DNA of 64,000 bases from Oscillospiraceae bacterium (GTDB lineage: Bacteria; Bacillota; Clostridia; Oscillospirales; Ruminococcaceae), in contig JAUNSK010000001.1 of NCBI GenBank assembly GCA_030539275.1, positions 178,932 to 242,931 of the forward strand, given 5' to 3'. Of the stretch, positions 1 through 64,000 are shown piece by piece. The first letter of the stretch is position 1. Each line of letters opens with the position of its first letter. Under the pieces are notes generated by a model. That model worked only from the letters and a program-made list of their open reading frames with translations. It did no database searches and was not told where the DNA came from. The position numbers and the translations under genes are program-made.

Positions 1-885
1 TTCCGACAGCTCCCAGGGAAAATAGCTGTAGAGCTTTCAACTATAATTGCTAACATAATTCAGTGGGGCTCTGACATTGCTCAGAATGCATCTGATGCAG
101 CTTCTACTTTTATAAATAATGTCGCTACTTTCTTTCAAGAATTACCTGGCAAAGTCAAAGAAAAACTGCAAGAAGTAATAGAAAAGGTACTGTCATGGGC
201 ATCAGAAATGAAGGCAGAAGCGCAGGATGCAGCGTCAAAGTTTATATCTGAGATAATTACCAAAGTAACATCTTTGCCTTCTGACATTTATAATAAAATT
301 AAAAGTGCAGTTACAAAGGTTAAAGAATGGGGCGAAGAACTTGCGAAAAAAGGTAAAGATGCGGCTAAGGATTTGTTTGACAATATCGTAGATACAATTA
401 CGGGGCTGCCAGACAAGCTACGTGAAATAGGATCAAACATTGTTGAAGGACTTTGGAACGGTATTAATGATATGGCTGGATGGGTAGAAGAAAAAATCAC
501 TGGCTTTGGTGAAGGAATATTAGATAGCCTGAAAGAGTTCTTTGGTATACATTCCCCGTCCAGAGTCATGAGGGACATAATTGGGAAAAATCTTGTTCTC
601 GGTATTGGTGTAGGTATTGATGAAACAATGCCAACTGTAACTGCAGATGCACTTGACGCTTTTGACAGTTTAACAGGTGCAGTAGATGCAATTAATTTTG
701 CAGCTCCGTCACCATATTCAAACGTATCTAATCATCAGATATCAAATACAACAAATAACAAAGCAGAAACGAGAAATGAAAATAACTTCTATATCAATGC
801 ACAGAATCCCCAGAAAACCGCTGAACAAATATCTGAAGAATTAGCGACACTGGAACGCAAAACACGTGCAGGAAAGGGGTATTAG
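1..885 (+). CDS. Phage tail tape measure protein, C-terminal part (5' end outside window)
   Basis: The frame is open from base 1, so this is the tail end of a longer gene; an internal Met at 208 is not the start. The visible 294 residues are amphipathic helices alternating with short 'LPGKV/LPDKL' turns, then a segment with the 'G-I-H-S-P-S-R-V-M' signature (about residues 182-190 of the visible part) that is typical of the C-terminus of siphovirus tape measure proteins. In that family the protein sets tail length and enters the host envelope on infection. The gene is followed by a distal tail protein 1 nt after its stop, as expected in a siphovirus tail module. Confidence 0.88.
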   Translation, partial: FRQLPGKIAVELSTIIANIIQWGSDIAQNASDAASTFINNVATFFQELPGKVKEKLQEVIEKVLSWASEMKAEAQDAASKFISEIITKVTSLPSDIYNKIKSAVTKVKEWGEELAKKGKDAAKDLFDNIVDTITGLPDKLREIGSNIVEGLWNGINDMAGWVEEKITGFGEGILDSLKEFFGIHSPSRVMRDIIGKNLVLGIGVGIDETMPTVTADALDAFDSLTGAVDAINFAAPSPYSNVSNHQISNTTNNKAETRNENNFYINAQNPQKTAEQISEELATLERKTRAGKGY

Positions 886-886
886 T

Positions 887-1573
887 ATGGCATATATTAT
901 TTTTAACGAAAATGACAGCAGGAATATGGGCGTATCAAATATTTTGAACATGCCACTTGCAAGTAAGGCAGAACAGAAATCAGACATACTTTATATACCA
1001 GGTAGACCCGAACCAATCATAGATTTAAAAGAGTCTTTTAACCCTGTTTCATATGTTGTTGAGATGGAAATAAAAACAGGTACTAATATTCGAAACATAT
1101 TATCGTGGCTTTCTGGCAGCGGCAAATTGATTTTTAGTGATGAACCAGACAAATATTATAATGCCTACTCTAATAGCGTTGTTTCAACAAGTAGAACAAA
1201 TAATAAGTATTACAGTATGTCAGTAAAGTTTCTATGTCAGCCGTTCGCATACGCTATAGACAACGATCCAATTGAAATTACTACAAATAATTATGCATTA
1301 GAAGTTCGCGGCAGTTATTATTCAGAGCCAATATATAAAATTTTCGGCAGCGGAAATATCACTTTAAAAGTAAACAATACGGATAAGCCCTTGAAGCTAT
1401 ACGATATTGACAGCTATGTTACTGTTGATACATCACTGCTTGTTTGTCACAAAGATAAAGTGTTTGTTAAAAATTCAGGCTTTTTGCCTTATTTGGGTGC
1501 AGGTACAAACTTGATACAGTGGGGTGGCAATGTCAGCAAAATTGAAGTTACGAAAAATGAGAGGTGGAAGTGA
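887..1573 (+). CDS. Phage distal tail protein (Dit-like)
   Basis: A 228-residue protein starting MAYIIFNENDSRN. I chose the ATG at 887 rather than the upstream GTG at 866 because a GGAAAGGGG ribosome site sits just before it and the 866 start would overlap the tape measure gene. Its position directly after the tape measure gene and before a tail endopeptidase-like gene, its length and its mixed beta composition fit the phage tail family / Dit hub protein that joins the tail tube to the baseplate. The assignment rests mainly on gene order; sequence identity to the family was not tested. The stop overlaps the next start (TGATG), so the genes are translationally coupled. Confidence 0.72.
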   Translation: MAYIIFNENDSRNMGVSNILNMPLASKAEQKSDILYIPGRPEPIIDLKESFNPVSYVVEMEIKTGTNIRNILSWLSGSGKLIFSDEPDKYYNAYSNSVVSTSRTNNKYYSMSVKFLCQPFAYAIDNDPIEITTNNYALEVRGSYYSEPIYKIFGSGNITLKVNNTDKPLKLYDIDSYVTVDTSLLVCHKDKVFVKNSGFLPYLGAGTNLIQWGGNVSKIEVTKNERWK

Positions 1574-2424
1574 TGTCTACAGCTGGCGAAGGAACTGAGG
1601 CAAATCCGTGGGTAATTCATGATGTTACTGAACTCAGAGAAAAGGCAATTGTATCAGGGGCTTTTCTGAAGCTTGCAAATAACATTGCATGTGGTAGCAG
1701 CCCATGGACAACAATTGCAGGAATTTCAAACAATAAATCAACTATTGATTTTGACGGCAGTAAGCTGATTGAACCATATATTCAGGAAAACAACAGATTG
1801 TTTGAAAATGTCAATGTTAAACAAGGCAAAATATCAGATATCACTGAAGACAGCTTTAACATTTTAGATAATGGATGCGCAGGATTATTTTTAAATTGCG
1901 GTATTAACGACATGGCAATATCGGCTTCATTAGATACATTCCAGGGAAGCGGCCAGATGTTTACAGGCTGCAGCATTGACAACATACGAGCAGAAATAGA
2001 ATTTGTCAATAAAAAAAATTATGGCGGTGGTGTTACTGTATTTAGTAACACTAATATTTCGGATAGCTATGTAAAACTATACGGCAACACTATAAATAAC
2101 CGCTTTTTTTATGGATCCCAAACAATAACAGTAAGTGGGACTAGTTTCGAAGGGAAAGCGGCTTATTTTGGTACTTTTACTGATTACTCTGTAAATATCT
2201 ATAACAATGTATTTAATTTTGAGTCATCATTAACAGCTCACAACTTCTTAACCATTTATTCATGGTACAACAGGCACATGGGAAACAATATTTATAATTC
2301 TGACATTGCATCATATAACCAGTTAGACGGATTAAAACCAGTGACAGAAACACAAATTAACAGCCCGGATAGCCTATTAAGTGATGCTATTAATTTCCCG
2401 GTCAATAAGGTGGTGTTACTATAA
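1573..2424 (+). CDS. Prophage protein with beta-helix-like repeats, unknown function
   Basis: A 283-residue protein. The ATG at 1573 overlaps the previous stop and follows GAGGTGGAAG; the in-frame GTG at 1564 is less likely. The N-terminus has a 'GEGTEANPWVIHDVTEL' segment, followed by repeated short strands rich in Asn, Gly and Ile (for example 'LFLNCGINDM', 'MFTGCSIDNI', 'VFSNTNISDSY'). This spacing resembles right-handed beta-helix (pectate-lyase-like) proteins, and the opening resembles the start of secreted beta-helix proteins. In a tail module such a protein could be a baseplate decoration or glycan-binding part. No catalytic residues were recognised. It lies between the Dit-like and endopeptidase-like genes with no gaps. 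Confidence 0.6.
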   Translation: MSTAGEGTEANPWVIHDVTELREKAIVSGAFLKLANNIACGSSPWTTIAGISNNKSTIDFDGSKLIEPYIQENNRLFENVNVKQGKISDITEDSFNILDNGCAGLFLNCGINDMAISASLDTFQGSGQMFTGCSIDNIRAEIEFVNKKNYGGGVTVFSNTNISDSYVKLYGNTINNRFFYGSQTITVSGTSFEGKAAYFGTFTDYSVNIYNNVFNFESSLTAHNFLTIYSWYNRHMGNNIYNSDIASYNQLDGLKPVTETQINSPDSLLSDAINFPVNKVVLL

Positions 2425-3828
2425 ATGGCTGAATGGTATAGCCGTGACGGTGCACCGCCATATAAATTAGCATGGCCAACAATAGACCTGCCACATAAAA
2501 AATCAGATTTGTATATTGCAGATAAGAAGCATTATGAGTCCAGAGCATGGCAGAGCATGCCTGGCCTAGCCCCCTATAAAAGTTGTTGGCCGTCCCTCTA
2601 TGATTTTTGCAAGCCTATACAACAAAATGAATATATTTGTGTCTTTGACATGAATACGGCACAGGGCGATTTTAACACTAACGGCCTTGCTATACTATCA
2701 TGCGCAACATCTTGCATAACTACTGAAAAGTTAAATAGTAGTTATGATCTTGAATTAAGGCATCCAATTGATGACATAGGGAAATGGGCCTATATCCAGG
2801 AACTAAACATAATAAAAGCTGATGGTCAATTATTTCGCATATACCGAGCGAGAAAGGAAATGAACGAAGACGGCAGCGCAGAAATAGCTGCATACTGCAG
2901 GCATATCTTTTACGACCTTACAGATAAGTTGCTGATAGACGTTAGACCAACTGACCAGGCAGGGCAAGGCTTTATAAATTGGATTATGTGCAACATCTTT
3001 GATGATGATCCCGACAATACATATACAAAGTACAATTATAGTTATTATTCCGATATACAAAGCACTGCAACATCCTATTATCAAGGAATATCTCCTGTAG
3101 CAGCACTGATCGGCGCAGACAATTGCTTCATAAATCGTTTAGGTGGTGAATTATACCGGGATAATTTTTATTTTTCAATTAACTCCAGAAAAGAAAAAAG
3201 CACTGATAATGCTTTTAATATTATGTATGGCCGTGATATGCTTAAAGTTGTTGAAGATATTGATTATACAGACTTTTGTACACATTTAAGAGTCAACGAT
3301 AATTTCGGCAACTTTTGGGCCGTGTCATATGTTGCACTGCCACAAATACACCACAATGTTACAAAGTCGATAACTTTGAACTATGAAACAAATGATCCTG
3401 ATCAGATGATAAAAGATGGCCAGGCTTATTTTAATTCTGTTTGTGTTCCAAAGCTAACATATGAGGTAATTTTTGCAAATATTGAAAATGATAAAAAATA
3501 TGAAGGCTTTATGAGTCTTAAAAATCGCAACGTTGGTGACGTTGGAAATATCTTTTGTCAAAAGCTTGGAATTGACACAGAGCAGAAGGTTATAAGCAAA
3601 CAAAAAGATATTTTAAATCAGAAAACAATAAGCATAGAACTAGGCAACATGCGCAGCAGTTTGACACGCAGAGACAAATTCGCAGAAATGATGCAAAATA
3701 CGCCAGCCGGTTTGGCAATTGCAAAAAAGTTGCATGCAACACAACTTAAAATGCTGAAGACGTGGGGCGATGCAGAGGACTTTACATGGGCCGAACTAGA
3801 AGAATTCAGGTGGGGGGAATTATCATGA
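2425..3828 (+). CDS. Phage tail endopeptidase / tail spike-like protein
   Basis: A 467-residue protein beginning directly after the previous stop. Residues about 70-330 match the pattern of the phage minor structural protein/tail spike N-terminal region: a 'LSCATSCITTEKLNSSYDLEL' stretch, then 'GQLFRIYRARKE' and a long beta-rich region ending in 'NRNVGD', where these proteins carry a (phage T4 gp27-like) ring domain that closes the tail tube. The first 70 residues, rich in Trp, Tyr and Pro, look like a separate add-on. The C-terminus ends in 'TWAELEEFRWGELS', a tail also common in this family. Its stop overlaps the next start (ATGA). Confidence 0.78.
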   Translation: MAEWYSRDGAPPYKLAWPTIDLPHKKSDLYIADKKHYESRAWQSMPGLAPYKSCWPSLYDFCKPIQQNEYICVFDMNTAQGDFNTNGLAILSCATSCITTEKLNSSYDLELRHPIDDIGKWAYIQELNIIKADGQLFRIYRARKEMNEDGSAEIAAYCRHIFYDLTDKLLIDVRPTDQAGQGFINWIMCNIFDDDPDNTYTKYNYSYYSDIQSTATSYYQGISPVAALIGADNCFINRLGGELYRDNFYFSINSRKEKSTDNAFNIMYGRDMLKVVEDIDYTDFCTHLRVNDNFGNFWAVSYVALPQIHHNVTKSITLNYETNDPDQMIKDGQAYFNSVCVPKLTYEVIFANIENDKKYEGFMSLKNRNVGDVGNIFCQKLGIDTEQKVISKQKDILNQKTISIELGNMRSSLTRRDKFAEMMQNTPAGLAIAKKLHATQLKMLKTWGDAEDFTWAELEEFRWGELS

Positions 3829-5735
3829 TAGAAACAGAAAAGTTTAAGTTAAAAAAGCCGGAGCGAACAGACGCACTTAAAATATCAGCTATAAACGAGA
3901 ACACAGATTTTATTGATAATCAGCTTGCAAGATCCACTATTATGAGAACTGCGGAAGGTACAAACTTTGCTTTTACAGACTGCACAGGGCCGGCCTTAAC
4001 AGCTACAAACAATACAGCCGCAGCGGTAACAGTAACTCTTACATATGGTACACACACTTTTGATCCTTCAGTGGTGGCGGCCGGAGGTTCAAAAACATGG
4101 GATATAAACAGTACTGATGCAGTAAACGTAAGTATCACAGCAACAGACACAATAACAGTTGACTATTATGCGCACAACAAAACATACATTGATGCAATTG
4201 CCAACATAAAGCAGGACGCAGAAACCGGCAAGGGGCTAAGTACAAACGATCTAACAGATGCGCTTAAAAGTAATTATGATGCTGCATACAATTTTTCGAA
4301 AGATCCAATTGATACGTCAATAGACTTACTTAGCGAAGCAAGTTGGAGCAATGGTTCAATAGATAATTTGGGCAATATCGTTACAAGTAACTATGGTTGC
4401 AAAGTTAGCGAGCCAATAGAAGTTTTAAACGAGGATGGCACACTAAAATATGATGCATTAACTATAAGCGTTACACCTGCCAGTGCTGCATATATTGGTT
4501 TTTACACTGCTAACCATGCCTTCATATCTGCAGTGAAAGGCACTGTAAAAGCAAGGCAAAATATAAGTGTCAATCCGCCAGAAGGTGCAAGATACATAAG
4601 GGCACTATGGTATTCAAAAATGTTCCCAGATGGCATACATTTATATACAAGCAGCAAAAGGAGTTATAACAGGATATTAATTGACGAAAGAAATTTATCA
4701 GAAGGTTATGCGCTGAATAAATACAATACATATCAAGCTACAGTAAGATTTACAGTAAACATAAATAAAAACATAGCTGTAAATCCCGGCAATAATACTG
4801 CAGGTGATAGCAAAACAGCATATACAGATGCAGCAGTTCTTTTCCTGCCAGTCAATTATTCAGTGACTGGTAAGCCGGTAAGAATGGTTATAAGTTGTCA
4901 TGGTTCAGGTACGGTTATAGATGAAAACTTTACAGCAACGTCAAAATCATGGAATAAGTTTTTCATTGATATGGGCTATGCAGTTCTAGACGTAAACGGT
5001 GGAGTTGCGGACGGTCGGCATTATGGTGCACCATGGGCAATCCAGTCATATATTAAAGCATACAATTATGCAATTGATAACTATAACTTATATCACGAAT
5101 GTTTTGTACTTGGCGCGAGTATGGGGGGACTTTCAAGTCTAGGAATTTTGAACAGTGGGAGGATCCCAGTCTTGGCATGGGGCGGTTTTGAACCAGTCAC
5201 AGACTTATACAAACAGGCTTATTGTAAGCCATGGTATAGTGGGGCTAATAGCAACAATTATGGATTGCAAAGGAAAGCAATTGCAGAATATTATGCATTT
5301 TCGGGAACGGCCCCAACATGGACGGCAACCCAAACACCTTCTGAAGCTGAAAAGGAGTATTTTAAGAACAACCTTGACAAAGTTACCGGGTATAATCCAA
5401 TACTTTACAATACCAATGGATTTACAAATGACATTTATTCAGATGATGAAGTTACTTCAGACGCTGCATATGATAAACTTTCAAAGCACTGTCGCGTACC
5501 TGTAAAGATATGGCACAGTGACGATGATCCGATTGTAAGCCCTAAGTATAGCAAGAAATTTATTAATGCTGTTATGAGAAATGGAGGAATTGCACAAATC
5601 AGAACATTTACGACCGGGCAGCATGCGACAATGACAAATGGGGAGTTGGTAACGCTAACGAACATATATGGCAACAGCTTTACGGCACCGGCAGCACAAG
5701 TTGAAATGCTTTACTGGTTGCAAAGATGGGAATAA
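3825..5735 (+). CDS. Phage tail protein with C-terminal alpha/beta-hydrolase (esterase-like) domain
   Basis: A 636-residue protein. I take the ATG at 3825, which follows AGGTGGGGGG and overlaps the previous stop; the open frame extends upstream to 3762 only by chance. The first ~60 residues ('FKLKKPERTDALKISAINENTDFID') resemble tail-attachment segments of phage receptor-binding proteins, and a small beta domain follows (~45-115). Residues about 330-630 form an alpha/beta-hydrolase: the nucleophile elbow is G-A-S-M-G-G (Ser near residue 429), an acidic residue lies in 'WHSDDDPIVSP' and the His in 'GQHATMTNG', giving a plausible Ser-Asp-His triad. It probably trims an acyl group from host surface polymer during adsorption; the substrate is not known. 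The depolymerase or deacetylase role is inference. Confidence 0.72.
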   Translation: MIETEKFKLKKPERTDALKISAINENTDFIDNQLARSTIMRTAEGTNFAFTDCTGPALTATNNTAAAVTVTLTYGTHTFDPSVVAAGGSKTWDINSTDAVNVSITATDTITVDYYAHNKTYIDAIANIKQDAETGKGLSTNDLTDALKSNYDAAYNFSKDPIDTSIDLLSEASWSNGSIDNLGNIVTSNYGCKVSEPIEVLNEDGTLKYDALTISVTPASAAYIGFYTANHAFISAVKGTVKARQNISVNPPEGARYIRALWYSKMFPDGIHLYTSSKRSYNRILIDERNLSEGYALNKYNTYQATVRFTVNINKNIAVNPGNNTAGDSKTAYTDAAVLFLPVNYSVTGKPVRMVISCHGSGTVIDENFTATSKSWNKFFIDMGYAVLDVNGGVADGRHYGAPWAIQSYIKAYNYAIDNYNLYHECFVLGASMGGLSSLGILNSGRIPVLAWGGFEPVTDLYKQAYCKPWYSGANSNNYGLQRKAIAEYYAFSGTAPTWTATQTPSEAEKEYFKNNLDKVTGYNPILYNTNGFTNDIYSDDEVTSDAAYDKLSKHCRVPVKIWHSDDDPIVSPKYSKKFINAVMRNGGIAQIRTFTTGQHATMTNGELVTLTNIYGNSFTAPAAQVEMLYWLQRWE

Positions 5736-5793
5736 ATAAAAGAATTACAGATTTAAAAAAGTTGGGGTAATGTGCCCCAGAAAGGATAAAAAC

Positions 5794-6042
5794 ATGAAAA
5801 TAAAAAAAAGTACGATAATTAGAACAATTATACTGATTATTACTTTAGTCAATTTAATTCTTAATGCAATTGATAAATCACCGCTACCAATAAGCAATGA
5901 TACTGTGAACGATATTGTATCATCAATAGCAGCAGTTATTTCTAGCTTAACAGCATGGTGGTATAACAATAGCTTTACAAAGCCAGCTTTAGCTGCAGAT
6001 GAGGTGATGGAGCAGCTGAAAGGAGCGGATGATGATGCTTAG
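5794..6042 (+). CDS. Holin, phi LC3-type
   Basis: An 82-residue protein starting MKIKKSTIIRT, preceded by GAAAGGA at a good distance; the longer GTG reading from 5770 is less likely. It has two hydrophobic segments (about residues 8-24 and 38-58), a short loop with 'PISNDTVNDIVSSIAA', the conserved 'AWWYNNS' after the second segment, and a charged C-terminus. This matches the small two-helix phi LC3 holin family, which permeabilises the membrane so that lysin can reach the wall. It overlaps the lysin gene by a few bases, the usual lysis-cassette arrangement. Confidence 0.85.
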   Translation: MKIKKSTIIRTIILIITLVNLILNAIDKSPLPISNDTVNDIVSSIAAVISSLTAWWYNNSFTKPALAADEVMEQLKGADDDA

Positions 6043-6829
6043 TATAATAAATCTCGCTGTTGATCAGATCGGTAATGATTATAAAACGTACTGCTATGAC
6101 ATGGGATATAGTTATCGCATAGAGTGGTGTGCATGCTTCATATCCTGGCTTGCAAAGAAGTGCAACAGATCTGATATTCCGTGCAATATGTCATGCACTG
6201 GCATGATTAATGAGCTCAAACAGTCCGGCAACTATAAATATAAAACCGGCACGCCTTATCCGGGATATCCTCTTTTTTATGACTGGGAGAAAGATAACGA
6301 TCCGGACCATGTGGGAATTGTTGAGTCAGTCAACGGTTCTTATGTAACTGTAATAGAAGGCAATAACGGAAAAAAACCTAATGATAGAGTACGCAGAAGA
6401 ACAATCAAATACTCTGATCCTCAGGTATATGGTTGGGGCGGCCCTCGTACTTCTACAGTTTCTCAGCCTTCAGGAGTTCCGGCGGAGGTCTCAGGAGCAA
6501 ACCCAGATATGAAGTGGGATAATCACTATGACAAGAAGATTGAAGAGCTGCAGCGTATACTGAATAGAAAGGGATGCGGAATTGAAGTAGACGGACAAGC
6601 CGGTCCTGAAACATACAAGGCAGTAAGCAACTATACTATTGAGCTTTATGATATGGGCCCTCTTACAAGGTGGGTACAGGAAAGGCTTAATGAGATGGGC
6701 TTCAATTGTGGCGAAGCTGACGGATATGCAGAACCGCCAACAATGTCCGGCATAGCAGACTTCCAGAAGAAGTACAAGCTCGGTGTAGGATACCTAGGCG
6801 GTACGGACTGGTATTACATAATTAAATAA
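6029..6829 (+). CDS. Phage endolysin, CHAP domain plus two peptidoglycan-binding repeats
   Basis: A 266-residue wall hydrolase. The CHAP amidase/peptidase domain covers about residues 1-140: catalytic Cys in 'EWCACFISW', His in 'DHVGIVESV', and the acidic/Asn partner in 'VIEGNNG'. After a Ser/Pro linker, residues ~165-266 hold two PG_binding_1-like repeats ('LQRILNRKGC..VDGQAGPETYKAV' and 'VQERLNEMGF..DGYAEPPTMSGIADFQKKY'). There is no signal peptide, consistent with release through the holin encoded just upstream. Three consecutive ATG codons (6029, 6032, 6035) follow AAAGGAG; 6032 or 6035 has the better spacing, so the true protein may be one or two residues shorter. Confidence 0.87.
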   Translation: MMMLSIINLAVDQIGNDYKTYCYDMGYSYRIEWCACFISWLAKKCNRSDIPCNMSCTGMINELKQSGNYKYKTGTPYPGYPLFYDWEKDNDPDHVGIVESVNGSYVTVIEGNNGKKPNDRVRRRTIKYSDPQVYGWGGPRTSTVSQPSGVPAEVSGANPDMKWDNHYDKKIEELQRILNRKGCGIEVDGQAGPETYKAVSNYTIELYDMGPLTRWVQERLNEMGFNCGEADGYAEPPTMSGIADFQKKYKLGVGYLGGTDWYYIIK

Positions 6830-6862
6830 ACACCATTTTAATACACTTAAAATGGTGTTTAA
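6829..6862 (+). terminator. Terminator hairpin after lysin
   Basis: An AACACCATTTTA arm and its complement TAAAATGGTGTTT are separated by about 8 nt, immediately after the lysin stop. The stem is AT-rich and is followed by AACAG rather than a clean T run, so it is the weaker of two hairpins here. Confidence 0.55.
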
Positions 6863-6877
6863 CAGATAATAAAATTA

Positions 6878-6923
6878 AAAGACGGACACGCATTTTTCTA
6901 TTTTGCGTGTCCGTCTTTTTTTG
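6878..6923. terminator. Strong Rho-independent terminator at prophage end
   Basis: A long GC-containing stem (AAAGACGGACACGCA pairing with TGCGTGTCCGTCTTT, loop TTTTTCTATTT) followed by a T run on the plus strand and preceded by an A run. It can end late prophage transcription on the plus strand and also the minus-strand GH3 gene. Confidence 0.85.
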
Positions 6924-6957
6924 TTTTGCATGACATTTTTTTTCGTTTTGCGTGGCA
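6901..6957 (+). repeat. Three short direct repeats GTTTTGCRTG-like, ~22-nt spacing
   Basis: TTTTGCGTGTC (6901), TTTTGCATGAC (6924) and TTTTGCGTGGC (6946) recur at 22-23 nt. The first copy is part of the terminator stem. The region sits where prophage sequence meets host genes; its role is unknown. Confidence 0.45.
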
Positions 6958-7072
6958 AGCTACAACGTCTGACAAGCTCAGGCATAATAATTATTTCAAA
7001 ATCAAAAACAAAAAAATATTAAAAAGATTTGAAATTTTTTAAAAATCTGAAAGTATGAAATTCTGATATAAC

Positions 7073-9463
7073 TCAGATCTTTCTGACTTGTTTAACATCT
7101 CTTATAAAATCTGATACAGCACTGCCCTGAATCGGAATATTTTTCTCGAGGAAAAGATTTTTCAGAGTTTTGTTCGGAGTGTACTGATAGTTGGTTTTAA
7201 TGATCTGCCACTCGGTACCTGTATTGTCACAGAGCTTATGAAGTGCGCCTGCAAGCTCCGGATGCTCTGAAAGCACCTTTATTGTGGAGTTTAACCCGTA
7301 TGAATACTCATTTTCTGACTCGAGATAAACACGGCCTGACTCTCTGATGCAGTTTTCATCTGAGCTGTCAGCTATCAGAATATCATAATATCCGTCCTCA
7401 GCGATCCATTTGTCATGATCCATATCAAATGAAGCAAAAGCTTTTTTACCCAGTGTGAAAGAAACAGTTTTCTTTTCGCCGGGTTCAAGCCATACCTTTT
7501 CGAATGCCTTCAGTTCTTTTACAGGCTTCGGGAGCGTTGAAACAGGGTCGCTTATATAGACCTGAATTACCTGCGCGCCCTTAATACTGCCGGTATTTCT
7601 TATATCAACTGTAAATGACAGCTCGTCAGTAAAGATGTCATTTTTTATATCAAGATGAGATATTTCAAATTCAGTATATGACAGTCCATGTCCGAAGGCA
7701 TACTGAGGTCTGATTTTTTTCTTATCATAGTAACGGTATCCAACATAAATGCCTTCGCCGTAATTCACCGTGTACCCATCTCCGGGGAAGTTAAGAAATG
7801 CCGGTGTATCTTCGCAGTGTACAGGGAATGTGAGCGGAAGCTTTCCGCTTGGACACACTTTTCCTGTCATTATATCAGCCATTGCATGTCCGCCTTCCAT
7901 GCCGGGCAGGAACATGCAGAAAATACCGTCAAGAGTAGCTTCATAATCACTTGTGTCAACTGGTCCGCAGGTATTAAGGATAAGTCCGAGCATAAAACCG
8001 TTCTTCTTTTTAATGTGTGAGAGGTCTTTGAGCAGCTTGTCATCCTTTTCTGAAAGGTAAAGATCTTCTCTGTCATTGCCCTCCATACCGCTGACAACTG
8101 CAGATACGATAATATCTGAAACTGAGTTTTCTGCGATCCATTTCTCAAGTACTGAAGAGTCTGAAAAAGACTGCATATCTGCTGTAAGTACATTCTCAGC
8201 ACCCAGCTGAGCTCTCAGGCAGTCAGGGAGATCTGAGGTGCGGTTAGTTGTAATTCCTGCACTTCCGCTGCCGCAGTCAAGAATTTTTTCACGGCCGCTT
8301 CCGAAAACAGCAATTTTTCTGCCGGTGTCCGGACATACAGGGAACATTTTATTCTCATTTTTCAAAAGCACTATGCCCTCAGTGGCTGCTTTGTATGCAG
8401 CTTTTGCTGTAAGAAGAGATAACCCGGCAGTATGGACAGGCTGTTTTCTGGTATTAAGAGAATCTATAAGCTTAAGTATTCTTATTACTGCCTTATCAAG
8501 AACAGCTTCTGACAGCCGTCCTTCATTTACAGCGTCTATAACAGGCTGAGGATCCAGAGGCCCCGGCATTGCAAGATCATTTCCTGCCTCAAGTGCATTT
8601 ACAGGATCATAAACAGCACCCCAGTCAGATACAACCATCCCTTCAAATCCCCATGAATCACGCAGCAGTTCGGTCAGAAGCCAGTGATTTTCGGTACATG
8701 GGACACAGTTTATCCTGTTGTAGGCACTCATCACTGTTTTTGCTTTTCCTTCTCTTACACAAGCCTCAAATCCCGGCAGATATATCTCCATAAGTGCACG
8801 CCTGGAAATGACCTCATTTATGCCGACACGGTTTGTTTCCTGGTTGTTTGCAGCAAAGTGCTTGATGTTTGCTGCAACAGCAGATTTCTGTACTCCTTTT
8901 ACGAGTTGGGGTGCAAGGGATGCAACAAGGCACGGGTCCTCGCTGTAGCCTTCGAACAGTCTTCCGTTTCTGGGATCTCTGTGAATATTTATATTCGGAG
9001 TACCGAGGAGAATATCGACACCAAACAATTCAGCTTCTTTTCCGAGAGCTTCTCCCATTTCATATACTGTATCCCTGCTGAAGGTTGCTCCGAGGAGGAT
9101 ACCGGGCGGAAAACATGATGGTGCATATTCATCACCTGTTCTTTTCAGAAGTTCTGAATTTATATAGCTGTGCAGCTCATTATCATAACCTTCAGGTTTA
9201 TCGGTTTCATAGAAGTAATCAATAACGTCTGCAAGTGCCTGTGCACTTATATTCTGTCCGTTTGTGCCTTCACTTTTCAGAGCGTCGCAGAAGTCTGTGA
9301 ACAGCTGTTCAAAGTTTATTCCGGTACCTCCGTCAAGAAGCTGAAGGGACCTTATATCTGCATCATTTATGCAGGCAGTTGAAAAATTTGAAAAACCATT
9401 TACAAGACGTGCTTTCTGATAAAGAGTCATTTCCTCTGCAGTTTTTTCGGGGCTTTTTATCAT
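7073..9463 (-). CDS. Glycoside hydrolase family 3 beta-glucosidase/beta-xylosidase, cytoplasmic
   Basis: A 796-residue protein with the three-domain GH3 plan. The (beta/alpha)8 domain has 'NINIHRDPRNGRLFEGYSEDP', 'KHFAANNQETNR' and the nucleophile Asp in 'VVSDWGAV' (near residue 279). The alpha/beta sandwich has 'GMEGNDREDL' (near 458), the usual source of acid/base residues, and the C-terminal part has 'GHGLSYTEF' followed by a fibronectin type III-like domain. There is no signal peptide, so it likely hydrolyses imported cello- or xylo-oligosaccharides from non-reducing ends. The start has AAAGGAGTTTTAAG before it. It is divergent from the GH10 xylanase gene. Exact sugar preference cannot be read from sequence alone. 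Confidence 0.9.
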   Translation of the reverse strand: MIKSPEKTAEEMTLYQKARLVNGFSNFSTACINDADIRSLQLLDGGTGINFEQLFTDFCDALKSEGTNGQNISAQALADVIDYFYETDKPEGYDNELHSYINSELLKRTGDEYAPSCFPPGILLGATFSRDTVYEMGEALGKEAELFGVDILLGTPNINIHRDPRNGRLFEGYSEDPCLVASLAPQLVKGVQKSAVAANIKHFAANNQETNRVGINEVISRRALMEIYLPGFEACVREGKAKTVMSAYNRINCVPCTENHWLLTELLRDSWGFEGMVVSDWGAVYDPVNALEAGNDLAMPGPLDPQPVIDAVNEGRLSEAVLDKAVIRILKLIDSLNTRKQPVHTAGLSLLTAKAAYKAATEGIVLLKNENKMFPVCPDTGRKIAVFGSGREKILDCGSGSAGITTNRTSDLPDCLRAQLGAENVLTADMQSFSDSSVLEKWIAENSVSDIIVSAVVSGMEGNDREDLYLSEKDDKLLKDLSHIKKKNGFMLGLILNTCGPVDTSDYEATLDGIFCMFLPGMEGGHAMADIMTGKVCPSGKLPLTFPVHCEDTPAFLNFPGDGYTVNYGEGIYVGYRYYDKKKIRPQYAFGHGLSYTEFEISHLDIKNDIFTDELSFTVDIRNTGSIKGAQVIQVYISDPVSTLPKPVKELKAFEKVWLEPGEKKTVSFTLGKKAFASFDMDHDKWIAEDGYYDILIADSSDENCIRESGRVYLESENEYSYGLNSTIKVLSEHPELAGALHKLCDNTGTEWQIIKTNYQYTPNKTLKNLFLEKNIPIQGSAVSDFIRDVKQVRKI

Positions 9464-9938
9464 CTTAAAACTCCTTTATGATATTTGGTATATAATAAAT
9501 CAGTAAAATGTCTGAATGTCTTTGTTTATGTAATTATTGTAATCTATAAGCCGGAAAATGACAAGGAAAAGACCTGAAAAAGATTAAAATAATTTTTTTA
9601 TTATGCTCATTTTCGCAATATTTAACTGAAATCATATGAGAAATTGGGTCAGGTTTATCAATATTATAGCATAATACAACTGATTCATCAATCTTAAATA
9701 TGCTAAATGTAAATAATTACACATTTATTTAATTAAATATTTTATATATTAACTAAGAAAATGTGATGAAATTTTATTTCATTTCAGATCTATAAACTAA
9801 AAAATATATTAATATTGCATCAAATCTGTGCTATATATGCACATAAATTTAGTTGAATTGTTAAAAATATTATGCTATAATATAGAAGTCAATAAATGTA
9901 TGATGTTGGCAAAAAATATGGTGAAGGGTTTGATCGTT
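9464..9938. promoter_or_regulatory. Divergent control region between GH3 and GH10 genes
   Basis: An AT-rich non-coding region of about 475 bp. It carries a good promoter for the xylanase gene (listed separately). On the minus strand a TATTATATA stretch at about 9487-9496 lies close to the GH3 start. No clear operator palindrome was found. Confidence 0.5.
9853..9881 (+). promoter_or_regulatory. Sigma-A promoter for GH10 xylanase gene
   Basis: TTGAAT at 9853-9858 and TATAAT at 9876-9881 with a 17-nt spacer; the -10 is extended (TATGCTATAAT). The transcript would begin near 9888, about 50 nt before the chosen ATG. Confidence 0.7.
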
Positions 9939-12311
9939 ATGAATAAGAAAAAAATTTGTGCGGTCATAACATCTGCGGTATTATCTGTCGGAATGATATC
10001 TGCAGCACCCGTCGGGAGTATTCTCAAGGCCAATGCACTGCTTGTCAGTGACAGCTTTGAGATCAACTACGACGGATGGACTAACTGCGGTGACCAGACA
10101 CTTGTAGAAGCTGTAAATGATGTAAGCTTCAACAGCACAAGAAGTATGCATGTCAGCCGGCGTACCGGAAGGGAGGACGGTGCGAGTTCAGAAAAAAGTT
10201 TCTATATCGATGCAGGCAAAAGCTACAGATTCAGTGCGCAGGTATTTCAGAAGCAGGCAGAGTGTGAAACATTCATGCTGTCTATGCAGTACCTTCCGTC
10301 AGATTCAGACACATATGTGACAAAGACTTTTGCTTCAAAGAAAGCTGACCGGGGAGAGTGGACTCAGTTAAGCGGTAAATTCAAGGCACCGGAAGGCGCG
10401 TCACAGCTTGTATTGAAAATTACAACCGATTCAACAAATGATTTTTACTTTGATGATTTTAAAATCACAGGAAATCGGTCCGGACCGGCAGCTGCCGGTG
10501 CAGCTGATGTGGGGCTTAAGGATATATATGCAAATTATTTCAGGATAGGTTCAGTACCTGACGGTAATGCAGTAAAACAATCTCCGTTTACAGCCATGAT
10601 CCTTAAGGAGTATAACAGTATTACATGTAAATATGAACTTAAACCTGATGCTACAATGGATAAGGCTGCAAGCAGCGGAACAAATGTAGCTGTTTCTCTG
10701 TCTCATGCGGCAAGTCTTCTCAACTTCTGTGCTCAGAACAATATCGGAGTCAGAGGAAATACGCTTGTATGGCATACACAGACTCCTGAATGGTTTTTTA
10801 AGGAAAATTTTGATTTCAGCGGAAGCTGGGTATCAGAAGAAGTTATGGATGCACGTATGGAAAGCTATATCAGAAATATGTTCACTGAGATCCGCAAACA
10901 GTATCCAACGCTTGATCTTTATGCCTACGACGTCTGCAACGAATGTGTAAGCGAGGATTCAGAACGTATTATGAATAACGGAGGTGCCAGGGAGCCGGGA
11001 TTCGGAAGCGGTAAATCACCATGGGTCAGGATTTACGGCAGCAATAAGTTTGTTGAAAAGGCATTTGCCTATGCAAAAAAATATGCACCTGACACATGTT
11101 CACTGTTCTATAATGACTACAACGAGTACTGGGATGTAAAGAGAGACTGCATAGCTGCGATGTGTGAATCACTTTATAAAAAAGGTCTTCTTGACGGTAT
11201 AGGAATGCAGTCACATACCGATGCACAGATAGAAGGTTTTACGGGTGTAAGCAATTATACTGCGGCTATAAAGAAGTTTGCAGCTATCGGCTGTCAGGTT
11301 CAGATAACAGAGCTTGAAGTAAGCACAGAGCGTGGACAGTATGCATCAACTCAGGCAGATAAGTACAAGGCTGTTTTCAAGGCAGCTATAGATATTAACA
11401 AGACATCTGCAAAAGGCAGGGTAACGGCTGTATGTGTAATGGGTCCAAATGATCCGAATATGTGGATAGACAGCTATAACGATCCTCTGCTCTTTGATAA
11501 GTACAACAAGCCGAAGGATGCCTATTACGCAGTAGCAGGACTTATTCCTGAATATGAATGGAAAATCAAGGATCCCCCGGCAACTGGTACTCATAATCCG
11601 GATGAACCTGATGAGAACGGATATTATTTTCATGATGATTTCGAGTCATCAGAGGGCTTTTGGTTACCAAAAGGTTCTGCAGAACTCAGTATTACAAATA
11701 ATAAGGCATATGCCGGTTCTTATTCTCTTTATGCTTCATCAAGAACCGATACATGGAACGGTGTTATGAGACCGCTGAGTCCCTTAGTCTTCAAGCCGGG
11801 CAGCAAATACAGCTTCAGCGCAGATGTTGCATATGACTATGGAAACCCGTCCGAGACATTTATTATGACTCTTCAGTATACTGATGAAAGCGGTGAGACA
11901 CAGTATGAAAAAATGGATACAAAATCAGCTGTGAAGGGTGAATTTGTCCAGCTCAGTGCACCTGATTTTCTTATACCTGAGGGAGCATCTGATGCTGCTA
12001 TTGTTATCGAAACTACAGAAACCCTTGTAGATTTCTTTGTTGATGAAGCAATCGGTGCGGTATCAGGAACTGAGATAAGCGGACCGGATCAAACAAAGAT
12101 CATCCGCGGCGATATAAACTGTGACGGCAGGATAAATATTATTGACTTTATACTTATAAAAGCAGGACTTCTGGATAAGTTTAACAGCACTGCTGCACAG
12201 ACAGCTGCAGATGTAGACCGGAACGGTTCAGTAACCTCAGCAGATATATTAATGCTTGCGCAGTATCTTCTCGGACTGAGAACCGGTTCCTTTCCACAAC
12301 CGGTGACATAG
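9939..12311 (+). CDS. Secreted dockerin xylanase, CBM22-GH10-CBM22-dockerin
   Basis: A 790-residue protein. I take ATG 9939 (MNKKKICAV...), after GAAGGG, because it opens a signal peptide (~1-33); upstream in-frame Met codons lie at and after the promoter. CBM22-like module ~35-170 ends in 'NDFYFDDFKITG'. The GH10 barrel (~190-535) has 'VRGNTLVWHTQTPEWF', the acid/base Glu in 'YDVCNE' (near 330) and the nucleophile Glu in 'QITELEVST' (near 456). A second CBM22-like module covers ~560-710 and a type I-like dockerin ~720-784 with two Ca-loop repeats ('DINCDGRINIID', 'DVDRNGSVTSAD'). It should cleave beta-1,4-xylan as part of a cellulosome. The usual 'DVVNE' reads 'DVCNE', with the catalytic Glu kept. 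Confidence 0.93.
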   Translation: MNKKKICAVITSAVLSVGMISAAPVGSILKANALLVSDSFEINYDGWTNCGDQTLVEAVNDVSFNSTRSMHVSRRTGREDGASSEKSFYIDAGKSYRFSAQVFQKQAECETFMLSMQYLPSDSDTYVTKTFASKKADRGEWTQLSGKFKAPEGASQLVLKITTDSTNDFYFDDFKITGNRSGPAAAGAADVGLKDIYANYFRIGSVPDGNAVKQSPFTAMILKEYNSITCKYELKPDATMDKAASSGTNVAVSLSHAASLLNFCAQNNIGVRGNTLVWHTQTPEWFFKENFDFSGSWVSEEVMDARMESYIRNMFTEIRKQYPTLDLYAYDVCNECVSEDSERIMNNGGAREPGFGSGKSPWVRIYGSNKFVEKAFAYAKKYAPDTCSLFYNDYNEYWDVKRDCIAAMCESLYKKGLLDGIGMQSHTDAQIEGFTGVSNYTAAIKKFAAIGCQVQITELEVSTERGQYASTQADKYKAVFKAAIDINKTSAKGRVTAVCVMGPNDPNMWIDSYNDPLLFDKYNKPKDAYYAVAGLIPEYEWKIKDPPATGTHNPDEPDENGYYFHDDFESSEGFWLPKGSAELSITNNKAYAGSYSLYASSRTDTWNGVMRPLSPLVFKPGSKYSFSADVAYDYGNPSETFIMTLQYTDESGETQYEKMDTKSAVKGEFVQLSAPDFLIPEGASDAAIVIETTETLVDFFVDEAIGAVSGTEISGPDQTKIIRGDINCDGRINIIDFILIKAGLLDKFNSTAAQTAADVDRNGSVTSADILMLAQYLLGLRTGSFPQPVT

Positions 12312-12417
12312 AATAATTCAATGAAATTTTAATGACCTATAAACTTCATAGAAAGTATATCATTAATGACAAAATACCACTTTTACCAGAAAAAACAATA
12401 ATATTTAAGCTATACAA

Positions 12418-12455
12418 TATGAGTTATACCAGTCTTTTACGGATAACTCATTCTT
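12418..12455 (+). terminator. Probable terminator after GH10 gene
   Basis: The ATGAGTTAT arm pairs with ATAACTCAT across a 15-nt loop, followed by TCTT. It lies between the GH10 stop and the GH9 ribosome site, so it may act as a partial terminator or a leader hairpin for GH9. Confidence 0.5.
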
Positions 12456-12474
12456 AAAGAAGGGTGAAGAAAAA

Positions 12475-15075
12475 ATGAAACATTTTAAACGTTTACTGGC
12501 AATTTTGATGAGTGTATCCATGACTGCCGGTGCCGCAGTCCAGAGTGTAGGTGCAACGGCCGGTGAAAAACCGCCGGAGATCTTCGAAGATGAAATTGTG
12601 TTCCCTGATCCTGATTCATTCAGTTATGATGACGTTGAGGTAAACTTTGCAAAGGCACTTCAGTATGTACTTTATTTCTATGATGCCAATAAGTGCGGAC
12701 GTGATACGGATCCTGATACAGGAGAGAAACTCAAACAGCTTGAGTGGCGCGGTGACTGTCATCTGGAAGATTACAACATTCCGCTGAAGCCTGTATCCGA
12801 AGAGGGTGCAGATGCAAAATTCGGTACAAATCTCTCACAGGAATTCATTGATAAGTACAGGGATATCCTTGATCCTGAAGGTGACGGATATATCGACTGC
12901 GGCGGCGGAATGCACGATGCAGGTGACCATGTAAAGTTCGGCCTTCCGGGATCATATGCAGCTTCAACACTTGGCTGGGGCTATTATGAATTCAGGGATG
13001 CATATGTTGATACAGGTACTCAGGAACATATTGAAGATATACTTCACTGGTTCAACGACTTCTATATGAAGGGTACATATCTTGATGAAGACGGAAAGGT
13101 TATCGCATTCTGCTACCAGGTCGGCGAAGGAAACAACGACCATAACTACTGGTGTCCTCCGGAACTTCAGGATTCAAAGTCACTTCTTAACTTTGCAAGA
13201 CCGGCATATTTTGCAACAACTGAATCACCCGCTTCAGATATGTGTGCCGGAACATCAGCTTCACTTGCGATAAACTATCTTAACTTTAAGGACACAGAGC
13301 CTGAATATGCCGAGGAAAGTCTTAAGAAGGCTATAGCACTTTATGATTTTGCTGTTGAGACACATAAAGAGGCAGATGACAGCAATAAGGTCCTGAGCCT
13401 TGGATATGACGGTGGATTTTACAATTCAAGCTATGATTACGATGAACTTGCATGGGCTGCTGTATGGCTTAACATCTGTACAGGTGAGCAGCATTATATA
13501 GACGATATCGTATCTGTTGATACCTCAGAAATGACTGAGACAGGCGGTTACAAGTATACAGGATACATCAAGAGGATCATTGAAACAACCGGAAGCACCT
13601 GGCAGAATATCTGGGTACACTGCTGGGATACAGTATGGGGCGGAGTTTTTGCTAAGCTTGCACCTATTACAAACAACGAACGTGACTGGTTTATTTTCAG
13701 ATGGAATCTTGAATTCTGGTCAGGCGAACCTCATCTGAAGACAGCTGGTCTTGCAGATGAGATATGGAACATGGATTATCAGCATATCAAGGAAATCGAT
13801 GAAAGTGATAAGACATATCTTAAGAAAACACCGGCCGGTTTCTCAATGCTTAACGAATATGGTTCAGCCCGTTATAATACCGCAGCAGGTCTGTGTGCAA
13901 TGGTTTACAGAAAAGAAACTGCAAAGTTTGATGAAGAATATGAAGGATTTACAGACTGGGCAGAAAATCAGATGGAATACATAATGGGTAAAAACCCGAT
14001 GAACCGTCCGTATATCGTAGGTTATTCACCAACCGCTGCATCCCATCCTCATCACCGTGCAGCACACGGTTCATCAACATTCAGCATGGATGATCCTATC
14101 GATCAGTCACATACACTCTGGGGCGCACTCGTTGGCGGTCCTGATGCAAAAGACTGGCACAGGGATATAACAAAGGACTATGTATACAACGAGGTTGCAG
14201 TTGACTACAACGCAGGAATAGTAGGAGATCTTGCCGGACTTTATCACTACTACGGAACAGATAAAATGCAGCCTGAAGAGAACTTCCCTCCTAAGGAAGA
14301 AGAGGGTGACCGTTACTGGATAGAGGGACTTATCAATCAGGAAAATATTGAAAGAACACAGTTCTCTGTAAAAGTACATTATGAATCCAAACTTCCGCCT
14401 AAGTATCTGACACAGAGTCTCAAGGCACGTTACTACTTTGATATAAGCGAACTTATTCCTAAGGGTCAGTCCATTAAAGATGTCAAGGTTGAGGTCTACT
14501 ACGATGAAGTTCAGTCAACTACAGACATGAAACAGTCGGCAAAGGTATCACAGCCTATTCATTATAAGGATAATATCTACTATGTTGAAATGGACTGGAC
14601 AAATACATTATGGCGAGGTTCGAGAGTACTTCAGGTCGGAATTATAGTAGGCCAGGATGAGAACTATGAAAGCAACTGGGATCCTACAAATGACTACAGT
14701 CGTAATGCTCTTGTCCTCAGCGATGATTTCGGTGAGACACAGGATATCCCGCTTTATTTTGAAGATGAACTTGTTTATGGTCATCCTCCTGTAGAAGAAG
14801 GCGAATCCTCAGTAACTACTACAACAACTGCTAAAACTACTACTACAGCACCAAATGAAGAGTACATATATGGTGATATTGATCTCAACGGAGTAGTCGA
14901 AATGACTGATCTTACAGCTCTGAGCCAGTACCTTATGGGTGATATCAAGATTGAAGGAAAAGCTCTTAAACAGGCAGATACAAACGGAGACGGCAATGTT
15001 GACATCGCTGATCTCTCAACACTTAAACAGTACATTCTGAAAGAACCGGTAACGCTCGGACCTCAGAAAAAATAA
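12475..15075 (+). CDS. Secreted dockerin endoglucanase, GH9-CBM3c-dockerin
   Basis: An 866-residue protein with a signal peptide (~1-30) and an AAGAAGGGTGAAG ribosome site. The GH9 domain spans ~60-600: 'GGGMHDAGDHVKFGLPG' carries the base Asp pair (near 144-150), 'HPHHRAAHG' the conserved His (near 523) and 'YNEVAVDYNAG' the acid Glu (near 572). Residues ~612-765 resemble CBM3c ('GSRVLQVGIIVGQ', 'NWDPTNDYS'), the module that feeds cellulose chains into GH9 sites and makes the enzyme processive. A Thr-rich linker precedes a C-terminal dockerin (~800-866; 'DIDLNGVVEMTD', 'DTNGDGNVDIAD'). The enzyme cleaves beta-1,4-glucan outside the cell, probably on a scaffoldin. It lies 163 bp downstream of the GH10 gene. 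Confidence 0.94.
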   Translation: MKHFKRLLAILMSVSMTAGAAVQSVGATAGEKPPEIFEDEIVFPDPDSFSYDDVEVNFAKALQYVLYFYDANKCGRDTDPDTGEKLKQLEWRGDCHLEDYNIPLKPVSEEGADAKFGTNLSQEFIDKYRDILDPEGDGYIDCGGGMHDAGDHVKFGLPGSYAASTLGWGYYEFRDAYVDTGTQEHIEDILHWFNDFYMKGTYLDEDGKVIAFCYQVGEGNNDHNYWCPPELQDSKSLLNFARPAYFATTESPASDMCAGTSASLAINYLNFKDTEPEYAEESLKKAIALYDFAVETHKEADDSNKVLSLGYDGGFYNSSYDYDELAWAAVWLNICTGEQHYIDDIVSVDTSEMTETGGYKYTGYIKRIIETTGSTWQNIWVHCWDTVWGGVFAKLAPITNNERDWFIFRWNLEFWSGEPHLKTAGLADEIWNMDYQHIKEIDESDKTYLKKTPAGFSMLNEYGSARYNTAAGLCAMVYRKETAKFDEEYEGFTDWAENQMEYIMGKNPMNRPYIVGYSPTAASHPHHRAAHGSSTFSMDDPIDQSHTLWGALVGGPDAKDWHRDITKDYVYNEVAVDYNAGIVGDLAGLYHYYGTDKMQPEENFPPKEEEGDRYWIEGLINQENIERTQFSVKVHYESKLPPKYLTQSLKARYYFDISELIPKGQSIKDVKVEVYYDEVQSTTDMKQSAKVSQPIHYKDNIYYVEMDWTNTLWRGSRVLQVGIIVGQDENYESNWDPTNDYSRNALVLSDDFGETQDIPLYFEDELVYGHPPVEEGESSVTTTTTAKTTTTAPNEEYIYGDIDLNGVVEMTDLTALSQYLMGDIKIEGKALKQADTNGDGNVDIADLSTLKQYILKEPVTLGPQKK

Positions 15076-15149
15076 CTGTAACAAAATTATTTTAGATTTA
15101 AGAGCTATAGTTTCAGTTATAAGCGCATTACTTAAACAGTAAAAATATC

Positions 15150-15190
15150 AGCAGACACTGCGACATTTTGTCCGGTGTCTGCTTTTTTTG
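15150..15190 (+). terminator. Rho-independent terminator after GH9 gene
   Basis: AGCAGACAC pairs with GTGTCTGCT (16-nt loop) and is followed by seven T. It closes the GH10-GH9 pair. Confidence 0.85.
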
Positions 15191-15220
15191 TGTATTTGAT
15201 TCTTTTGCATATTGAGACAG

Positions 15221-15352
15221 ATGGAATGTGAAAGATTATTGGTCATTATGTATACAAAAGTCGGAAAATGTATTGAAATAACTGGAGAGATGTGGTATGA
15301 TGAGGATGGTATATTTTATGAAAAAATTAAGCGTTATTACTATGACCGATAA
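15221..15352 (+). CDS. Possible 43-residue ORF, gene fragment or small protein
   Basis: ATG at 15221 opens a 43-codon frame ending at 15350-15352. Residues include 'VGKCIEITGEMWYDEDGIFYEKIKRYYYDR', whose composition looks like real coding sequence (alternating Tyr/Lys/Glu, no low-complexity bias). There is no convincing ribosome site and I do not recognise a family. It may be the remnant of a decayed gene in the 15.2-20.6 kb accessory region, or chance. Confidence 0.25.
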   Translation: MECERLLVIMYTKVGKCIEITGEMWYDEDGIFYEKIKRYYYDR

Positions 15353-15392
15353 ATATGACAGATCTGATAATAATTAAACCCGGAGGTAAAGT

Positions 15393-16022
15393 ATGGAATT
15401 TTACGACGTAATAAACTCAAGACGAACAATAAGAGATTTCAAACAGGCAGATATAGACGATGAGATAATTAAAAAGATCATTTCTGCAGGAATGAAAGCG
15501 CCTACTAACGACCATATGAGGGACTGGCACTTTATTGTTATAAAGGACAGAAATGTTGTCACAAAGCTTATTGGAAAGATACCGGAGAAGGTGTCAAAGG
15601 AAGCAATTGAAGCCGTACTCCGTGACTGGGGTCTGAATGATACATGTCAGCAGAATCTTTATAAGGATGCTATCCCGAAGCAGTACCGGATGTTTTACGA
15701 TGCGTCATGTGTGATAGTGCCTGTGTTCAGACAGAAAACAGATATACTTCATCCGGAGAACCTGTCTCATTTAAATGGATTTGCGTCTATCTGGTGCTGT
15801 ATTGAAAATATGTTCCTGGCTGCGACTGCAGAAGGGTATGCATGTACTCTGAGGATCCCTCTGGGGAACGAAGGCGAGTGGGCGAGAGAGGTCCTGAAGT
15901 TCCCGGATGATTATCTGATGCCTTGTTTTATTGCTGTCGGTAAGAAGAAGGATGGGTGCAGGGAGATAGAGCAGAAGGAGATTTGTGTGGAGGAGAGGAT
16001 TCATAATAATACCTGGCAGTAA
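15393..16022 (+). CDS. Nitroreductase-family FMN oxidoreductase
   Basis: A 209-residue protein after a GGAGGTAAAG ribosome site. The N-terminus 'FYDVINSRRTIRDFKQADIDDEIIKKIISAGMKAPTNDHMRDWHFIVI' is the standard FMN-binding start of the nitroreductase fold (the 'RRTIRDF' and 'APT...W.F' positions contact FMN). The C-terminal half contains 'NMFLAATAEGYACTLRIPLGNE' and 'PCFIAVGKKK', also typical. These dimeric flavoproteins reduce nitro compounds, quinones or similar acceptors with NAD(P)H; the natural substrate cannot be told. The gene stands alone with no terminator after it. Confidence 0.88.
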   Translation: MEFYDVINSRRTIRDFKQADIDDEIIKKIISAGMKAPTNDHMRDWHFIVIKDRNVVTKLIGKIPEKVSKEAIEAVLRDWGLNDTCQQNLYKDAIPKQYRMFYDASCVIVPVFRQKTDILHPENLSHLNGFASIWCCIENMFLAATAEGYACTLRIPLGNEGEWAREVLKFPDDYLMPCFIAVGKKKDGCREIEQKEICVEERIHNNTWQ

Positions 16023-16095
16023 GTAATCCCTGACTTTTAAAGTACTGGTTAAATGTTGTTACAGTCAATTAATAAACAATGTGAGAGTGATAAAG

Positions 16096-17289
16096 ATGAA
16101 ATTAAATGCAGATATAAGCAAACTCCCTGAAAAATACATTTGTAATGAAGAAGAATATTATCTCGATCCTGTAAGAAAGGCATTATTTCGTGCAACACCT
16201 GAAGAAACAATACGGCAGAATATAGTTGCGATGCTTTTGGAAAACAATGTTCCGGGAGATATGATAGATATATCAGCGCCGCTTTCCCAATACGGTATAC
16301 AATGCAGGTACAAGGCAGATGTTCTTATCGGTGGCTATTGTGAGGAGGAAGAGTGTGGGGTTCCGGCAGTGATAATAAAATGCAAGTCACCGGATAAGGC
16401 TGTCTCTGCATCTGACATTAAAACTCTTTTGAAATATGCTGACGAATTAGGTACGGATTATGCTGCAGTGACAAATGGGGATGTTTGCAGATACTTTCAT
16501 TACAGCCCGGAGAAGAAACAATTTGAACTTATTAATGAATTTCCATCATATGAGGAACTTATAAGTAACGGGCTGACTTTGCATGATCCGGTGAAAGTAC
16601 CAGACAGAATTCCATTTAATAAATTAAACAGTGATGGAACTCAGGCTTATATCGGACAGGATATAGGAGAGGATACACCGGAAGAAATGCAGACAGCACT
16701 GATTAATTTATGGGAATGTCTTCTGGATGAAAATTATATTCTGCCGGCAGGAGAATATGGCATTTTTAAGGTAATAAAGGATCTTGGTGTTCGCATCTGC
16801 TCATATGGAAATGCAAGCGGAGGTTTATTTGAAGGTCCATATCGTTCATTCCTGATAGAATACAAGGGAAGTGCACAAATAGTATCTCTTGGATTATCAA
16901 CTTACTATACATACGCATGTCCTGATATAATAGAAACTGTTATTGCGGTTGCGGTTGACAATGCAGATGAATCACACCATTCACTTGAGCTGGTGGCAGA
17001 CGATAATCTGATATGTGAAAGTAATTCAGTTAAGTTTTATCACAGCGGAAAGATTTCAATAGGCAACATAGGCAGCGGCAAATCAGATGAACTGAGGTCT
17101 TTTGTAGATCAGCAATGCCCTGAATTGATAGACGGAAAACGGTTTTATTTAGGAGAACTTAAGAACGACAGACTATGGCATTTGTCGGATGACGATGTTT
17201 CAAAAGTAGTAGAAAACCTGATCTCATATGCATTGGTGAGGGATGAGTATAGGTGGTATGTTAAGGGGAAAAGGAAGATGGAGATTTAA
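16096..17289 (+). CDS. HsdR N-terminal-like (HSDR_N_2) domain protein with altered nuclease motif
   Basis: A 397-residue protein from the ATG at 16096; a GTG start at 16081 would add five residues and neither has a strong ribosome site. Residues ~20-150 follow the type I restriction R-subunit N-terminal pattern: 'DPVRKALFRATPEETIRQNIVAMLLE', 'YGIQCRYKADVLIGG', then 'PAVIIKCKSPDKAVSASDIKTLLKYADELGTDYAAVTNGD'. In active relatives the PD-(D/E)XK core ends in E-C-K; here the Glu is Lys (K-C-K near residue 94), so nuclease activity is doubtful. The C-terminal ~220 residues are unassigned, and no helicase motor is present. The family also occurs outside restriction systems. Confidence 0.68.
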   Translation: MKLNADISKLPEKYICNEEEYYLDPVRKALFRATPEETIRQNIVAMLLENNVPGDMIDISAPLSQYGIQCRYKADVLIGGYCEEEECGVPAVIIKCKSPDKAVSASDIKTLLKYADELGTDYAAVTNGDVCRYFHYSPEKKQFELINEFPSYEELISNGLTLHDPVKVPDRIPFNKLNSDGTQAYIGQDIGEDTPEEMQTALINLWECLLDENYILPAGEYGIFKVIKDLGVRICSYGNASGGLFEGPYRSFLIEYKGSAQIVSLGLSTYYTYACPDIIETVIAVAVDNADESHHSLELVADDNLICESNSVKFYHSGKISIGNIGSGKSDELRSFVDQQCPELIDGKRFYLGELKNDRLWHLSDDDVSKVVENLISYALVRDEYRWYVKGKRKMEI

Positions 17290-17372
17290 AGTTTATAGAT
17301 ATAACAAAGGTTATGTTGTTTGTAAAATGAATAGAAACTTATGATAATTACCAGAACAGTGAGGCATTTAAG

Positions 17373-17972
17373 ATGGATAATATAAAATCAGCTCAGGCAT
17401 TTAATAATAAATTAAATACAGATGTACTTCAGTCTTTGCGTAAAAAATACATAGCATTTGACGTTGAAACTACAGGACTTAATTCTTATTCAGACCGGAT
17501 CATTGAAATAGGTGCTGTCCTTTTTGAGAACGGTCAGCCGGTAAAAAAGTTCTCAACACTTGTAAATCCAAATGTTAAAGTTAATCCTGCAGCAGCTGCC
17601 GTAAATCATATTACAGATGCAATGCTTGCTGATGCACCGGGGGAAGAATTAGTTTATAGCAAATTCATGGTTTTTCTGGGTGAGGCGGTTCAGGGAAACA
17701 TTTTTATGTGTGCACATAATGCAAGGTTTGACTTCGGTTTCTTATGCAATACATTAAACAGGCTGGGACATAAGGCGTATTTCAATTATGTTGATACTCT
17801 GGGCTTGTCCAGGAAGTATGTAAAAGGACTTGATAATTACAGACAGAGTACGCTGGAAGAGCATTTCGGACTTGTTAATAAAAATTCTCACAGAGCGGAT
17901 GCGGATGCGATAAATTGTGGGAAGATTCTTGGGTTTATTGTGAGGGGGATTGATGGGAGTTGTTTAAAATAA
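17373..17972 (+). CDS. DnaQ-like 3'-5' exonuclease (DEDDh)
   Basis: A 199-residue protein. Exo I is 'YIAFDVETTGLNSYSDRIIEIGAV' (D-x-E near residues 30-32), Exo II is 'CAHNARFDFGFL' (Asp near 119), and Exo III is 'NSHRADADAINCGKIL' (His and Asp near 173-178). It matches the DNA polymerase III epsilon / DnaQ exonuclease fold, acting alone on single-stranded 3' ends in repair or RNA trimming. It lacks a polymerase and other domains. It follows the HSDR_N-like gene by 84 nt on the same strand, and could share a transcript with it. Confidence 0.86.
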   Translation: MDNIKSAQAFNNKLNTDVLQSLRKKYIAFDVETTGLNSYSDRIIEIGAVLFENGQPVKKFSTLVNPNVKVNPAAAAVNHITDAMLADAPGEELVYSKFMVFLGEAVQGNIFMCAHNARFDFGFLCNTLNRLGHKAYFNYVDTLGLSRKYVKGLDNYRQSTLEEHFGLVNKNSHRADADAINCGKILGFIVRGIDGSCLK

Positions 17973-18067
17973 GGTTTGAATTTAAATATATGTTTATGTG
18001 ATGCCGTGTTATATTAAGTGCGGAAGAAGATGCTGGAACAAAAAATATATACTAGGAGAGATAAAAT

Positions 18068-19156
18068 ATGAAAGCTAGGATACCGTCAGACAAGTCAAGT
18101 AAAAAAGATAAAGAATCAAAATCTATTTTAACTAAAGAAATATATGAAAAAGAATTATTGCCTATATATAAAGAAGAGAAATATAACCCTAAAACCATTG
18201 TAGTTTTTGAAATAGTATTGCCTTATCATATTCCTATAGAGAAAAATAGCATTATTAACGTTAATACTAATGATGTGCTATTAAGTTATAAATTTGATAC
18301 AGTGACTGTAGACGAGTCATACAAGAACCCATTAGAAGTAGATAAAAAATTATATGAACTCAAAAAATCTAAAATCCAAATAATTGTAGCAACTCAATTA
18401 GATTACTTAGATTATCAAAAAAAAATAGAAACATACAATAACGAATATTTTGATTTGTTTCTTGTTAAATTAAATAAAGTAATTTTAGGTTATTCAATAA
18501 AGAAAAAAGATTGTGATTGTCACTATCTAACAAAAGAAATGTTTGCAAGTTTTTTAATCGTTGAGTCGATTAATCTTAAACCATGGAATACAAATAAAGT
18601 AATCTTTTTATTAAACTTAAATGTACCTCTAGAAAAAGATTTGATAAAAGTAGAAGAGATTCAGGAATTAGGAAGAGTACAATCAGTAGTTATTAATAAT
18701 TTAAATCCATTTGTAAAAGCCGAGCAGTATGTGTTTATGGCAAAGAGGTATTGGACACAAGGCTTTTATTTAGAAACTGTTATTTTTATACAGATAAGTA
18801 TTGATGTGATAATTAGGATATTGTTGCAAGAACTTTTGAAAATAAAGAATGTTACTCCAAATAAAATTGAAGAAAGACTAAATGAAATTATATTTATTAA
18901 AGTTGTTAGAACAGGAATGCCAAGTTATTTAGGCGGGGATTGGGACACAGAATCTGAGTCTAACGCTGCTGGTAGGTGGTACCACAATACATACAAACTA
19001 AGAAATAAAGCAGTACATATGGGATACATTCCATCCTACACTGAAGCAGAGGATGCAATAAAATGTGCAATGGAGTTTAGAGATTTTATTATGGAAAGAA
19101 TTATTGCTAATAAGAATGAATATCCTTACTTGTATAATTATTTTTTTAATATTTAA
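18068..19156 (+). CDS. HEPN-like domain protein, AT-rich, unknown function
   Basis: A 362-residue protein after AGGAGAGATAAAAT. I do not recognise the N-terminal 220 residues, which are Lys/Ile/Asn-rich and mixed alpha/beta. The C-terminal ~120 residues form a predicted helical bundle: 'AKRYWTQGFYLETVIFIQISIDVIIRILLQELL', then 'YHNTYKLRNKAVHMGY' with an R-N-x3-H (R-x4-H) motif near residues 312-317, then 'EDAIKCAMEFRDFIMERII'. This is the HEPN/Apea-HEPN pattern found in RNases of toxin-antitoxin and anti-phage systems. Base use is far more AT-rich than neighbouring genes, which suggests recent transfer. There is no obvious partner antitoxin next to it. Confidence 0.6.
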   Translation: MKARIPSDKSSKKDKESKSILTKEIYEKELLPIYKEEKYNPKTIVVFEIVLPYHIPIEKNSIINVNTNDVLLSYKFDTVTVDESYKNPLEVDKKLYELKKSKIQIIVATQLDYLDYQKKIETYNNEYFDLFLVKLNKVILGYSIKKKDCDCHYLTKEMFASFLIVESINLKPWNTNKVIFLLNLNVPLEKDLIKVEEIQELGRVQSVVINNLNPFVKAEQYVFMAKRYWTQGFYLETVIFIQISIDVIIRILLQELLKIKNVTPNKIEERLNEIIFIKVVRTGMPSYLGGDWDTESESNAAGRWYHNTYKLRNKAVHMGYIPSYTEAEDAIKCAMEFRDFIMERIIANKNEYPYLYNYFFNI

Positions 19157-19247
19157 TTAATGAAAAATACTTATTTAAATATTGTATAAATAAACTAGTT
19201 AAAATGTTTAGAATTTAACCTTTCATTAGATAATTATATTCACAAAG

Positions 19248-19277
19248 TTGACATACTAAAACTAAATAATTTATAAG
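19248..19277 (+). promoter_or_regulatory. Promoter for NERD protein gene
   Basis: TTGACA at 19248-19253, 18-nt spacer, TATAAG at 19272-19277; transcription would start ~45 nt before the ATG at 19326. Confidence 0.55.
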
Positions 19278-19325
19278 AAATAAAAAAATATCGTAAAATC
19301 TTTATTGAATGTTTGAGGTGACATC

Positions 19326-20246
19326 ATGATCCTACTAACAATCCTCCTGATAATCTACCTAGTCCAGAATTCAAAATACAAAAAAACCGAGTACTTTCAC
19401 CAGACCCATATCCCATTCCTTAAAATGCGTTTCAACAAAGGCAGATACGGTGAATTTCTAACATACAAATACCTGAGATCTCTTAATGGCAATAAGAAAT
19501 TTCTGTTCAACTGTTACATACCTTCGAAAGGTTCAGAAACAACTGAGATCGATGTACTAATGCTGCATGATTCAGGCATCTATGTGTTTGAATCAAAGAA
19601 TTACAGCGGATGGATCTTCGGTACTGAAACGAACAGAAACTGGACGCAGACTCTTCCGGCGGGAAGGGGACGTTCTCAGAAACGGCAGTTTTTCAATCCG
19701 ATACTTCAGAACAAGGGGCACTGTAAATGGCTTAGTTCATATCTGGGTGAGAGAGCAGATATACCTATGTATTCGTATATTCTGTTCAGTGACAGATGCA
19801 CGCTTAAAAATATAAAACTGACAAGCAATGAACACTGTGTTATTAACAGATATAATGTTCTGGGAGCAGTCAGGAAAAATGCAGATATTGCAGGCATAAA
19901 ATGCGATAATGAGACTATAGAATCACTTTATACCTTGCTGTATCCTTTGACACAGACTACAGACGAGCAGAAACTTCTGCATGTACAGCAGATAAATGAT
20001 AAATACAACAATCCGGTTAATAATAAACCAGTTGAAAATGAAACTATAGCCGAAGCGATCCCAACTTCGTATGAAGCTTCGGCAGATACAAAAATCTGTC
20101 CGCGCTGTGGAGCACCTTTGGTGCAAAGGACAGCTAAAAAGGGAGAAAAGGCCGGGACAAAATTCTGGGGATGTTCCGGATTCCCTAAGTGCCGGTATAT
20201 TGAAAATATCGATGAATCAAATACGAAAAAATTATCCTTTAAATAA
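19326..20246 (+). CDS. Membrane-anchored NERD-domain nuclease-like protein with topoisomerase-type zinc finger
   Basis: A 306-residue protein; TTGAGGTGACATC precedes the ATG. Residues 1-13 are a single hydrophobic anchor. The NERD (nuclease-related) domain covers ~35-160: 'GRYGEFLTYKYL', 'GSETTEIDVLMLHDSGIYVFESKNYSG' (E-x-D ... E-x-K-N, the restriction-like active site) and 'NPILQNKGH'. Residues ~257-293 form a four-Cys zinc finger ('CPRCGAPLVQR...FWGCSGFPKCRYI') like those at the C-terminus of bacterial topoisomerase I. The combination suggests a DNA-binding, possibly DNA-cleaving, membrane-associated protein. The biological role of NERD proteins is poorly known; some sit in defence loci. 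Confidence 0.82.
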   Translation: MILLTILLIIYLVQNSKYKKTEYFHQTHIPFLKMRFNKGRYGEFLTYKYLRSLNGNKKFLFNCYIPSKGSETTEIDVLMLHDSGIYVFESKNYSGWIFGTETNRNWTQTLPAGRGRSQKRQFFNPILQNKGHCKWLSSYLGERADIPMYSYILFSDRCTLKNIKLTSNEHCVINRYNVLGAVRKNADIAGIKCDNETIESLYTLLYPLTQTTDEQKLLHVQQINDKYNNPVNNKPVENETIAEAIPTSYEASADTKICPRCGAPLVQRTAKKGEKAGTKFWGCSGFPKCRYIENIDESNTKKLSFK

Positions 20247-20297
20247 AAGACACTCAGCACATTAACTCAGATAAAAAAATTCACATATAAAGCAAAA

Positions 20298-20595
20298 TGA
20301 AAACCATCACCTTCTTCACCATGTGCACCCGCGTCGATGTCCAGCCGTACATATACCTCTTCCGTGCCCTGAACACTCCGGTTTCAGAACGACCCTCGGA
20401 TCACCCCCATGCTGGCACGATCTCATAGGATCCTCCGGCATAAACTTTGTTCCTGTAGACCCACAAAATACCACATTCAATGTAACTCTGCAGTCACAGA
20501 TGATACCGGAGAAGCTTAAAAAGCAAATGTTTACAGACAGGTTTTTTGGTTCAATGATCAGTGCTCAGATGGCGAAACCGTATAATAAGATCTGA
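20298..20595 (+). pseudogene. Probable frameshifted remnant of a small gene
   Basis: Two frames look coding in succession. Frame one starts at ATG 20298 ('MKTITFFTMCTRVDVQPYIYLFRALNTPVSE') and stops at 20430. A second frame, open from about 20323 to 20595, ends in 'QSQMIPEKLKKQMFTDRFFGSMISAQMAKPYNKI', which has a normal coding composition, whereas its own first 40 residues look random. The simplest reading is one gene of about 95 codons broken by a frameshift near 20400. I do not recognise the family. Confidence 0.35.
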
Positions 20596-20636
20596 AACAA
20601 AAAAACATATCTTAATTCTGAGGAGAGATAACAGAC

Positions 20637-21053
20637 ATGAGCTGGGATGTAATAATGATAAGGACAAAAAACAACAATGAACCACCGGACAGTATCAGTG
20701 ATGATATGCTAGTCCCGTTCACCCAGACTGAAATAATCATGAAGCTAAAAAAGATATCAGAGTATATAAATGCCGGGTATGATTTCAGTGATCCTTCCTG
20801 GCAGATAATGACCGCTGATAACTGGTCTGTAGAATTTAATATAGGTGACGGAGATGAAGCAGCTGCGATCATGCTGTGCATCAGGGGAAACAATGAGCCG
20901 ACAGAACTTCTGAAGGAGATTGCTATTGAGTTTGGTACAAGGCTTCTTGACGGCAGCAACGGGGAGTTTATTGACTTTACACATCCGACGTGTTTTGATG
21001 CATATAAAGCGTACAGGGATAAGATATTCGGCGGCAGTGAAAATACGAAGTGA
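20637..21053 (+). CDS. Small conserved protein, 'MSWDV' family, unknown function
   Basis: A 138-residue protein with a GAGGAGAG ribosome site. It opens 'MSWDVIMIRTKNN' and ends with 'EFGTRLLDGSNGEFIDFTHPTCFDAYKAYRDKIF'. That start and the 'G-E-x-I-D' followed by 'P-T' near the C-terminus match a widespread small protein family without a firm function, often seen near toxin-immunity or accessory genes. It contains no signal peptide or membrane segment. It is followed 16 nt later by a CPBP protease gene on the same strand, so the two are likely co-transcribed. Confidence 0.6.
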   Translation: MSWDVIMIRTKNNNEPPDSISDDMLVPFTQTEIIMKLKKISEYINAGYDFSDPSWQIMTADNWSVEFNIGDGDEAAAIMLCIRGNNEPTELLKEIAIEFGTRLLDGSNGEFIDFTHPTCFDAYKAYRDKIFGGSENTK

Positions 21054-21069
21054 CGGGGTGTTATAACAT

Positions 21070-21810
21070 ATGAGCAAAACCGGAAAAATCCTTAAGTACA
21101 TAATCGTTACGCTGCTGATCTTCATATTTCAGCAGGCGGCAAGCAGGGCAGGGGGAGCTGTCGCAGATCTGTTTGATTACAGCACTGCAGACCCGGATGG
21201 AACATTTTTATGGATATCGGTTCATCATATCGTTCAGATGGCGGCAGGGCTTCTAATGATCCTTTGTCTTTCACGAACAGATATTGATTTTTGTTTATCA
21301 TCCCGGTACAGTAAAACCGGGATAAAGTATATCGTTATATTTTCAGCTTTCGTTGAGATCTGCAGCGTGCTGGGATATATGATCATGTATAAGTATGACA
21401 ATGTTGTGCCGGACAATAACCTGGATCCCGGAAATATCATCGGAACTCTGTCATTTCAGCTGGTGCTTTCAGGTCCGTCTGAAGAAATATTGTTCAGGGC
21501 ATTGCCTGTTGCCGTTCTTTGCAGTATAATCAGGAAGGAATACAGTAATAAATATTGCGTGATACCTGTTGTGACAGCGGCACTTTTATTTTCAGCAGCA
21601 CATATCAACTGGAGTATTGATCCTTTTGAGCTGCAGTTTTCCACGCTTCAGCTTATTTACGCATTTGTATTCGGCATAGCTTATGGTCTGGCATACCTGA
21701 AAACAAAGAGTATTCTCTATCCGATGATAATGCACAGTGTAAGCAATGTACTGATGGTTGGAACAGGGTATATTTTTTATGCTGTGCGCGGAGGCATTTT
21801 ATATGATTAA
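21070..21810 (+). CDS. CPBP-family intramembrane metalloprotease (CAAX/Abi)
   Basis: A 246-residue membrane protein with about seven hydrophobic segments. The conserved motifs are 'SGPSEEILFRALPVAVL' (E-E-x3-R, near residue 138), 'LLFSAAHINWS' (His near 179) and 'YPMIMHSVSNVL' (His near 222), the expected zinc-site set for CPBP intramembrane proteases. In Gram-positives such proteins often process or protect against small peptides, including bacteriocins. It sits between a small conserved gene and a condensation-domain-like gene; the three are likely one operon. Confidence 0.88.
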   Translation: MSKTGKILKYIIVTLLIFIFQQAASRAGGAVADLFDYSTADPDGTFLWISVHHIVQMAAGLLMILCLSRTDIDFCLSSRYSKTGIKYIVIFSAFVEICSVLGYMIMYKYDNVVPDNNLDPGNIIGTLSFQLVLSGPSEEILFRALPVAVLCSIIRKEYSNKYCVIPVVTAALLFSAAHINWSIDPFELQFSTLQLIYAFVFGIAYGLAYLKTKSILYPMIMHSVSNVLMVGTGYIFYAVRGGILYD

Positions 21811-21833
21811 ATCTGATCAAAGGAGCTTTTAAA

Positions 21834-23093
21834 ATGGAAAAACAATATTTACTGACAGAACGTACACACTTCATGTGTCCCAATATGCACTTCGGGATAC
21901 TGTTCAAAATAAAAGCTGCTTATGAACATGAAAGATTTCTGTCAGCTATGGATGCGCTCAGCAGTGCCCATCCGTTTCTTACAAGTAAAACAGCGGCTGA
22001 TGAAGAAGACCCTCAGAAGCTCTATTACAAGGTAAGTGATAGATCTGAAGTGATCATCTATGAGAAGAAATCACTGTCAGAGATACGAAGTGCGTACATA
22101 AATATCTCAAAAACTAACTGGAATGTGTTTGAAGACGGTCTTCTCAGGGTGTTTGTCTGTCCTGAAAATGACGGTTTTAATGTTCTGTTTGCAGCGCATC
22201 ACCTGCTGGGCGACGGCAGGTCTGTATTACAGCTTGCATGTGAGTTTGCAGACAAGTATGTAAAAAATACTGACCCTGCATATGCCGAAGAACGACTTAT
22301 ACAGGGTATAAAGGATCTGCCGGAGGGCAGCGGTCTTGCAGGAATAAGCAGGCTGCTTGTAAACAGGGCAAACAGGCAGTGGGCAAAGGAGAACAGAGTA
22401 GTTTCGTACAGGGATTATGCTGCATTTGTGCATCAGTTTGCAAAGCAAAGTCCTGTCGGTTATGAAAGCTGTACTATGAGACCTGAGCGTGTCAGTGAAA
22501 TGCACCGCAGATGCAGGGAAAAAGGAATATCTGTAAATGATCTGCTGATGGCCAGATTATATATGGCAGCTGAAACGAACAAGATAATTATCGCTGCTGA
22601 TATACGGGGAAAGTTCAGGGCATACAATAAAGGCGCAATGGGCAATTATGCAACAGCCTTAGGTATTGTGTACAAAGGCAGGGGCGGAAATGATTATGAC
22701 AATGCTTGCGAGGTTCACGCTCTGGTTAAAAAGAGTCTGTCATCAAACAGAAAGAAAATGCTTGTTCTTGCCTGTTACCTCAGCATGACACCGTCTCTTA
22801 TTGATGCGGCGGCAATGGGCGGACTTGACGGATTTGAGAGCAAGGCTGCAAAATTTGTCGGCACTTCAATGTTCGGATTCGGCAGACAGCAGGGAGTAAG
22901 TATAACAAATCTCGGCAGCATCAAAAATGATTCTATGGAGTCTGTCGTATTTGTACCACCGGCTTCTCCGGCAGCTGTTCAGACAGTAGGCGTTGTGACA
23001 CTTAACGGTACTATGCAGCTGTGTTCATCTTTTTATGAAAATGTGCTTTCACATACGGAGGTTCAGAAGAGACTTAAGATGATGGCAGACTAG
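21834..23093 (+). CDS. Condensation-domain-like acyltransferase
   Basis: A 419-residue protein after AAAGGAGCTTTT. The active-site motif 'FAAHHLLGDGRSVL' (H-H-x3-D-G, near residues 121-127) and an opening 'HFMCPNMHFGILFKIKAAYEHERFLSAMDALSSAHPFL' match the NRPS condensation / alcohol acetyltransferase superfamily. It is a stand-alone domain; no adenylation or carrier protein is in the window. It probably joins an acyl group to an amine or alcohol acceptor of unknown identity. Its TAG stop forms part of CTAG, which is also the stop of the convergent ABC transporter gene. Confidence 0.8.
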   Translation: MEKQYLLTERTHFMCPNMHFGILFKIKAAYEHERFLSAMDALSSAHPFLTSKTAADEEDPQKLYYKVSDRSEVIIYEKKSLSEIRSAYINISKTNWNVFEDGLLRVFVCPENDGFNVLFAAHHLLGDGRSVLQLACEFADKYVKNTDPAYAEERLIQGIKDLPEGSGLAGISRLLVNRANRQWAKENRVVSYRDYAAFVHQFAKQSPVGYESCTMRPERVSEMHRRCREKGISVNDLLMARLYMAAETNKIIIAADIRGKFRAYNKGAMGNYATALGIVYKGRGGNDYDNACEVHALVKKSLSSNRKKMLVLACYLSMTPSLIDAAAMGGLDGFESKAAKFVGTSMFGFGRQQGVSITNLGSIKNDSMESVVFVPPASPAAVQTVGVVTLNGTMQLCSSFYENVLSHTEVQKRLKMMAD

Positions 23094-24739
23094 ATATTTA
23101 TAAGTCTGCTTCCCATATTTTCATACAGTCTGTGTGAGATCGATATAACGGTTCTTCCGGCTGATGCATTTTCAATGGCCCTTAATACCTTTTGTTCGGT
23201 AATAGAGTCAAGATTAGCAGTGATCTCGTCAAGCAGCATTACAGGCGGGTCAGCGGCTGCGGCTCTTGCGATTGACAAAAGCTGAAGTTGTCCCTGTGAG
23301 AATCCCGCGCTTCGGCAGTCTGTATTATAGCCGTCTGGCAGTTCAGATATACTTTCATGTATACCTGCAAGCCCGGCGGCTCTTTTTACGTCCTCCATAC
23401 TGACTGACTTGTCAAACAGCGTGATCTGATCAGCAATGGTTCCGGGTACCATGTGAAATGACTGTTCTACATATCCGAAAAGTCTGCGCTTTATACTGTT
23501 GGGAATAATTGATGCATCAAACCCGAATATCGTGACTTTTCCGGCCTGAGGAATATAAAGTCCGGTAAGCAGTTTAAATACCGTACTTTTTCCGGCCCCT
23601 GTACGTCCTGCCAGAGTGACCATTTCGCCGGTGTCTATACTAAGGCTAAGACTGTCTATCACATTTACACGGTCATCGTAGGAAAATACCACATTGTCAA
23701 ACCTGATGCCGGACTGCTTTGATGCAAGCAGAGTTTCAATAGTAATGCTGTCATCAGTTCTGCAGCTCTCATCTTCACGCAGGAGTTCATTTATCCGGCT
23801 TATACCTGCGGCGGCAGACTGAATGTTCTGTATTTCCATACCTATGCTCTCTATCGGTTCAAATACCTTGCTGACATATGCAATGACAGCAACAGCGGTT
23901 CCTACAGACATCCCGAAAAATGTCTGCATTTGTCCGCCCATAGCAGACATTATCATAAGAAGTGCGATGAGAACAGTGCTTATCATGATAATTATAGGCG
24001 AGTAAACAGAATCATAGAGATTTGACTTTTCTGTTGCCTTATAGCTTTGGGATATCTTTTCATTATACCTTTTTTCCATGTATGATTCTCTCATCAGGCA
24101 GTGGACGGTACGTATATTGTTTATCGTTTCAGGAATGAACTGACTGACTTTGCCGACAGCTTTTCTGTTCATTTTCTGTGCTGCAAGCATTCTCTTCTGA
24201 AATGTCCTTGTAAGCTGCAATAACAGGGGAGCTGTAAATACAAGTGCTATACCAAGCCCGGTGCTTTTAACAAATATCACTGCAATAATGCTTAAAACCT
24301 TGCAGATATCCGTGCACATACTGATTATCCCGTTTGTGAACAGTGCACCCACCGTATCAACGTCATTAATAAATCCTGACGTTACAGTACCTGGTTCATT
24401 TGATGTAAAGTATGAAGCGGGGAGTACTGAAAGCTTCCCGCACATCCGTGAGCGGAGCCCGTGGGTTATTCTTTGTCCTGACATAGTAAGCAGCATTTCC
24501 TTAAGTGAATCAAATATACCGGATATGATAAGAACACCAAAATACATAACTGCCAGGCGTAATGATATGGACTTGTGTGAGACAAGCTCATTGACCATTT
24601 TTTCGAGTACAAGAGGCGGGAGAAGTGCAGCTGCTACTGCCCCGGCCACTGCTGTAACAAGGCAGGCTGTCATGAGCCTGTTTTTTCTTATTTCTGATTT
24701 TATTACGTCTATGAAGCTTTCATGTTTACTGTTTTTCAT
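23090..24739 (-). CDS. ABC exporter half-transporter, second subunit
   Basis: A 549-residue protein. I take the ATG at 24739 (MKNSKHESFIDV), overlapping the upstream subunit's stop by 14 nt; the frame extends 57 codons further upstream without a ribosome site. Six membrane helices occupy ~30-320, then an ATPase domain with Walker A 'AGRTGAGKST', signature 'FSQGQLQLLS' (a degenerate LSGGQ) and Walker B 'PVMLLDEITANLD'. With the neighbouring gene it should form a heterodimeric exporter. The degenerate signature with an intact Walker B Glu suggests one of the two ATP sites is non-canonical. The substrate could be a peptide, drug or lipid-like product. Confidence 0.88.
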   Translation of the reverse strand: MKNSKHESFIDVIKSEIRKNRLMTACLVTAVAGAVAAALLPPLVLEKMVNELVSHKSISLRLAVMYFGVLIISGIFDSLKEMLLTMSGQRITHGLRSRMCGKLSVLPASYFTSNEPGTVTSGFINDVDTVGALFTNGIISMCTDICKVLSIIAVIFVKSTGLGIALVFTAPLLLQLTRTFQKRMLAAQKMNRKAVGKVSQFIPETINNIRTVHCLMRESYMEKRYNEKISQSYKATEKSNLYDSVYSPIIIMISTVLIALLMIMSAMGGQMQTFFGMSVGTAVAVIAYVSKVFEPIESIGMEIQNIQSAAAGISRINELLREDESCRTDDSITIETLLASKQSGIRFDNVVFSYDDRVNVIDSLSLSIDTGEMVTLAGRTGAGKSTVFKLLTGLYIPQAGKVTIFGFDASIIPNSIKRRLFGYVEQSFHMVPGTIADQITLFDKSVSMEDVKRAAGLAGIHESISELPDGYNTDCRSAGFSQGQLQLLSIARAAAADPPVMLLDEITANLDSITEQKVLRAIENASAGRTVISISHRLYENMGSRLINI

Positions 24740-26504
24740 CTTCACCGCCTGCTTTCTGTGCCATGAATATCTGTGCATAGTGTTCCTGGCAGGATAATAT
24801 CTCAGAATGTGTACCGGTAAATGCTTTGCCGTCTTCCATCCATATGACCTTGTCAAATGATGAAAACAAGGATACACGGTGTGAAATGATGATAACAATG
24901 CAGTCAGCAAGCATTTCCCTGATATTTGACATGATCTCTTCCTGGGTTTTTATATCAACAGCTGAAAACGGATCATCAAGGATCATGATCTTTCGTTTGC
25001 TGTACAAAGTCCTTGCAAGAGCCAGACGGTCCTGCTGACCTCCTGAAAGGCGCAATCCGCCATATCCTGTTTCAGTCTGTATACCGTCAGGCATCCCTGC
25101 GATATCTTTGTCAAGGCAGACCGCTTTCAGGTATTTGTCTGCGCTTTTTCTGCCATCGGCACATATATTTTCTTCAATAGTATCACTCATCAGCTCGGGC
25201 TGGTGTCCCAGATATGACACTGTTGAATTTCTCTGATAATCTGACAGGTCTGACAATTCCCTGGAGTCAATTTTTATACTCCCCTCATAAGGCATTTCAC
25301 ATAAAAATGTCCTTCCGAAAGTTGATTTTCCGCAGGCAACCGGTCCGGCAACACCTATTATATCACCGGGATGAGCGGTAAATGAGAGCCCTGAAAATAT
25401 GTAATTATCATTGTCATACTTAAAAGCAAGATCCCTGACTTCAAGTTCCGTGCAGCTGACGGACTCATTCGGTAAATGAGTATCAGAATTTTCATAAGCT
25501 TTCATTAAAGGTCTGATGCGTTTGAACGAAACAGAGGCCTTCTGTACACTGTTGAACAGCTTTGCAGCCTTTGAGGACTTAAGAGCCATTTTTGCAAAGC
25601 ATGACAGAAATGCTGTAAACGCTGCTATATCCCATACACGATGACCAGTTGAAAGAACATTTTTTCCGCCGAAGTAAAGGATAAATACAACACCTGTCAT
25701 AGAAATTATATTATAAACAGGCGTAAGGGTGTTCTCCCAGATGTTTGCCATGACTGCAGTTTTTTCATATTTTTTCAGATGCTCTTCATAGTCCGAGTTT
25801 CTGTCTGCTTCCTGACCGGAAATACGGTATGTAAGAGCTCCTGACACACGTTCCATAGTAACGTCTGTAAGTTCACCACAGCATTTTTTATAGTCATTGT
25901 TATATCTGCACACCAGTGTCTTCATTCTGCCTGCAATTATATAGGCGGCCGGGATAAACATACATGACAATAAAGCGAGCTGCCAGTCGAACCTGAGCAT
26001 CATGACAAAGTAAGCACCGAGCGCAATGCCTGTATCAAAAACTTCTGTTGTGAACTTTCTCATACCCTCAGCACAGGCATCGACATCAGCTATTGCTTTA
26101 GTCATAAGTGAACCTGTGCTCTCGGACTCAAGCTCATTTTTGCTTTTGTGAACCAGGTTGTTGTAGAGCATTCGGCGCATAGTTAGACTTGTGTTGTTTG
26201 CAAATCTCCTTACATAGAAACGTTTGATGCAGCGTGCTCCCTGAACAATAAGTATTACCAGTATATATATAAGTGCCAGTGAGACCATCTGAGAAAAGAC
26301 CGCTCTCTTTTCTATGATATCATAGAGCCGCTGCGCAAGCTTTCCCTCCAGGTACGGTCCTGCTGCCAGACCGATGTTGTAAATAATTCCTGAAACCGTC
26401 ACAGCAAGCAATGGCATGTATTCTTTTTTGAAATAAGAGAAAAGCCTGTCCGGATGCTTAAGTATGTCATCCGTATTTTTATCAGGCTTTTTATTTGACT
26501 TCAT
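24726..26504 (-). CDS. ABC exporter half-transporter, first subunit
   Basis: A 592-residue protein. The start at 26504 has CGGAGAA eight bases upstream; the open frame to 26606 would run through the promoter. Membrane segments lie at ~30-310. The ATPase has Walker A 'GPVACGKSTF', signature 'LSGGQQDRLALA' and Walker B 'KIMILDDPFSAVD', where the usual catalytic Glu after the last Asp is Asp (D-D-P). That pattern fits the degenerate-site half of a heterodimeric exporter, so the two genes complement each other: good signature here, catalytic Glu in the partner. They are co-transcribed from a strong promoter. Confidence 0.88.
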   Translation of the reverse strand: MKSNKKPDKNTDDILKHPDRLFSYFKKEYMPLLAVTVSGIIYNIGLAAGPYLEGKLAQRLYDIIEKRAVFSQMVSLALIYILVILIVQGARCIKRFYVRRFANNTSLTMRRMLYNNLVHKSKNELESESTGSLMTKAIADVDACAEGMRKFTTEVFDTGIALGAYFVMMLRFDWQLALLSCMFIPAAYIIAGRMKTLVCRYNNDYKKCCGELTDVTMERVSGALTYRISGQEADRNSDYEEHLKKYEKTAVMANIWENTLTPVYNIISMTGVVFILYFGGKNVLSTGHRVWDIAAFTAFLSCFAKMALKSSKAAKLFNSVQKASVSFKRIRPLMKAYENSDTHLPNESVSCTELEVRDLAFKYDNDNYIFSGLSFTAHPGDIIGVAGPVACGKSTFGRTFLCEMPYEGSIKIDSRELSDLSDYQRNSTVSYLGHQPELMSDTIEENICADGRKSADKYLKAVCLDKDIAGMPDGIQTETGYGGLRLSGGQQDRLALARTLYSKRKIMILDDPFSAVDIKTQEEIMSNIREMLADCIVIIISHRVSLFSSFDKVIWMEDGKAFTGTHSEILSCQEHYAQIFMAQKAGGEDEKQ

Positions 26505-26556
26505 TAATTTATTCTCCGTTCGTATTATGAGTTTACTATTAAAAAAAATATTCCAA

Positions 26557-26606
26557 GGGGTATAATTACTTAATTTGATTATACTCCGCGTTTTTTTTGT
26601 TGTCAA
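26557..26606 (-). promoter_or_regulatory. Promoter with overlapping palindrome for ABC exporter operon
   Basis: On the minus strand TTGACA (26606-26601), a 17-nt spacer and TATAAT (26583-26578) form a near-perfect sigma-A promoter. An inverted repeat GGGGTATAAT (26557-26566) ... ATTATACTCC (26578-26587) with 11-nt spacer covers the -10 box and start site, the classic position for a repressor. The regulator is not adjacent. Confidence 0.75.
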
Positions 26607-26728
26607 TTATGAGCACTTATGAGACGGGGCTTTCCTGACATAAGAAACCTCTTTGAATGTTTCCTCACACTAACTTTATCAGACTCATATATTAAAATAA
26701 ACGCTTAAATACGGAAGGAGGTGTTATT

Positions 26729-27613
26729 ATGACAAAAGAGGAGCAAAAGCTTGCTTATCATATATCTGTGAAGGGAATGATCGTAAATCTCGGTCTGTTT
26801 GCAGCCAAGGGAGTATGCGGACTGCTTATCCACTCAGTAAGTCTGCTTTCAGATGCCGTACATTCACTTACGGATATTTTCAGTACGCTTGTGGTTCTTA
26901 TAGGACTGAAAGTGTCAGTTAAGCCTGCTGACAAGGAACATCCTTACGGTCATGAACGTATTGAATGCATCATTGCTTTTCTGCTTGGGATCATGCTCTT
27001 TGGAATAGGCGGCATAATCGGATATGAGGGCTATGAAAAAATGCGGTTTCCTGTGGATACAGAACCCGGATTTACCGTGCTTAATATCGTTGCAGCCGGG
27101 TCTGCGGTTTTATCTATCGTATTCAAGGAATGGATGTTCAGGTTTACAATGAAGTGTGCAAAAAAGATAGGTTCACCTTCAATGGCTGCCGATGCATGGC
27201 ATCACAGATCTGATGCCATATCAAGTATAGGAAGTCTGGCGGGTGTTATAGGTATATGCACAGGCTATGCGATAATTGATGTACTTGCATGCTTTGTCAT
27301 TTCTCTGTTCATATTCAAAGCAGCTTATGATATATGTAAAGATGCCTGCCGCAGGATGATAGACACATCTGCTGACAGTGTACTTATAGAAAAGATGCGA
27401 AGTGATATACTGCAAAATGATGAGGTTTTATCTGTAGATGTCCTGAAGACCAGACAGTTTGGTTCAAAACTTTATGTCGATATTGAGATAACTCTTGAGA
27501 GTAATTTAAGTTTTATTCATTCACATGAAACAGCACATCTGATACATGACAAACTGGAAAATGATTTTCCCGAGATAAAACACTGTATGATTCATGTCAA
27601 TCCATCTGCCTGA
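26729..27613 (+). CDS. Cation diffusion facilitator (CDF) transporter
   Basis: A 294-residue protein after GGAAGGAGGTG. It has six predicted membrane helices and a cytoplasmic C-terminal domain. Metal-site residues are visible in 'SLLSDAVHSLTDIFST' and 'MAADAWHHRSDAISS' (the two paired H/D-x3-D sites on helices 2 and 5). The C-terminal ~85 residues ('DILQNDEVLSVDVLKTRQFGSKLYVDIEI') match the CDF dimerisation domain. It exports a divalent metal (Mn, Zn or Fe) against protons. Its end overlaps by 22 nt the convergent DtxR-type regulator gene, which suggests joint metal homeostasis, probably Mn or Fe. Confidence 0.9.
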   Translation: MTKEEQKLAYHISVKGMIVNLGLFAAKGVCGLLIHSVSLLSDAVHSLTDIFSTLVVLIGLKVSVKPADKEHPYGHERIECIIAFLLGIMLFGIGGIIGYEGYEKMRFPVDTEPGFTVLNIVAAGSAVLSIVFKEWMFRFTMKCAKKIGSPSMAADAWHHRSDAISSIGSLAGVIGICTGYAIIDVLACFVISLFIFKAAYDICKDACRRMIDTSADSVLIEKMRSDILQNDEVLSVDVLKTRQFGSKLYVDIEITLESNLSFIHSHETAHLIHDKLENDFPEIKHCMIHVNPSA

Positions 27614-28044
27614 TCATTATCATACGACTTAAGTTTTTTAAGCAGATCATCAAGATTTTCTACGGTATTTCTGCCTAGAAAATGTTCTATTTTTTCAGCT
27701 TCCTCAAGTTCGTTTTCGGACTTGTTGAGGAAACATAAAAAACTGAATATAACATTGTGGCGGTAGAGCAGATAGTAGCCTGCCGCTTTTCCTTTGTCAG
27801 TAAGCTCAATATTGCCGTACTTCTGCGCACTCAGGTATCCGAGACTGCTAAGCTGCTGTATCATTTTAGATGCTGAGGACGGTTTAACATTCAGCTTTTT
27901 TGACAGGTCACGGATCCTTACCTGACTTTCATCCTGGAGAATCCGGCAGATCATTTCAAGATAATCCTCCATAGCAGGAGTAAACTGAGGATCTTCGATC
28001 AGCTGATACCCCTTTAGTGTATAAAATGTCTCGCTGTGATCCAT
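27592..28044 (-). CDS. DtxR/MntR-family metal-dependent regulator
   Basis: A 150-residue protein. The start at 28044 (MDHSETFYTLKGY) follows AAAGGAGAAATT; the frame reaches 28077 without a better site. Residues ~20-80 are the winged helix typical of the family ('TPAMEDYLEMICRIL', 'VRIRDLSKKLNVKPSSASKMIQQLSSLGYLSAQKYGNIELTDKG'), and ~85-140 the metal-binding dimerisation domain ('RHNVIFSFLCFL', 'EAEKIEHFLGRNTVENLDDLL'). It lacks the SH3-like third domain, like MntR. It should repress or activate metal transport genes when Mn or Fe is bound. Convergent with the CDF gene, a likely target or partner. Confidence 0.87.
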   Translation of the reverse strand: MDHSETFYTLKGYQLIEDPQFTPAMEDYLEMICRILQDESQVRIRDLSKKLNVKPSSASKMIQQLSSLGYLSAQKYGNIELTDKGKAAGYYLLYRHNVIFSFLCFLNKSENELEEAEKIEHFLGRNTVENLDDLLKKLKSYDNDQADGLT

Positions 28045-28122
28045 GATAATTTCTCCTTTGTCTGAAGCATTCAACATTTTGGTTTCCTGTCAATATAATA
28101 TAATATAAAATATTATGTGCGG

Positions 28123-28150
28123 CATTATAATCATTTTCATTATATGAACG
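28123..28150 (-). promoter_or_regulatory. Promoter and AT-rich imperfect palindrome before DtxR-type gene
   Basis: On the minus strand TATAAT lies near 28130-28125 with TTGCGT 18 nt upstream. Between them runs an imperfect ATAATgaaaATgATTAT dyad, similar in character to metalloregulator boxes. Autoregulation is possible but unproven. Confidence 0.4.
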
Positions 28151-28215
28151 CAACGCCTGTAAATACTCAGTTCATTTTATGATACAAAGTATTTATTTAT
28201 GCTGAAAGGGTAAGT

Positions 28216-29112
28216 ATGATATTCAGTTCAGATTATAAAACGAAGGTAGAGTATACCTACTATCTTCGTGACGGGACCAGGGTCAGTGATGTATCATATA
28301 CTAATATTTTATTATGCAGGGCTTCTGAAGAGGACACAGATGCTAAAAACAGATTATATATAACAGAGCTTTCAGATGTGAAAAGAATTGAGCCGGGAAT
28401 GGTTATTACATATACTGTTATCCTTCAGAATTTCAGTAAATGTGACTTGTATAATATAACTATCACTGACGATATCGGGCCGGATGTTGATTTTATTCCG
28501 GGCAGTGTGACCATTACAAATCAAAGCTATCCTGATATGAATATAACAAAAGGTATATTTCTCAGAAGTATGTTTTCTTACAGCATGACTGCCATACAGT
28601 TCAAGGTCAGGCACAAACGCAGTGAGACCGGATACAACATACTGAATACTTCTTCTGCAAGATTTGAAATATTTTATAAGAGCACCGGCAAAATCGAAGC
28701 TTATACAATGGTCAGCAATACAGCAAAAGTTTTCCTTGATATAAACGGTCTCAGTCTGAATCTTAAGTTAGAGGCACTGACAAATCTGAGTAATCAGAGA
28801 AAGGCTTTTACTTTCACAGGTGATATAAAAGATATGTCTGATCTTCCTGTGAAAAACAGTACACTGATGCTGAGCGTTTATCCGTGGAGCCGGTATATAA
28901 TTGATACATGCATAATTGATAATATACGGATGCGTACCGACAGTCCGATAGTTATAGAGAATTTGAATCCCGGAGAAGTAAAAAATATAACGCTGGTTCT
29001 TATTTTTAACGAACCATTCAGCAGCAACATAGAGATATTTTTTACCGGAATAAAGGCAGAAGATCCGAAACCTATACCCATAGAGAGCAATCATATAAAA
29101 TACTATTATTAA
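28216..29112 (+). CDS. DUF11-type repeat protein, no signal peptide
   Basis: A 298-residue protein after GAAAGGGTAAGT. Residues ~45-175 resemble a DUF11 / conserved-repeat beta-sandwich: 'DVKRIEPGMVITYTVILQNFSKCDLYNITITDDIGPDVDFIPGSVTITN' has the usual 'G..ITYTI...N.....N..ITD.....F..GSV' pattern. The rest is also beta-rich. There is no signal peptide, sortase motif or membrane segment, which is odd for a family mostly found on cell surfaces. The next gene, 11 nt downstream, encodes a related protein, so they form an operon. Function unknown; coat, crust or inner assembly roles are possible. Confidence 0.68.
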   Translation: MIFSSDYKTKVEYTYYLRDGTRVSDVSYTNILLCRASEEDTDAKNRLYITELSDVKRIEPGMVITYTVILQNFSKCDLYNITITDDIGPDVDFIPGSVTITNQSYPDMNITKGIFLRSMFSYSMTAIQFKVRHKRSETGYNILNTSSARFEIFYKSTGKIEAYTMVSNTAKVFLDINGLSLNLKLEALTNLSNQRKAFTFTGDIKDMSDLPVKNSTLMLSVYPWSRYIIDTCIIDNIRMRTDSPIVIENLNPGEVKNITLVLIFNEPFSSNIEIFFTGIKAEDPKPIPIESNHIKYYY

Positions 29113-29123
29113 GGTGGGAAAAT

Positions 29124-30101
29124 ATGAATAACTATATTACAAACTCGGCCGATATTAATTATAATTACGCTCTTGGTGATGAATCTGTAGCTTCAGATGC
29201 ATTATCCAATACAAGTGTAACCGAAGTAACTGCACCGAATGTTTCGATATATAAAGAAGCATGTGTGTCAAATGTCAAAGCAGGTGATACCATAGCGTAT
29301 TCAGTTACAGCTATAAACTCAGGCAACGCCACTACACCGGAGAATGTCACGATAACTGACACATTGCCGGCATCAGTGACTCTTGTGACAGGATCTGTTT
29401 CAGTAAGCGTGCGCGACTCAGCGACTAATACTGAAACTGAACTAATTGTAGTTGCAGATGTTGCAAATATTGATGCAACTCATTATTACAATGATACGGC
29501 AAATCCGATAACAGTAACCATGGTACCACTTGAAGCCGGAAAATCGTATATCCTCAGATTCTCAGTTACAGTCAATGGTACAGTTGATGATCCTAACGGA
29601 GGAGAGACAGGTCCTATTTATCCATTTGCCGATGTTCTTAATACTGCAGCGGTATCATACAGCACAACTACTCAAACAACTCCGCTGGATTCAAATACTG
29701 TAACAGTTACTTCTGATTACGCCTATATCACAGTTGGTCATACTGCTGCTGCAAGTGTCAGCTGCGGCGGAAATCCAAACTATCAGCTGACTGTTACGAA
29801 CTATGGCAATGTGGATGCCACCGGTGTAGTTGTTACAGACAATCTTCCTAAAGGTTTTACGTTCGCTACCGGAACCATTGCAGATCATATCGAGATTTAT
29901 GACGGAGCAACTGAAATAACTGATACTCATCTCCAAACTGCAGCTTTAGATACAACTAAAGCTACAACTAATACCGTGGGACTGCTGACAATTACTTTTG
30001 TTCCGACAGCTACAATTCCAAAGGTAGAGATAGTCGGAGATGATACAACATATACTATAAAACCGTATACAATTAAAATACTCGGAACCATTTCGTGTTA
30101 A
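29124..30101 (+). CDS. DUF11-repeat protein, no signal peptide
   Basis: A 325-residue protein after AAGGTGGGAAAAT. Two DUF11-like beta-sandwich repeats are clear: ~35-185 ('ACVSNVKAGDTIAYSVTAINSGNATTPENVTITDTLPASVTLVTGSV') and ~200-320 ('SVSCGGNPNYQLTVTNYGNVDATGVVVTDNLPKGFTFATG'). It is Thr/Val-rich and acidic and carries no signal peptide, anchor or LPxTG motif. It is co-transcribed with the preceding DUF11 gene and followed by a terminator. Related leaderless DUF11 proteins occur in Clostridia; their role is not known to me. Confidence 0.78.
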   Translation: MNNYITNSADINYNYALGDESVASDALSNTSVTEVTAPNVSIYKEACVSNVKAGDTIAYSVTAINSGNATTPENVTITDTLPASVTLVTGSVSVSVRDSATNTETELIVVADVANIDATHYYNDTANPITVTMVPLEAGKSYILRFSVTVNGTVDDPNGGETGPIYPFADVLNTAAVSYSTTTQTTPLDSNTVTVTSDYAYITVGHTAAASVSCGGNPNYQLTVTNYGNVDATGVVVTDNLPKGFTFATGTIADHIEIYDGATEITDTHLQTAALDTTKATTNTVGLLTITFVPTATIPKVEIVGDDTTYTIKPYTIKILGTISC

Positions 30102-30159
30102 TAAGTCTTATTTTATTAAGTCTGGCTGGTTGAATTTATTCAGAATGCTCCGGCTGACG

Positions 30160-30206
30160 GGCACTGTTTCTCAGTATGGAGATCATATCAGATAACAGTG
30201 CCTTTT
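30160..30206 (+). terminator. Terminator after DUF11 pair
   Basis: GGCACTGTT pairs with AACAGTGCC across a 25-nt loop and is followed by TTTTAT. Confidence 0.65.
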
Positions 30207-30283
30207 ATATTGCTCTTTTCTTAATGCTTTGCAGGGGAACAGACAGAATATTTTTAATAGCATATCAAATATACACCAGATAA

Positions 30284-30312
30284 TTGACTATAATTTCTTT
30301 TTTTGTTATAAT
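30284..30312 (+). promoter_or_regulatory. Sigma-A promoter for DUF3592 gene
   Basis: TTGACT at 30284-30289, 17-nt spacer, TATAAT at 30307-30312. It excludes the possible TTG start at 30284 and supports the ATG at 30347. Confidence 0.75.
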
Positions 30313-30346
30313 GTTAGTGAAAAAAATAAGAAAGGTGATAAAAATT

Positions 30347-31081
30347 ATGAATGAAAGTCCGTTTATTATTGACAAGGACCAGACTGAGGCTCCTGAGAAA
30401 AAAAAGAAAGGAACAAAGGTTCTGGCGTTTATTCTGATTGCTGCATGTATCGGTTCACTTATTTTGATGATCAGGAAACAGGATACACCAACTTCATTTC
30501 TGTTTTTCGGATTGCTTTTCATGTCATTCGGAATTATGGGTACATATGGTGTAAAAATTACGAGAGGAAATGCATGGACACTGGGATTCCCGATCGGTGG
30601 GGCAGTGGTCGCAGCAATGAGCGGCCTTTATCTCGTCGGAGGAGACTCTCTGCGTGAAAATTATCCGAGGGTGCTTAGTTCTTTATTACCGGTTGTGCTT
30701 ATTGTATCAGGACTTATGCTGAGTGCAGGTTCGGTGTTTATGGAGGAGCACAGAAAGAAAACGTGCTGCGAAGAAATCAAAGCTGTTGTTGTAAAGGTCA
30801 AAAAAACACACAGAAATGAACACTCCCGTTACTATTTATATTGTCCTGTGCTCCGCTATACATATAATGGAGCGGAATATACAGTCTGTGATGATCTGTA
30901 TAATCTCGACAAGGAACCCATAGTTGACTCGGCTTTAAGGATACATATCGATCCTGAAAGACCTGATCGTATATACAGGGAACATATCCGTGGCTTCAGG
31001 TTTAAGATCTGTCTTGGTATAATGCTGATCGTATTTTCAGTTCCCTTTATAATGTTTCTGATGCAGACAAAAAACCAGTAA
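30347..31081 (+). CDS. DUF3592-type membrane protein
   Basis: A 244-residue protein beginning MNESPFIIDKDQTE, with AAAGGTGAT before the start. Hydrophobic segments lie at ~24-41, ~47-62, ~76-93, ~109-128 and ~220-238. Between the last two is a soluble stretch of ~90 residues: 'IKAVVVKVKKTH', 'YLYCPVLRYTYNGAEYTV' and 'LRIHIDPERPDRIY'. That order is the DUF3592 pattern, in which the final segment is usually 'V.YNP.NP......'. Function is unknown; these proteins occur widely in Gram-positive membranes. It is a single-gene unit with its own promoter and terminator. Confidence 0.75.
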   Translation: MNESPFIIDKDQTEAPEKKKKGTKVLAFILIAACIGSLILMIRKQDTPTSFLFFGLLFMSFGIMGTYGVKITRGNAWTLGFPIGGAVVAAMSGLYLVGGDSLRENYPRVLSSLLPVVLIVSGLMLSAGSVFMEEHRKKTCCEEIKAVVVKVKKTHRNEHSRYYLYCPVLRYTYNGAEYTVCDDLYNLDKEPIVDSALRIHIDPERPDRIYREHIRGFRFKICLGIMLIVFSVPFIMFLMQTKNQ

Positions 31082-31087
31082 ATATAA

Positions 31088-31130
31088 ATATATCCCTGTG
31101 AAAAACAATCTCACAGGGATATATTTTTTT
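31088..31130. terminator. Terminator after DUF3592 gene
   Basis: ATATATCCCTGTGA pairs with TCACAGGGATATAT (loop about 9 nt) and a T run follows. It may serve the convergent NifX-like gene as well. Confidence 0.85.
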
Positions 31131-31149
31131 ACTATAAAAAGTGTAATGA

Positions 31150-31566
31150 TCAGTGTGAGCATCCGCCTTCGCCGCATGTGTGGCTGCCGCATGAATGTTC
31201 ACCGCATCCGCCGTTTTCACCGTGTGCGTGATCATGATGAGAACAGTTTGCTTCATTTGAATATACAAGTGTTTTGTCAAGGTATGACTTTACAGCATCA
31301 TCAGCACTGCCCTGTACACCGGCAAGCAGTCTGATTCCAGCCTGTGCAAGAGCCATCTGGGCACCGCCGCCGATACCACCGCATATAAGAATATCGGCAT
31401 TATTATCTTTAAGAAATCCTGCAAGTGCACCGTGTCCGCTTCCGTTTGTGCTTACAACTGATGAATCAGTTACCATACCGTTTTCAACACTGTAAAATTT
31501 GAAGAATTCACTGTGTCCGAAATGCTGAAAAATCTGTCCGTTTTCATAAGTTACTGCAATTTTCAT
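31150..31566 (-). CDS. NifX/NifB-type (dinitrogenase Fe-Mo cofactor family) protein with His/Cys-rich tail
   Basis: A 138-residue protein. Residues 1-105 match the small NifX-like / Fe-Mo cofactor biosynthesis fold: 'MKIAVTYENGQIFQHFGHSEFFKFY' and 'ADILICGGIGGGAQMALAQAGIRLLAGVQGSADDAVKSYLDKTL'. The last ~30 residues are packed with His, Cys and Gly ('CSHHDHAHGENGGCGEHSCGSHTCGEGGCSH'), a likely metal-binding tail. No nitrogenase genes are in the window, so a general iron-sulfur or metal-cluster carrier role is more likely than nitrogen fixation. It follows a DUF134 gene by 18 nt, the common pairing for this family. Confidence 0.88.
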   Translation of the reverse strand: MKIAVTYENGQIFQHFGHSEFFKFYSVENGMVTDSSVVSTNGSGHGALAGFLKDNNADILICGGIGGGAQMALAQAGIRLLAGVQGSADDAVKSYLDKTLVYSNEANCSHHDHAHGENGGCGEHSCGSHTCGEGGCSH

Positions 31567-31584
31567 AGCCTGCTCCTTTAAGTT

Positions 31585-31941
31585 TCATTGTTTATTTTCA
31601 CATCTGTGTTTTTTGCACCCTCCGCACCTGCAGGTATCCTCCCTGCCGTCGCAGAGACTGTAATCGCCGCCTTCAATCTTAAGACGTCTGCCCTCAACTA
31701 TAACAGAGGAGAGCTTTTTTCGTGCATCGTTATAGATCTGCTGAACTGTAGTTCTTGCCACTTTCATGTAGGTGCTGCACTCTTCCTGTGAAAAACCTCT
31801 GTAGTCGATAAGTCTTATTGCTTCATATTCGTCGACAGTGAGTATTACAGCGTCATCCTTATCATTGCCGTATCTTTCAGGGGAAAATTCTCTGTTGATC
31901 GGAAGGCAGCATACTTTTCTGCATTTTCTGGGCCTTGGCAA
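31585..31941 (-). CDS. DUF134 helix-turn-helix protein, TTG start
   Basis: A 118-residue protein. The family begins 'MPRPRK-R-V', so the true start is the TTG at 31941 (M-P-R-P-R-K-C-R-K-V), with GGAGGTGAG eight bases upstream; the ATG at 31956 lies inside that ribosome site. Residues ~33-80 hold a sigma-like helix-turn-helix ('DAVILTVDEYEAIRLIDYRGFSQEECSTYMKVARTTVQQIYNDARKKL'). The C-terminus is Cys-rich ('CDGREDTCRCGGCKKHRCENK'). It probably regulates, with a metal or cluster sensor, its own operon including the NifX-like gene. Confidence 0.88.
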   Translation of the reverse strand: MPRPRKCRKVCCLPINREFSPERYGNDKDDAVILTVDEYEAIRLIDYRGFSQEECSTYMKVARTTVQQIYNDARKKLSSVIVEGRRLKIEGGDYSLCDGREDTCRCGGCKKHRCENKQ

Positions 31942-31983
31942 AAAGCTCACCTCCATATATTATAATGATCTGAAGACAATATT

Positions 31984-32012
31984 ATTATAGAGTAGTTTAT
32001 GACATATGTCAA
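31984..32012 (-). promoter_or_regulatory. Promoter with palindrome at -35 for DUF134-NifX operon
   Basis: On the minus strand TTGACA (32012-32007), 17-nt spacer and TATAAT (31989-31984). The perfect palindrome TGACATATGTCA (32000-32011) overlaps the -35 box and is a likely operator, perhaps for the DUF134 protein itself. Confidence 0.75.
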
Positions 32013-32109
32013 TAACTAAAAATGGAATCAGAATCATCCGGCTTCATTTGATCATACATTACAAAAAGAACATATTATTATGATATTATAGCGATTTATC
32101 TTATAAATA

Positions 32110-32138
32110 TTGCACAAAACATGGTTTTATGTTATAAT
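32110..32138 (+). promoter_or_regulatory. Sigma-A promoter for dockerin carboxypeptidase
   Basis: TTGCAC at 32110-32115, 17-nt spacer, TATAAT at 32133-32138; an extended -10 (TATGTTATAAT). Confidence 0.7.
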
Positions 32139-32181
32139 TTCCATAAATGGTTTTAATAAAACAGAAAACAGGTGAGGTAAT

Positions 32182-33744
32182 ATGAAGAGAAAAACAACAG
32201 CGGCTTTTATTGCACTGATCATGTCGGCACAGATATTTTCAGGCTCTTTTTCAGTGTCTGCATCATCGCAGAGAAATAATCTATACGGTGACTGCAACGG
32301 TGATGAACAGGTAAATGTTTTTGACAGTATACGTCTCAAGCAGGAATTAATGTATTCCGGTGCAGTGGACAGTGAGAATCAGATATACGGTGACTGTGAT
32401 AACGATCTTAAAATAACATGGAAGGATTATGAGGGATTATCGCAGCATATCCTGGAGGACAAGGCATTTTCTCAATGGGCTCTCAAGGGATGGTATAATG
32501 ACGGAGTTGATACATATTATTATAATGATGCGTCAAAGCTCACAGGTGACCAGAATATTTTTGGAATCAAGTACAGATTTCAGGCTGACGGAAAATTCAG
32601 GACCGGTCTTTTCAATAGTAACGGCAGTCTGTATTATGCCGACAGCTCTGGATTCCCGATAGGAGGCTGGAAGAATATCGATAACAGGAAATATTATTTC
32701 GGTGAGTCTGATGGTAAGGCATGCACCGGAAATCAGAAGATAAACTCCGGACACTATTACTTTGACAATAATGGTGTCATGAAAACTGACTGGCAGAATC
32801 TCCCGACTATTGTAGATACATCCACAGCTCTCTATACATATGACAACATGACAGCGCAGATAAACAAGCTCTGTCAGCAGTACCCCGGACTTCTGAAGGT
32901 CAATGTTCTTACACAGACATATGACCAGAGAAATATCTATGACGTAGTATTCGGAAATCCAAATGCTAAAAATCAGATAGTTGTTCAGGCATCCTGTCAC
33001 GGCAGGGAGTATATGACATCGATGCTTGTAATGAATCAGCTTGAATTTTATCTTAAAAACTATTATTCTTTAAGCTATAACAATGAAAGCTTTGAAAGTA
33101 TTTTTTCTGATATGTGTGTCCATATTGTACCTATGCTCAACCCTGACGGAGTATCAATAAGCCAGTTCGGTGCAGATATTATCAATAAGCTTGATATGCG
33201 CGCAGCCCTTTATGATATGTACAGGTTTGACCTGGCACACAACATTACGTCTCTGAGTCAGCCTCAGTATTTTATCAAGTGGAAGGCTAATTCAAGGGGA
33301 GTTGACCTTAACAGAAACTTTCATTCATTCTGGACATCAGACAGACCGGTCAAAAATCCGAGCAGCAGCGGTTTCCCTGGCGAATGTGCAGCTTCGGAGA
33401 TCGAGACACAGACTCTTGAAAAGCTTGTAAATTCTCTTCCTTCGCTTAAGATGGTTCTCAGCTACCATTCATCCGGATCGTATATTTACTGGGCTTTTGG
33501 TCAGACAGGGGAGTTCAGGACCAGATGTCAGGATATGGCCCAGACTATTAAACAGCTTACAGGCTACTATCTGATATCAGGTGAGGATTATGACTCCGGT
33601 GCAAGCAACTGGGTTGCCGGCAAGGGAATAATTGCTGAGACGATAGAGATAGGAACAGGGGATTCACCTCTTGTTTTAAGTGAGTTCGCTGATATCTTCA
33701 ACAGAAACAAATATGTATGGGCGGCAATAGCAAACAAATTTTAA
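32182..33744 (+). CDS. Secreted M14 zinc carboxypeptidase with N-terminal dockerin and cell-wall-binding-type repeats
   Basis: A 520-residue protein with GGTGAGG before the ATG and a signal peptide (~1-28). A dockerin-like pair lies at ~33-90 ('YGDCNGDEQVNVFDS', 'YGDCDNDLKITWKDYE'). Residues ~92-205 carry Trp/Tyr/Gly repeats of the CW-binding (choline-binding) type ('GWYNDGVDTYYYND', 'GGWKNIDNRKYYF', 'KINSGHYYFDNNGVMKTDW'). The M14 domain (~215-520) shows the zinc set H-x2-E in 'SCHGREY' (near 273) and His in 'LSYHSSG' (near 427), 'RGVDLNRNF' for substrate binding, and the catalytic Glu in 'AETIEIG' (near 486). It probably trims peptides or peptidoglycan stems outside the cell while attached to a scaffoldin. 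Confidence 0.9.
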   Translation: MKRKTTAAFIALIMSAQIFSGSFSVSASSQRNNLYGDCNGDEQVNVFDSIRLKQELMYSGAVDSENQIYGDCDNDLKITWKDYEGLSQHILEDKAFSQWALKGWYNDGVDTYYYNDASKLTGDQNIFGIKYRFQADGKFRTGLFNSNGSLYYADSSGFPIGGWKNIDNRKYYFGESDGKACTGNQKINSGHYYFDNNGVMKTDWQNLPTIVDTSTALYTYDNMTAQINKLCQQYPGLLKVNVLTQTYDQRNIYDVVFGNPNAKNQIVVQASCHGREYMTSMLVMNQLEFYLKNYYSLSYNNESFESIFSDMCVHIVPMLNPDGVSISQFGADIINKLDMRAALYDMYRFDLAHNITSLSQPQYFIKWKANSRGVDLNRNFHSFWTSDRPVKNPSSSGFPGECAASEIETQTLEKLVNSLPSLKMVLSYHSSGSYIYWAFGQTGEFRTRCQDMAQTIKQLTGYYLISGEDYDSGASNWVAGKGIIAETIEIGTGDSPLVLSEFADIFNRNKYVWAAIANKF

Positions 33745-33855
33745 TAAGTTATATTATTATATATGATATGTAAGACAAATTATTTTAAAATTCCTTGTAT
33801 TTATTCTGTTTATGTGATAAAATATAATAGTATTCATGTTTATTTTAAAGTATAA

Positions 33856-33999
33856 GTCAGGAAGGTGAGAGTTTAATGGACGGTGATCCAGGGAGTTGCA
33901 GTATGTTTTTAATAAAATTATCCGTTCAGATTAACTAAGCCGGCACACTTACCTGTGACCAGGCGTTATCTGTCTGGGATAAGGAAAGGTGCGTTAAAC
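33856..33999 (+). ncRNA. Structured 5' leader of corA, candidate riboswitch, class not assigned
   Basis: Nested pairings are visible: GTCA/AGGTGAG (33856-33869) with CTTACCT/TGAC (33948-33959), enclosing TGGACGG (33877-33883) with CCGTTCA (33922-33928). The unpaired core includes CCAGGGAGTTGCAGTATG and GATTAACTAAGCCGGC. Downstream CCAG...CTGG and TTATC...GATAA could form alternative hairpins next to the ribosome site. It does not match the M-box or Mn-sensing consensus that I remember. Confidence 0.45.
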
Positions 34000-34941
34000 A
34001 TGATCAGAATATTTAAAACAGTGGATGGAAAGATCCAGTCAGTTGAAGAAAAACAGGAGGGCTGCTGGATTGCTCTGACAGCACCAACTGAAAATGAGCT
34101 TATGACAGTCGCAAGAGACAACGGTATCGAGCCTGATGATATCAAGGCAGCGATGGATGATGAGGAACGTTCAAGAATACAGATAGAGGATAATTACACT
34201 ATGGTACTTGTTGACGTCCCGACGTCAGAAATGAGAAATGAGAAACAGTATTACGTAACGATCCCTATGGCAATAATACTTACCAGAAAAGCAATCATTA
34301 CCGTTTGTCTTGAAGATACAGATGTTCTCAAGTCATTTATTGAATCAAAGGTACGTAATTTCCATACACATATGAAAACACGATTTGTTCTGCAGATCCT
34401 GTACAGAAACTCGACAATGTATCTGCAGTTTCTGAGAAATATAAACAGACAGAGTGAAGCTGTTGAATCAAAGCTTCATAAGTCTACTAAAAATCAGGAG
34501 CTTATCGAGCTTCTTGAACTTGAAAAGAGTCTGGTATACTTTACAACGTCTCTTCGTTCAAACGAAATAGTACTTGAGAAGATGCTTAAGACAGAAAGCA
34601 TCAAGAAATATCCTGAGGATACGGATCTTCTTGAGGATGTAATTATTGAGAATAAACAGGCTATGGAAATGGCCAACATATACAGCGGTATCCTGAGCGG
34701 GATGATGGATGCATTCGCATCAGTAATTTCAAACAATCTTAATATTGTAATGAAATTTCTCGCTACTATTACAATTGTTCTTTCAATACCGACTATGGTA
34801 TTCAGTGCATACGGAATGAACGTGAGCGGTTCCGGAATGCCTTTATCGCAGAGTCCGTTCGGATTTACAGCGGTCATAGTATTTGCAATAGTATCGAGTC
34901 TGCTGGTTGCTCTTATTTTTTCGAAAAAGAATTTATTTTAA
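34000..34941 (+). CDS. CorA-family divalent cation channel
   Basis: A 313-residue protein from the ATG at 34000 (MIRIFKTVDGK), after AAGGAAAGG; the frame opens earlier at 33955 within the structured leader. Residues 1-240 are the soluble funnel with long helices ('YLQFLRNINRQSEAVESKLHKSTKNQELIELLELEKSLVYFTTSLRSNE'). Two membrane helices end the protein, the first closing with the pore signature Y-G-M-N ('FSAYGMNVSGSGMP', near residue 275), the second 'GFTAVIVFAIVSSLLVALIF'. It takes up Mg2+ (possibly Co2+ or Ni2+). The complex leader upstream hints at metal-dependent control. Confidence 0.9.
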   Translation: MIRIFKTVDGKIQSVEEKQEGCWIALTAPTENELMTVARDNGIEPDDIKAAMDDEERSRIQIEDNYTMVLVDVPTSEMRNEKQYYVTIPMAIILTRKAIITVCLEDTDVLKSFIESKVRNFHTHMKTRFVLQILYRNSTMYLQFLRNINRQSEAVESKLHKSTKNQELIELLELEKSLVYFTTSLRSNEIVLEKMLKTESIKKYPEDTDLLEDVIIENKQAMEMANIYSGILSGMMDAFASVISNNLNIVMKFLATITIVLSIPTMVFSAYGMNVSGSGMPLSQSPFGFTAVIVFAIVSSLLVALIFSKKNLF

Positions 34942-34989
34942 CAGATCAGGGGTGGTTTTGTCCGCCCCTTTTTTTATGAGGATATTTTT

Positions 34990-35514
34990 ATGGAATTCAG
35001 GCTTTTGTACTGGCTGCAGGGGCTTCACAGTGAATATTCAGATGTTATCTTTAGAAACATCTCTGCTCTTGGAAACAAGGGCCTTGTCTGGATAATACCG
35101 GCACTGCTGATGCTGTTTAATAAAAAATGGAGAAAGTGCTCTGCAATGATGCTGTTTGCTCTGTTTGCATCATTTATTGTCGGAAACTGTCTGCTTAAAA
35201 ATATAGTCATGAGACCCCGGCCATGCTGGACAGATCCGTCTGTTGAACTGCTGATAAAATGTCCGAAGGACTATTCATTTCCGTCAGGACACTCATACTC
35301 ATCATTTTCTGCAGCAACCAGTATTTTTTGCTTTAATAGAAAAGCAGGTACTGCTGCTCTGATACTTGCGTCACTGATCGCGTTTTCAAGACTCTATCTG
35401 TTCGTGCATTTTCCGACTGATGTTATCAGCGGTATGATGCTCGGCATAATTACAGGAGTTGTTTCTTCGCTTCTTATAAATAAATTATCAGACAGCAGAA
35501 AAACTCAGATATAA
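34990..35514 (+). CDS. PAP2-family membrane phosphatase
   Basis: A 174-residue protein with six short hydrophobic segments. The phosphatase signature is complete: 'KNIVMRPRP' (K-x6-R-P), 'YSFPSGHSYSS' (P-S-G-H) and 'SRLYLFVHFPTDVISG' (S-R-x5-H-x3-D). It likely dephosphorylates undecaprenyl pyrophosphate or phosphatidic acid at the outer face of the membrane; the family cannot be split further by eye. It starts 48 nt after corA and may share its transcript; a terminator follows. Confidence 0.88.
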   Translation: MEFRLLYWLQGLHSEYSDVIFRNISALGNKGLVWIIPALLMLFNKKWRKCSAMMLFALFASFIVGNCLLKNIVMRPRPCWTDPSVELLIKCPKDYSFPSGHSYSSFSAATSIFCFNRKAGTAALILASLIAFSRLYLFVHFPTDVISGMMLGIITGVVSSLLINKLSDSRKTQI

Positions 35515-35517
35515 ATT

Positions 35518-35559
35518 AAAAATATGATTTCTGTTCTGAACAGAGATCATATTTTTTTA
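35518..35559 (+). terminator. Terminator after PAP2 gene
   Basis: AAATATGAT..CTGTTC pairs with GAACAG..ATCATATTT and is followed by T7. Confidence 0.8.
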
Positions 35560-35779
35560 GTAATTTATGAGTTTAATTGTACATAATGTTGCTAATAATT
35601 ATCTTACATGATATAATTAAATAAATGTATAAAAAATTTTTCTTAAACTTTAAACAATATTATGTAAACAGGTTGAATGCAGTGATAACAGATTTTATAA
35701 AAAGAACAGCAGGGAAAAATATTTCTATGTAGCATTATTAAGCTGTATGAAGTATTATTAATGACGAAAGGGGTTACAG

Positions 35780-36292
35780 ATGGTTGATCAGTCACTACAA
35801 TCAGCGGATATGATAAGTAAAATAGTTGATAAATATTCTAATATGATCTACAGATTAGCCATTTCAAATGTTAAAACCAAAAGCAATGCTGATGATATTT
35901 ATCAGGATGTTTTTCTCAGATACATAAAATATGTCAGAGACGGCGGTACGTTTGACTGTGAAGAACACGTAAAAGCATGGTTTATCAGAGTTACCATAAA
36001 CTGCTGCAAGAGTTTTAATACTTCTTCATGGTTCAGAAGAACTGTTGCACTTGATGAATCTGTCAACAAATCATATGAAGAAAATAATGATACTAAAATA
36101 GACTTTTATAATGCGCTGATGAAATTACCTCAGAAATACAGATCCGTAATACATTTGTTTTATTACGAACAGTTATCAGTAGAACAAATAGGGAATATAC
36201 TTAATGTAAAAAATTCAACAGTAAGAACCCAGCTTACACGCGCCAGAGTTATGCTGAAAGATATATTGAAAGGAGAGTATCTCGATGGTTGA
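35780..36292 (+). CDS. ECF-type RNA polymerase sigma factor
   Basis: A 170-residue protein after GAAAGGGGTTACAG. Region 2 covers ~18-85 ('YSNMIYRLAISNVKTKSNADDIYQDVFLRYIKYV', 'HVKAWFIRVTINCCKSF') and region 4 ~110-165 ('LPQKYRSVIHLFYYEQLSVEQIGNILNVKNSTVRTQLTRARVMLKDIL'). That is a complete group 4 sigma. The stop overlaps the start of the next gene, a predicted membrane anti-sigma factor, so the pair should respond to an envelope signal. The target promoters are not evident in the window. Confidence 0.92.
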   Translation: MVDQSLQSADMISKIVDKYSNMIYRLAISNVKTKSNADDIYQDVFLRYIKYVRDGGTFDCEEHVKAWFIRVTINCCKSFNTSSWFRRTVALDESVNKSYEENNDTKIDFYNALMKLPQKYRSVIHLFYYEQLSVEQIGNILNVKNSTVRTQLTRARVMLKDILKGEYLDG

Positions 36293-37505
36293 TAAAAACA
36301 AAAATATCTACAGACAATATTTTGATCAGATCAGGCCGGATGATAAGCTTGTTGAAGCAACAAAACAAATGATGCAAAATGAGCTCAGACCAGAGGTTTC
36401 TCCTGACAGGCACAAAATTTTTAAGGTAAACAGATATCTTGCACTTACAGCATGTGCCGCTATAGCAGCTGCGTCTGTTCTGATCGTACCAAAACTATCA
36501 GACGATGTTCCTGTATCTGAAGTGCCATCAACTACAGTACTTTCTGATACATCAGACATAAACGGGGATACATCAGCTGTTCAGTCAGACTCAACCAGTG
36601 CAACTGATAAAAATAATTCACATGCATATACCGGTTCATCAGCTTCTGAGAAAACTGAGGCAGCAGTCAATACGAAAAATTCTGCAGCATCTGCCGGTAC
36701 CTCTGCACAAAAACATCAGCAGCAGCCAACTGTTACAGACAGACCGGCACAAAACAATAATCAGCCTGCTGCAACTGATATACCGGTACAAAGCAATAAT
36801 ACGGCATCCCAGACTCAGCCAGGTACTGTCAGCACTCATCAGACACTGCCTGCGACTGAAGAACCACCGGCTTCAACAAAGCAGCCTGCCGAAACAATGA
36901 ACACAACGACTTCATACGGCAAACCTCATGCAACTTCAAAACCGGATCAGAGTGATATATTGATCACAACTTCGCCAGCTGATAATGCTGCTACTTCACA
37001 AACATCAACTGATATGGCAATTGACGGAGTAAACTATTCAAATTCATATATAAGAAATGTTGCGGGAACACCGCTGAGTGTAAGCTACGATGACTGCAGG
37101 GAGCACTTCGGATATGATGTAATTCCTCAGTGCCTGAGAGATCTTGCCCCCGAGGCATCAGGTACAGTAGAACAGGGATTTTATGAATATAAAACCGGTG
37201 CAGTGTTTACTTACGGAACACAGGGACCGCTGAACAGTAAAAATTCCGTATTCATATCTATAACTGTAAGCGATGCTGCTTACGTCAGTGAAAACGGATC
37301 TGATGAACTTCTTGGCTATAAGTTTTTCTGCTATCAGCCGGAGATGACACAGGTCGGTGATAAAAGCTGTCTGATAGGAAGGTACTACTCAGACCGCGGC
37401 AGCGATGTTTATTTCTGTGAGTTTGAAAATAAAGGCGTTTATTACACTATGTGTTTTTGTAATTATTCGCTTGAGCGCATGATAGATGTAATAAATAATA
37501 TATAG
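36285..37505 (+). CDS. Predicted membrane-anchored anti-sigma factor with Ser/Thr/Gln-rich linker
   Basis: A 406-residue protein overlapping the sigma gene by 8 nt and preceded by GGAGAG. Residues 1-45 are cytoplasmic and should bind the sigma factor. A single membrane helix lies at ~47-64 ('YLALTACAAIAAASVLIV'). Residues ~75-245 are a low-complexity Ser/Thr/Gln/Pro/Asn linker that may span the wall. Residues ~250-406 form a compact folded domain ('VSYDDCREHFGYDVIPQCLRDLAPEASG', 'GYKFFCYQPEMTQVGDKSCLIGRYYSDRG', 'FENKGVYYTMCFCNYSLERMIDVINNI'), resembling the extracellular DUF4367-type domains of such proteins. The signal it senses is unknown. Confidence 0.78.
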   Translation: MVDKNKNIYRQYFDQIRPDDKLVEATKQMMQNELRPEVSPDRHKIFKVNRYLALTACAAIAAASVLIVPKLSDDVPVSEVPSTTVLSDTSDINGDTSAVQSDSTSATDKNNSHAYTGSSASEKTEAAVNTKNSAASAGTSAQKHQQQPTVTDRPAQNNNQPAATDIPVQSNNTASQTQPGTVSTHQTLPATEEPPASTKQPAETMNTTTSYGKPHATSKPDQSDILITTSPADNAATSQTSTDMAIDGVNYSNSYIRNVAGTPLSVSYDDCREHFGYDVIPQCLRDLAPEASGTVEQGFYEYKTGAVFTYGTQGPLNSKNSVFISITVSDAAYVSENGSDELLGYKFFCYQPEMTQVGDKSCLIGRYYSDRGSDVYFCEFENKGVYYTMCFCNYSLERMIDVINNI

Positions 37506-37540
37506 AAATAAGGGCCAGATAATATCTGACCCTTATTTCT
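37504..37540. terminator. Bidirectional terminator between sigma operon and ATPase gene
   Basis: AGAAATAAGGG-CAGAT pairs with ATCTG-CCCTTATTTCT around AAT. It overlaps the minus-strand gene's stop and can serve both convergent transcripts. Confidence 0.82.
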
Positions 37541-38594
37541 ATATGATAGATTGTATCAGGTTTTCCGTAAACTCATTAAGCTTATTTATATCAAGTGATT
37601 CGATGTAAAACTTTTCAAGTTCGTCGTGTATGCGCAGGGCAGTGTCAATAGCTTCGGCAGCTTCGCTGCAAAGTTCTGTAACTGCTTTTTTGTCAAATGA
37701 CAGATGAGTCTTTTTAAGAGAAAGAGCTGATTTGTCGTAAAATCTTGAGAAGTTGATCTCAGGAGAGTTTTCACTTTTCCGGTCGTTGAAGAAATTACTT
37801 GAGATAAAAGCTATGCCTAGTTCAGGGATAAGTGCGTGCTCAAAAATAGTATCGTTGAGCATATTGGATTCGCTGATAGTAATGCTTAATCCGCATTCAC
37901 ATGCTCTTTCTGCTATTTTTCGCAGGAAATAGTCACTGCCGGCAAAATAATCATCATTAAGCGTATAAACCGTATAGAAGTCAGCAATTTCCTGTGTCTG
38001 ATATCCGAAGGATGTAAGTGCTGACAGCTGTTTGTAATCAATACTGCACGGTGACTTTTCATTATTCGGCTTTGGAAACAGCTTGGAAGTGAGTCTGGAT
38101 ATAAAAGCATCGAGTTTGTTTTTGTTTACAGCGTTTTCAGCTATTGAATAGATATTACTGTTGAGTGAAGCAAATGCCTGAACGTATCTTTTTGCTTTTG
38201 CGTGATATTTTGCATTCTCTTCAAAATAATAGCGCACAGCAGCGTCATGAGAAGAAAGCAAATCGCGGTTCCAGAAAGAACCAAGGTTAATGATCTCCTG
38301 GGAAACACCGGGTATCTCCGGATCAAAGACATGGGGAGCCGTAGCATCTACAACTATTATCTTCTTTTTTGTAAGCACTACTGCATCAAGGGACTTTGTA
38401 TCAGATGAACAGTAATACAGTTCACATTCATCATCATCAAACTCATTTGCAATTTTTTTCATCAGCGTTGATTTTCCGGTTCCTGGCCCTCCTTTGAGCA
38501 TATATGTATAATAATCCGGTTTTCTTATCTGTCTTATGAACTTTGATTTGAATCCTGTAGGGGATGTACCGCCGAGATAGTAACTTTGCTTCAT
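37539..38594 (-). CDS. P-loop ATPase, PRK06851-like family
   Basis: A 351-residue protein. The start at 38594 (MKQSYYLGGTSPTG) follows AGGAGGC; the frame reaches 38612. The opening 'SYYLGGTSPTGFKSKF' and P-loop 'YMLKGGPGTGKSTLMKKI' (near residues 32-44), then 'VVDATAPHVFDPEIPGVSQEIINLGSFWN', match a conserved clostridial ATPase family of about 350-370 residues. The protein has no signal peptide or membrane segment. Its function is not established; members often sit alone. The last 60 residues are helical. Confidence 0.75.
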   Translation of the reverse strand: MKQSYYLGGTSPTGFKSKFIRQIRKPDYYTYMLKGGPGTGKSTLMKKIANEFDDDECELYYCSSDTKSLDAVVLTKKKIIVVDATAPHVFDPEIPGVSQEIINLGSFWNRDLLSSHDAAVRYYFEENAKYHAKAKRYVQAFASLNSNIYSIAENAVNKNKLDAFISRLTSKLFPKPNNEKSPCSIDYKQLSALTSFGYQTQEIADFYTVYTLNDDYFAGSDYFLRKIAERACECGLSITISESNMLNDTIFEHALIPELGIAFISSNFFNDRKSENSPEINFSRFYDKSALSLKKTHLSFDKKAVTELCSEAAEAIDTALRIHDELEKFYIESLDINKLNEFTENLIQSII

Positions 38595-38637
38595 AATGAA
38601 GCCTCCTGACATAAATTAGTTAATATATATTTTTTCG

Positions 38638-38664
38638 GAACCTGTTTTTTTATTAATCAGGTTC
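38638..38664. repeat. Inverted repeat upstream of the ATPase gene
   Basis: GAACCTG and CAGGTTC, exact complements with a 13-nt spacer rich in T, lie about 45 nt before the ATPase start. It could be a leader hairpin or an operator. In the remaining gap 38665-38943 I see only AT-rich sequence. Confidence 0.4.
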
Positions 38665-38943
38665 GTTTTGGTCATGACAGTATATATTATGATAAAAATT
38701 TGATCTTGTTACATTCATGACCTTTCAAATATAGATTAAAAGCAGCCGGAGAAACTAAAAAACGCAATCAGTTCTGTTTCATAATATTACAGATAATATT
38801 TGTCTGATTCCAATTCTTAAAAAATAATATATAATAAATAAAGTAATTTACTATTCATTACAGTATAAAAATGTGGTACTGACAAGAAAAACGGTTCATA
38901 AGAGAAGTAAGACAATAGAAAAAATATACAATTTAACACAAGC

Positions 38944-38983
38944 AAAACCGCTCTCCTGTATATGTCAGCAGGAGAGCGGTTTT
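38944..38983 (-). terminator. Terminator of esterase gene
   Basis: AAAACCGCTCTCCTG and CAGGAGAGCGGTTTT pair perfectly across a 10-nt loop. On the minus strand it ends with a T run. Confidence 0.9.
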
Positions 38984-38996
38984 GTGTGTGAATTAT

Positions 38997-41141
38997 TTAT
39001 TTACATCTGAATATGTACTGAGCAAAATTGTACAGATGAGGACGGACTGTGTTTCCGCCGTGATCACCGGCTGCGATCTGCTGCCAGATATGATCCGTAC
39101 CGTTTTTAGTAAGTATGTTATGATAATTCTGAGGATTTGTACCTACAACAGGGTCATTTGCGGCACCTGAGATAAGGAACAGGTAAGGACTGTATGCCTT
39201 GTTGCTGATCCTGAATTCGCTCTCCTGCATATTGCCAGGATGAGCCATGAACTGGTCTGTTGCAGGAGTTACACCAGGAGCCGGACATGCAGCACCGATA
39301 TAACCGAAGACATCAGGACGAGTGACTCCGCAGTACAGAGCTTCTCTGCCGCCCATTGAGAAACCGGTGATAGCAGTGTTTTCTCTGCCGGTCTTTACTG
39401 AGTAGTTCTCCTGCATCCACGGCATAATGCTCTCTGTGATATCTTCACGGATATTATCATATGCAATGGTATCCTCAACAGTAAATCCTGAACACTGATC
39501 CTTGGTTTTGCTAGTATACATAGAAGGACATACAATGATCATTTTCTGTGCATTACCGCTTGCTGTCAGATTTCCTATAATAGTCTGTAATTTCATGGAA
39601 TCATCAAGCATTGAGTTCTGATCTCCGAAAATACCATGCAGAACGTACAGTACAGGGTATTGTTCATTTTTGTTATAGCCTGCCGGAAGAATAACGTTAA
39701 GACTCTTATTCTTTGCTGCAGCATTTGAGAAGTATGTCTTGCTTTCAACTGTACCATAATCAACACCTGGGGATTTTGTATCTGCACTTGACGGTTCAGT
39801 TTCAACAAGTGCACTTCTTACTGTCTGCATATAAGCTGCCGGATCCTTTGATGACGGCGGTTCGGTAACCTGTGTCTGGGATACAGGCGGATCGGTAACA
39901 GGTGGATTGGTAACAGGCGGCTGAGTTACAGGCGGATCTGTAACCTGCGGCTGACCTGATGATGACTGGCTTGTGGCTTTGAATATGTACTGTGCAAAAT
40001 TGTACAGATGAGGACGAACCGTGTTTCCGCCATGATCACCGGCTGCAATCTGCTGCCAGATATGATCCGTACCGTTTTTAGTAAGTATGTTATGATAATT
40101 CTGAGGATTTGTACCTACAACAGGGTCATTTGCGGCACCTGAGATAAGGAACAGGTAAGGACTGTATGCCTTGTTGCTGATCCTGAATTCGCTCTCCTGC
40201 ATATTGCCAGGATGAGCCATGAACTGGTCTGTTGCAGGAGTTACACCAGGAGCCGGACATGCAGCACCGATATAACCGAAGACATCAGGACGAGTGACTC
40301 CGCAGTACAGAGCTTCTCTGCCGCCCATTGAGAAACCGGTGATAGCAGTGTTTTCTCTGCCGGTCTTTACTGAGTAGTTCTCCTGCATCCACGGCATAAT
40401 GCTCTCTGTGATATCTTCACGGATATTATCATATGCAATGGTATCCTCAACAGTAAATCCTGAACACTGATCCTTGGTTTTGCTAGTATACATAGAAGGA
40501 CATACAATGATCATTTTCTGTGCATTACCGCTTGCTGTCAGATTTCCTATAATAGTCTGTAATTTCATGGAATCATCAAGCATTGAGTTCTGATCTCCGA
40601 AAATACCATGCAGAACATACAGTACAGGGTATTGTTCATTTTTGTTATAGCCTGCCGGAAGAATGACGTTAAGAGCCTTAGTCTTTTCTGCGGCTTTAGA
40701 GTAATATGTCTTGCTTTCAACTGTACCGTAATCAACACCAGGGGATTGCGTATCGACACTTGACGGTTCAGTTTCAACAAGTGCGCTTCTGACTGTCTGC
40801 ATATAAGCTGCCGGATCTACGGTTACCGGCGGCTGAGTAGTTACAGGCGGTTCCTGTGCTGCCTTGAGTATCAGCTCTTTTAAAACACAGCAGTCAAGAA
40901 TATTTATCCTGCCGTCACTATTGACGTCCAGACGGTCTTCATAATACTGACCATCCAGTCCCAGCATGTATTTCTGGAATTCTTTGAAGTCTTGTACATC
41001 GATTTTTGAGTCATGGTTGATATCGCCATAAGATCCGTCTGCAGCTTGTGTTACTACGGCCGGCACAGCACCAGGGAGAAATGATGCCATGCACACACAG
41101 GCTGTTGAAATGAGTAATGCTTTTTTTACAGCTCCGGACAT
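38997..41141 (-). CDS. Secreted dockerin protein with two tandem CE1 esterase domains
   Basis: A 714-residue protein. The start at 41141 (MSGAVKKALLIS) follows AAGGAG. Signal peptide ~1-34. Dockerin ~37-92 ('YGDINHDSKIDVQDFKEF', 'RLDVNSDGRINILDCC'). Two CE1 alpha/beta-hydrolase domains follow, ~110-390 and ~435-714, joined by a Pro/Thr/Val-rich linker. Each has the oxyanion/nucleophile motif 'ITGFSMGGREALY' and 'YVLHGIFGDQNSML', with a probable Asp in 'SGAANDPVVG' and His in 'AAGDHGGNT'. CE1 enzymes remove acetyl or feruloyl groups from xylan. The two domains are almost identical over most of their length, which suggests recent duplication or conversion. Confidence 0.92.
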   Translation of the reverse strand: MSGAVKKALLISTACVCMASFLPGAVPAVVTQAADGSYGDINHDSKIDVQDFKEFQKYMLGLDGQYYEDRLDVNSDGRINILDCCVLKELILKAAQEPPVTTQPPVTVDPAAYMQTVRSALVETEPSSVDTQSPGVDYGTVESKTYYSKAAEKTKALNVILPAGYNKNEQYPVLYVLHGIFGDQNSMLDDSMKLQTIIGNLTASGNAQKMIIVCPSMYTSKTKDQCSGFTVEDTIAYDNIREDITESIMPWMQENYSVKTGRENTAITGFSMGGREALYCGVTRPDVFGYIGAACPAPGVTPATDQFMAHPGNMQESEFRISNKAYSPYLFLISGAANDPVVGTNPQNYHNILTKNGTDHIWQQIAAGDHGGNTVRPHLYNFAQYIFKATSQSSSGQPQVTDPPVTQPPVTNPPVTDPPVSQTQVTEPPSSKDPAAYMQTVRSALVETEPSSADTKSPGVDYGTVESKTYFSNAAAKNKSLNVILPAGYNKNEQYPVLYVLHGIFGDQNSMLDDSMKLQTIIGNLTASGNAQKMIIVCPSMYTSKTKDQCSGFTVEDTIAYDNIREDITESIMPWMQENYSVKTGRENTAITGFSMGGREALYCGVTRPDVFGYIGAACPAPGVTPATDQFMAHPGNMQESEFRISNKAYSPYLFLISGAANDPVVGTNPQNYHNILTKNGTDHIWQQIAAGDHGGNTVRPHLYNFAQYIFRCK
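39001..40813 (-). repeat. Direct repeat of CE1 domain, 972-bp offset
   Basis: The segment from about 39008 to 39840 recurs 972 bp higher. From 39076 to 39644 the two copies look identical base for base; differences cluster at both ends (for example at 39075/40047 and 39645/40617). Confidence 0.85.
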
Positions 41142-41174
41142 TTGTAAACAACTCCTTATCAATAAATTTACTTT

Positions 41175-41203
41175 ATTATACCATTGTCAAGTATATATTT
41201 CAA
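41175..41203 (-). promoter_or_regulatory. Promoter for dockerin esterase gene
   Basis: On the minus strand TTGAAA (41203-41198), 17-nt spacer and TATAAT (41180-41175). Confidence 0.65.
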
Positions 41204-41383
41204 ATTATTTATTGCTGTATATAATAAATATTGCGCAAAAGTATAACAAATATGTCATGACTTATTATATATAACAGATATGTTCAATAATATGAATATG
41301 TTTTTTGTATGTTTTTTTTATGTTTAAAAATTAACTTATTATAACAAACAGAAGCAGCAAGAGCTATAAAGTATTTAATGTAA

Positions 41384-41430
41384 AACTAAAAGCAGCCTTC
41401 CGACGACGATAACCGCATCGGGAGACTGCT
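41384..41430 (-). terminator. Terminator after triple GH16 gene
   Basis: On the minus strand AGCAGTCTCCCGA pairs (with one bulge and wobble) with TCGGAAGGCTGCT, followed by TTTAGTTTT. The rest of the 41142-41540 gap holds the esterase promoter and AT-rich sequence. Confidence 0.65.
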
Positions 41431-41540
41431 CTATGGTGGAAAGTATGTAAGTAAAAGGTTTGTTATATGAAAATAGATTTTTGTTCAGTACATATTATGA
41501 GTATGTCTGACTTTATATTTTATTTATCCGTTTTGCCGGA

Positions 41541-43620
41541 TTATTGTTTGTTGTAAGTTACCCACTGATACTTTGCTGTGAGAGGAGTGTTGCCGTTAAA
41601 AGGTCTGAGCCAGTCATCAACACCGGTTCCGGGCCATACATTCATCATGATCTTGCCAGGTGTTGTAGGAATGTTGCTGTATGCTGAGTAAACAGGTTTT
41701 CCGTCAACATACCATGTGATATGATCCTTCTGCCAGTCAAAGCCGTATGTATGGTAGCCCTGTGAAGCATCGAATCCGAGATTATACATATACTCGTGAT
41801 TTCCTGTTCCGTTTGTATAGTAGTTAAACTGAACCTTTGTAGTATCTTTGCCGAGTACTTCAATATCAATCTCATCCCATGGATTGTTGTCTGAAGGACC
41901 TGTGTAGGTAAAGAATGATGAAACAACACCGTCGTTCTTTATAGCCTTCATTGATGTTTCATAATAACCGTAATGATAGAAATCAGAAGTTCTGTATTCA
42001 CCGCCTGAGTAATTGTATTTTCCGGAATAATCTCTGTCGATCTTCAGTGTAAGGCCGCCCTCACCGATAACTGCATTTGATTTGTACCAGCCGCAGTTAA
42101 AAGGATTGCCGTTGGTCCATCCGTCAGATGCAAAGAAGAGAGGAGTTTCACCTTTTCTGAAATCAGCAACTGCTGTAGCAGATGCGTTCATATCTGTGCC
42201 ATAATCATCAGGAGCCTTGGTTCCGGGATCGGTTCCTGGGTTTGTTGTTGACTGTGTGGATTTCTTAAATGTAACCCACTGATATTTTGCAGTGAGAGGA
42301 GTGTTGCCGTTAAATGGTTTGAGCCAGTCATTAACACCGGTTCCGGGCCATACATTCATCATGATCCTGCTGGGGGTTTTCGGAATATTGTTTGTTTCAG
42401 AGTGAACAGCCTTTCCGTCAACATACCAGGTGATTTTATCCTTCTGCCAGTCAAAACCGTATGTATGATAACCCTCTGAAGCATCAAAACCAAGATCATA
42501 CATATATTCATGGTTTCCGACTCCGTTAGTATAGTAGTTGAACTGAACCTTTGTGGTATCCTTGCCAAGTACTTCGATATCAATCTCATCCCATGGATTA
42601 TCTTCTGAAGGGCCTGTGTAGGTAAAGAATGATGAAACTACACCGTCATTTTTGATTGCCTTCATTGAAGTCTCATAGTAGCCGTACTGATAGTGATCCT
42701 CAGTTCTGTATTCACCGCCGGAATAATTGTATTTTCCTGTCTGGTCATTGTCAATTTTAAGGGTAAGGCATCCGTCATCAACAACTGCATTTGACTTATA
42801 CCAGCCACAGTCAAAAGGATTGCCGTTTGTCCATCCTTCTGAAGCGAAGAACAGAGGAGTTTCACCTTTTCTGAAATCAGCAACTGTGTCAGCTGTCTGA
42901 TCCATAGCTGTTCCGTAATCAGGGATCTTTTCAGTACCTGGATTATCGTTACCCGGATCCGTTGTTGTTTCAGATTTTTTGAATGTAACCCACTGATATC
43001 TTGCTGTAAGAGGAGTGTTGCCGTTAAATGGTCTGAGCCAGTCATTAACACCGGTTCCGGGCCATACATTCATCATGATCCTGCCGGGAGTCTGCGGAAT
43101 GTTGTTTGTTTCAGAGTGAACAGCCTTTCCGTCAACATACCAGGTGATTTTGTCCTTCTGCCAGTCAAAACCGTATGTATGATAACCCTCTGAAGCATCA
43201 AAACCAAGATCATACATATATTCATGGTTTCCGACTCCGTTGGTATAGTAGTTGAACTGAACCTTTGTGGTATCCTTGCCAAGTACTTCGATATCGATCT
43301 CATCCCATGGATCATCTTCTGAAGGGCCTGTGTAGGTAAAGAATGATGAAACTACACCATCATTTTTGATAGCCTGCATTGAAGTTTCATAGTAACCGTA
43401 ATGATATGTATCGGCTGTTCTGTACTCGCCGCCGGAATAGTTGTATTTGCCTGTTTTGTCACTGTCGATATTAAGTGAAAGACCGCCGTCACCGATAACT
43501 GCATTTTCTTTGTACCAGCCGCAGTCAAAAGGATTGCCGTTGGTCCAGCCGTCAGAGGCAAAGAAGAGAGGAGTTTCACCTTTTCTGAAATCTGCAACCA
43601 TGGTAGCTGATGAATCCATC
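41541..43620 (-). repeat. Triplicated GH16 coding repeat, 714-bp period
   Basis: Matching segments fall at 714-bp intervals (for example the 'CATGATC' block near 41645, 42359 and 43073). The middle and N-terminal copies resemble each other more than the C-terminal copy does. Confidence 0.85.
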
Positions 43621-43907
43621 GGCGTTCCAAGATCAGGAATTACCTTATCAGGATTCATTATTTTGTTTTTCAATAGACAAAAATCGAGAACATTTACTGT
43701 TCCGTCAGAGTTTACATCACCGGTTACATATGCAGAATCATTTTTGCCAAGCAGATAGTTCATGAGCAGCCTGGAGTCTTCTTTTCCTACTGAACCGTTC
43801 AGGTCAACATCAAAGGAACCGGAAAGTGCACATACTGCGCCTGCAGCTGCAGTACAAAATGTTACTGCAAGAACAGCTGCAATACTTTTCTTATAAAACT
43901 TTATCAT
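41541..43907 (-). CDS. Secreted dockerin protein with three tandem GH16 lichenase domains
   Basis: A 788-residue protein after AGGAGGTTTGGTAA. Signal peptide ~1-30; N-terminal dockerin ~32-90 ('[22 protein letters not shown]', '[16 protein letters not shown]'). Three GH16 domains of about 220 residues recur every 238 residues, joined by short Thr/Pro/Asp linkers. Each has the catalytic signature '[20 protein letters not shown]' (nucleophile and acid/base Glu in E-I-D-I-E), plus '[15 protein letters not shown]' and '[20 protein letters not shown]', all as in beta-1,3-1,4-glucanases (lichenases). It should cut mixed-linkage cereal glucan outside the cell. Three active copies in one polypeptide with an N-terminal dockerin is unusual. 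Confidence 0.94.
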
Positions 43908-43961
43908 TTACCAAACCTCCTGTTAAACTTTTGAACACTCTTCTGATATTATGTTATTGCT

Positions 43962-43967
43962 ATTATA
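43962..43967 (-). promoter_or_regulatory. Probable -10 box for triple GH16 gene
   Basis: TATAAT on the minus strand about 55 nt before the ATG; the -35 (TATTGT) is weak, so activation by a regulator is possible. The gap from 43968 to 44142 is AT-rich with nothing else recognised. Confidence 0.45.
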
Positions 43968-44142
43968 TCACTGAAAAATAGTAAACAATATAACTTTATT
44001 AATAAAAATAGTAATATCTTAACCTAATTTAATATTAAAGATGACCAATATACATATTAATATCAAATATAGAAAATGTAATTATTTATTTATTTTACCT
44101 TATAACAAATTTCAGAAAAAATAATAAAAATGTAAATATTTA

Positions 44143-44172
44143 TTGAAATTTTGTATGGTTTTATGTTATAAT
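44143..44172 (+). promoter_or_regulatory. Promoter for gtrA-type gene
   Basis: TTGAAA at 44143-44148, 18-nt spacer, extended -10 TATGTTATAAT ending at 44172. The 18 bases ending in this -10 (ATGGTTTTATGTTATAAT) also occur in the carboxypeptidase promoter at 32121-32138. Confidence 0.6.
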
Positions 44173-44333
44173 ATAAAAATGTGAGTATGCTTTTTTTTGA
44201 AAGAATATATTACAGTTAAAATAAATCAGGTTATTAAAAAAATGTGATTAACTGATGCATGTCATTACACACAGCAGCGTTACTCATCAGGAACACCGAC
44301 TCACAGACTATATAGTAAAGGAGACTGATATTA

Positions 44334-44795
44334 TTGAAGGAATTGCTGCAGCTTATCTTCAGGTTTGACTTAAAATCACTCTTTCTGACTCCGACAGATA
44401 ACGGAATGATCAAGTTTTTCAGGTATTGTTTTGTCGGCGGAATTGCTTTTGTAGCTGATTTTCTATCTTTCGGACTTACATGCAAGCTGCTTGGCGAAGG
44501 CAAAGCAGTTATTGTAACAGCTACAACTGCAGGATTTATAGTAGGGCTTACAGTAAATTTTCTGCTGTCCAAAAAGTTTGTTTTTACTGAAGATGCAAAT
44601 AATACATCAAGAAAAGGGGAGTTCATCTGGTACACAGTCATAGGACTTATCGGATGGGGACTCAATGTTATACTGATGCTTGTATGTACAGAGTGGATCT
44701 TTGCAATGAACAAATACATAGCTAAAATTATAGTCGCATTAATTGTCCTTGTATATAATTATTTAGCAAGAAAAATAATACTTTATTCAAAATAA
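44334..44795 (+). CDS. GtrA-family membrane protein
   Basis: A 153-residue protein with a probable TTG start at 44334, AAAGGAG lying about 11 nt upstream; the next ATG (44406) would cut into the first membrane helix. Four hydrophobic segments carry the family pattern ('FFRYCFVGGIAFVADFLSFGL', 'AGFIVGLTVNFLLSKKFVF', 'FIWYTVIGLIGWGLNVILMLV', 'AKIIVALIVLVYNYLARKIILY'). GtrA-type proteins help move prenyl-linked sugars across the membrane for surface glycan decoration. It lies 19 nt upstream of an FAD oxidoreductase related to galactopyranose mutases, in a likely operon. Confidence 0.88.
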   Translation: MKELLQLIFRFDLKSLFLTPTDNGMIKFFRYCFVGGIAFVADFLSFGLTCKLLGEGKAVIVTATTAGFIVGLTVNFLLSKKFVFTEDANNTSRKGEFIWYTVIGLIGWGLNVILMLVCTEWIFAMNKYIAKIIVALIVLVYNYLARKIILYSK

Positions 44796-44814
44796 TAATT
44801 AAGGAGAAGTAAAT

Positions 44815-46383
44815 ATGGAAAACATTATTATTATCGGAGCAGGTCCGGCAGGCCTGACAGCTGCGTATGAACTGCTGAAACAAGCACCTGACAAGTATAA
44901 AGTAACTATTCTTGAAGAATCCGGTTCTATCGGAGGCATATCCAGAACTGTCAGATACGGCGGAAACAGAATGGATATCGGAGGACACAGATTTTTCTCA
45001 AAGGATCAGGATGTTACAAGATGGTGGGATGAAATAATGCCTACACAGGGAAAGCCGTCATTTGATGATATAAAACTCGGACGTGAGAAAAAACTTAAGA
45101 ACGGCGGACCTGATCCTGAAAAGACAGATGAAGTAATGCTTGTAAGAAACAGAGTTTCACGTATCTACTATAAACACAAGTTTTTTGACTATCCTATTTC
45201 AATGAAACCACAGACATTCAAGAATATGGGATTTTCATCAACAGTGAAGTCAGGCTGCAGCTACATAAAATCCTGTGTTGTTAAAAAGCCTGAGGATTCA
45301 CTTGAAAACTTCTATATAAACCGTTTCGGCAAAACTCTGTACAGTATGTTCTTTGAGGGATATACAGAGAAACTGTGGGGAAGACATCCGCGTGAGATAT
45401 CAGCTGAATGGGGAGCTCAGAGAGTAAAGGGCCTTTCAATTCTTGCAATTATCAAGGACGTATTTTCAAAAATAGCTCCTAAAAAGGATAATGCACATAA
45501 GGAAACATCACTTATTGAAGAATTCTTTTACCCGAAATTCGGTCCGGGACATCTCTGGGAGACTGTAGCACATCATATTGAAGAAATGGGCGGAACGATC
45601 CTTAAAAATCACGAGGTTAAGAAAATTCATACTGAGAACAACAGAGTGACTTCTCTCACTGTTGACTGTGACGGTACACAAAAAGAGATCTCAGGAGATA
45701 TCTTCATTTCATCAATGCCTGTCAAGGATCTGGTTACAGGTATGAATGATGTTCCTCAGAATATAAACGAATGGGCTGCAGGACTTCCTTACAGAGATTT
45801 CGTAACTGTAGGACTTCTTGTAGACAAGCTCAATCTTAAAAACGAGACAAAGATCAAAACACTCGGTAATATAGTACCTGACTGCTGGATATACGTTCAG
45901 GATACAGGTGTCAAGCTCGGAAGAATTCAGATATTCAACAACTGGTCTCCTTACATGGTATCGGATCCGGAGCATACTGTATGGATAGGACTTGAGTACT
46001 TCTGTTCAGAGGGAGACAAGTTCTGGAATATGAGCGATACAGACTGCATTAAGATGGCTGTTAATGAACTCGTAAGCATGGGAGTAATAAACAGCGCAGC
46101 TGATGTAAAGGACAGTCACCGTGAGAAAGTCAAGAAGGCTTATCCGGCTTACTTTGACACATATGATCATATGAATGAAATAACCGAATATCTCTGCAAA
46201 TTTGATAACCTGTACTGTGTCGGAAGAAACGGACAGCATCGTTACAATAACATGGATCATTCTATGGTAACTGCTTTTGAAACTGTTAAAAACATTACTC
46301 AGGGAATTACAAGCAAGGATAATATCTGGAATGTTAATACTGAGAAGGAATATCACGAAGAAAAGTCAGAAAGTGCTCAGTAA
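44815..46383 (+). CDS. FAD-dependent oxidoreductase, UDP-galactopyranose mutase/protoporphyrinogen oxidase-like
   Basis: A 522-residue protein after AAGGAGAAG. The N-terminal dinucleotide fold is '[19 protein letters not shown]', followed by '[15 protein letters not shown]' and '[22 protein letters not shown]', as in NAD(P)/FAD amine-oxidase-like enzymes of surface sugar pathways. Further motifs: '[30 protein letters not shown]' and the C-terminal FAD contact '[23 protein letters not shown]'. It probably acts on a nucleotide or lipid-linked sugar, working with the GtrA protein encoded upstream. True UGM activity is not certain. Confidence 0.82.
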
Positions 46384-46453
46384 TTAAAACATATTTAACT
46401 AAATTATATTATTAAATATAATTTCATTAAAAAAAATTAATAATTTAAAAGAT

Positions 46454-46486
46454 AAGAGGGGCTGCTTTATGCAACCCTTCTTTTTT
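46454..46486 (+). terminator. Terminator after FAD oxidoreductase gene
   Basis: AAGAGGGGCTGC pairs imperfectly with GCAACCCTTCTT (loop TTTAT), followed by T6. Confidence 0.7.
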
Positions 46487-46663
46487 GTATAAAAATGTCT
46501 GAAAAATATTTATACAAAAAAATATATATTAATAGTTAAGTAAGTTGACATTATTACCACGTTAATCTATAATTAATGTATAATCTTTTAAAACTAATAA
46601 AAAAAGAACGATTTAAAAAAAATAATCAATTGCAGACTGTTATTTGGAAAAGAGGGATGGAGA

Positions 46664-49600
46664 ATGGTTGCTGTTAAGGTCTGGTATAAGTGTGAAAACG
46701 ATATTACACAGTCAAGAATTACTATTGACGGCATAGAATTCGACACTGACAGGATAAAAGACAAAAAAATTGAAATATGGACCAGCCCTTTTTTTATTGA
46801 CGGGGTAAAATGGAACGGATTTTATGCTGAAATGATAAAAAGCATTAAGAGCAGTGATTTTACAGTAGAATTTCATGGCTCTGATGACAGCTATATGGTA
46901 ATAAAAAAAGCACTGGATAATCACTATATCAGCATAAGTAAATACGCAGGAGCTGAACCTGCTGCAGGTTACCAGACGCCGCCTAATGATTTCAGGATCC
47001 TCTCAGGCAGCATTCATATAGATCCCAGGTTCTGTATATATGTTAAACTTAAAAATAAATTTATGTCTATGGCACATGAGCTCAGTGCCGAGTTTGTACA
47101 GGTGTATGAAAAGAGGATACGGAATATAGGTGACTTTGCATGTGATGCGATGACTATATACAACAAGGTAATGGAATGTGCATTTGACAGAAGCATCAGC
47201 ATCATTATCAATACTACTGCCGAGACACGTCTTGATAAGGCGGCTCTTATGAACGGATACCTGTATACATCTTCTTCATACAAAAACATGTATAATTCTA
47301 TGTGCTCCGCTATGGCACTTGAGGAAGCGTCTGCTGAGGCTCAGAATGATCCGCAGAATCAGCAGCCGGATAAAAAGAATAATATTAATTTCAGATACAG
47401 AATAATGAACTTCAGAAAGTTTAAAGATATCTGCAGATGTGACAAGCTCGCAGCCTGTGTTTATAACGATATAGCAGGAGTATATTACTATCTGTGTCTT
47501 AATACAAGACTGGGTGAAATAATAATTGATCCTCGTCAGGCCAGAGAAAACGAATATAAGGCATATGAGATATTCAGAAGCATTGAGTCACTTACACAGG
47601 AAGATGAGATACGTGATTCGTTTATTAAGGTATTCAGATTGTATCCATATAATATTGATTATTTTACTGGATATCTTAAACGCTACTGTGATCCTGACGG
47701 CGAACTTGCAAGAATGGCTGCGTTTATGAGTATCGATATTTCACAGGTTACCGAGAAACTTATCAATCAGAAATTTCAAAACGAAAGCTTTGACACATAT
47801 GAGAAGGCTGTTTCACTCAGAGACCGCATAATCAAAGAAATGGATAAGTACTCAGTCAGCACCTGCAGTGTGCTTGCTCAGGTTAATCAGAAAATGGATA
47901 TTCTGGGCAGAACCTATAAGGGTATTGTTTATGAAACGCCTCAGCTCAGAAATAAGGCACTGGGTCAGGATACTGAACTTTCCGGTTTGTGCAGCGAGCT
48001 TGATACGATGGATCATGATGCGTGTACAGAGCTAAAAAAACAAATAGCTGAAAAAAAGTATACAGAACATATTGCAGATGAATATATTAAACAGATCGAT
48101 ATACATATGAACAGATGTGAGTGTGAGATTCTTGATAAGCTGGTTGAGAATATTGAAAATGCAGACAACACTCAGCTGTATGAGATCAGAAAACAGATCA
48201 CCAGTATGTCGCAGCAGCATAGTTTTCAGAGTGCTGTAAGTAAAAGATACCTGGCAATGGTAACTAAGGCAATAGATAAAAATTCGCAGCAGCAGATCAT
48301 ATCCGGTATGACTGATATCTCACATAAAAACTCAGAAGAACTTGATGAGATAATAAAGTTTATTGATCAGATTGATTGTTCACAGGATATCAGGGAAAAG
48401 TATATCAGCACAGTGAATGGTTATAAAAGGGCAATACTCGCCGGAAAATACTCACAGAAACTCAGAAAGGTCATAGACAGCTGCAGTGATTTTATATCTA
48501 TCGTAAACTGTGACAATGAAGAATATATAAAGACAGAAGCGTATCTTAGCGAATATATAAGCAAGTACGGTTTTTCAGCCGATGAACCTGTAATTGCATA
48601 TATAGTACTATCAAACATGCCAAGAGTAATATATACAAACAAAAGGATCGTGAGCATAAGTGCTGACAGGTCTGTTCTGACAGATGAGTTTATAGTCTGC
48701 GAGATCAAAAAGAAGGTTTTTTCAAATCAGATCTACTTTTCTATGAAGCAGACACAGGATTGTTTTAGTTTTGATATAGTAAATAACAGATATGCAGATG
48801 GCTTGTGCTGGTTTACAAATCTGTTTGTACAGATAATTCAGGATAAGAACAAAGTTCTGGATGAGATGTGTCGTGATCTTGACACGCCCGGTTTCAATGA
48901 GCTGCTGCAGATAAAACACAGTATATGTGTATCTCAGTGCAGCACCATTCTTAAGGATATATATCTTGCAAAAGCAGATGCAGCAATTGAAGACCGGAGA
49001 GAAAAATCCAGACGAAGCTATCTGAACGGACTCAGAGACAGTGTTGGCAAAATGAACTATGAACAGATGTGTCAGAAGATCTCAGGAATAAGAAATCATA
49101 CTGATAAAGAATATCTAAGATGTAAAAGCTTTGTTACAGAAGGAGAGGCACTGAGCATTGTTCTGTCGGTTAAAACAGCCGAGGACGAAAAGAAACTTTC
49201 ACAAATGTTTGCAAATGTTGAAAAAGCAGGATTAGATGAGCTTGTAACACTGAAAAATGAACTGTCATCATCAAACTTCATGAAGAGTGTGTCTGACAGG
49301 TATGAAAATTATCTTGATAAACGAATCTCATATGTTCAGACTCAGATAAGAAACAAAACGCTTATAGAAATAAAAAACAGACTTGCTGAAATAAAGTATG
49401 AGGATATTTATGTAAAGCTTAGAAATGTCCGAAATGAAACGGATGAGGACTATCTCAGATATTCAGCTTACATATCCAAGGATGAGTTTACAATGATGCT
49501 TATCGAACTCAAAGCGTCGATCGAGGACAATATGCTTTCGCAGATGTGCAACGATCTCAGCAGTCTTGGATATGATGAACTTAAAGAACTCAGACAGAAA

Positions 49601-50125
49601 ATAAGTGACAGTCAGTTTATTGAGAAAACAGCTGCGCCGTATCTTAACAGGATCGACATGGTTATAGGAAATGTGAGAAAAGAAAATCATGACAAATACA
49701 TAAATACCCTGTATGAGCAGATAAGTAATATGGACCATAAACAGCTTGTCAGCACAATTCACGCAATAATGCAGTCAAAGGACAGCATTTTTGAGGAGTG
49801 TGTTCCAAAGGCTGAGGCTGTTGCAATAGTAACCAGAAAAAAAGCACAGCATGAAACAAACGAGCTTGAATCCATGTTTGAACGCTTCGGATATATGAGT
49901 ACAAAGGAAATAGGAAAGCTCTATAAAAATCTTCAGAATATAGAAAGCATGCATACCTTTGATCCCGAAACAGTAAAGCCGTATCTCAGAAAAATAGAAA
50001 AGGAACTGAGAATCAGGGATAAAAAGGGCAGAAAGAAAGGCTATACCGTATGTCCTAACTGCGGAGTACCTGCCAGAACAGGCAGTCCGTTCTGCGGTGC
50101 GTGCGGTGCGAGAATAGAAGAATGA
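46664..50125 (+). CDS. Large repeat protein with PH-like region and C-terminal zinc ribbon, unknown function
   Basis: A 1153-residue protein with GAGGGATGGAGA before the ATG; no signal peptide or membrane segment. Residues 1-110 form a beta-rich domain that I cannot name, and 240-430 are mixed. From ~440 a helical unit recurs ('L-x2-M-C-x-D-L-x4-Y-D-E-L-x2-L-x3-I'), near residues 443, 492, 547, 734, 848, 959 and 1070; the last four are spaced by ~111-114 residues and alternate with a second unit ('M-x-Y-E-Q-x3-K-I-x2-I-R-N-x-T-D-x2-Y-L-R'). Residues ~630-725 look like a bacterial PH/GRAM-type domain ('DEPVIAYIVLSNMPRVIYTNKRIVSIS'). The C-terminus is a four-Cys zinc ribbon ('CPNCGVPARTGSPFCGACG'). 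A cytosolic scaffold role is inference. Confidence 0.75.
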   Translation: MVAVKVWYKCENDITQSRITIDGIEFDTDRIKDKKIEIWTSPFFIDGVKWNGFYAEMIKSIKSSDFTVEFHGSDDSYMVIKKALDNHYISISKYAGAEPAAGYQTPPNDFRILSGSIHIDPRFCIYVKLKNKFMSMAHELSAEFVQVYEKRIRNIGDFACDAMTIYNKVMECAFDRSISIIINTTAETRLDKAALMNGYLYTSSSYKNMYNSMCSAMALEEASAEAQNDPQNQQPDKKNNINFRYRIMNFRKFKDICRCDKLAACVYNDIAGVYYYLCLNTRLGEIIIDPRQARENEYKAYEIFRSIESLTQEDEIRDSFIKVFRLYPYNIDYFTGYLKRYCDPDGELARMAAFMSIDISQVTEKLINQKFQNESFDTYEKAVSLRDRIIKEMDKYSVSTCSVLAQVNQKMDILGRTYKGIVYETPQLRNKALGQDTELSGLCSELDTMDHDACTELKKQIAEKKYTEHIADEYIKQIDIHMNRCECEILDKLVENIENADNTQLYEIRKQITSMSQQHSFQSAVSKRYLAMVTKAIDKNSQQQIISGMTDISHKNSEELDEIIKFIDQIDCSQDIREKYISTVNGYKRAILAGKYSQKLRKVIDSCSDFISIVNCDNEEYIKTEAYLSEYISKYGFSADEPVIAYIVLSNMPRVIYTNKRIVSISADRSVLTDEFIVCEIKKKVFSNQIYFSMKQTQDCFSFDIVNNRYADGLCWFTNLFVQIIQDKNKVLDEMCRDLDTPGFNELLQIKHSICVSQCSTILKDIYLAKADAAIEDRREKSRRSYLNGLRDSVGKMNYEQMCQKISGIRNHTDKEYLRCKSFVTEGEALSIVLSVKTAEDEKKLSQMFANVEKAGLDELVTLKNELSSSNFMKSVSDRYENYLDKRISYVQTQIRNKTLIEIKNRLAEIKYEDIYVKLRNVRNETDEDYLRYSAYISKDEFTMMLIELKASIEDNMLSQMCNDLSSLGYDELKELRQKISDSQFIEKTAAPYLNRIDMVIGNVRKENHDKYINTLYEQISNMDHKQLVSTIHAIMQSKDSIFEECVPKAEAVAIVTRKKAQHETNELESMFERFGYMSTKEIGKLYKNLQNIESMHTFDPETVKPYLRKIEKELRIRDKKGRKKGYTVCPNCGVPARTGSPFCGACGARIEE
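48860..50000 (+). repeat. Three ~333-bp coding repeats in the zinc-ribbon protein
   Basis: Encoded helical units begin at residues ~734, 848, 959 and 1070, giving three full periods of about 111-114 residues. The DNA copies are diverged, so the repeats are old and kept at protein level. Confidence 0.65.
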
Positions 50126-50164
50126 GCTTTTCTTTATTGAGAGCCGGCACATTTATTTTATATA

Positions 50165-50203
50165 AAAAAACAGTGGATCCCTGCCCGGGATCCACTGTTT
50201 TTG
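50165..50203. terminator. Bidirectional terminator between repeat protein and Bce-type permease
   Basis: AAAACAGTGGATCCC pairs with GGGATCCACTGTTTT around CTGCCC-type loop, with A and T runs on either side, between convergent genes. Confidence 0.88.
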
Positions 50204-50253
50204 TTTGAGATTAACACTTTGTTTTGTTGTCTTGTCTTTTTATTTTTCTTTTT

Positions 50254-52236
50254 TTATGCATTGACTATCTTATAGTAAACCTTTGCAGTCAGTATATAAA
50301 CTACTGCGTAAATAACTGCGAATGAGAGGAAAGTAAGTGCTGAGCATCCGGCAAAGAGCGGAATGTTATAGAGACCGAAGAGTGAAAGAAGCTTTGTAAT
50401 CATCTTGAATGATGCTAAAATATGAAGTGCAGCAATTATCAGAGGCATAAAGAATACTGTAAGTACCTGTGATCCGATCGACTGCTTGACCTCAGTTTTG
50501 CTCATTCCTACGTTTTGCATTACATGATATCTTTCCTTGTCATCATAGCCCTCTGAAATCTGCTTATAGTAAATGATCAGAACGGCTGCCATTGTGAAGA
50601 GCAGTCCGAGGAATACTCCGAGGAACAGGAAGCATCCGTAGATTGAATAAAATGAATCTCTGTTGGCTTCTCTGCATTCACCGTTAAATGATTCCAGACC
50701 ACCAAGTGCATTTTGCAGAGTTTTGAATGCATCAACTGTGCTGCCATTCGGATTTTTCAGGTTAAATTCAATGTAATGCTCCATCGGACTGGAACTGTCT
50801 CCATATATGTTTTTCTGCTCATTAAATATCGTACGAAGTGTACTGTCATCGGCAACTACGATATAATGAAGGTTAAAGTCATAGCCGCTGTAGTTGCTGT
50901 TCATGAAATCGCTGTCAAGTTTTTTAGTAACAGTATATCTCTGATCAAAAAGAACAAATGATGAGCCGATGGATTTTCCGCTTTCATACATGAGCACATC
51001 GCTGCCTGTAAGAGTTTCGCTGTTTCCGGTGAGTCTGTTGTATTCATCGGCTGTAACGAGTACAAGAATATGAACATCTGAACCGGTCATTTCATTTGAC
51101 GGGGTAGTACTCAGTACGTCACCCTGTTTTCCTGTTATAAATGAAAGATAGGAGTAATCTTTAAAATCAGTTAATGTGTATGCGTTTTTATCTGCCGTAT
51201 CTTTTATTATATTTACTATTTTTTCCGGATCCGGTGCATCATTCAGATCGTAGTATTGTTCAAAGTTCATGTCTGTAGGGTATCTGTTCATCAGGGTATC
51301 TTCTGCGCCAATATAAAGACATACTGTAGTTGATACCATTACAAGGACCATTGTGGACAGAACACATATATTAGCAAGACCTACGGCATTCTGTTTCATT
51401 CTGTAGAGCATGCCTGAGACTGATGTGAAATGGCTTGTTTTATAGTAGTACTTCTTGTTTTTCTTAAGAAGCTTGAGAATAGCAATAGACCCGGTTGTAA
51501 AAATAAGATATGTTCCTATTATAACAAGTACAACTGCAAGGAAGAAGAGGAGAAGGGCATCAAGCGGTGAATCTGTAATGATTGCGATCGCGTATCCGGT
51601 TGAGATGCATGCAAAGCCGATGAGTGTCATGATGATCTTTGTTTTAGGTTCTTTTTCACCAACACTTGAGCCGTTGAGCAGTTCGATCGGATTTGAGAGC
51701 TTGATCCTTGCAAAGTCTGAAAGAAGTGTAAGAAGAGAAATTACTGCGAAAAGCACAAGCGTTATCAGTACACTGATGCCTGGAATCTCAAATCTTATTC
51801 CGGAATCAAAGTGCAGGATCTTTTCAAGGATCAGGATAATAAGCTTGTTGAAAAGAATTCCGCAGCCGAGGCCGCACGCAAGTCCTGCAGCAGATGTGAT
51901 CGCAGTTTCAAGAAAGAGCATTTTTGCAAGATGTTTTTTCTCCATACCGAGAATGTTGTAAAGACCAAGTTCCTTTTTACGTCTTTTCATCAGAAAGCTG
52001 TGAGTATAGAAAAGAAAGATCACGGAAAAAATGCCTATGACTATCGTTCCAAGATTCATTATAGTAGTCATGCTCTGTGCATCAGGCATCGTTGATATAC
52101 GTGAATTGTTTGAGATAGCACTCATAATATAGAACATTGAGATAGTTCCGACATAAGTCAGAAGGTAAGGAAAATAGAATTTGCCGTTTTTCTTTATGTT
52201 TGTAACAGCAAGCTTAGGATAGAAGAGTTTACTCAT
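50254..52236 (-). CDS. Bce-type ABC transporter permease (peptide antibiotic resistance)
   Basis: A 660-residue protein. I take the ATG at 52236 (MSKLFYPKLA), which overlaps the ATPase stop by 8 nt; a start at 52245 adds three residues. It has ten predicted membrane helices in a 1+3+...+4 arrangement with one extracellular domain of ~200 residues (~310-510) between helices 7 and 8, as in BceB. The region 'FLMKRRKKELGLYNILGMEKKHL' is the FtsX/BceB cytoplasmic motif. With the ATPase it removes cell-wall-targeting peptides (bacitracin, lantibiotics, defensins) from lipid II-cycle intermediates and signals to the histidine kinase. The specific peptide is unknown. Confidence 0.9.
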   Translation of the reverse strand: MSKLFYPKLAVTNIKKNGKFYFPYLLTYVGTISMFYIMSAISNNSRISTMPDAQSMTTIMNLGTIVIGIFSVIFLFYTHSFLMKRRKKELGLYNILGMEKKHLAKMLFLETAITSAAGLACGLGCGILFNKLIILILEKILHFDSGIRFEIPGISVLITLVLFAVISLLTLLSDFARIKLSNPIELLNGSSVGEKEPKTKIIMTLIGFACISTGYAIAIITDSPLDALLLFFLAVVLVIIGTYLIFTTGSIAILKLLKKNKKYYYKTSHFTSVSGMLYRMKQNAVGLANICVLSTMVLVMVSTTVCLYIGAEDTLMNRYPTDMNFEQYYDLNDAPDPEKIVNIIKDTADKNAYTLTDFKDYSYLSFITGKQGDVLSTTPSNEMTGSDVHILVLVTADEYNRLTGNSETLTGSDVLMYESGKSIGSSFVLFDQRYTVTKKLDSDFMNSNYSGYDFNLHYIVVADDSTLRTIFNEQKNIYGDSSSPMEHYIEFNLKNPNGSTVDAFKTLQNALGGLESFNGECREANRDSFYSIYGCFLFLGVFLGLLFTMAAVLIIYYKQISEGYDDKERYHVMQNVGMSKTEVKQSIGSQVLTVFFMPLIIAALHILASFKMITKLLSLFGLYNIPLFAGCSALTFLSFAVIYAVVYILTAKVYYKIVNA

Positions 52237-52996
52237 TTTTATCACCGCCTGTAGCTATAAGTGTCAGAGTATCAGAGATCCTGCCGAACATTTCATCATT
52301 TGTCATGTTTGCTTTATATAACTGGTGGAATACCGTTCCGTCCTTGATGAAAAGAACACGGCTTGCGTGACTTGCGGCTTTAGTGGAGTGAGTAACCATC
52401 AGTATAGTCTGACCGCTTTTGTTTATCTCTGAGAAAAGTTTTAGCAGACCATCTGTTGCATGTGAATCAAGAGCACCGGTCGGTTCATCGGCAAGAATGA
52501 GCTGAGGATCAGTTATAAGTGCACGCGCAACAGCAGCACGCTGTTTCTGTCCTCCTGATACTTCATACGGGAACTTGGCCAGAAGCTCAGTTATTCCGAG
52601 TTTTTTTGCTATCGGCGCAAGCTTTGATTCCATTGAGTTATAGTCAGCGCCTGACAGAACCAGTGGGAGAAAAATATTGTCTCTGAGTGAAAATGTATCA
52701 AGCAGATTAAAATCCTGAAAAACGAATCCGAGATTATTTCTGCGGAATGAAGAGATCTCCTTTTCGCTGATATTTGTTATGCGTTTGCCGCTCAGAAGAA
52801 TTTCACCGCTTGTTGGTTTGTCAAGAGCAGCGAGCATGTTTAGCAGAGTTGTTTTTCCGGAACCGCTCTCACCCATTATTGCTACATATTCACCTTTTTC
52901 AACTGAGAATGAGACATCTGTCAGTGCCTGTACATGGGCACCTCCGAATCTTGTTGTGTATGTTTTCCTGAGATTGTTTACTTCAAGCAGTGTCAT
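52229..52996 (-). CDS. Bce-type ABC transporter ATP-binding protein
   Basis: A 255-residue protein after AAAGGAGTCGG. Walker A 'MGESGSGKTTLLN', Q-loop 'FVFQDFNLLDTFSL', signature 'EVSGGQKQRAAVARAL', Walker B 'LILADEPTGALDSH' and the H-loop 'TILMVTHSTKAAS' are all intact, with the MacB/BceA subfamily features. It powers the permease encoded immediately downstream and overlapping by 8 nt. Its promoter region carries an inverted repeat that matches the kind bound by BceR-type response regulators. Confidence 0.93.
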   Translation of the reverse strand: MTLLEVNNLRKTYTTRFGGAHVQALTDVSFSVEKGEYVAIMGESGSGKTTLLNMLAALDKPTSGEILLSGKRITNISEKEISSFRRNNLGFVFQDFNLLDTFSLRDNIFLPLVLSGADYNSMESKLAPIAKKLGITELLAKFPYEVSGGQKQRAAVARALITDPQLILADEPTGALDSHATDGLLKLFSEINKSGQTILMVTHSTKAASHASRVLFIKDGTVFHQLYKANMTNDEMFGRISDTLTLIATGGDKNE

Positions 52997-53032
52997 TTTT
53001 ACCGACTCCTTTTTTGTTTTTATTGTATCTTT

Positions 53033-53038
53033 ATTATA
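53033..53038 (-). promoter_or_regulatory. -10 box of Bce-type transporter promoter
   Basis: TATAAT on the minus strand, about 40 nt before the ATPase start. No good -35 is seen, as expected for a promoter activated by a response regulator. Confidence 0.55.
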
Positions 53039-53040
53039 GC

Positions 53041-53088
53041 AAAACGGGGAAATGTTCTGCCATCGAAAAGGCTTACATTTCCCCGTTT
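53041..53088 (-). terminator. Hairpin between kinase and transporter genes
   Basis: AAACGGGGAAATG pairs with CATTTCCCCGTTT (13 bp) around a ~22-nt loop, followed on the minus strand by TTGCTATAAT. It could end the regulator-kinase transcript just before the transporter promoter. Confidence 0.65.
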
Positions 53089-53089
53089 A

Positions 53090-53109
53090 ACCTTACAATT
53101 ATGTAAGGT
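53090..53109 (-). promoter_or_regulatory. Inverted repeat, likely response-regulator site
   Basis: ACCTTACAATTATGTAAGGT is a near-perfect palindrome; its core TTACA-ATTA-TGTAA fits the TnACA-N4-TGTAA sites that I recall for BceR-type regulators. It lies ~55 nt upstream of the transporter -10. Confidence 0.7.
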
Positions 53110-53131
53110 GCACTGTAAGTTTGGCGAAATA

Positions 53132-54127
53132 TTAATAGATCACTGTGCTGTCAAGATCGATAATCACACATGTTCCATGCTCAGGCTGTGATTCTATACG
53201 GATAGAATGTCCGAGCTTTTTAATTATCCGGCTGCACAGATAAAGTCCGATTCCGGTGGATTTTTTATCGAGACGTCCGTTGTAGCCTGTATAACCGTTT
53301 TCAAATACACGAGGCAGATCTTCAGCAGATATTCCGATACCGGTGTCTGTTATGGTAAGAACGCTGTTTTCATCCGCGCTGATCGTGATCTTCCCTTTTA
53401 AAGTGTATTTGAGTGAATTTGAAAGGATCTGTTCTATAACAAACAGAAGCCACTTTTCGTCTGTAAGAACCGTGAGTCCTGATTCGCTGTATTCAAGGCT
53501 TATTTTTTTGCGGATAAACAGCTTTGCATATTTTCGCACTGCCTGTTTGATTATTTCATCAAGGCTGCAGCGTGCAATCACGAAGTCAGTTGCTGTGCTG
53601 CTTATCCTCAGGTAGGACAGGACCATTTCAACATATTCCTCTATCTTGAAAAGCTGTGCCTCGATCTCATGGCTGTCATGTGTCTGGTCGCTCTGTAAAA
53701 GAAGTCTCATGGCAGCGATCGGAGTCTTGATCTGATGTACCCACATGGTATAATACTCAGTCATATTTTTTCTTTCGGTATCGGCCGACGAGATCGAGTC
53801 AAGATTTGCTTCATACAGGATATTTATAAGCTGCTGATAATCCTTTTCAAGGAGCTTGTCTGCCGGCGGCAGATTCTGCGTCCCGAGTATTATCTCATTT
53901 CTCAGGTTTTCAAGAGTCCTGTGCTTGAGATAAAACTTTCGAAGGCCTAGACTAAGAAAAATGATCCCGGCAAATGCGCATAAAATAAATGAATAAATTA
54001 CAGCATCAATATCTGCATTACTGAAAAAAAATACAGTCAGAAATATCAGAGTAAAGATAATAAAAATAATTATGGTTCTCAGGTTTGATCTGAAATATTG
54101 TGCTGCAGCAGATAAAAATGTCTTCAT
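53132..54127 (-). CDS. Intramembrane-sensing histidine kinase, BceS-like
   Basis: A 331-residue protein. Two membrane helices (~17-35 and ~40-60) are joined by only a few residues, so there is no extracellular sensor; this is the intramembrane-sensing class. The H-box is 'TMWVHQIKTPIAAMRLLLQ' (His near 137), followed by the N-box 'FVIEQILSNSLKYTLKG', G1 'LTITDTGIGISAEDL' and G2 'STGIGLYLCSRIIKKLG'. Such kinases detect peptide antibiotics through the state of the partner ABC transporter, here encoded downstream. The gene starts 3 nt after the response regulator stop. Confidence 0.92.
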   Translation of the reverse strand: MKTFLSAAAQYFRSNLRTIIIFIIFTLIFLTVFFFSNADIDAVIYSFILCAFAGIIFLSLGLRKFYLKHRTLENLRNEIILGTQNLPPADKLLEKDYQQLINILYEANLDSISSADTERKNMTEYYTMWVHQIKTPIAAMRLLLQSDQTHDSHEIEAQLFKIEEYVEMVLSYLRISSTATDFVIARCSLDEIIKQAVRKYAKLFIRKKISLEYSESGLTVLTDEKWLLFVIEQILSNSLKYTLKGKITISADENSVLTITDTGIGISAEDLPRVFENGYTGYNGRLDKKSTGIGLYLCSRIIKKLGHSIRIESQPEHGTCVIIDLDSTVIY

Positions 54128-54130
54128 ACT

Positions 54131-54802
54131 CTACTCCACTATATATCCTATTCCTTTTTTCGTTGTGATAAAATCCTTAAGCCCTGCACTCTCAAGCTTT
54201 TTCCTGAGTCTTGTTACATTTACCGTAAGGGTGTTGTCATCAATAAAGCAGTCTGTTTCCCAGAGCTTTGTCATGATGGTATCACGCGATACAGTACGGC
54301 CCTTTTCGGACAGAAGAGTTAATAATATTCTGTATTCATTTTTTGAAAGTGGAATGGTTTCATCTTTGAACTTAAGTGTGTTGTCAGATGTATTGAGAAC
54401 CGCTCCTTTATGTTCTATTATATTTGTCTGACCGCTGAAGGCGTATGTACGTCTCAGCATAGCCTGAACTTTTGCAGTCAGAACATCAAGATCAAATGGT
54501 TTTGCTATAAAATCATCAGCTCCCATATTCATTGCCATTACTATGTTCATATTGTCAGCAGCACTTGATATGAATACGACCGGTATCTTTGAGATCTTAC
54601 GGATCTCAGTGCACCAGTGGTAACCGTTAAAAAAGGGAAGAGTTATATCGAGAAGAACAAGCTGTGGGTCAAACTGAGCAAACTCAGGGATAATATTTTT
54701 AAAATCCTGAACGCACAACGCTTCACAGTCCCAGGTTTCTATATGTTTTTTCACAGCTCCTGCAATAACAAGATCGTCTTCTACTATCAAAATCCTATAC
54801 AT
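54131..54802 (-). CDS. OmpR-family response regulator, BceR-like
   Basis: A 223-residue protein. The receiver domain (~1-115) has the acidic pair in 'ILIVEDDLVIAG', phosphorylated Asp in 'LVLLDITLPFFNGY' (near 51), Ser in 'PVVFISSAAD' and Lys in 'FIAKPFDLDVLTAKVQA'. The winged-helix DNA-binding domain (~130-223) includes 'LSKNEYRILLTLLSEKGRTVSRDTIMTKLWETDCFIDDNTLTVNVTRLRKKLESAG' and ends 'TKKGIGYIVE'. It leads the four-gene module and should activate the transporter genes through the inverted repeat at 53090-53109. Confidence 0.92.
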   Translation of the reverse strand: MYRILIVEDDLVIAGAVKKHIETWDCEALCVQDFKNIIPEFAQFDPQLVLLDITLPFFNGYHWCTEIRKISKIPVVFISSAADNMNIVMAMNMGADDFIAKPFDLDVLTAKVQAMLRRTYAFSGQTNIIEHKGAVLNTSDNTLKFKDETIPLSKNEYRILLTLLSEKGRTVSRDTIMTKLWETDCFIDDNTLTVNVTRLRKKLESAGLKDFITTKKGIGYIVE

Positions 54803-54873
54803 ATGTGTCTCCTTAGAAGTTTAATTATTCTGATTATATCACATAAAAATGAGCCATGCAAATACTGTCTGAC

Positions 54874-54910
54874 AAAAAAACTGCACTTCAGTTATGAGGT
54901 GCAGTTTTAA
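54874..54910. terminator. Terminator between LRR-dockerin gene and Bce module
   Basis: AAAACTGCAC pairs with GTGCAGTTTT across a 12-nt loop, with T and A runs. On the minus strand it follows the LRR gene stop. Confidence 0.8.
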
Positions 54911-54925
54911 GGATTTAATTAAATA

Positions 54926-56914
54926 TTACTGTCCAAGCAGGATCTTTACTAAAGCGACTATATCCAGAACAGAGAAATATGTATCCTGATTTACATCACA
55001 GACAGAATCTACTTTTTCAGCCTTGTCGTTTACGATGTAGCTCTTGAGGAGGATAAGATCAAGGATGTTTACTTTTTTATCCTTGTTGATATCACCGATT
55101 TCTGTAGGCAGGGCGGTTTTTCCTGTAAGCCTGACATCTGCGGCATAGCAGGCATCTTTCCCGATCTTGTTCAGAAGTCTGAATGAAAGATAATCACCCG
55201 GCTGTGCGTCTGCCGGAATGCCGTTGAGCAGATATACTGATGTATTTTCATCAAGGTATACCAGACCGCCGTTGTCTGTATATTTTACACTGAGCATGCC
55301 TTCACGTGCCTGTGATGAAGGGTCATCAACAGCTGTGATAACCTCAGAGCCCGGAGCTATCGATTTTGAATAAAGTGAAATGACAGGTATCTCATTGATA
55401 AAGTTTTCAGGCTTGTTGAAATTTACACTGACAGTTGTCTGACCAACAGGGATCTCGTCACCGGCTACAAAGAAAAATCCGGCGTTGTTCATCGGGATCT
55501 GATCATAATTTCCTGAAGTGTCCAGAAACAGATTGCAGTGAAGTTCAGTACTGTATCCGAGACAGGTGCCGCTTGCGTTGTATGTCTGTTCAAGATTTTT
55601 TGTTGTATAAATACTCATATTGTTTCCTGAAATGACTTCATATGGTGTAAATGAAACAGTGTTTCCCTGTGAGAGACCCTTTGTACTGTCACAGATGACA
55701 AGGAGTCGTTCAGCATCTGTGCTGACCTGAATGCAGGTATCACTGTAAACTGTGTCAACGGTTCCAAAGATATATGAACCTTTGGCATCAGCATAAACAG
55801 GTTCCTTTATAGTATACAGAGAATCTGCCTTGAAGCTTGAGTTCTGCTTTATCAGAGGGGAAACTGAGTATGATGTTACAACATTGTCGGAATTGAGCTT
55901 AATGCCGTAAATATCACCGCACTTGTATTCAAGACCAGGAATATAGTATGTGTTTACCTCACTGAAAGGAACATAGTCCTTTGAGTCTACGATCTGATAG
56001 TAAATGTCATTTCCAAGAGCGATGCAGACGATATCATAGTATTCAAATGCTGAGATCTCTTCAGGCGGATCTGTTGATACAGGCGGATTGCTGAGAGAAG
56101 AAACATACTGTGCAGCATAGGAGTCCTTTACCGTATAGGCAGTAAATCCATATAATAATTTGTTGTCAGGACCGGGTTCTCCGGTTCCGCAGTAAAGAAG
56201 TGCGTCTTTTCCGATAGATGTAACGGTTTGAGGAATAGTGATGGATTTAAGACTCCAGCACATATAAAAGGCTTTATCTGAAATAGTTTTAACTTTGCTT
56301 TTGAGTACTATTGTACCAAGTGAGGTACAATTTGAAAATGCTTCGTTTTCAATACAGAGAATTTCTGCACCTAAGTCAACCTCAGTGAGTGCGCTGCAGT
56401 AACTGAAAGCGATTGAAGGAATAGTTGTCAGACCGGTACCGATTTTAACGCTCTTCAGTCCTTTGCAGAGAGAGAAGCACTGTGAACCCATTGAAGTGAC
56501 GCTGTCAGGGATAGTAATGCCGGCAAGAGATGCGCAGTCCATAAAAGCACCGTTGCTGATAGTTTTGACAGTATCGGGAATAGTTACGCTGACAAGATTA
56601 TCATTGTGAGCAAAAGCAAAGCTTCCGATGAGTGTTACTCCGCTTTCAATGACTACGCTTTTTACTGAAGATCTGTCCCAGAGTGATGATGACATATCGG
56701 TATACATAGGACCTGTTCCTGAAATAGTCATGACACCGTCATCAGATATACTGTATGTGACATCCGGTCCGCAGCTTCCCTGTGCAGCAGTTGACTGTGC
56801 GGATACTTCTGAGTCAGGCAGTATGCTGCAGTACGGGATTGCTGAACCGGATACGGCCATGGAAGCAGCGATACAAAGAGTAAATGCATATCTGGCTATT
56901 ATAGATTTTTTCAT
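54926..56914 (-). CDS. Secreted BspA-type leucine-rich-repeat protein with C-terminal dockerin
   Basis: A 662-residue protein; GAGGTTAATC precedes the ATG. Signal peptide ~1-28. Residues ~50-275 hold at least eight LRR_5 (BspA-type) repeats ('LVSVTIPDTVKTISNGAFMDCASL', 'LAGITIPDSVTSMGSQCFSLCKGL'). Residues ~285-600 are an unassigned beta-rich region. The last ~60 residues are a dockerin ('GDINKDKKVNILDLILLKSYI', 'DVNQDTYFSVLDIVALVKILL'). There is no obvious catalytic motif. BspA repeats mediate binding to proteins or surfaces, so it may be a substrate-binding or structural component of the cellulosome. Confidence 0.9.
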   Translation of the reverse strand: MKKSIIARYAFTLCIAASMAVSGSAIPYCSILPDSEVSAQSTAAQGSCGPDVTYSISDDGVMTISGTGPMYTDMSSSLWDRSSVKSVVIESGVTLIGSFAFAHNDNLVSVTIPDTVKTISNGAFMDCASLAGITIPDSVTSMGSQCFSLCKGLKSVKIGTGLTTIPSIAFSYCSALTEVDLGAEILCIENEAFSNCTSLGTIVLKSKVKTISDKAFYMCWSLKSITIPQTVTSIGKDALLYCGTGEPGPDNKLLYGFTAYTVKDSYAAQYVSSLSNPPVSTDPPEEISAFEYYDIVCIALGNDIYYQIVDSKDYVPFSEVNTYYIPGLEYKCGDIYGIKLNSDNVVTSYSVSPLIKQNSSFKADSLYTIKEPVYADAKGSYIFGTVDTVYSDTCIQVSTDAERLLVICDSTKGLSQGNTVSFTPYEVISGNNMSIYTTKNLEQTYNASGTCLGYSTELHCNLFLDTSGNYDQIPMNNAGFFFVAGDEIPVGQTTVSVNFNKPENFINEIPVISLYSKSIAPGSEVITAVDDPSSQAREGMLSVKYTDNGGLVYLDENTSVYLLNGIPADAQPGDYLSFRLLNKIGKDACYAADVRLTGKTALPTEIGDINKDKKVNILDLILLKSYIVNDKAEKVDSVCDVNQDTYFSVLDIVALVKILLGQ

Positions 56915-57095
56915 TTGATTAACCTCTTGTTCTGATATATTGATTTATTAATTGTTTAAAAGATGCGACTGAAACATAATTATTTCTTTAACATAATTAT
57001 ATCATAAATACAAGAAGCATTCAATTTGTGACTTATATATAAATTATGCGGTTTTAAACTCATATAAATATAAAAATACTATTATTGTAAAAAAG

Positions 57096-58046
57096 TTATC
57101 CGCGCTTCTCCCATATGCCTGGAACCTCGATTCCGGTTGCTTCAGCTGTACTGTCAAGAACAGCTGTTTCAGATTCAGAGAGGATAATTGTATCCAGTTT
57201 GACAAGCGACTTTGCCTGATATGGTTTTGTAACTCCTATAAGCGGTACTGTTCCTTTTGCAATAGCCCATGCAATAGCAGTCTGTGCAGTTGAAATACCG
57301 TGGCTTTCCCCGATGTTTTTAAGCTTAACGAGAAGCGGCTCGATACGTCTGAGTTTTCTTTTAGGAAAAGCAAAGCCTCTGCGTGAAAAGAACGGAAAAC
57401 CGTGTTCACCGTCAAAACGGCCTGTAAGTGCGCCCTGCTCAAGGACCATATAGGCAAAGAAAGGAACACTGTTTTCCTGACACCACCTGGTGATCCCGCT
57501 TTTTTCTGATGATCTGTAAAGAAGGCTGTAGTGGTTCTGTACTCCGGCAAGCTTGAATCCGAATCTGTTTATTATCTCCTGTGCCTTCAGGATCTGTTCC
57601 ATACTGCAGTTTGAAACGCCGATAGATCCGATTTTCTTCTGCTTGAGAAGTCTGCACATGTGTTCAATATTTTTTTCAAGATTTACAGGCATGTGGAGCC
57701 AGTATATATCAGGAATTTTTCCATGCAGACGTGATGTGCTTGCAGCAAGCATGTCCTCGATCGACTTAGGGTCAAACTTAGTGGAAGGTGTATATTTGTC
57801 AGACAGGATAATTGATTTATTTTTAATACAGTCTCCAAGGATCCTCTCGGCATTTCCCATGCCATAGACTGCAGATGTATCGATCAGATTGAAACCATTT
57901 TTATATGCTGCAGCGAACGCTTCCTTTATTGTGCTCTCATCACTTGATGTTCCGAAGATCATTTTGCTGCCGTTCATACCGCTGCCCCATGCCCATGTGC
58001 CTATTGCAACAGGTGGGATTTTAGAGTTGTTTATATAATATTTCAT
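57096..58046 (-). CDS. Aldo/keto reductase
   Basis: A 316-residue (beta/alpha)8 protein. The catalytic tetrad is visible: Asp in 'GFNLIDTSAVYGMGNAE' with Tyr in 'AVYG', Lys in 'IILSDKYTP' and His in 'IYWLHMPVN'. The NADPH-binding end has 'AIAKGTVPLIGVTKPYQAKSL'. It should reduce carbonyl compounds or sugars in the cytoplasm; the substrate is unknown. The gene is divergent from an AraC-type regulator 222 bp away, which suggests that regulator may control it, perhaps for a sugar or an aldehyde. Confidence 0.9.
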   Translation of the reverse strand: MKYYINNSKIPPVAIGTWAWGSGMNGSKMIFGTSSDESTIKEAFAAAYKNGFNLIDTSAVYGMGNAERILGDCIKNKSIILSDKYTPSTKFDPKSIEDMLAASTSRLHGKIPDIYWLHMPVNLEKNIEHMCRLLKQKKIGSIGVSNCSMEQILKAQEIINRFGFKLAGVQNHYSLLYRSSEKSGITRWCQENSVPFFAYMVLEQGALTGRFDGEHGFPFFSRRGFAFPKRKLRRIEPLLVKLKNIGESHGISTAQTAIAWAIAKGTVPLIGVTKPYQAKSLVKLDTIILSESETAVLDSTAEATGIEVPGIWEKRG

Positions 58047-58268
58047 GGTTGTTTCCCTTCATTTATTTATATTCAGACAGACTAAATTATAATAAGGTTA
58101 TTATACCCGGTAAATTAAAGATAATCTGTGTATTTTTTAATAATTAATATTGTTTGTTTAAAAAATGTATGATATAATAATATTGCATTTTTGATCGTTA
58201 ATTGTTATTAAAGTGTTAAATAATTATAACAATAATATTTAATAATATTTATAAAAAGGAGGATCTAT

Positions 58269-59159
58269 ATGGAATCAGGAGTAGAATTAAGACTGAATGT
58301 AAATGATGACAGATCAGAACGTGTACGCTATAATTGTGCAGATTTTCCGATGTATACAAGCAAATGCAGCTTTGCATCATTCTCCAGTTTTATCTTTACA
58401 GCTCACTGGCATGATGATGTGGAATTTATTTGTGTTACAAACGGAGAAATGAACTATAATGTAAATGGCCATATAGTAAATCTTAAAAAAGGTGACGGAA
58501 TATTTGTAAATTCAAGGCAGCTTCATTTCGGCTATTCGATGAGCAGTTCTGACTGTGAATATATATGCATCCTGTTTCATCCAATGCTTCTGTGTGCGAC
58601 TCCGTTTATAGAGAAAAAATATATTACATCAGTCATTACAAATACTGATTTTGAATACTTTCTTTTTTCAGACAAGGACGAAGAGGGAAGAAGGCTTACA
58701 CAGTATCTGACGGATGTTCACTTTACAAAGCAGAGCCGTTCATATTATCTGAACATCCAGAGCCTTTTTTACAGTATATGGGCTGTTCTGTATGACCAGC
58801 TTCCGGAGGAGGAAACCCATAAGCATGAGAACAGTCATCTGTCGGCACTTAAAAATATGGCGGGATATATTCAGAAAAATTACACTGAAAAGATCACTCT
58901 TGATGATATAGCCCTGAGCGGAAATGTCTGCAAAAGCAGCTGCTGCGCGGTTTTCAGGAAGTATGTTAATAAAACTCCGGTCGAATACCTTACAGATTAC
59001 AGAATAAGCAAAGCGGTTGCGCTTCTTGAGGAAACAGAGATGACTGTCACAGAAATAGCAATGGCAGTCGGCTTCGGAGGATCAAGCTATTTCACTGAGA
59101 TATTTACAAGAAAGTACGGAAGCAGTCCTACAAAGTTCAGAAATCATATAAGAAAATGA
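58269..59159 (+). CDS. AraC-family transcriptional regulator with cupin sensor
   Basis: A 296-residue protein after AAAAGGAGGATCT. The N-terminal cupin (~30-165) has 'HWHDDVEFICVTNGEMNYNVNGHIVNLKKGDGIFVNSRQLHFGYS', typical of the sugar-binding sensor. The C-terminal ~100 residues hold two helix-turn-helix motifs ('ITLDDIALSGNVCKSSCCAVFRKYVNKTPVEYLTDYRISKAVALLE', 'TVTEIAMAVGFGGSSYFTEIFTRKYGSSPTKFRN'). It probably binds a sugar or wall-derived ligand and controls nearby or distant genes. It faces away from the aldo/keto reductase gene and has its own terminator. Confidence 0.9.
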   Translation: MESGVELRLNVNDDRSERVRYNCADFPMYTSKCSFASFSSFIFTAHWHDDVEFICVTNGEMNYNVNGHIVNLKKGDGIFVNSRQLHFGYSMSSSDCEYICILFHPMLLCATPFIEKKYITSVITNTDFEYFLFSDKDEEGRRLTQYLTDVHFTKQSRSYYLNIQSLFYSIWAVLYDQLPEEETHKHENSHLSALKNMAGYIQKNYTEKITLDDIALSGNVCKSSCCAVFRKYVNKTPVEYLTDYRISKAVALLEETEMTVTEIAMAVGFGGSSYFTEIFTRKYGSSPTKFRNHIRK

Positions 59160-59205
59160 TAGTAAAGAAGTAAAGAGTTTTTGTTTATCATCTGTAAACA
59201 ATAAA

Positions 59206-59247
59206 AACAGAACCATTATGAATCAATATTTTCATAATGGTTCTGTT
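59206..59247. terminator. Terminator after AraC gene
   Basis: AACAGAACCATTATGAA pairs with TTCATAATGGTTCTGTT around a short loop; no strong T run follows, but the stem is long. It may serve the convergent small gene too. Confidence 0.7.
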
Positions 59248-59281
59248 CATGTTTTCAGATGGTTATAAATTAATTCTATGT

Positions 59282-59551
59282 TTACAATAATATTTTATCA
59301 TATATTATACTGTCAGCAATTCTGGGTACAAATTTTACATCATTATATATTTCAAAACATAAAATACGGATTTTAGTGCCTGTATCATATCCGGATTGAT
59401 TTTCTTCTATTACTATTGAGTGCTGTTTGGTGACTTTATAAAGTACTGCAGTATATGTAACCGTTCCGCCGTCTTTATAACAGGACTTTACAGGAATCAG
59501 CAAAGCTGCGGCTATTATTATCATGATAATAATCTTCTTTTTCTTATTCAT
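59282..59551 (-). CDS. Small conserved membrane-anchored or lipoprotein-like protein
   Basis: An 89-residue protein. The start at 59551 (MNKKKKIIIMIIIAA) follows AAAGGGGGT; the frame opens at 59584. An N-terminal hydrophobic segment (~6-22) is followed by 'PVKSCYKDGGTVTYTAVLYKVTKQHSIV' and ends 'RILCFEIYNDVKFVP'. The same plan, including 'YKDGGT...Y.A.LYKV' and 'G..I...EIYN', recurs in a common family of small Firmicutes proteins of unknown function. The Cys after the hydrophobic part could be a lipid-attachment site, but the lipobox is weak. Confidence 0.7.
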   Translation of the reverse strand: MNKKKKIIIMIIIAAALLIPVKSCYKDGGTVTYTAVLYKVTKQHSIVIEENQSGYDTGTKIRILCFEIYNDVKFVPRIADSIIYDKILL

Positions 59552-59953
59552 ATATATTTTACCCCCTTTAAAGGTTTTACACAAAATATTATCAGTAAAA
59601 TGCTCGGGCTGCCGGTTGACATACTAAAAATGATCTTTAATACATTGTACTATATTATGTATAAAATTTCAAATAAGCATAAATTTTAATTCGGGGATAA
59701 GAAAACGGATAGAGTTTTTACATTTTTTTCAGGACGAATGCATAAACAGAACAAATTCTTTTGTTATTCAGATGGAACAAAATATAAATAAATAATAATA
59801 ATACTTAATTATTTACTGAACAATCAAATAAAATGCCTAAATTACTTTTATCTGGGCATTTATTATTGTATTTTTTACAGATATATGTTAAAATTTGTAC
59901 TGTATAATATTTAATTATATAAATTCACTTAACAAAAGAAATGAGGTCTTATT
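59552..59953. promoter_or_regulatory. Gap with one hairpin and probable RTX-gene promoter
   Basis: AT-rich, non-coding. AATAAAATGCC pairs with GGGCATTTATT (59826-59862) and is followed by a T run, a terminator-like hairpin whose upstream transcript is unclear. TATAAT at 59903-59908 lies ~45 nt before the RTX start, with a poor -35. Confidence 0.4.
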
Positions 59954-62900
59954 ATGGAAAATGGTGAAAACAGTACTGAGTATTCGGTTGATCCAAATGT
60001 TATTGGAAAAACAACGGATGAGTATATCGACTCAAAAATTGAGGATGCAAAAGATAATGTTAAAGGGAATGTTGAAGATCATGTAAAAGAAATGATCATA
60101 GATAAGTTAGATGAAAGTGCTGAAAAATTTGGATTTGGTAAAGAAGAGCAGGATGTTACTTTACTTCTTCTGACAGGGGGAGCTTCAGATCAGTATATTA
60201 AAACTGAAACTGTTGATAAAAGCAAGATAATGGAGACGCTTCCGTCTGATATAGCTGATAAATATTCACAGGCAATGGATACAATAGAAAAAATTAAAGA
60301 AGGAAGAAAAATATATAATAACCTGGTTGCACTTGAGAATAGCATAAATGAAGATGGAACCACCAGTGCTGATTATGAAGAAAATCTGCTTAATACACTT
60401 GACGATTTTGTAGGCGTAGCAGGTAGTCTGGCTGATAAAATACCAGGCGGTAAATACTACTCAGAATCATTTGGTTTTGCTGTATCCGGGGTAAGAAATC
60501 TCAATGAGCTGATCAGCAAGGAACATAGTATTGAAATAACAGATGCAATGATATTTGATACTTTGGGTACAGATATAGAATCAAAAGTTCAGGATATGTG
60601 TCAAGGTAACTGGAAACAGGGACCAAATGTATATGAAACTGCAGCATGGATCAAAAGTCTGGAGAGTGACCCACTACTTAAAATACAGAATCAGAATATG
60701 ATCAATGAGTTAAATAAATATTTGACCTGGCGTACAGAATATGAATTTGCTTTGGAACTTGAAGCACAGGGGCTAACTCTTGAATCATATAATTATGCAA
60801 TGGAACAGGCAAAAAAGGCAGCCGAAAGAGAGGAAAAGTCCAAAACTGTTATAGGACAGATGCAGCTGGATGTTGAAGATGCAATAGACAGTTTTGCTGT
60901 AAAAGTATATACCTCTGATGCCTGGATGAAATCAATGGCAGCGGCAAATAAATTAATTACCGGCTTTGATGATTTTAAACGAAATATGTTTGATGCACTT
61001 GAGCTCTATAAAATTTATCTGGATTATAAGTGGAATGAGGCAGAAGATAAACTATTAGATCTGTATGAAGATGCTGAGAAAAAAGCTGTGTCATTAATGA
61101 TAGAATCGTGGACAAGAGCAATAAATGCTGTTCAAAGAGTATTTTTTGATCCTCTTATACTAGATCTGAACGGAAATGGATTTGAGATAAATTCAAAGAG
61201 CAGCGGTACTTATTTTGACCTCAACAGTGACGGATTTGCTGAAAAAATAAACTGGACATCAAAAGATGCAATTCTGGCTGTAGATCTTAATGAAGACGAA
61301 AAAATAAATAACGGACGCGAGGTTTTCGGAGATTATCATCTTTTGGCTGATGGAACCAGGGCAAGTAACGGATTTGAGGCACTGGCCCAGTATGATACCA
61401 ACAAAGATGGAATAATTGATGAAAACGATGAGATATTCGGTAAACTAAGATTATGGGTCGACAGTGACAATGATGGTAAATCAGCAGCTAGTGAGCTGAA
61501 GACATTAGCCGAAATGAACATATCAGCCATAAGACTCGATTATGAAGAAATAAATCAGCAGACAGATTCTGAAGCTGTAATAGGAAATGCTGCAACATTT
61601 ATATATAAAGATAATACACAGGGCAATATAGCTGAGATGTGGGTTTCATCTGACTTTATTGATACTCAGGAAGTAGCAGATGTTGAACTGTCTGATGAAA
61701 TTAAGAGTATGGCTGATGTGAGCGGTCACGGTAAGCTGTATTCACTTCATACAGCAATGTCCCTTGATACAACAGGAACACTTAAGAATATGGTTGATCA
61801 GTTTGATCTTCAAACACAATCCGGTCAGAGAAGGGCTATTGTTGAGAACATTCTGGCTTATATGTGCAAATGTGATGAAATTTCAGATAGAAGCAGAGGC
61901 GGTAATATAAGTGCCAGAAAACTTGCTGTAGTAGAAGCTTACATGGGCGAATCGTTTGTCGGACGTAACGGAGAAAATCCTAACAATACAGCAGGACCGA
62001 TTCTTGATACAATGTATAATAAAATAGTAGACGTATACTATTATTCACTGGTAGGTCAGATGTACAGTGATATAATGGATCTTATAATATTCAAAGATAA
62101 TAACGGAAATACGAGTGTTGATACGACAGTATTTAATATTTTTCTTAAATCATCCCTAAAATCAGGTGAAATGAGCAATGACAAATTATCAGAAATATGC
62201 GGATACCTTAAATATATGGCTGTTAATTCTGATTTAAACAGTAAACTGGTACTTGATACAAGAGAATTTCTTATTAAAGATGTTCCGGAATATACGGAAA
62301 TAATTGATAAAGCACTGAATATCATCACAGCTAAAGAAGATAACGGTAGTATTAATGGAACTTTATCGGATGATATAATGATAGGAAGTTCTTCAGACGA
62401 TATACTCAGTTCTTCAGACGGCAATGATATTCTCAACGGAGGAACCGGAAACGATATACTTAACGGAGGAGCCGGCACAGACAGATATATATACGGAATC
62501 GGAGATGCAACAGATATAATAAATGACAGTGAATTAGGTGCCCAGGCAAGAAATATAATAGAATTCAGAGAAGGAATAACACCTGAGGATCTGTATATAT
62601 ACAGAACAGGAAATTATGATCTTACAATACAGGTAGGAAAAAATGAAGACGATAAAATAACAATATCAAACTTTGTTTATGATGAAAGTCACAGAAGGTT
62701 CATGTTAAAGTTTGCGGATGAAAGTGAAGCAGAGCTTAGAGAATTAGCGAAAACGCTTTTAGGAACAGAATCTGGTGATACCCTTAATGCAATATTTAAT
62801 CAGGAAAAAAATACGCTGAACGGTCTTGGAGGAGACGATACCCTTAATGCCGGCAACGGGGATGATATACTGATAGGAGGAGCCGGAAACGATATACTGA

Positions 62901-64000
62901 ATTCGGGAAACGGCAATGACATTCTTGACGGAGGAACCGGAAACGATACACTTAACGGAGGAAACGGCCAGGATACGTATATATACGGAATCGGAGACGG
63001 AACAGATATATTAAATGACTATGAATCAGACGCCCAAGCAAGAAATATATTAGAATTCAGAGAAGGAATAACACCTGAGGATCTGTATATATACAGAACA
63101 GGAAATTATGATCTGACAATTCAGGTAGGAGAAAATGAAGACGATAAAATAACAATATCGAACTTTGTTTATGATGAAAGTCACAGAAGGTTCATGTTGA
63201 AGTTTGCGGATGAAAGTGAAGCGGAACTGAGAGAATCAGCGAAAACGCTTATCGGTACAGAAGATGACAATACTCTAAATGCAATATATAATCAGGAAAA
63301 AAATACGCTGAACGGTCTTGGAGGAAACGATACTCTTAATTCCGGCAACGGGGATGATATGCTGATAGGAGGAGCCGGAAACGATATACTGAATTCGGGA
63401 AACGGTAATGACATTCTTGACGGAGGAACCGGAAACGATACACTTAACGGAGGAAACGGCCAGGATACGTATATATATGGAATCGGAGACGGAACAGATA
63501 TAATAAATGAGTATGAATCAGGGGCAGACGCAAGAAATATATTAGAATTCAGAGAAGGAATAACACTTGATGATCTGTATATATACAGAACAGGAAATTA
63601 TGATCTGACAATTCAGGTAGGAGAAAATGAAGACGATAAAATAACAATATCAAACTTCGTATATAGTGATACCTATGAAAAATTCAAGCTGAAGTTTGCA
63701 GATGAAAGTGAAGCAGAGCTTAAAGAATTAGCCAAAACGATTGTTGGAACAGAATCAGCCGATACCCTGAATGCAATATATACGACAGAAAATATTCTCA
63801 ACGGACTGGGCGGGAACGATACTCTTAATTCCGGTAACGGAAAGGATATACTGATAGGAGGAGCCGGAAACGATATACTGAATGCCGGAAACGGAAATGA
63901 CATCCTTGAAGGAGGAACCGGAAACGATACACTTAACGGAGGAAACGGACAGGATACATATATATACGGAATCGGAGACGGAACAGATATAATAAATGAG
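59954..64000 (+). CDS. Giant RTX-type calcium-binding repeat protein, 3' end outside window
   Basis: The frame is open from ATG 59954 (after AAATGAGGTC) to the window end: 1349 residues visible, with no signal peptide. Residues 1-390 are acidic and helical, unassigned. At ~395-535 comes the block common in Gram-negative RTX proteins: 'FDPLILDLNGNGFEI', 'TYFDLNSDGFAEKINW', 'ILAVDLNEDEKINNGREVFGDYHLLADG', 'NGFEALAQYDTNKDGIIDENDEIF', 'LWVDSDNDGKSAASELKTL'. From ~800 come arrays of nonapeptides G-G-x-G-N-D-x-L, each followed by a haemolysin-Ca-related segment ('DTYIYGIGDGTDIIND', 'ILEFREGITPEDLYIYRTGNYDLTIQVG', 'ITISNFVYDESHRRF'). The repeats bind Ca2+ and fold outside the cell. Activity and export route are unknown. 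Confidence 0.88.
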   Translation, partial: MENGENSTEYSVDPNVIGKTTDEYIDSKIEDAKDNVKGNVEDHVKEMIIDKLDESAEKFGFGKEEQDVTLLLLTGGASDQYIKTETVDKSKIMETLPSDIADKYSQAMDTIEKIKEGRKIYNNLVALENSINEDGTTSADYEENLLNTLDDFVGVAGSLADKIPGGKYYSESFGFAVSGVRNLNELISKEHSIEITDAMIFDTLGTDIESKVQDMCQGNWKQGPNVYETAAWIKSLESDPLLKIQNQNMINELNKYLTWRTEYEFALELEAQGLTLESYNYAMEQAKKAAEREEKSKTVIGQMQLDVEDAIDSFAVKVYTSDAWMKSMAAANKLITGFDDFKRNMFDALELYKIYLDYKWNEAEDKLLDLYEDAEKKAVSLMIESWTRAINAVQRVFFDPLILDLNGNGFEINSKSSGTYFDLNSDGFAEKINWTSKDAILAVDLNEDEKINNGREVFGDYHLLADGTRASNGFEALAQYDTNKDGIIDENDEIFGKLRLWVDSDNDGKSAASELKTLAEMNISAIRLDYEEINQQTDSEAVIGNAATFIYKDNTQGNIAEMWVSSDFIDTQEVADVELSDEIKSMADVSGHGKLYSLHTAMSLDTTGTLKNMVDQFDLQTQSGQRRAIVENILAYMCKCDEISDRSRGGNISARKLAVVEAYMGESFVGRNGENPNNTAGPILDTMYNKIVDVYYYSLVGQMYSDIMDLIIFKDNNGNTSVDTTVFNIFLKSSLKSGEMSNDKLSEICGYLKYMAVNSDLNSKLVLDTREFLIKDVPEYTEIIDKALNIITAKEDNGSINGTLSDDIMIGSSSDDILSSSDGNDILNGGTGNDILNGGAGTDRYIYGIGDATDIINDSELGAQARNIIEFREGITPEDLYIYRTGNYDLTIQVGKNEDDKITISNFVYDESHRRFMLKFADESEAELRELAKTLLGTESGDTLNAIFNQEKNTLNGLGGDDTLNAGNGDDILIGGAGNDILNSGNGNDILDGGTGNDTLNGGNGQDTYIYGIGDGTDILNDYESDAQARNILEFREGITPEDLYIYRTGNYDLTIQVGENEDDKITISNFVYDESHRRFMLKFADESEAELRESAKTLIGTEDDNTLNAIYNQEKNTLNGLGGNDTLNSGNGDDMLIGGAGNDILNSGNGNDILDGGTGNDTLNGGNGQDTYIYGIGDGTDIINEYESGADARNILEFREGITLDDLYIYRTGNYDLTIQVGENEDDKITISNFVYSDTYEKFKLKFADESEAELKELAKTIVGTESADTLNAIYTTENILNGLGGNDTLNSGNGKDILIGGAGNDILNAGNGNDILEGGTGNDTLNGGNGQDTYIYGIGDGTDIINE
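62340..64000 (+). repeat. 492-bp tandem repeats in RTX gene
   Basis: Landmarks recur exactly 492 bp apart: GCAATAT at 62789, 63281 and 63773; ATACGGAATC at 62491 and 62983. Each 164-residue unit holds five or six RTX nonapeptides plus a ~90-residue spacer domain. At least three units and part of a fourth are present, the nucleotide identity being high. Confidence 0.88.

Follow-up and report, generated by a model that had tools for sequence, protein, structure and literature searches.

A gene for a predicted RTX exoprotein with a FrpC-type self-processing module and an adjoining type I exporter in a relative of Ruminococcus, and a putative N-terminal warhead layout in related loci

The RTX locus

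The window, i.e. the whole stretch of 64,000 nucleotides analysed from an Oscillospiraceae bacterium, ends inside an RTX gene. The ORF is open to the window end, and the gene runs 3,021 bases beyond, ending at L009:9953. The complete protein is 2,355 aa long, and the window covers 1,349 of the 2,355 codons. The features are the following:

59206..59247 (L009:2138-2179), plus strand: terminator-like hairpin 3' of the preceding AraC-type gene (pattern match only)
59282..59584, minus strand: short lipoprotein-like ORF, divergently oriented; lipobox recognised by eye
59954..64000, plus strand: RTX gene, 5' part; the remainder, L009:6933-9953, lies outside the window
59954..61147, plus strand: N-terminal region (head), residues 1-398; no Pfam family above cut-off
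61148..61153, plus strand: predicted scissile Asp399-Pro400
61148..61678, plus strand: residues 399-575, FrpC-type self-processing module; Ca ligands for the most part conserved
61679..62437, plus strand: linker region, residues 576-828; matches in relatives, some Gram-negative, also span the linker
62438..64000, plus strand: RTX/HCBP-related repeats, first part; 492-bp unit, running past the window

Given the hairpin, the RTX gene is probably not transcribed by run-on from the AraC-type gene. No Rfam family was found on L009.

An earlier note, made on the window sequence alone, had described a giant RTX protein lacking a signal peptide, with a D-P-L-x-L-D-L-N-G-N-G block, nonapeptides and closely similar HCBP-type spacers, and all of this holds for the complete protein. 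The block corresponds to residues 399-409. GGxGxDxxx nonapeptides are found in 17 PF00353 stretches (E 3.3e-79), HCBP_related sequences (PF06594) in 4 (E 1.4e-25), and the 492-bp unit is repeated 8.3 times with 92% matches. No hydrophobic N-terminus was detected in a 19-residue hydropathy scan, the maximum being -0.51 within the first 60 residues and 0.82 over the whole protein, and the 2,355 residues contain no LPxTG. An HlyA-type RTX cytolysin was considered and ruled out, as the protein scores 438.7 bits with the NCBIfam RTX_toxin model, whose cut-off is 1000, and has no hydrophobic pore segment.

The genome hosts two further RTX genes. The second lies downstream of the ABC exporter and adaptor genes and is interrupted by the end of the contig, and its product is 65% identical to the window protein in the head; identity of the window head to those of L056 and L099 is about 20% by alignment. 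No homologues of the head were found at E 1e-5 in 10 other genomes of the genus, and the head matches no Pfam family and, searched as a profile at E 1, no PDB entry.

Where examined, the neighbouring sequence looks clostridial, as the earlier note had it: the gene at 54926-56914 ends in a dockerin-like domain (by eye), and the transporter is mostly 82-89% identical to Ruminococcus loci. In a quick tree the transporter falls inside the Ruminococcus group, apart from all 8 Gram-negative rows, with weak support (78) for the split. These data argue against a contaminating Gram-negative contig, a reading suggested by the typical distribution of the RTX family and by a contamination estimate of 3.62% for the genome. 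The third RTX gene, encoding the same helix motif, resides on another contig, and locus composition is within the range of the window, all of which makes contamination extremely improbable. The view that such proteins are typical of Gram-negatives stands for the family at large, but needs amending, since RTX operons are known in Streptococcus sanguinis SK36, Filifactor alocis (ftxABD) and Eubacterium yurii (PMC3034196, PMC7692872).

Export genes

Extension of the contig beyond the window revealed the C-terminus and, directly 3' of the RTX gene, genes for a HlyB-type ABC exporter and a HlyD-type adaptor. Both pass curated cut-offs (TIGR01846, 898.4 bits against 725.55; TIGR01843, 234.4 bits against 208.65). 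The C39-like domain of the exporter is degenerate and aligns to that of HlyB. It features DSG where ComA reads DCG, and the His and Asp of the C39 catalytic triad are unmatched in alignments to ComA and HlyB. TolC-type OEP proteins (PF02321) gave no match in the genome, nor did Omp85, and each search was positive in 7 of 14 control genomes. The adjoining genes, together with the lack of TolC-type and Omp85 matches, make a two-part, TolC-free type I route the most likely way out for the window protein. Because PF02321 has no match in the genome, the system is classed as a two-part relative of type I secretion rather than as a tripartite system. The operons of S. sanguinis and F. alocis provide precedents for such a route. 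Like E. yurii, these Gram-positives combine an RTX gene with HlyB-like and HlyD-like genes, and TolC was not identified in S. sanguinis, according to the available text (PMC3034196, PMC7692872). No C-terminal signal, warhead/partner pairs or cassette exchange are described for the three species in that text, unlike the candidate signal, putative pairs and exchange of the loci analysed here.

The adaptor hairpin of the window locus is 160 aa long. Of 50 Gram-positive adaptors measured, 47 have hairpins of 109-162 aa and three have long ones (252-258 aa); all 7 Gram-negative adaptors measured fall at 195-200 aa. The hairpin pattern found no match in a further 21 Gram-positive adaptors and in one of 8 Gram-negative ones.

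The expectation that export would depend on the C-terminus, then unseen, is consistent with a motif common to relatives. An end motif, picked on the same sequences, is present in 40 of 52 RTX proteins (one of 53 having been dropped), against 1.8% in shuffles and 8 of 643 other ORFs. The C-terminus of the window protein retains the helix motif, misses the strict end motif, and may serve as an uncleaved signal. Among transporters with enough upstream sequence, 21 of 67 lack an RTX ORF in the preceding 2.5 kb; L088, L100 and L106 have one downstream, L105 is preceded by a head-module fragment, and no substrate was seen for the rest.

The self-processing module

A FrpC-type self-processing module (E 1.1e-28 to FrpC) begins with the Asp-Pro of the D-P-L block, a point not made in the earlier note. 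In the 32 module ORFs, including the three of this genome, the scissile Asp is kept in 31 and the Pro in all; D462, E474, D499, D510, D521, E532 and both Trp are likewise kept in 32/32. Calcium sites are mostly preserved in the window module, D421 and D423 being replaced by Asn; D478 is kept. Counting against the proposed activity, Glu561 occupies the position of FrpC D579, as does Glu in 29 of the 32; Asn is reported to be tolerated by FrpC at this site, Ala not. The window module may carry out a calcium-triggered Asp-Pro cut followed by an Asp-Lys link. No module was found in 5 of 33 RTX genes, and the clip-and-link step is therefore not general.

Filifactor alocis FtxA also carries a FrpC-like module. 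Neisseria FrpC shares with the window protein the module with its Asp-Pro and the RTX C-terminus, and FrpD is a lipoprotein encoded in the FrpC operon that binds the FrpC piece preceding the module, as the accessible parts of the reports have it (PMC7078468, PMC5233953). FrpC/FrpD differ in being Gram-negative, against the single membrane here, and in their partner: those of the relatives here may be lipoproteins or cytoplasmic SUKH proteins, and the window gene has none. The function of FrpC-type proteins is called unknown in the literature available.

Heads and partner genes in related loci

The loci compared are mostly from metagenome bins, and Ruminococcus flavefaciens 007c and FD-1 also carry relatives; L021, L022 and L027, duplicates of named loci, were dropped before counting. 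Heads preceding the module are mosaic. Of 30 heads, 20 were scanned with Pfam on their own, the two of the window locus being covered as part of whole proteins. Nuclease-toxin or lipase-like domains were found in 7 of the 20: the Tox-GHH and Tox-HNH-HHH heads match at 1.2e-9 and 8.9e-26, respectively, and Mbeg1-like domains occur in 5.

The heads are often accompanied by a second gene, a layout not mentioned in the earlier note. A gene of 100-300 aa abuts upstream in 26 of 33 RTX genes (35 before removal of the fragments L023_8603 and L028); for other genes in these loci the figure is 53 of 198. Partners are distinguished by size only, and in two cases by family, as 113 of the 198 controls have an upstream neighbour that abuts when size is disregarded. 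One of the 26 (L076) looks unrelated by eye, and another (L055) is truncated by the contig end. SUKH proteins function in immunity. The partners beside both nuclease heads belong to this family (SUKH-1, 8e-12; Syd/SUKH-2, 3e-22), and we infer an immunity role for them. SUKH matches were obtained for 3 of 10 genes scanned as partners, that of L101 not being in the abutting gene. The other scanned partners match no named immunity family; that of L048 is just above the cut-off for the staphylococcal complement inhibitor SCIN (23.3 against 23 bits). In a first class of lipoprotein partners, Pfam matches are DUF5037 (2/13) and SCIN (1/13), and the only PDB profile match is the hypothetical protein 4gl6 (2.3e-10), FrpD not being matched; a second class gave 6 PDB matches, the best at E 0.12.

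Similarity of heads and partners covaries: 20 of the 26 pairs, taken into a shuffle test, feature 6 shared links where 1.8 are expected, and 14 of 2000 shuffles reach this value. L034, which has a nuclease head with a SUKH gene, also contains orphan genes similar to the partners of L101, L085 and L087 (E 5.5e-10 to 1.5e-13). Of the 7 RTX genes lacking a partner, three (L023, L086, L100) are preceded at a short distance by a candidate, behind a gap or a broken frame. No candidate, abutting or further up, was found for L099 and the three RTX genes of the window genome; the divergent ORF at 59282..59584 is the only, weak, candidate near the window gene.

Two pairs of loci reveal cassette exchange. 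Exporter ends are 89-95% identical (89% over 4.3 kb of DNA in one pair, 94.9% over 5.6 kb in the other), and head and partner are swapped, with no DNA match in head or partner of at least 150 bases in the first pair and at least 100 in the second. In one pair the RTX 3' parts, 89% identical at the DNA level, are joined to a nuclease head and to a lipase-like head. One pair is from Streptococcus, and includes L092, in which no module was found.

Proposed mechanism and alternatives

We propose that the 2,355-residue calcium-binding exoprotein would cross the one membrane of this Gram-positive relative of Ruminococcus in a single step, the exporter and adaptor encoded just 3' recognising an uncleaved C-terminal signal, with no TolC. 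Outside the cell, calcium would fold the RTX repeats and the module; the latter would cut Asp399-Pro400, and the new Asp end of the freed N-terminal 399-residue piece would be linked to a neighbouring protein at a lysine. Among relatives, this piece may be a swappable warhead (nuclease, lipase-like) provided with an upstream immunity gene, and the system as a whole would approach a polymorphic toxin system with an N-terminal warhead. The mechanism in its entirety (TolC-free export, clip-and-link at Asp399-Pro400, exchangeable warheads in relatives) is considered reasonably probable.

Polymorphic toxin systems similarly combine a constant delivery part, swapped toxin domains, adjacent immunity genes, including SUKH, and orphan immunity genes (see PMC3482391). 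Their toxin domain is C-terminal; here it would sit at the N-terminus, the C-terminus serving type I export. Swapped toxin domains on a constant delivery part were found in relatives only, which plausibly conform to this layout. Adjacent immunity gene candidates are likewise present in relatives and absent at the window gene, and the window protein is therefore not classed as a polymorphic toxin. That it would be toxic at all we infer at most; a warhead role for its head would be a guess from relatives.

The window protein could instead be a surface or matrix protein, exported in the same way, whose clip-and-link would fix the head, as adhesin or scaffold, to the cell's own surface, to plant fibre-associated proteins or to a neighbour. 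None of the three RTX genes of the genome has an abutting partner, the window head contains no recognisable toxin domain, the host may be fibrolytic, judging by the dockerin-like gene, and FrpD has been speculated to hold the FrpC piece at the cell surface. Against this, the nuclease head is carried by a related exporter on a 3' part nearly shared with the lipase-like gene, and there is a weak match (E 1.2e-4, probability 55%) to the single other head class compared by profile, one accompanied by lipoprotein partners. We regard an adhesin or scaffold as a possibility of some weight, on balance unlikely. A further reading is a toxin directed at eukaryotes, either protozoa of the rumen or gut or host cells. 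The missing partner would fit, since such a toxin could do without an immunity gene, and Filifactor FtxA is reportedly linked to periodontal disease. The cytolysin features looked for above are nonetheless missing, a search for HlyC gave no match (controls gave none either), and in two relatives the SUKH partners suggest bacterial targets; this reading appears improbable.

Returning to the export and clip-and-link mechanism, a broader scheme is offered tentatively, at slightly less than even chances. Monoderm gut bacteria (Ruminococcus, Lachnospiraceae, streptococci) would run a widespread polymorphic toxin system whose N-terminal warheads leave through a TolC-free type I exporter and are each paired with an immunity protein encoded upstream. 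In most members, the calcium-triggered cut at Asp-Pro would release the warhead as a reactive anhydride, which would then become fixed to the rival cell; Neisseria FrpC/FrpD would be the Gram-negative branch. Smlt3024/Smlt3025 of Stenotrophomonas are akin, the effector being related to RTX heads and the immunity protein having the FrpD topology, and differ in being Gram-negative and delivered by a type IV system; their authors hypothesised that FrpC/FrpD are a T1SS effector and its immunity protein, as stated in the accessible text (PMC6759196). The structures of FrpD and Smlt3025 are 5EDF and 6PDK, respectively. Among the literature matches listed, mostly papers open without subscription, none describes warhead/partner RTX proteins in Gram-positives.

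Protein weapons of gut and rumen Gram-positives are known to leave by type VII secretion or to be bacteriocins. If correct, the scheme would add a route to these, and would give FrpC-type proteins a testable job, nuclease heads and SUKH partners being easy readouts. The locus would also offer a minimal type I exporter of natural origin, its adaptor shortened, for asking what contact with TolC requires.

The RTX gene and its probable exporter

The earlier note had described an RTX protein with HCBP-type spacers in its repeats and without a signal peptide, open at the end of the window (G000:C3:178932-242931; the contig ends at 253370). Extension past the window gave a complete protein of 2,355 aa. 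Family searches assign it unequivocally to the RTX and HCBP-related proteins, and a hydrophobic N-terminal segment is indeed missing. The repeat unit is 492 bp long and present in 8.3 copies. Three RTX genes have been identified in the genome (L009 is the own locus reaching past the window, L011 a stretch of contig 41):

59954-64000 (+) of the window: first RTX gene, reading frame open at the window end
L009:13784-17371: second RTX gene, head 65% identical to that of the first; the contig end cuts inside its repeats
L011:6988-11407: third RTX gene, interrupted by an N run, with a head of another kind and the C-terminal helix motif of the first

Judged by eye, a secreted protein encoded at 54926-56914 of the window has leucine-rich-like repeats and ends in a dockerin-like segment, which suggests a host of the cellulosome type.

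Adjacent transport genes, which the note had proposed to look for, are present. A 709-aa ABC exporter is encoded 110 bases downstream of the first RTX gene, and its gene is overlapped by that of a 416-aa adaptor. The exporter exceeds the curated cut-off of the HlyB model, and the adaptor that of the HlyD model; among proteins of solved structure, the closest in sequence are HlyB (698 bits) and an HlyD-kind membrane fusion protein (152.7 bits), respectively. In the alignment, the catalytic residues of ComA's active domain are not matched by the C39-like domain of the exporter, which would fit a role in docking, not in cutting. The first RTX gene and these two genes are read as one unit, because a terminator-like hairpin (L009:13660-13692) separates the adaptor from the second RTX gene.

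Genome searches found no OEP or Omp85 matches in the own genome. Compared with Gram-negative adaptors (195-200 residues in 7/7 measured), the hairpin of the own adaptor lacks about 40 residues. Hairpins are short (109-162) in 47 of the 50 Gram-positive adaptors measured, and long (252-258) in three, all of the Cellulosilyticum group (L107 by name, L025 and L026 by tree kinship). In Pantoea and in the fusobacterium Haliovirga, which hosts the nearest plasmid-borne transporter (55%), a TolC-family gene is found just downstream, whereas in the own locus the second RTX gene comes next. The window's protein is very likely exported by a type I, TolC-free route. Gram-positive RTX operons lacking TolC were noted in 2010 (PMC3034196) and, with a FrpC-like module, in 2020 (PMC7692872).

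HlyB-type exporters above cut-off are rare, being found in 4/148 genomes of the family and 4/391 of the class, own genome counted in each. A protein search of named genomes yielded 95 relatives, 80 of which were kept. Most belong to Ruminococcus and Lachnospiraceae bins, two to actinobacterial bins; named strains include R. flavefaciens, Streptococcus sanguinis, S. gallolyticus, S. gallinaceus, Cellulosilyticum and Pseudoruminococcus. The adaptor gene follows the transporter within 250 bp in 72 of the 73 loci with enough room, and an RTX ORF precedes the transporter within 2.5 kb in 46/67. In a quick tree the own transporter falls within a Ruminococcus-rich group, and 8/8 Gram-negative rows lie on one side with weak support (78), where long branches meet. 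Genes resembling by eye agr-type components (AgrB-like, LytTR-like, histidine kinase) are located near the exporter or RTX gene in L036, L041, L047 and L079.

Putative C-terminal signal and self-processing module

Among 52 complete C-termini from the fetched loci, a helix motif is found in 31 and an end motif, Q-[LMIF]-[LWFTYI]-[VIALT], in 40. The end motif occurs in 1.8% of shuffles and 8/643 other ORFs, the helix motif in 1/643. This contrast is descriptive, because the motifs were picked on the sequences counted here and close kinship is frequent among the rows. The window's protein has the helix motif and lacks the end motif. In the third RTX protein the same helix motif is accompanied by QLFV, and the 19.5 kb retrieved with its gene showed no transporter; its export in trans by the same exporter is therefore probable.

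The sole PDB match of residues 396-790 at E 10 or better is the self-processing module of FrpC; the own module starts at Asp399-Pro400. In 32 module-bearing ORFs, the own three included, Asp is kept in 31 and Pro in all; the main Ca ligands do not vary, nor do the two Trp, and FrpC D579 is replaced by Glu in 29. Since cutting of FrpC is abolished by D579A and not by D579N (PMC7078468, PMC5233953), Glu is plausibly compatible with the cut. Self-processing is predicted to be active, with reasonable confidence. The module is found in 28/33 RTX genes with a 5' end, and is absent in L052, L092, L097, L101 and L104_5950. Module-like domains also occur in small clostridial ORFs, mostly of about 350-400 aa (L134-L160). 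They were matched in 47/391 class genomes, 43 if the own genome, G172, G187 and G206 are left out. In 26 loci read, the pattern was matched in 16, all with Asp-Pro, and unmatched in 10.

Heads and upstream partner genes

Heads, the regions preceding the module, are mosaic among relatives. Where the 5' end of the ORF is present, their length varies from 220 to 1,055 residues, L076 (6 residues) excepted. Pfam searches on 20 heads identified Tox-GHH in L034, Tox-HNH-HHH in L065 and Mbeg1-like/lipase-like domains in L031, L048, L062, L100 and L108; no family was above cut-off in the other 13. A 178-aa ORF preceding the exporter in L046 (2242-2778), with a GHH-like motif near its end by eye, is perhaps a small stand-alone toxin.

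An abutting co-directional upstream gene of 100-300 aa, the putative immunity partner, is found in 26/33 RTX genes. As a control, 198 other genes of at least 300 aa from the loci were taken: an upstream ORF, whatever its size, abuts 113 of them, and one of 100-300 aa abuts 53. Partners are either lipoproteins (12 by lipobox pattern, four more by eye) or cytoplasmic-looking. Those adjoining the two nuclease heads belong to SUKH-1 and Syd/SUKH-2; at L101, a SUKH-1 gene is found one position further upstream. None of the remaining partners scanned could be assigned to a named immunity family, the L048 partner being just above the SCIN cut-off. Head and partner likeness correlate in 20 pairs, at a level reached in 14/2000 shuffles. 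In Gram-negative plasmids the upstream gene is abutting in P. aeruginosa, Burkholderia and Haliovirga (484 aa in the latter), and distant in Azotobacter (228 bp) and Methylomonas (674 bp).

Two pairs of loci show exchange of head and partner. L031 and L034 are 89% identical from inside the RTX 3' part onward, the shared block beginning after the module, and have no DNA match of at least 150 bases in head and partner. S. gallolyticus BSJ31 and S. gallinaceus 3635A are similarly 94.9% identical from inside the RTX 3' part onward, with no match of at least 100 bases in head and partner; in this pair the module is present in S. gallinaceus alone. The latter also hosts a second partner copy (52% identical) and, by eye, a truncated head. 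L034 contains two orphan genes whose relatives are the partners of L101, L085 and L087.

The FrpC head is bound by FrpD with a Kd of 0.2 nM, FrpD function being called unknown (PMC7078468, PMC5233953); the two were hypothesized in 2019 to be an antibacterial effector and immunity pair (PMC6759196). In the available text of a 2012 survey of polymorphic toxins, type I export is mentioned for large RTX toxins only (PMC3482391). A limited literature search found no published description of monoderms in which a TolC-free exporter serves a set of N-terminal warheads, or toxin-like heads, each with its immunity gene upstream. This set is possibly new, TolC-free Gram-positive RTX operons being already known.

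The head of the window's protein has no firm match to any head class of relatives, and no partner gene abuts its gene; claims for the family and for this protein are therefore kept separate. Short heads with a lipoprotein partner, the only other class compared by profile, match it weakly (E 1.2e-4, probability 55%). The balance leans slightly towards toxins for the family; the same role is doubtful for the window's own protein. The own genome features a lone relative of partner lipoproteins (G000:C23:8458-9126, E 1.3e-18) and five SUKH-1 matches above cut-off, one with an internal stop, all of which are perhaps orphan immunity genes.
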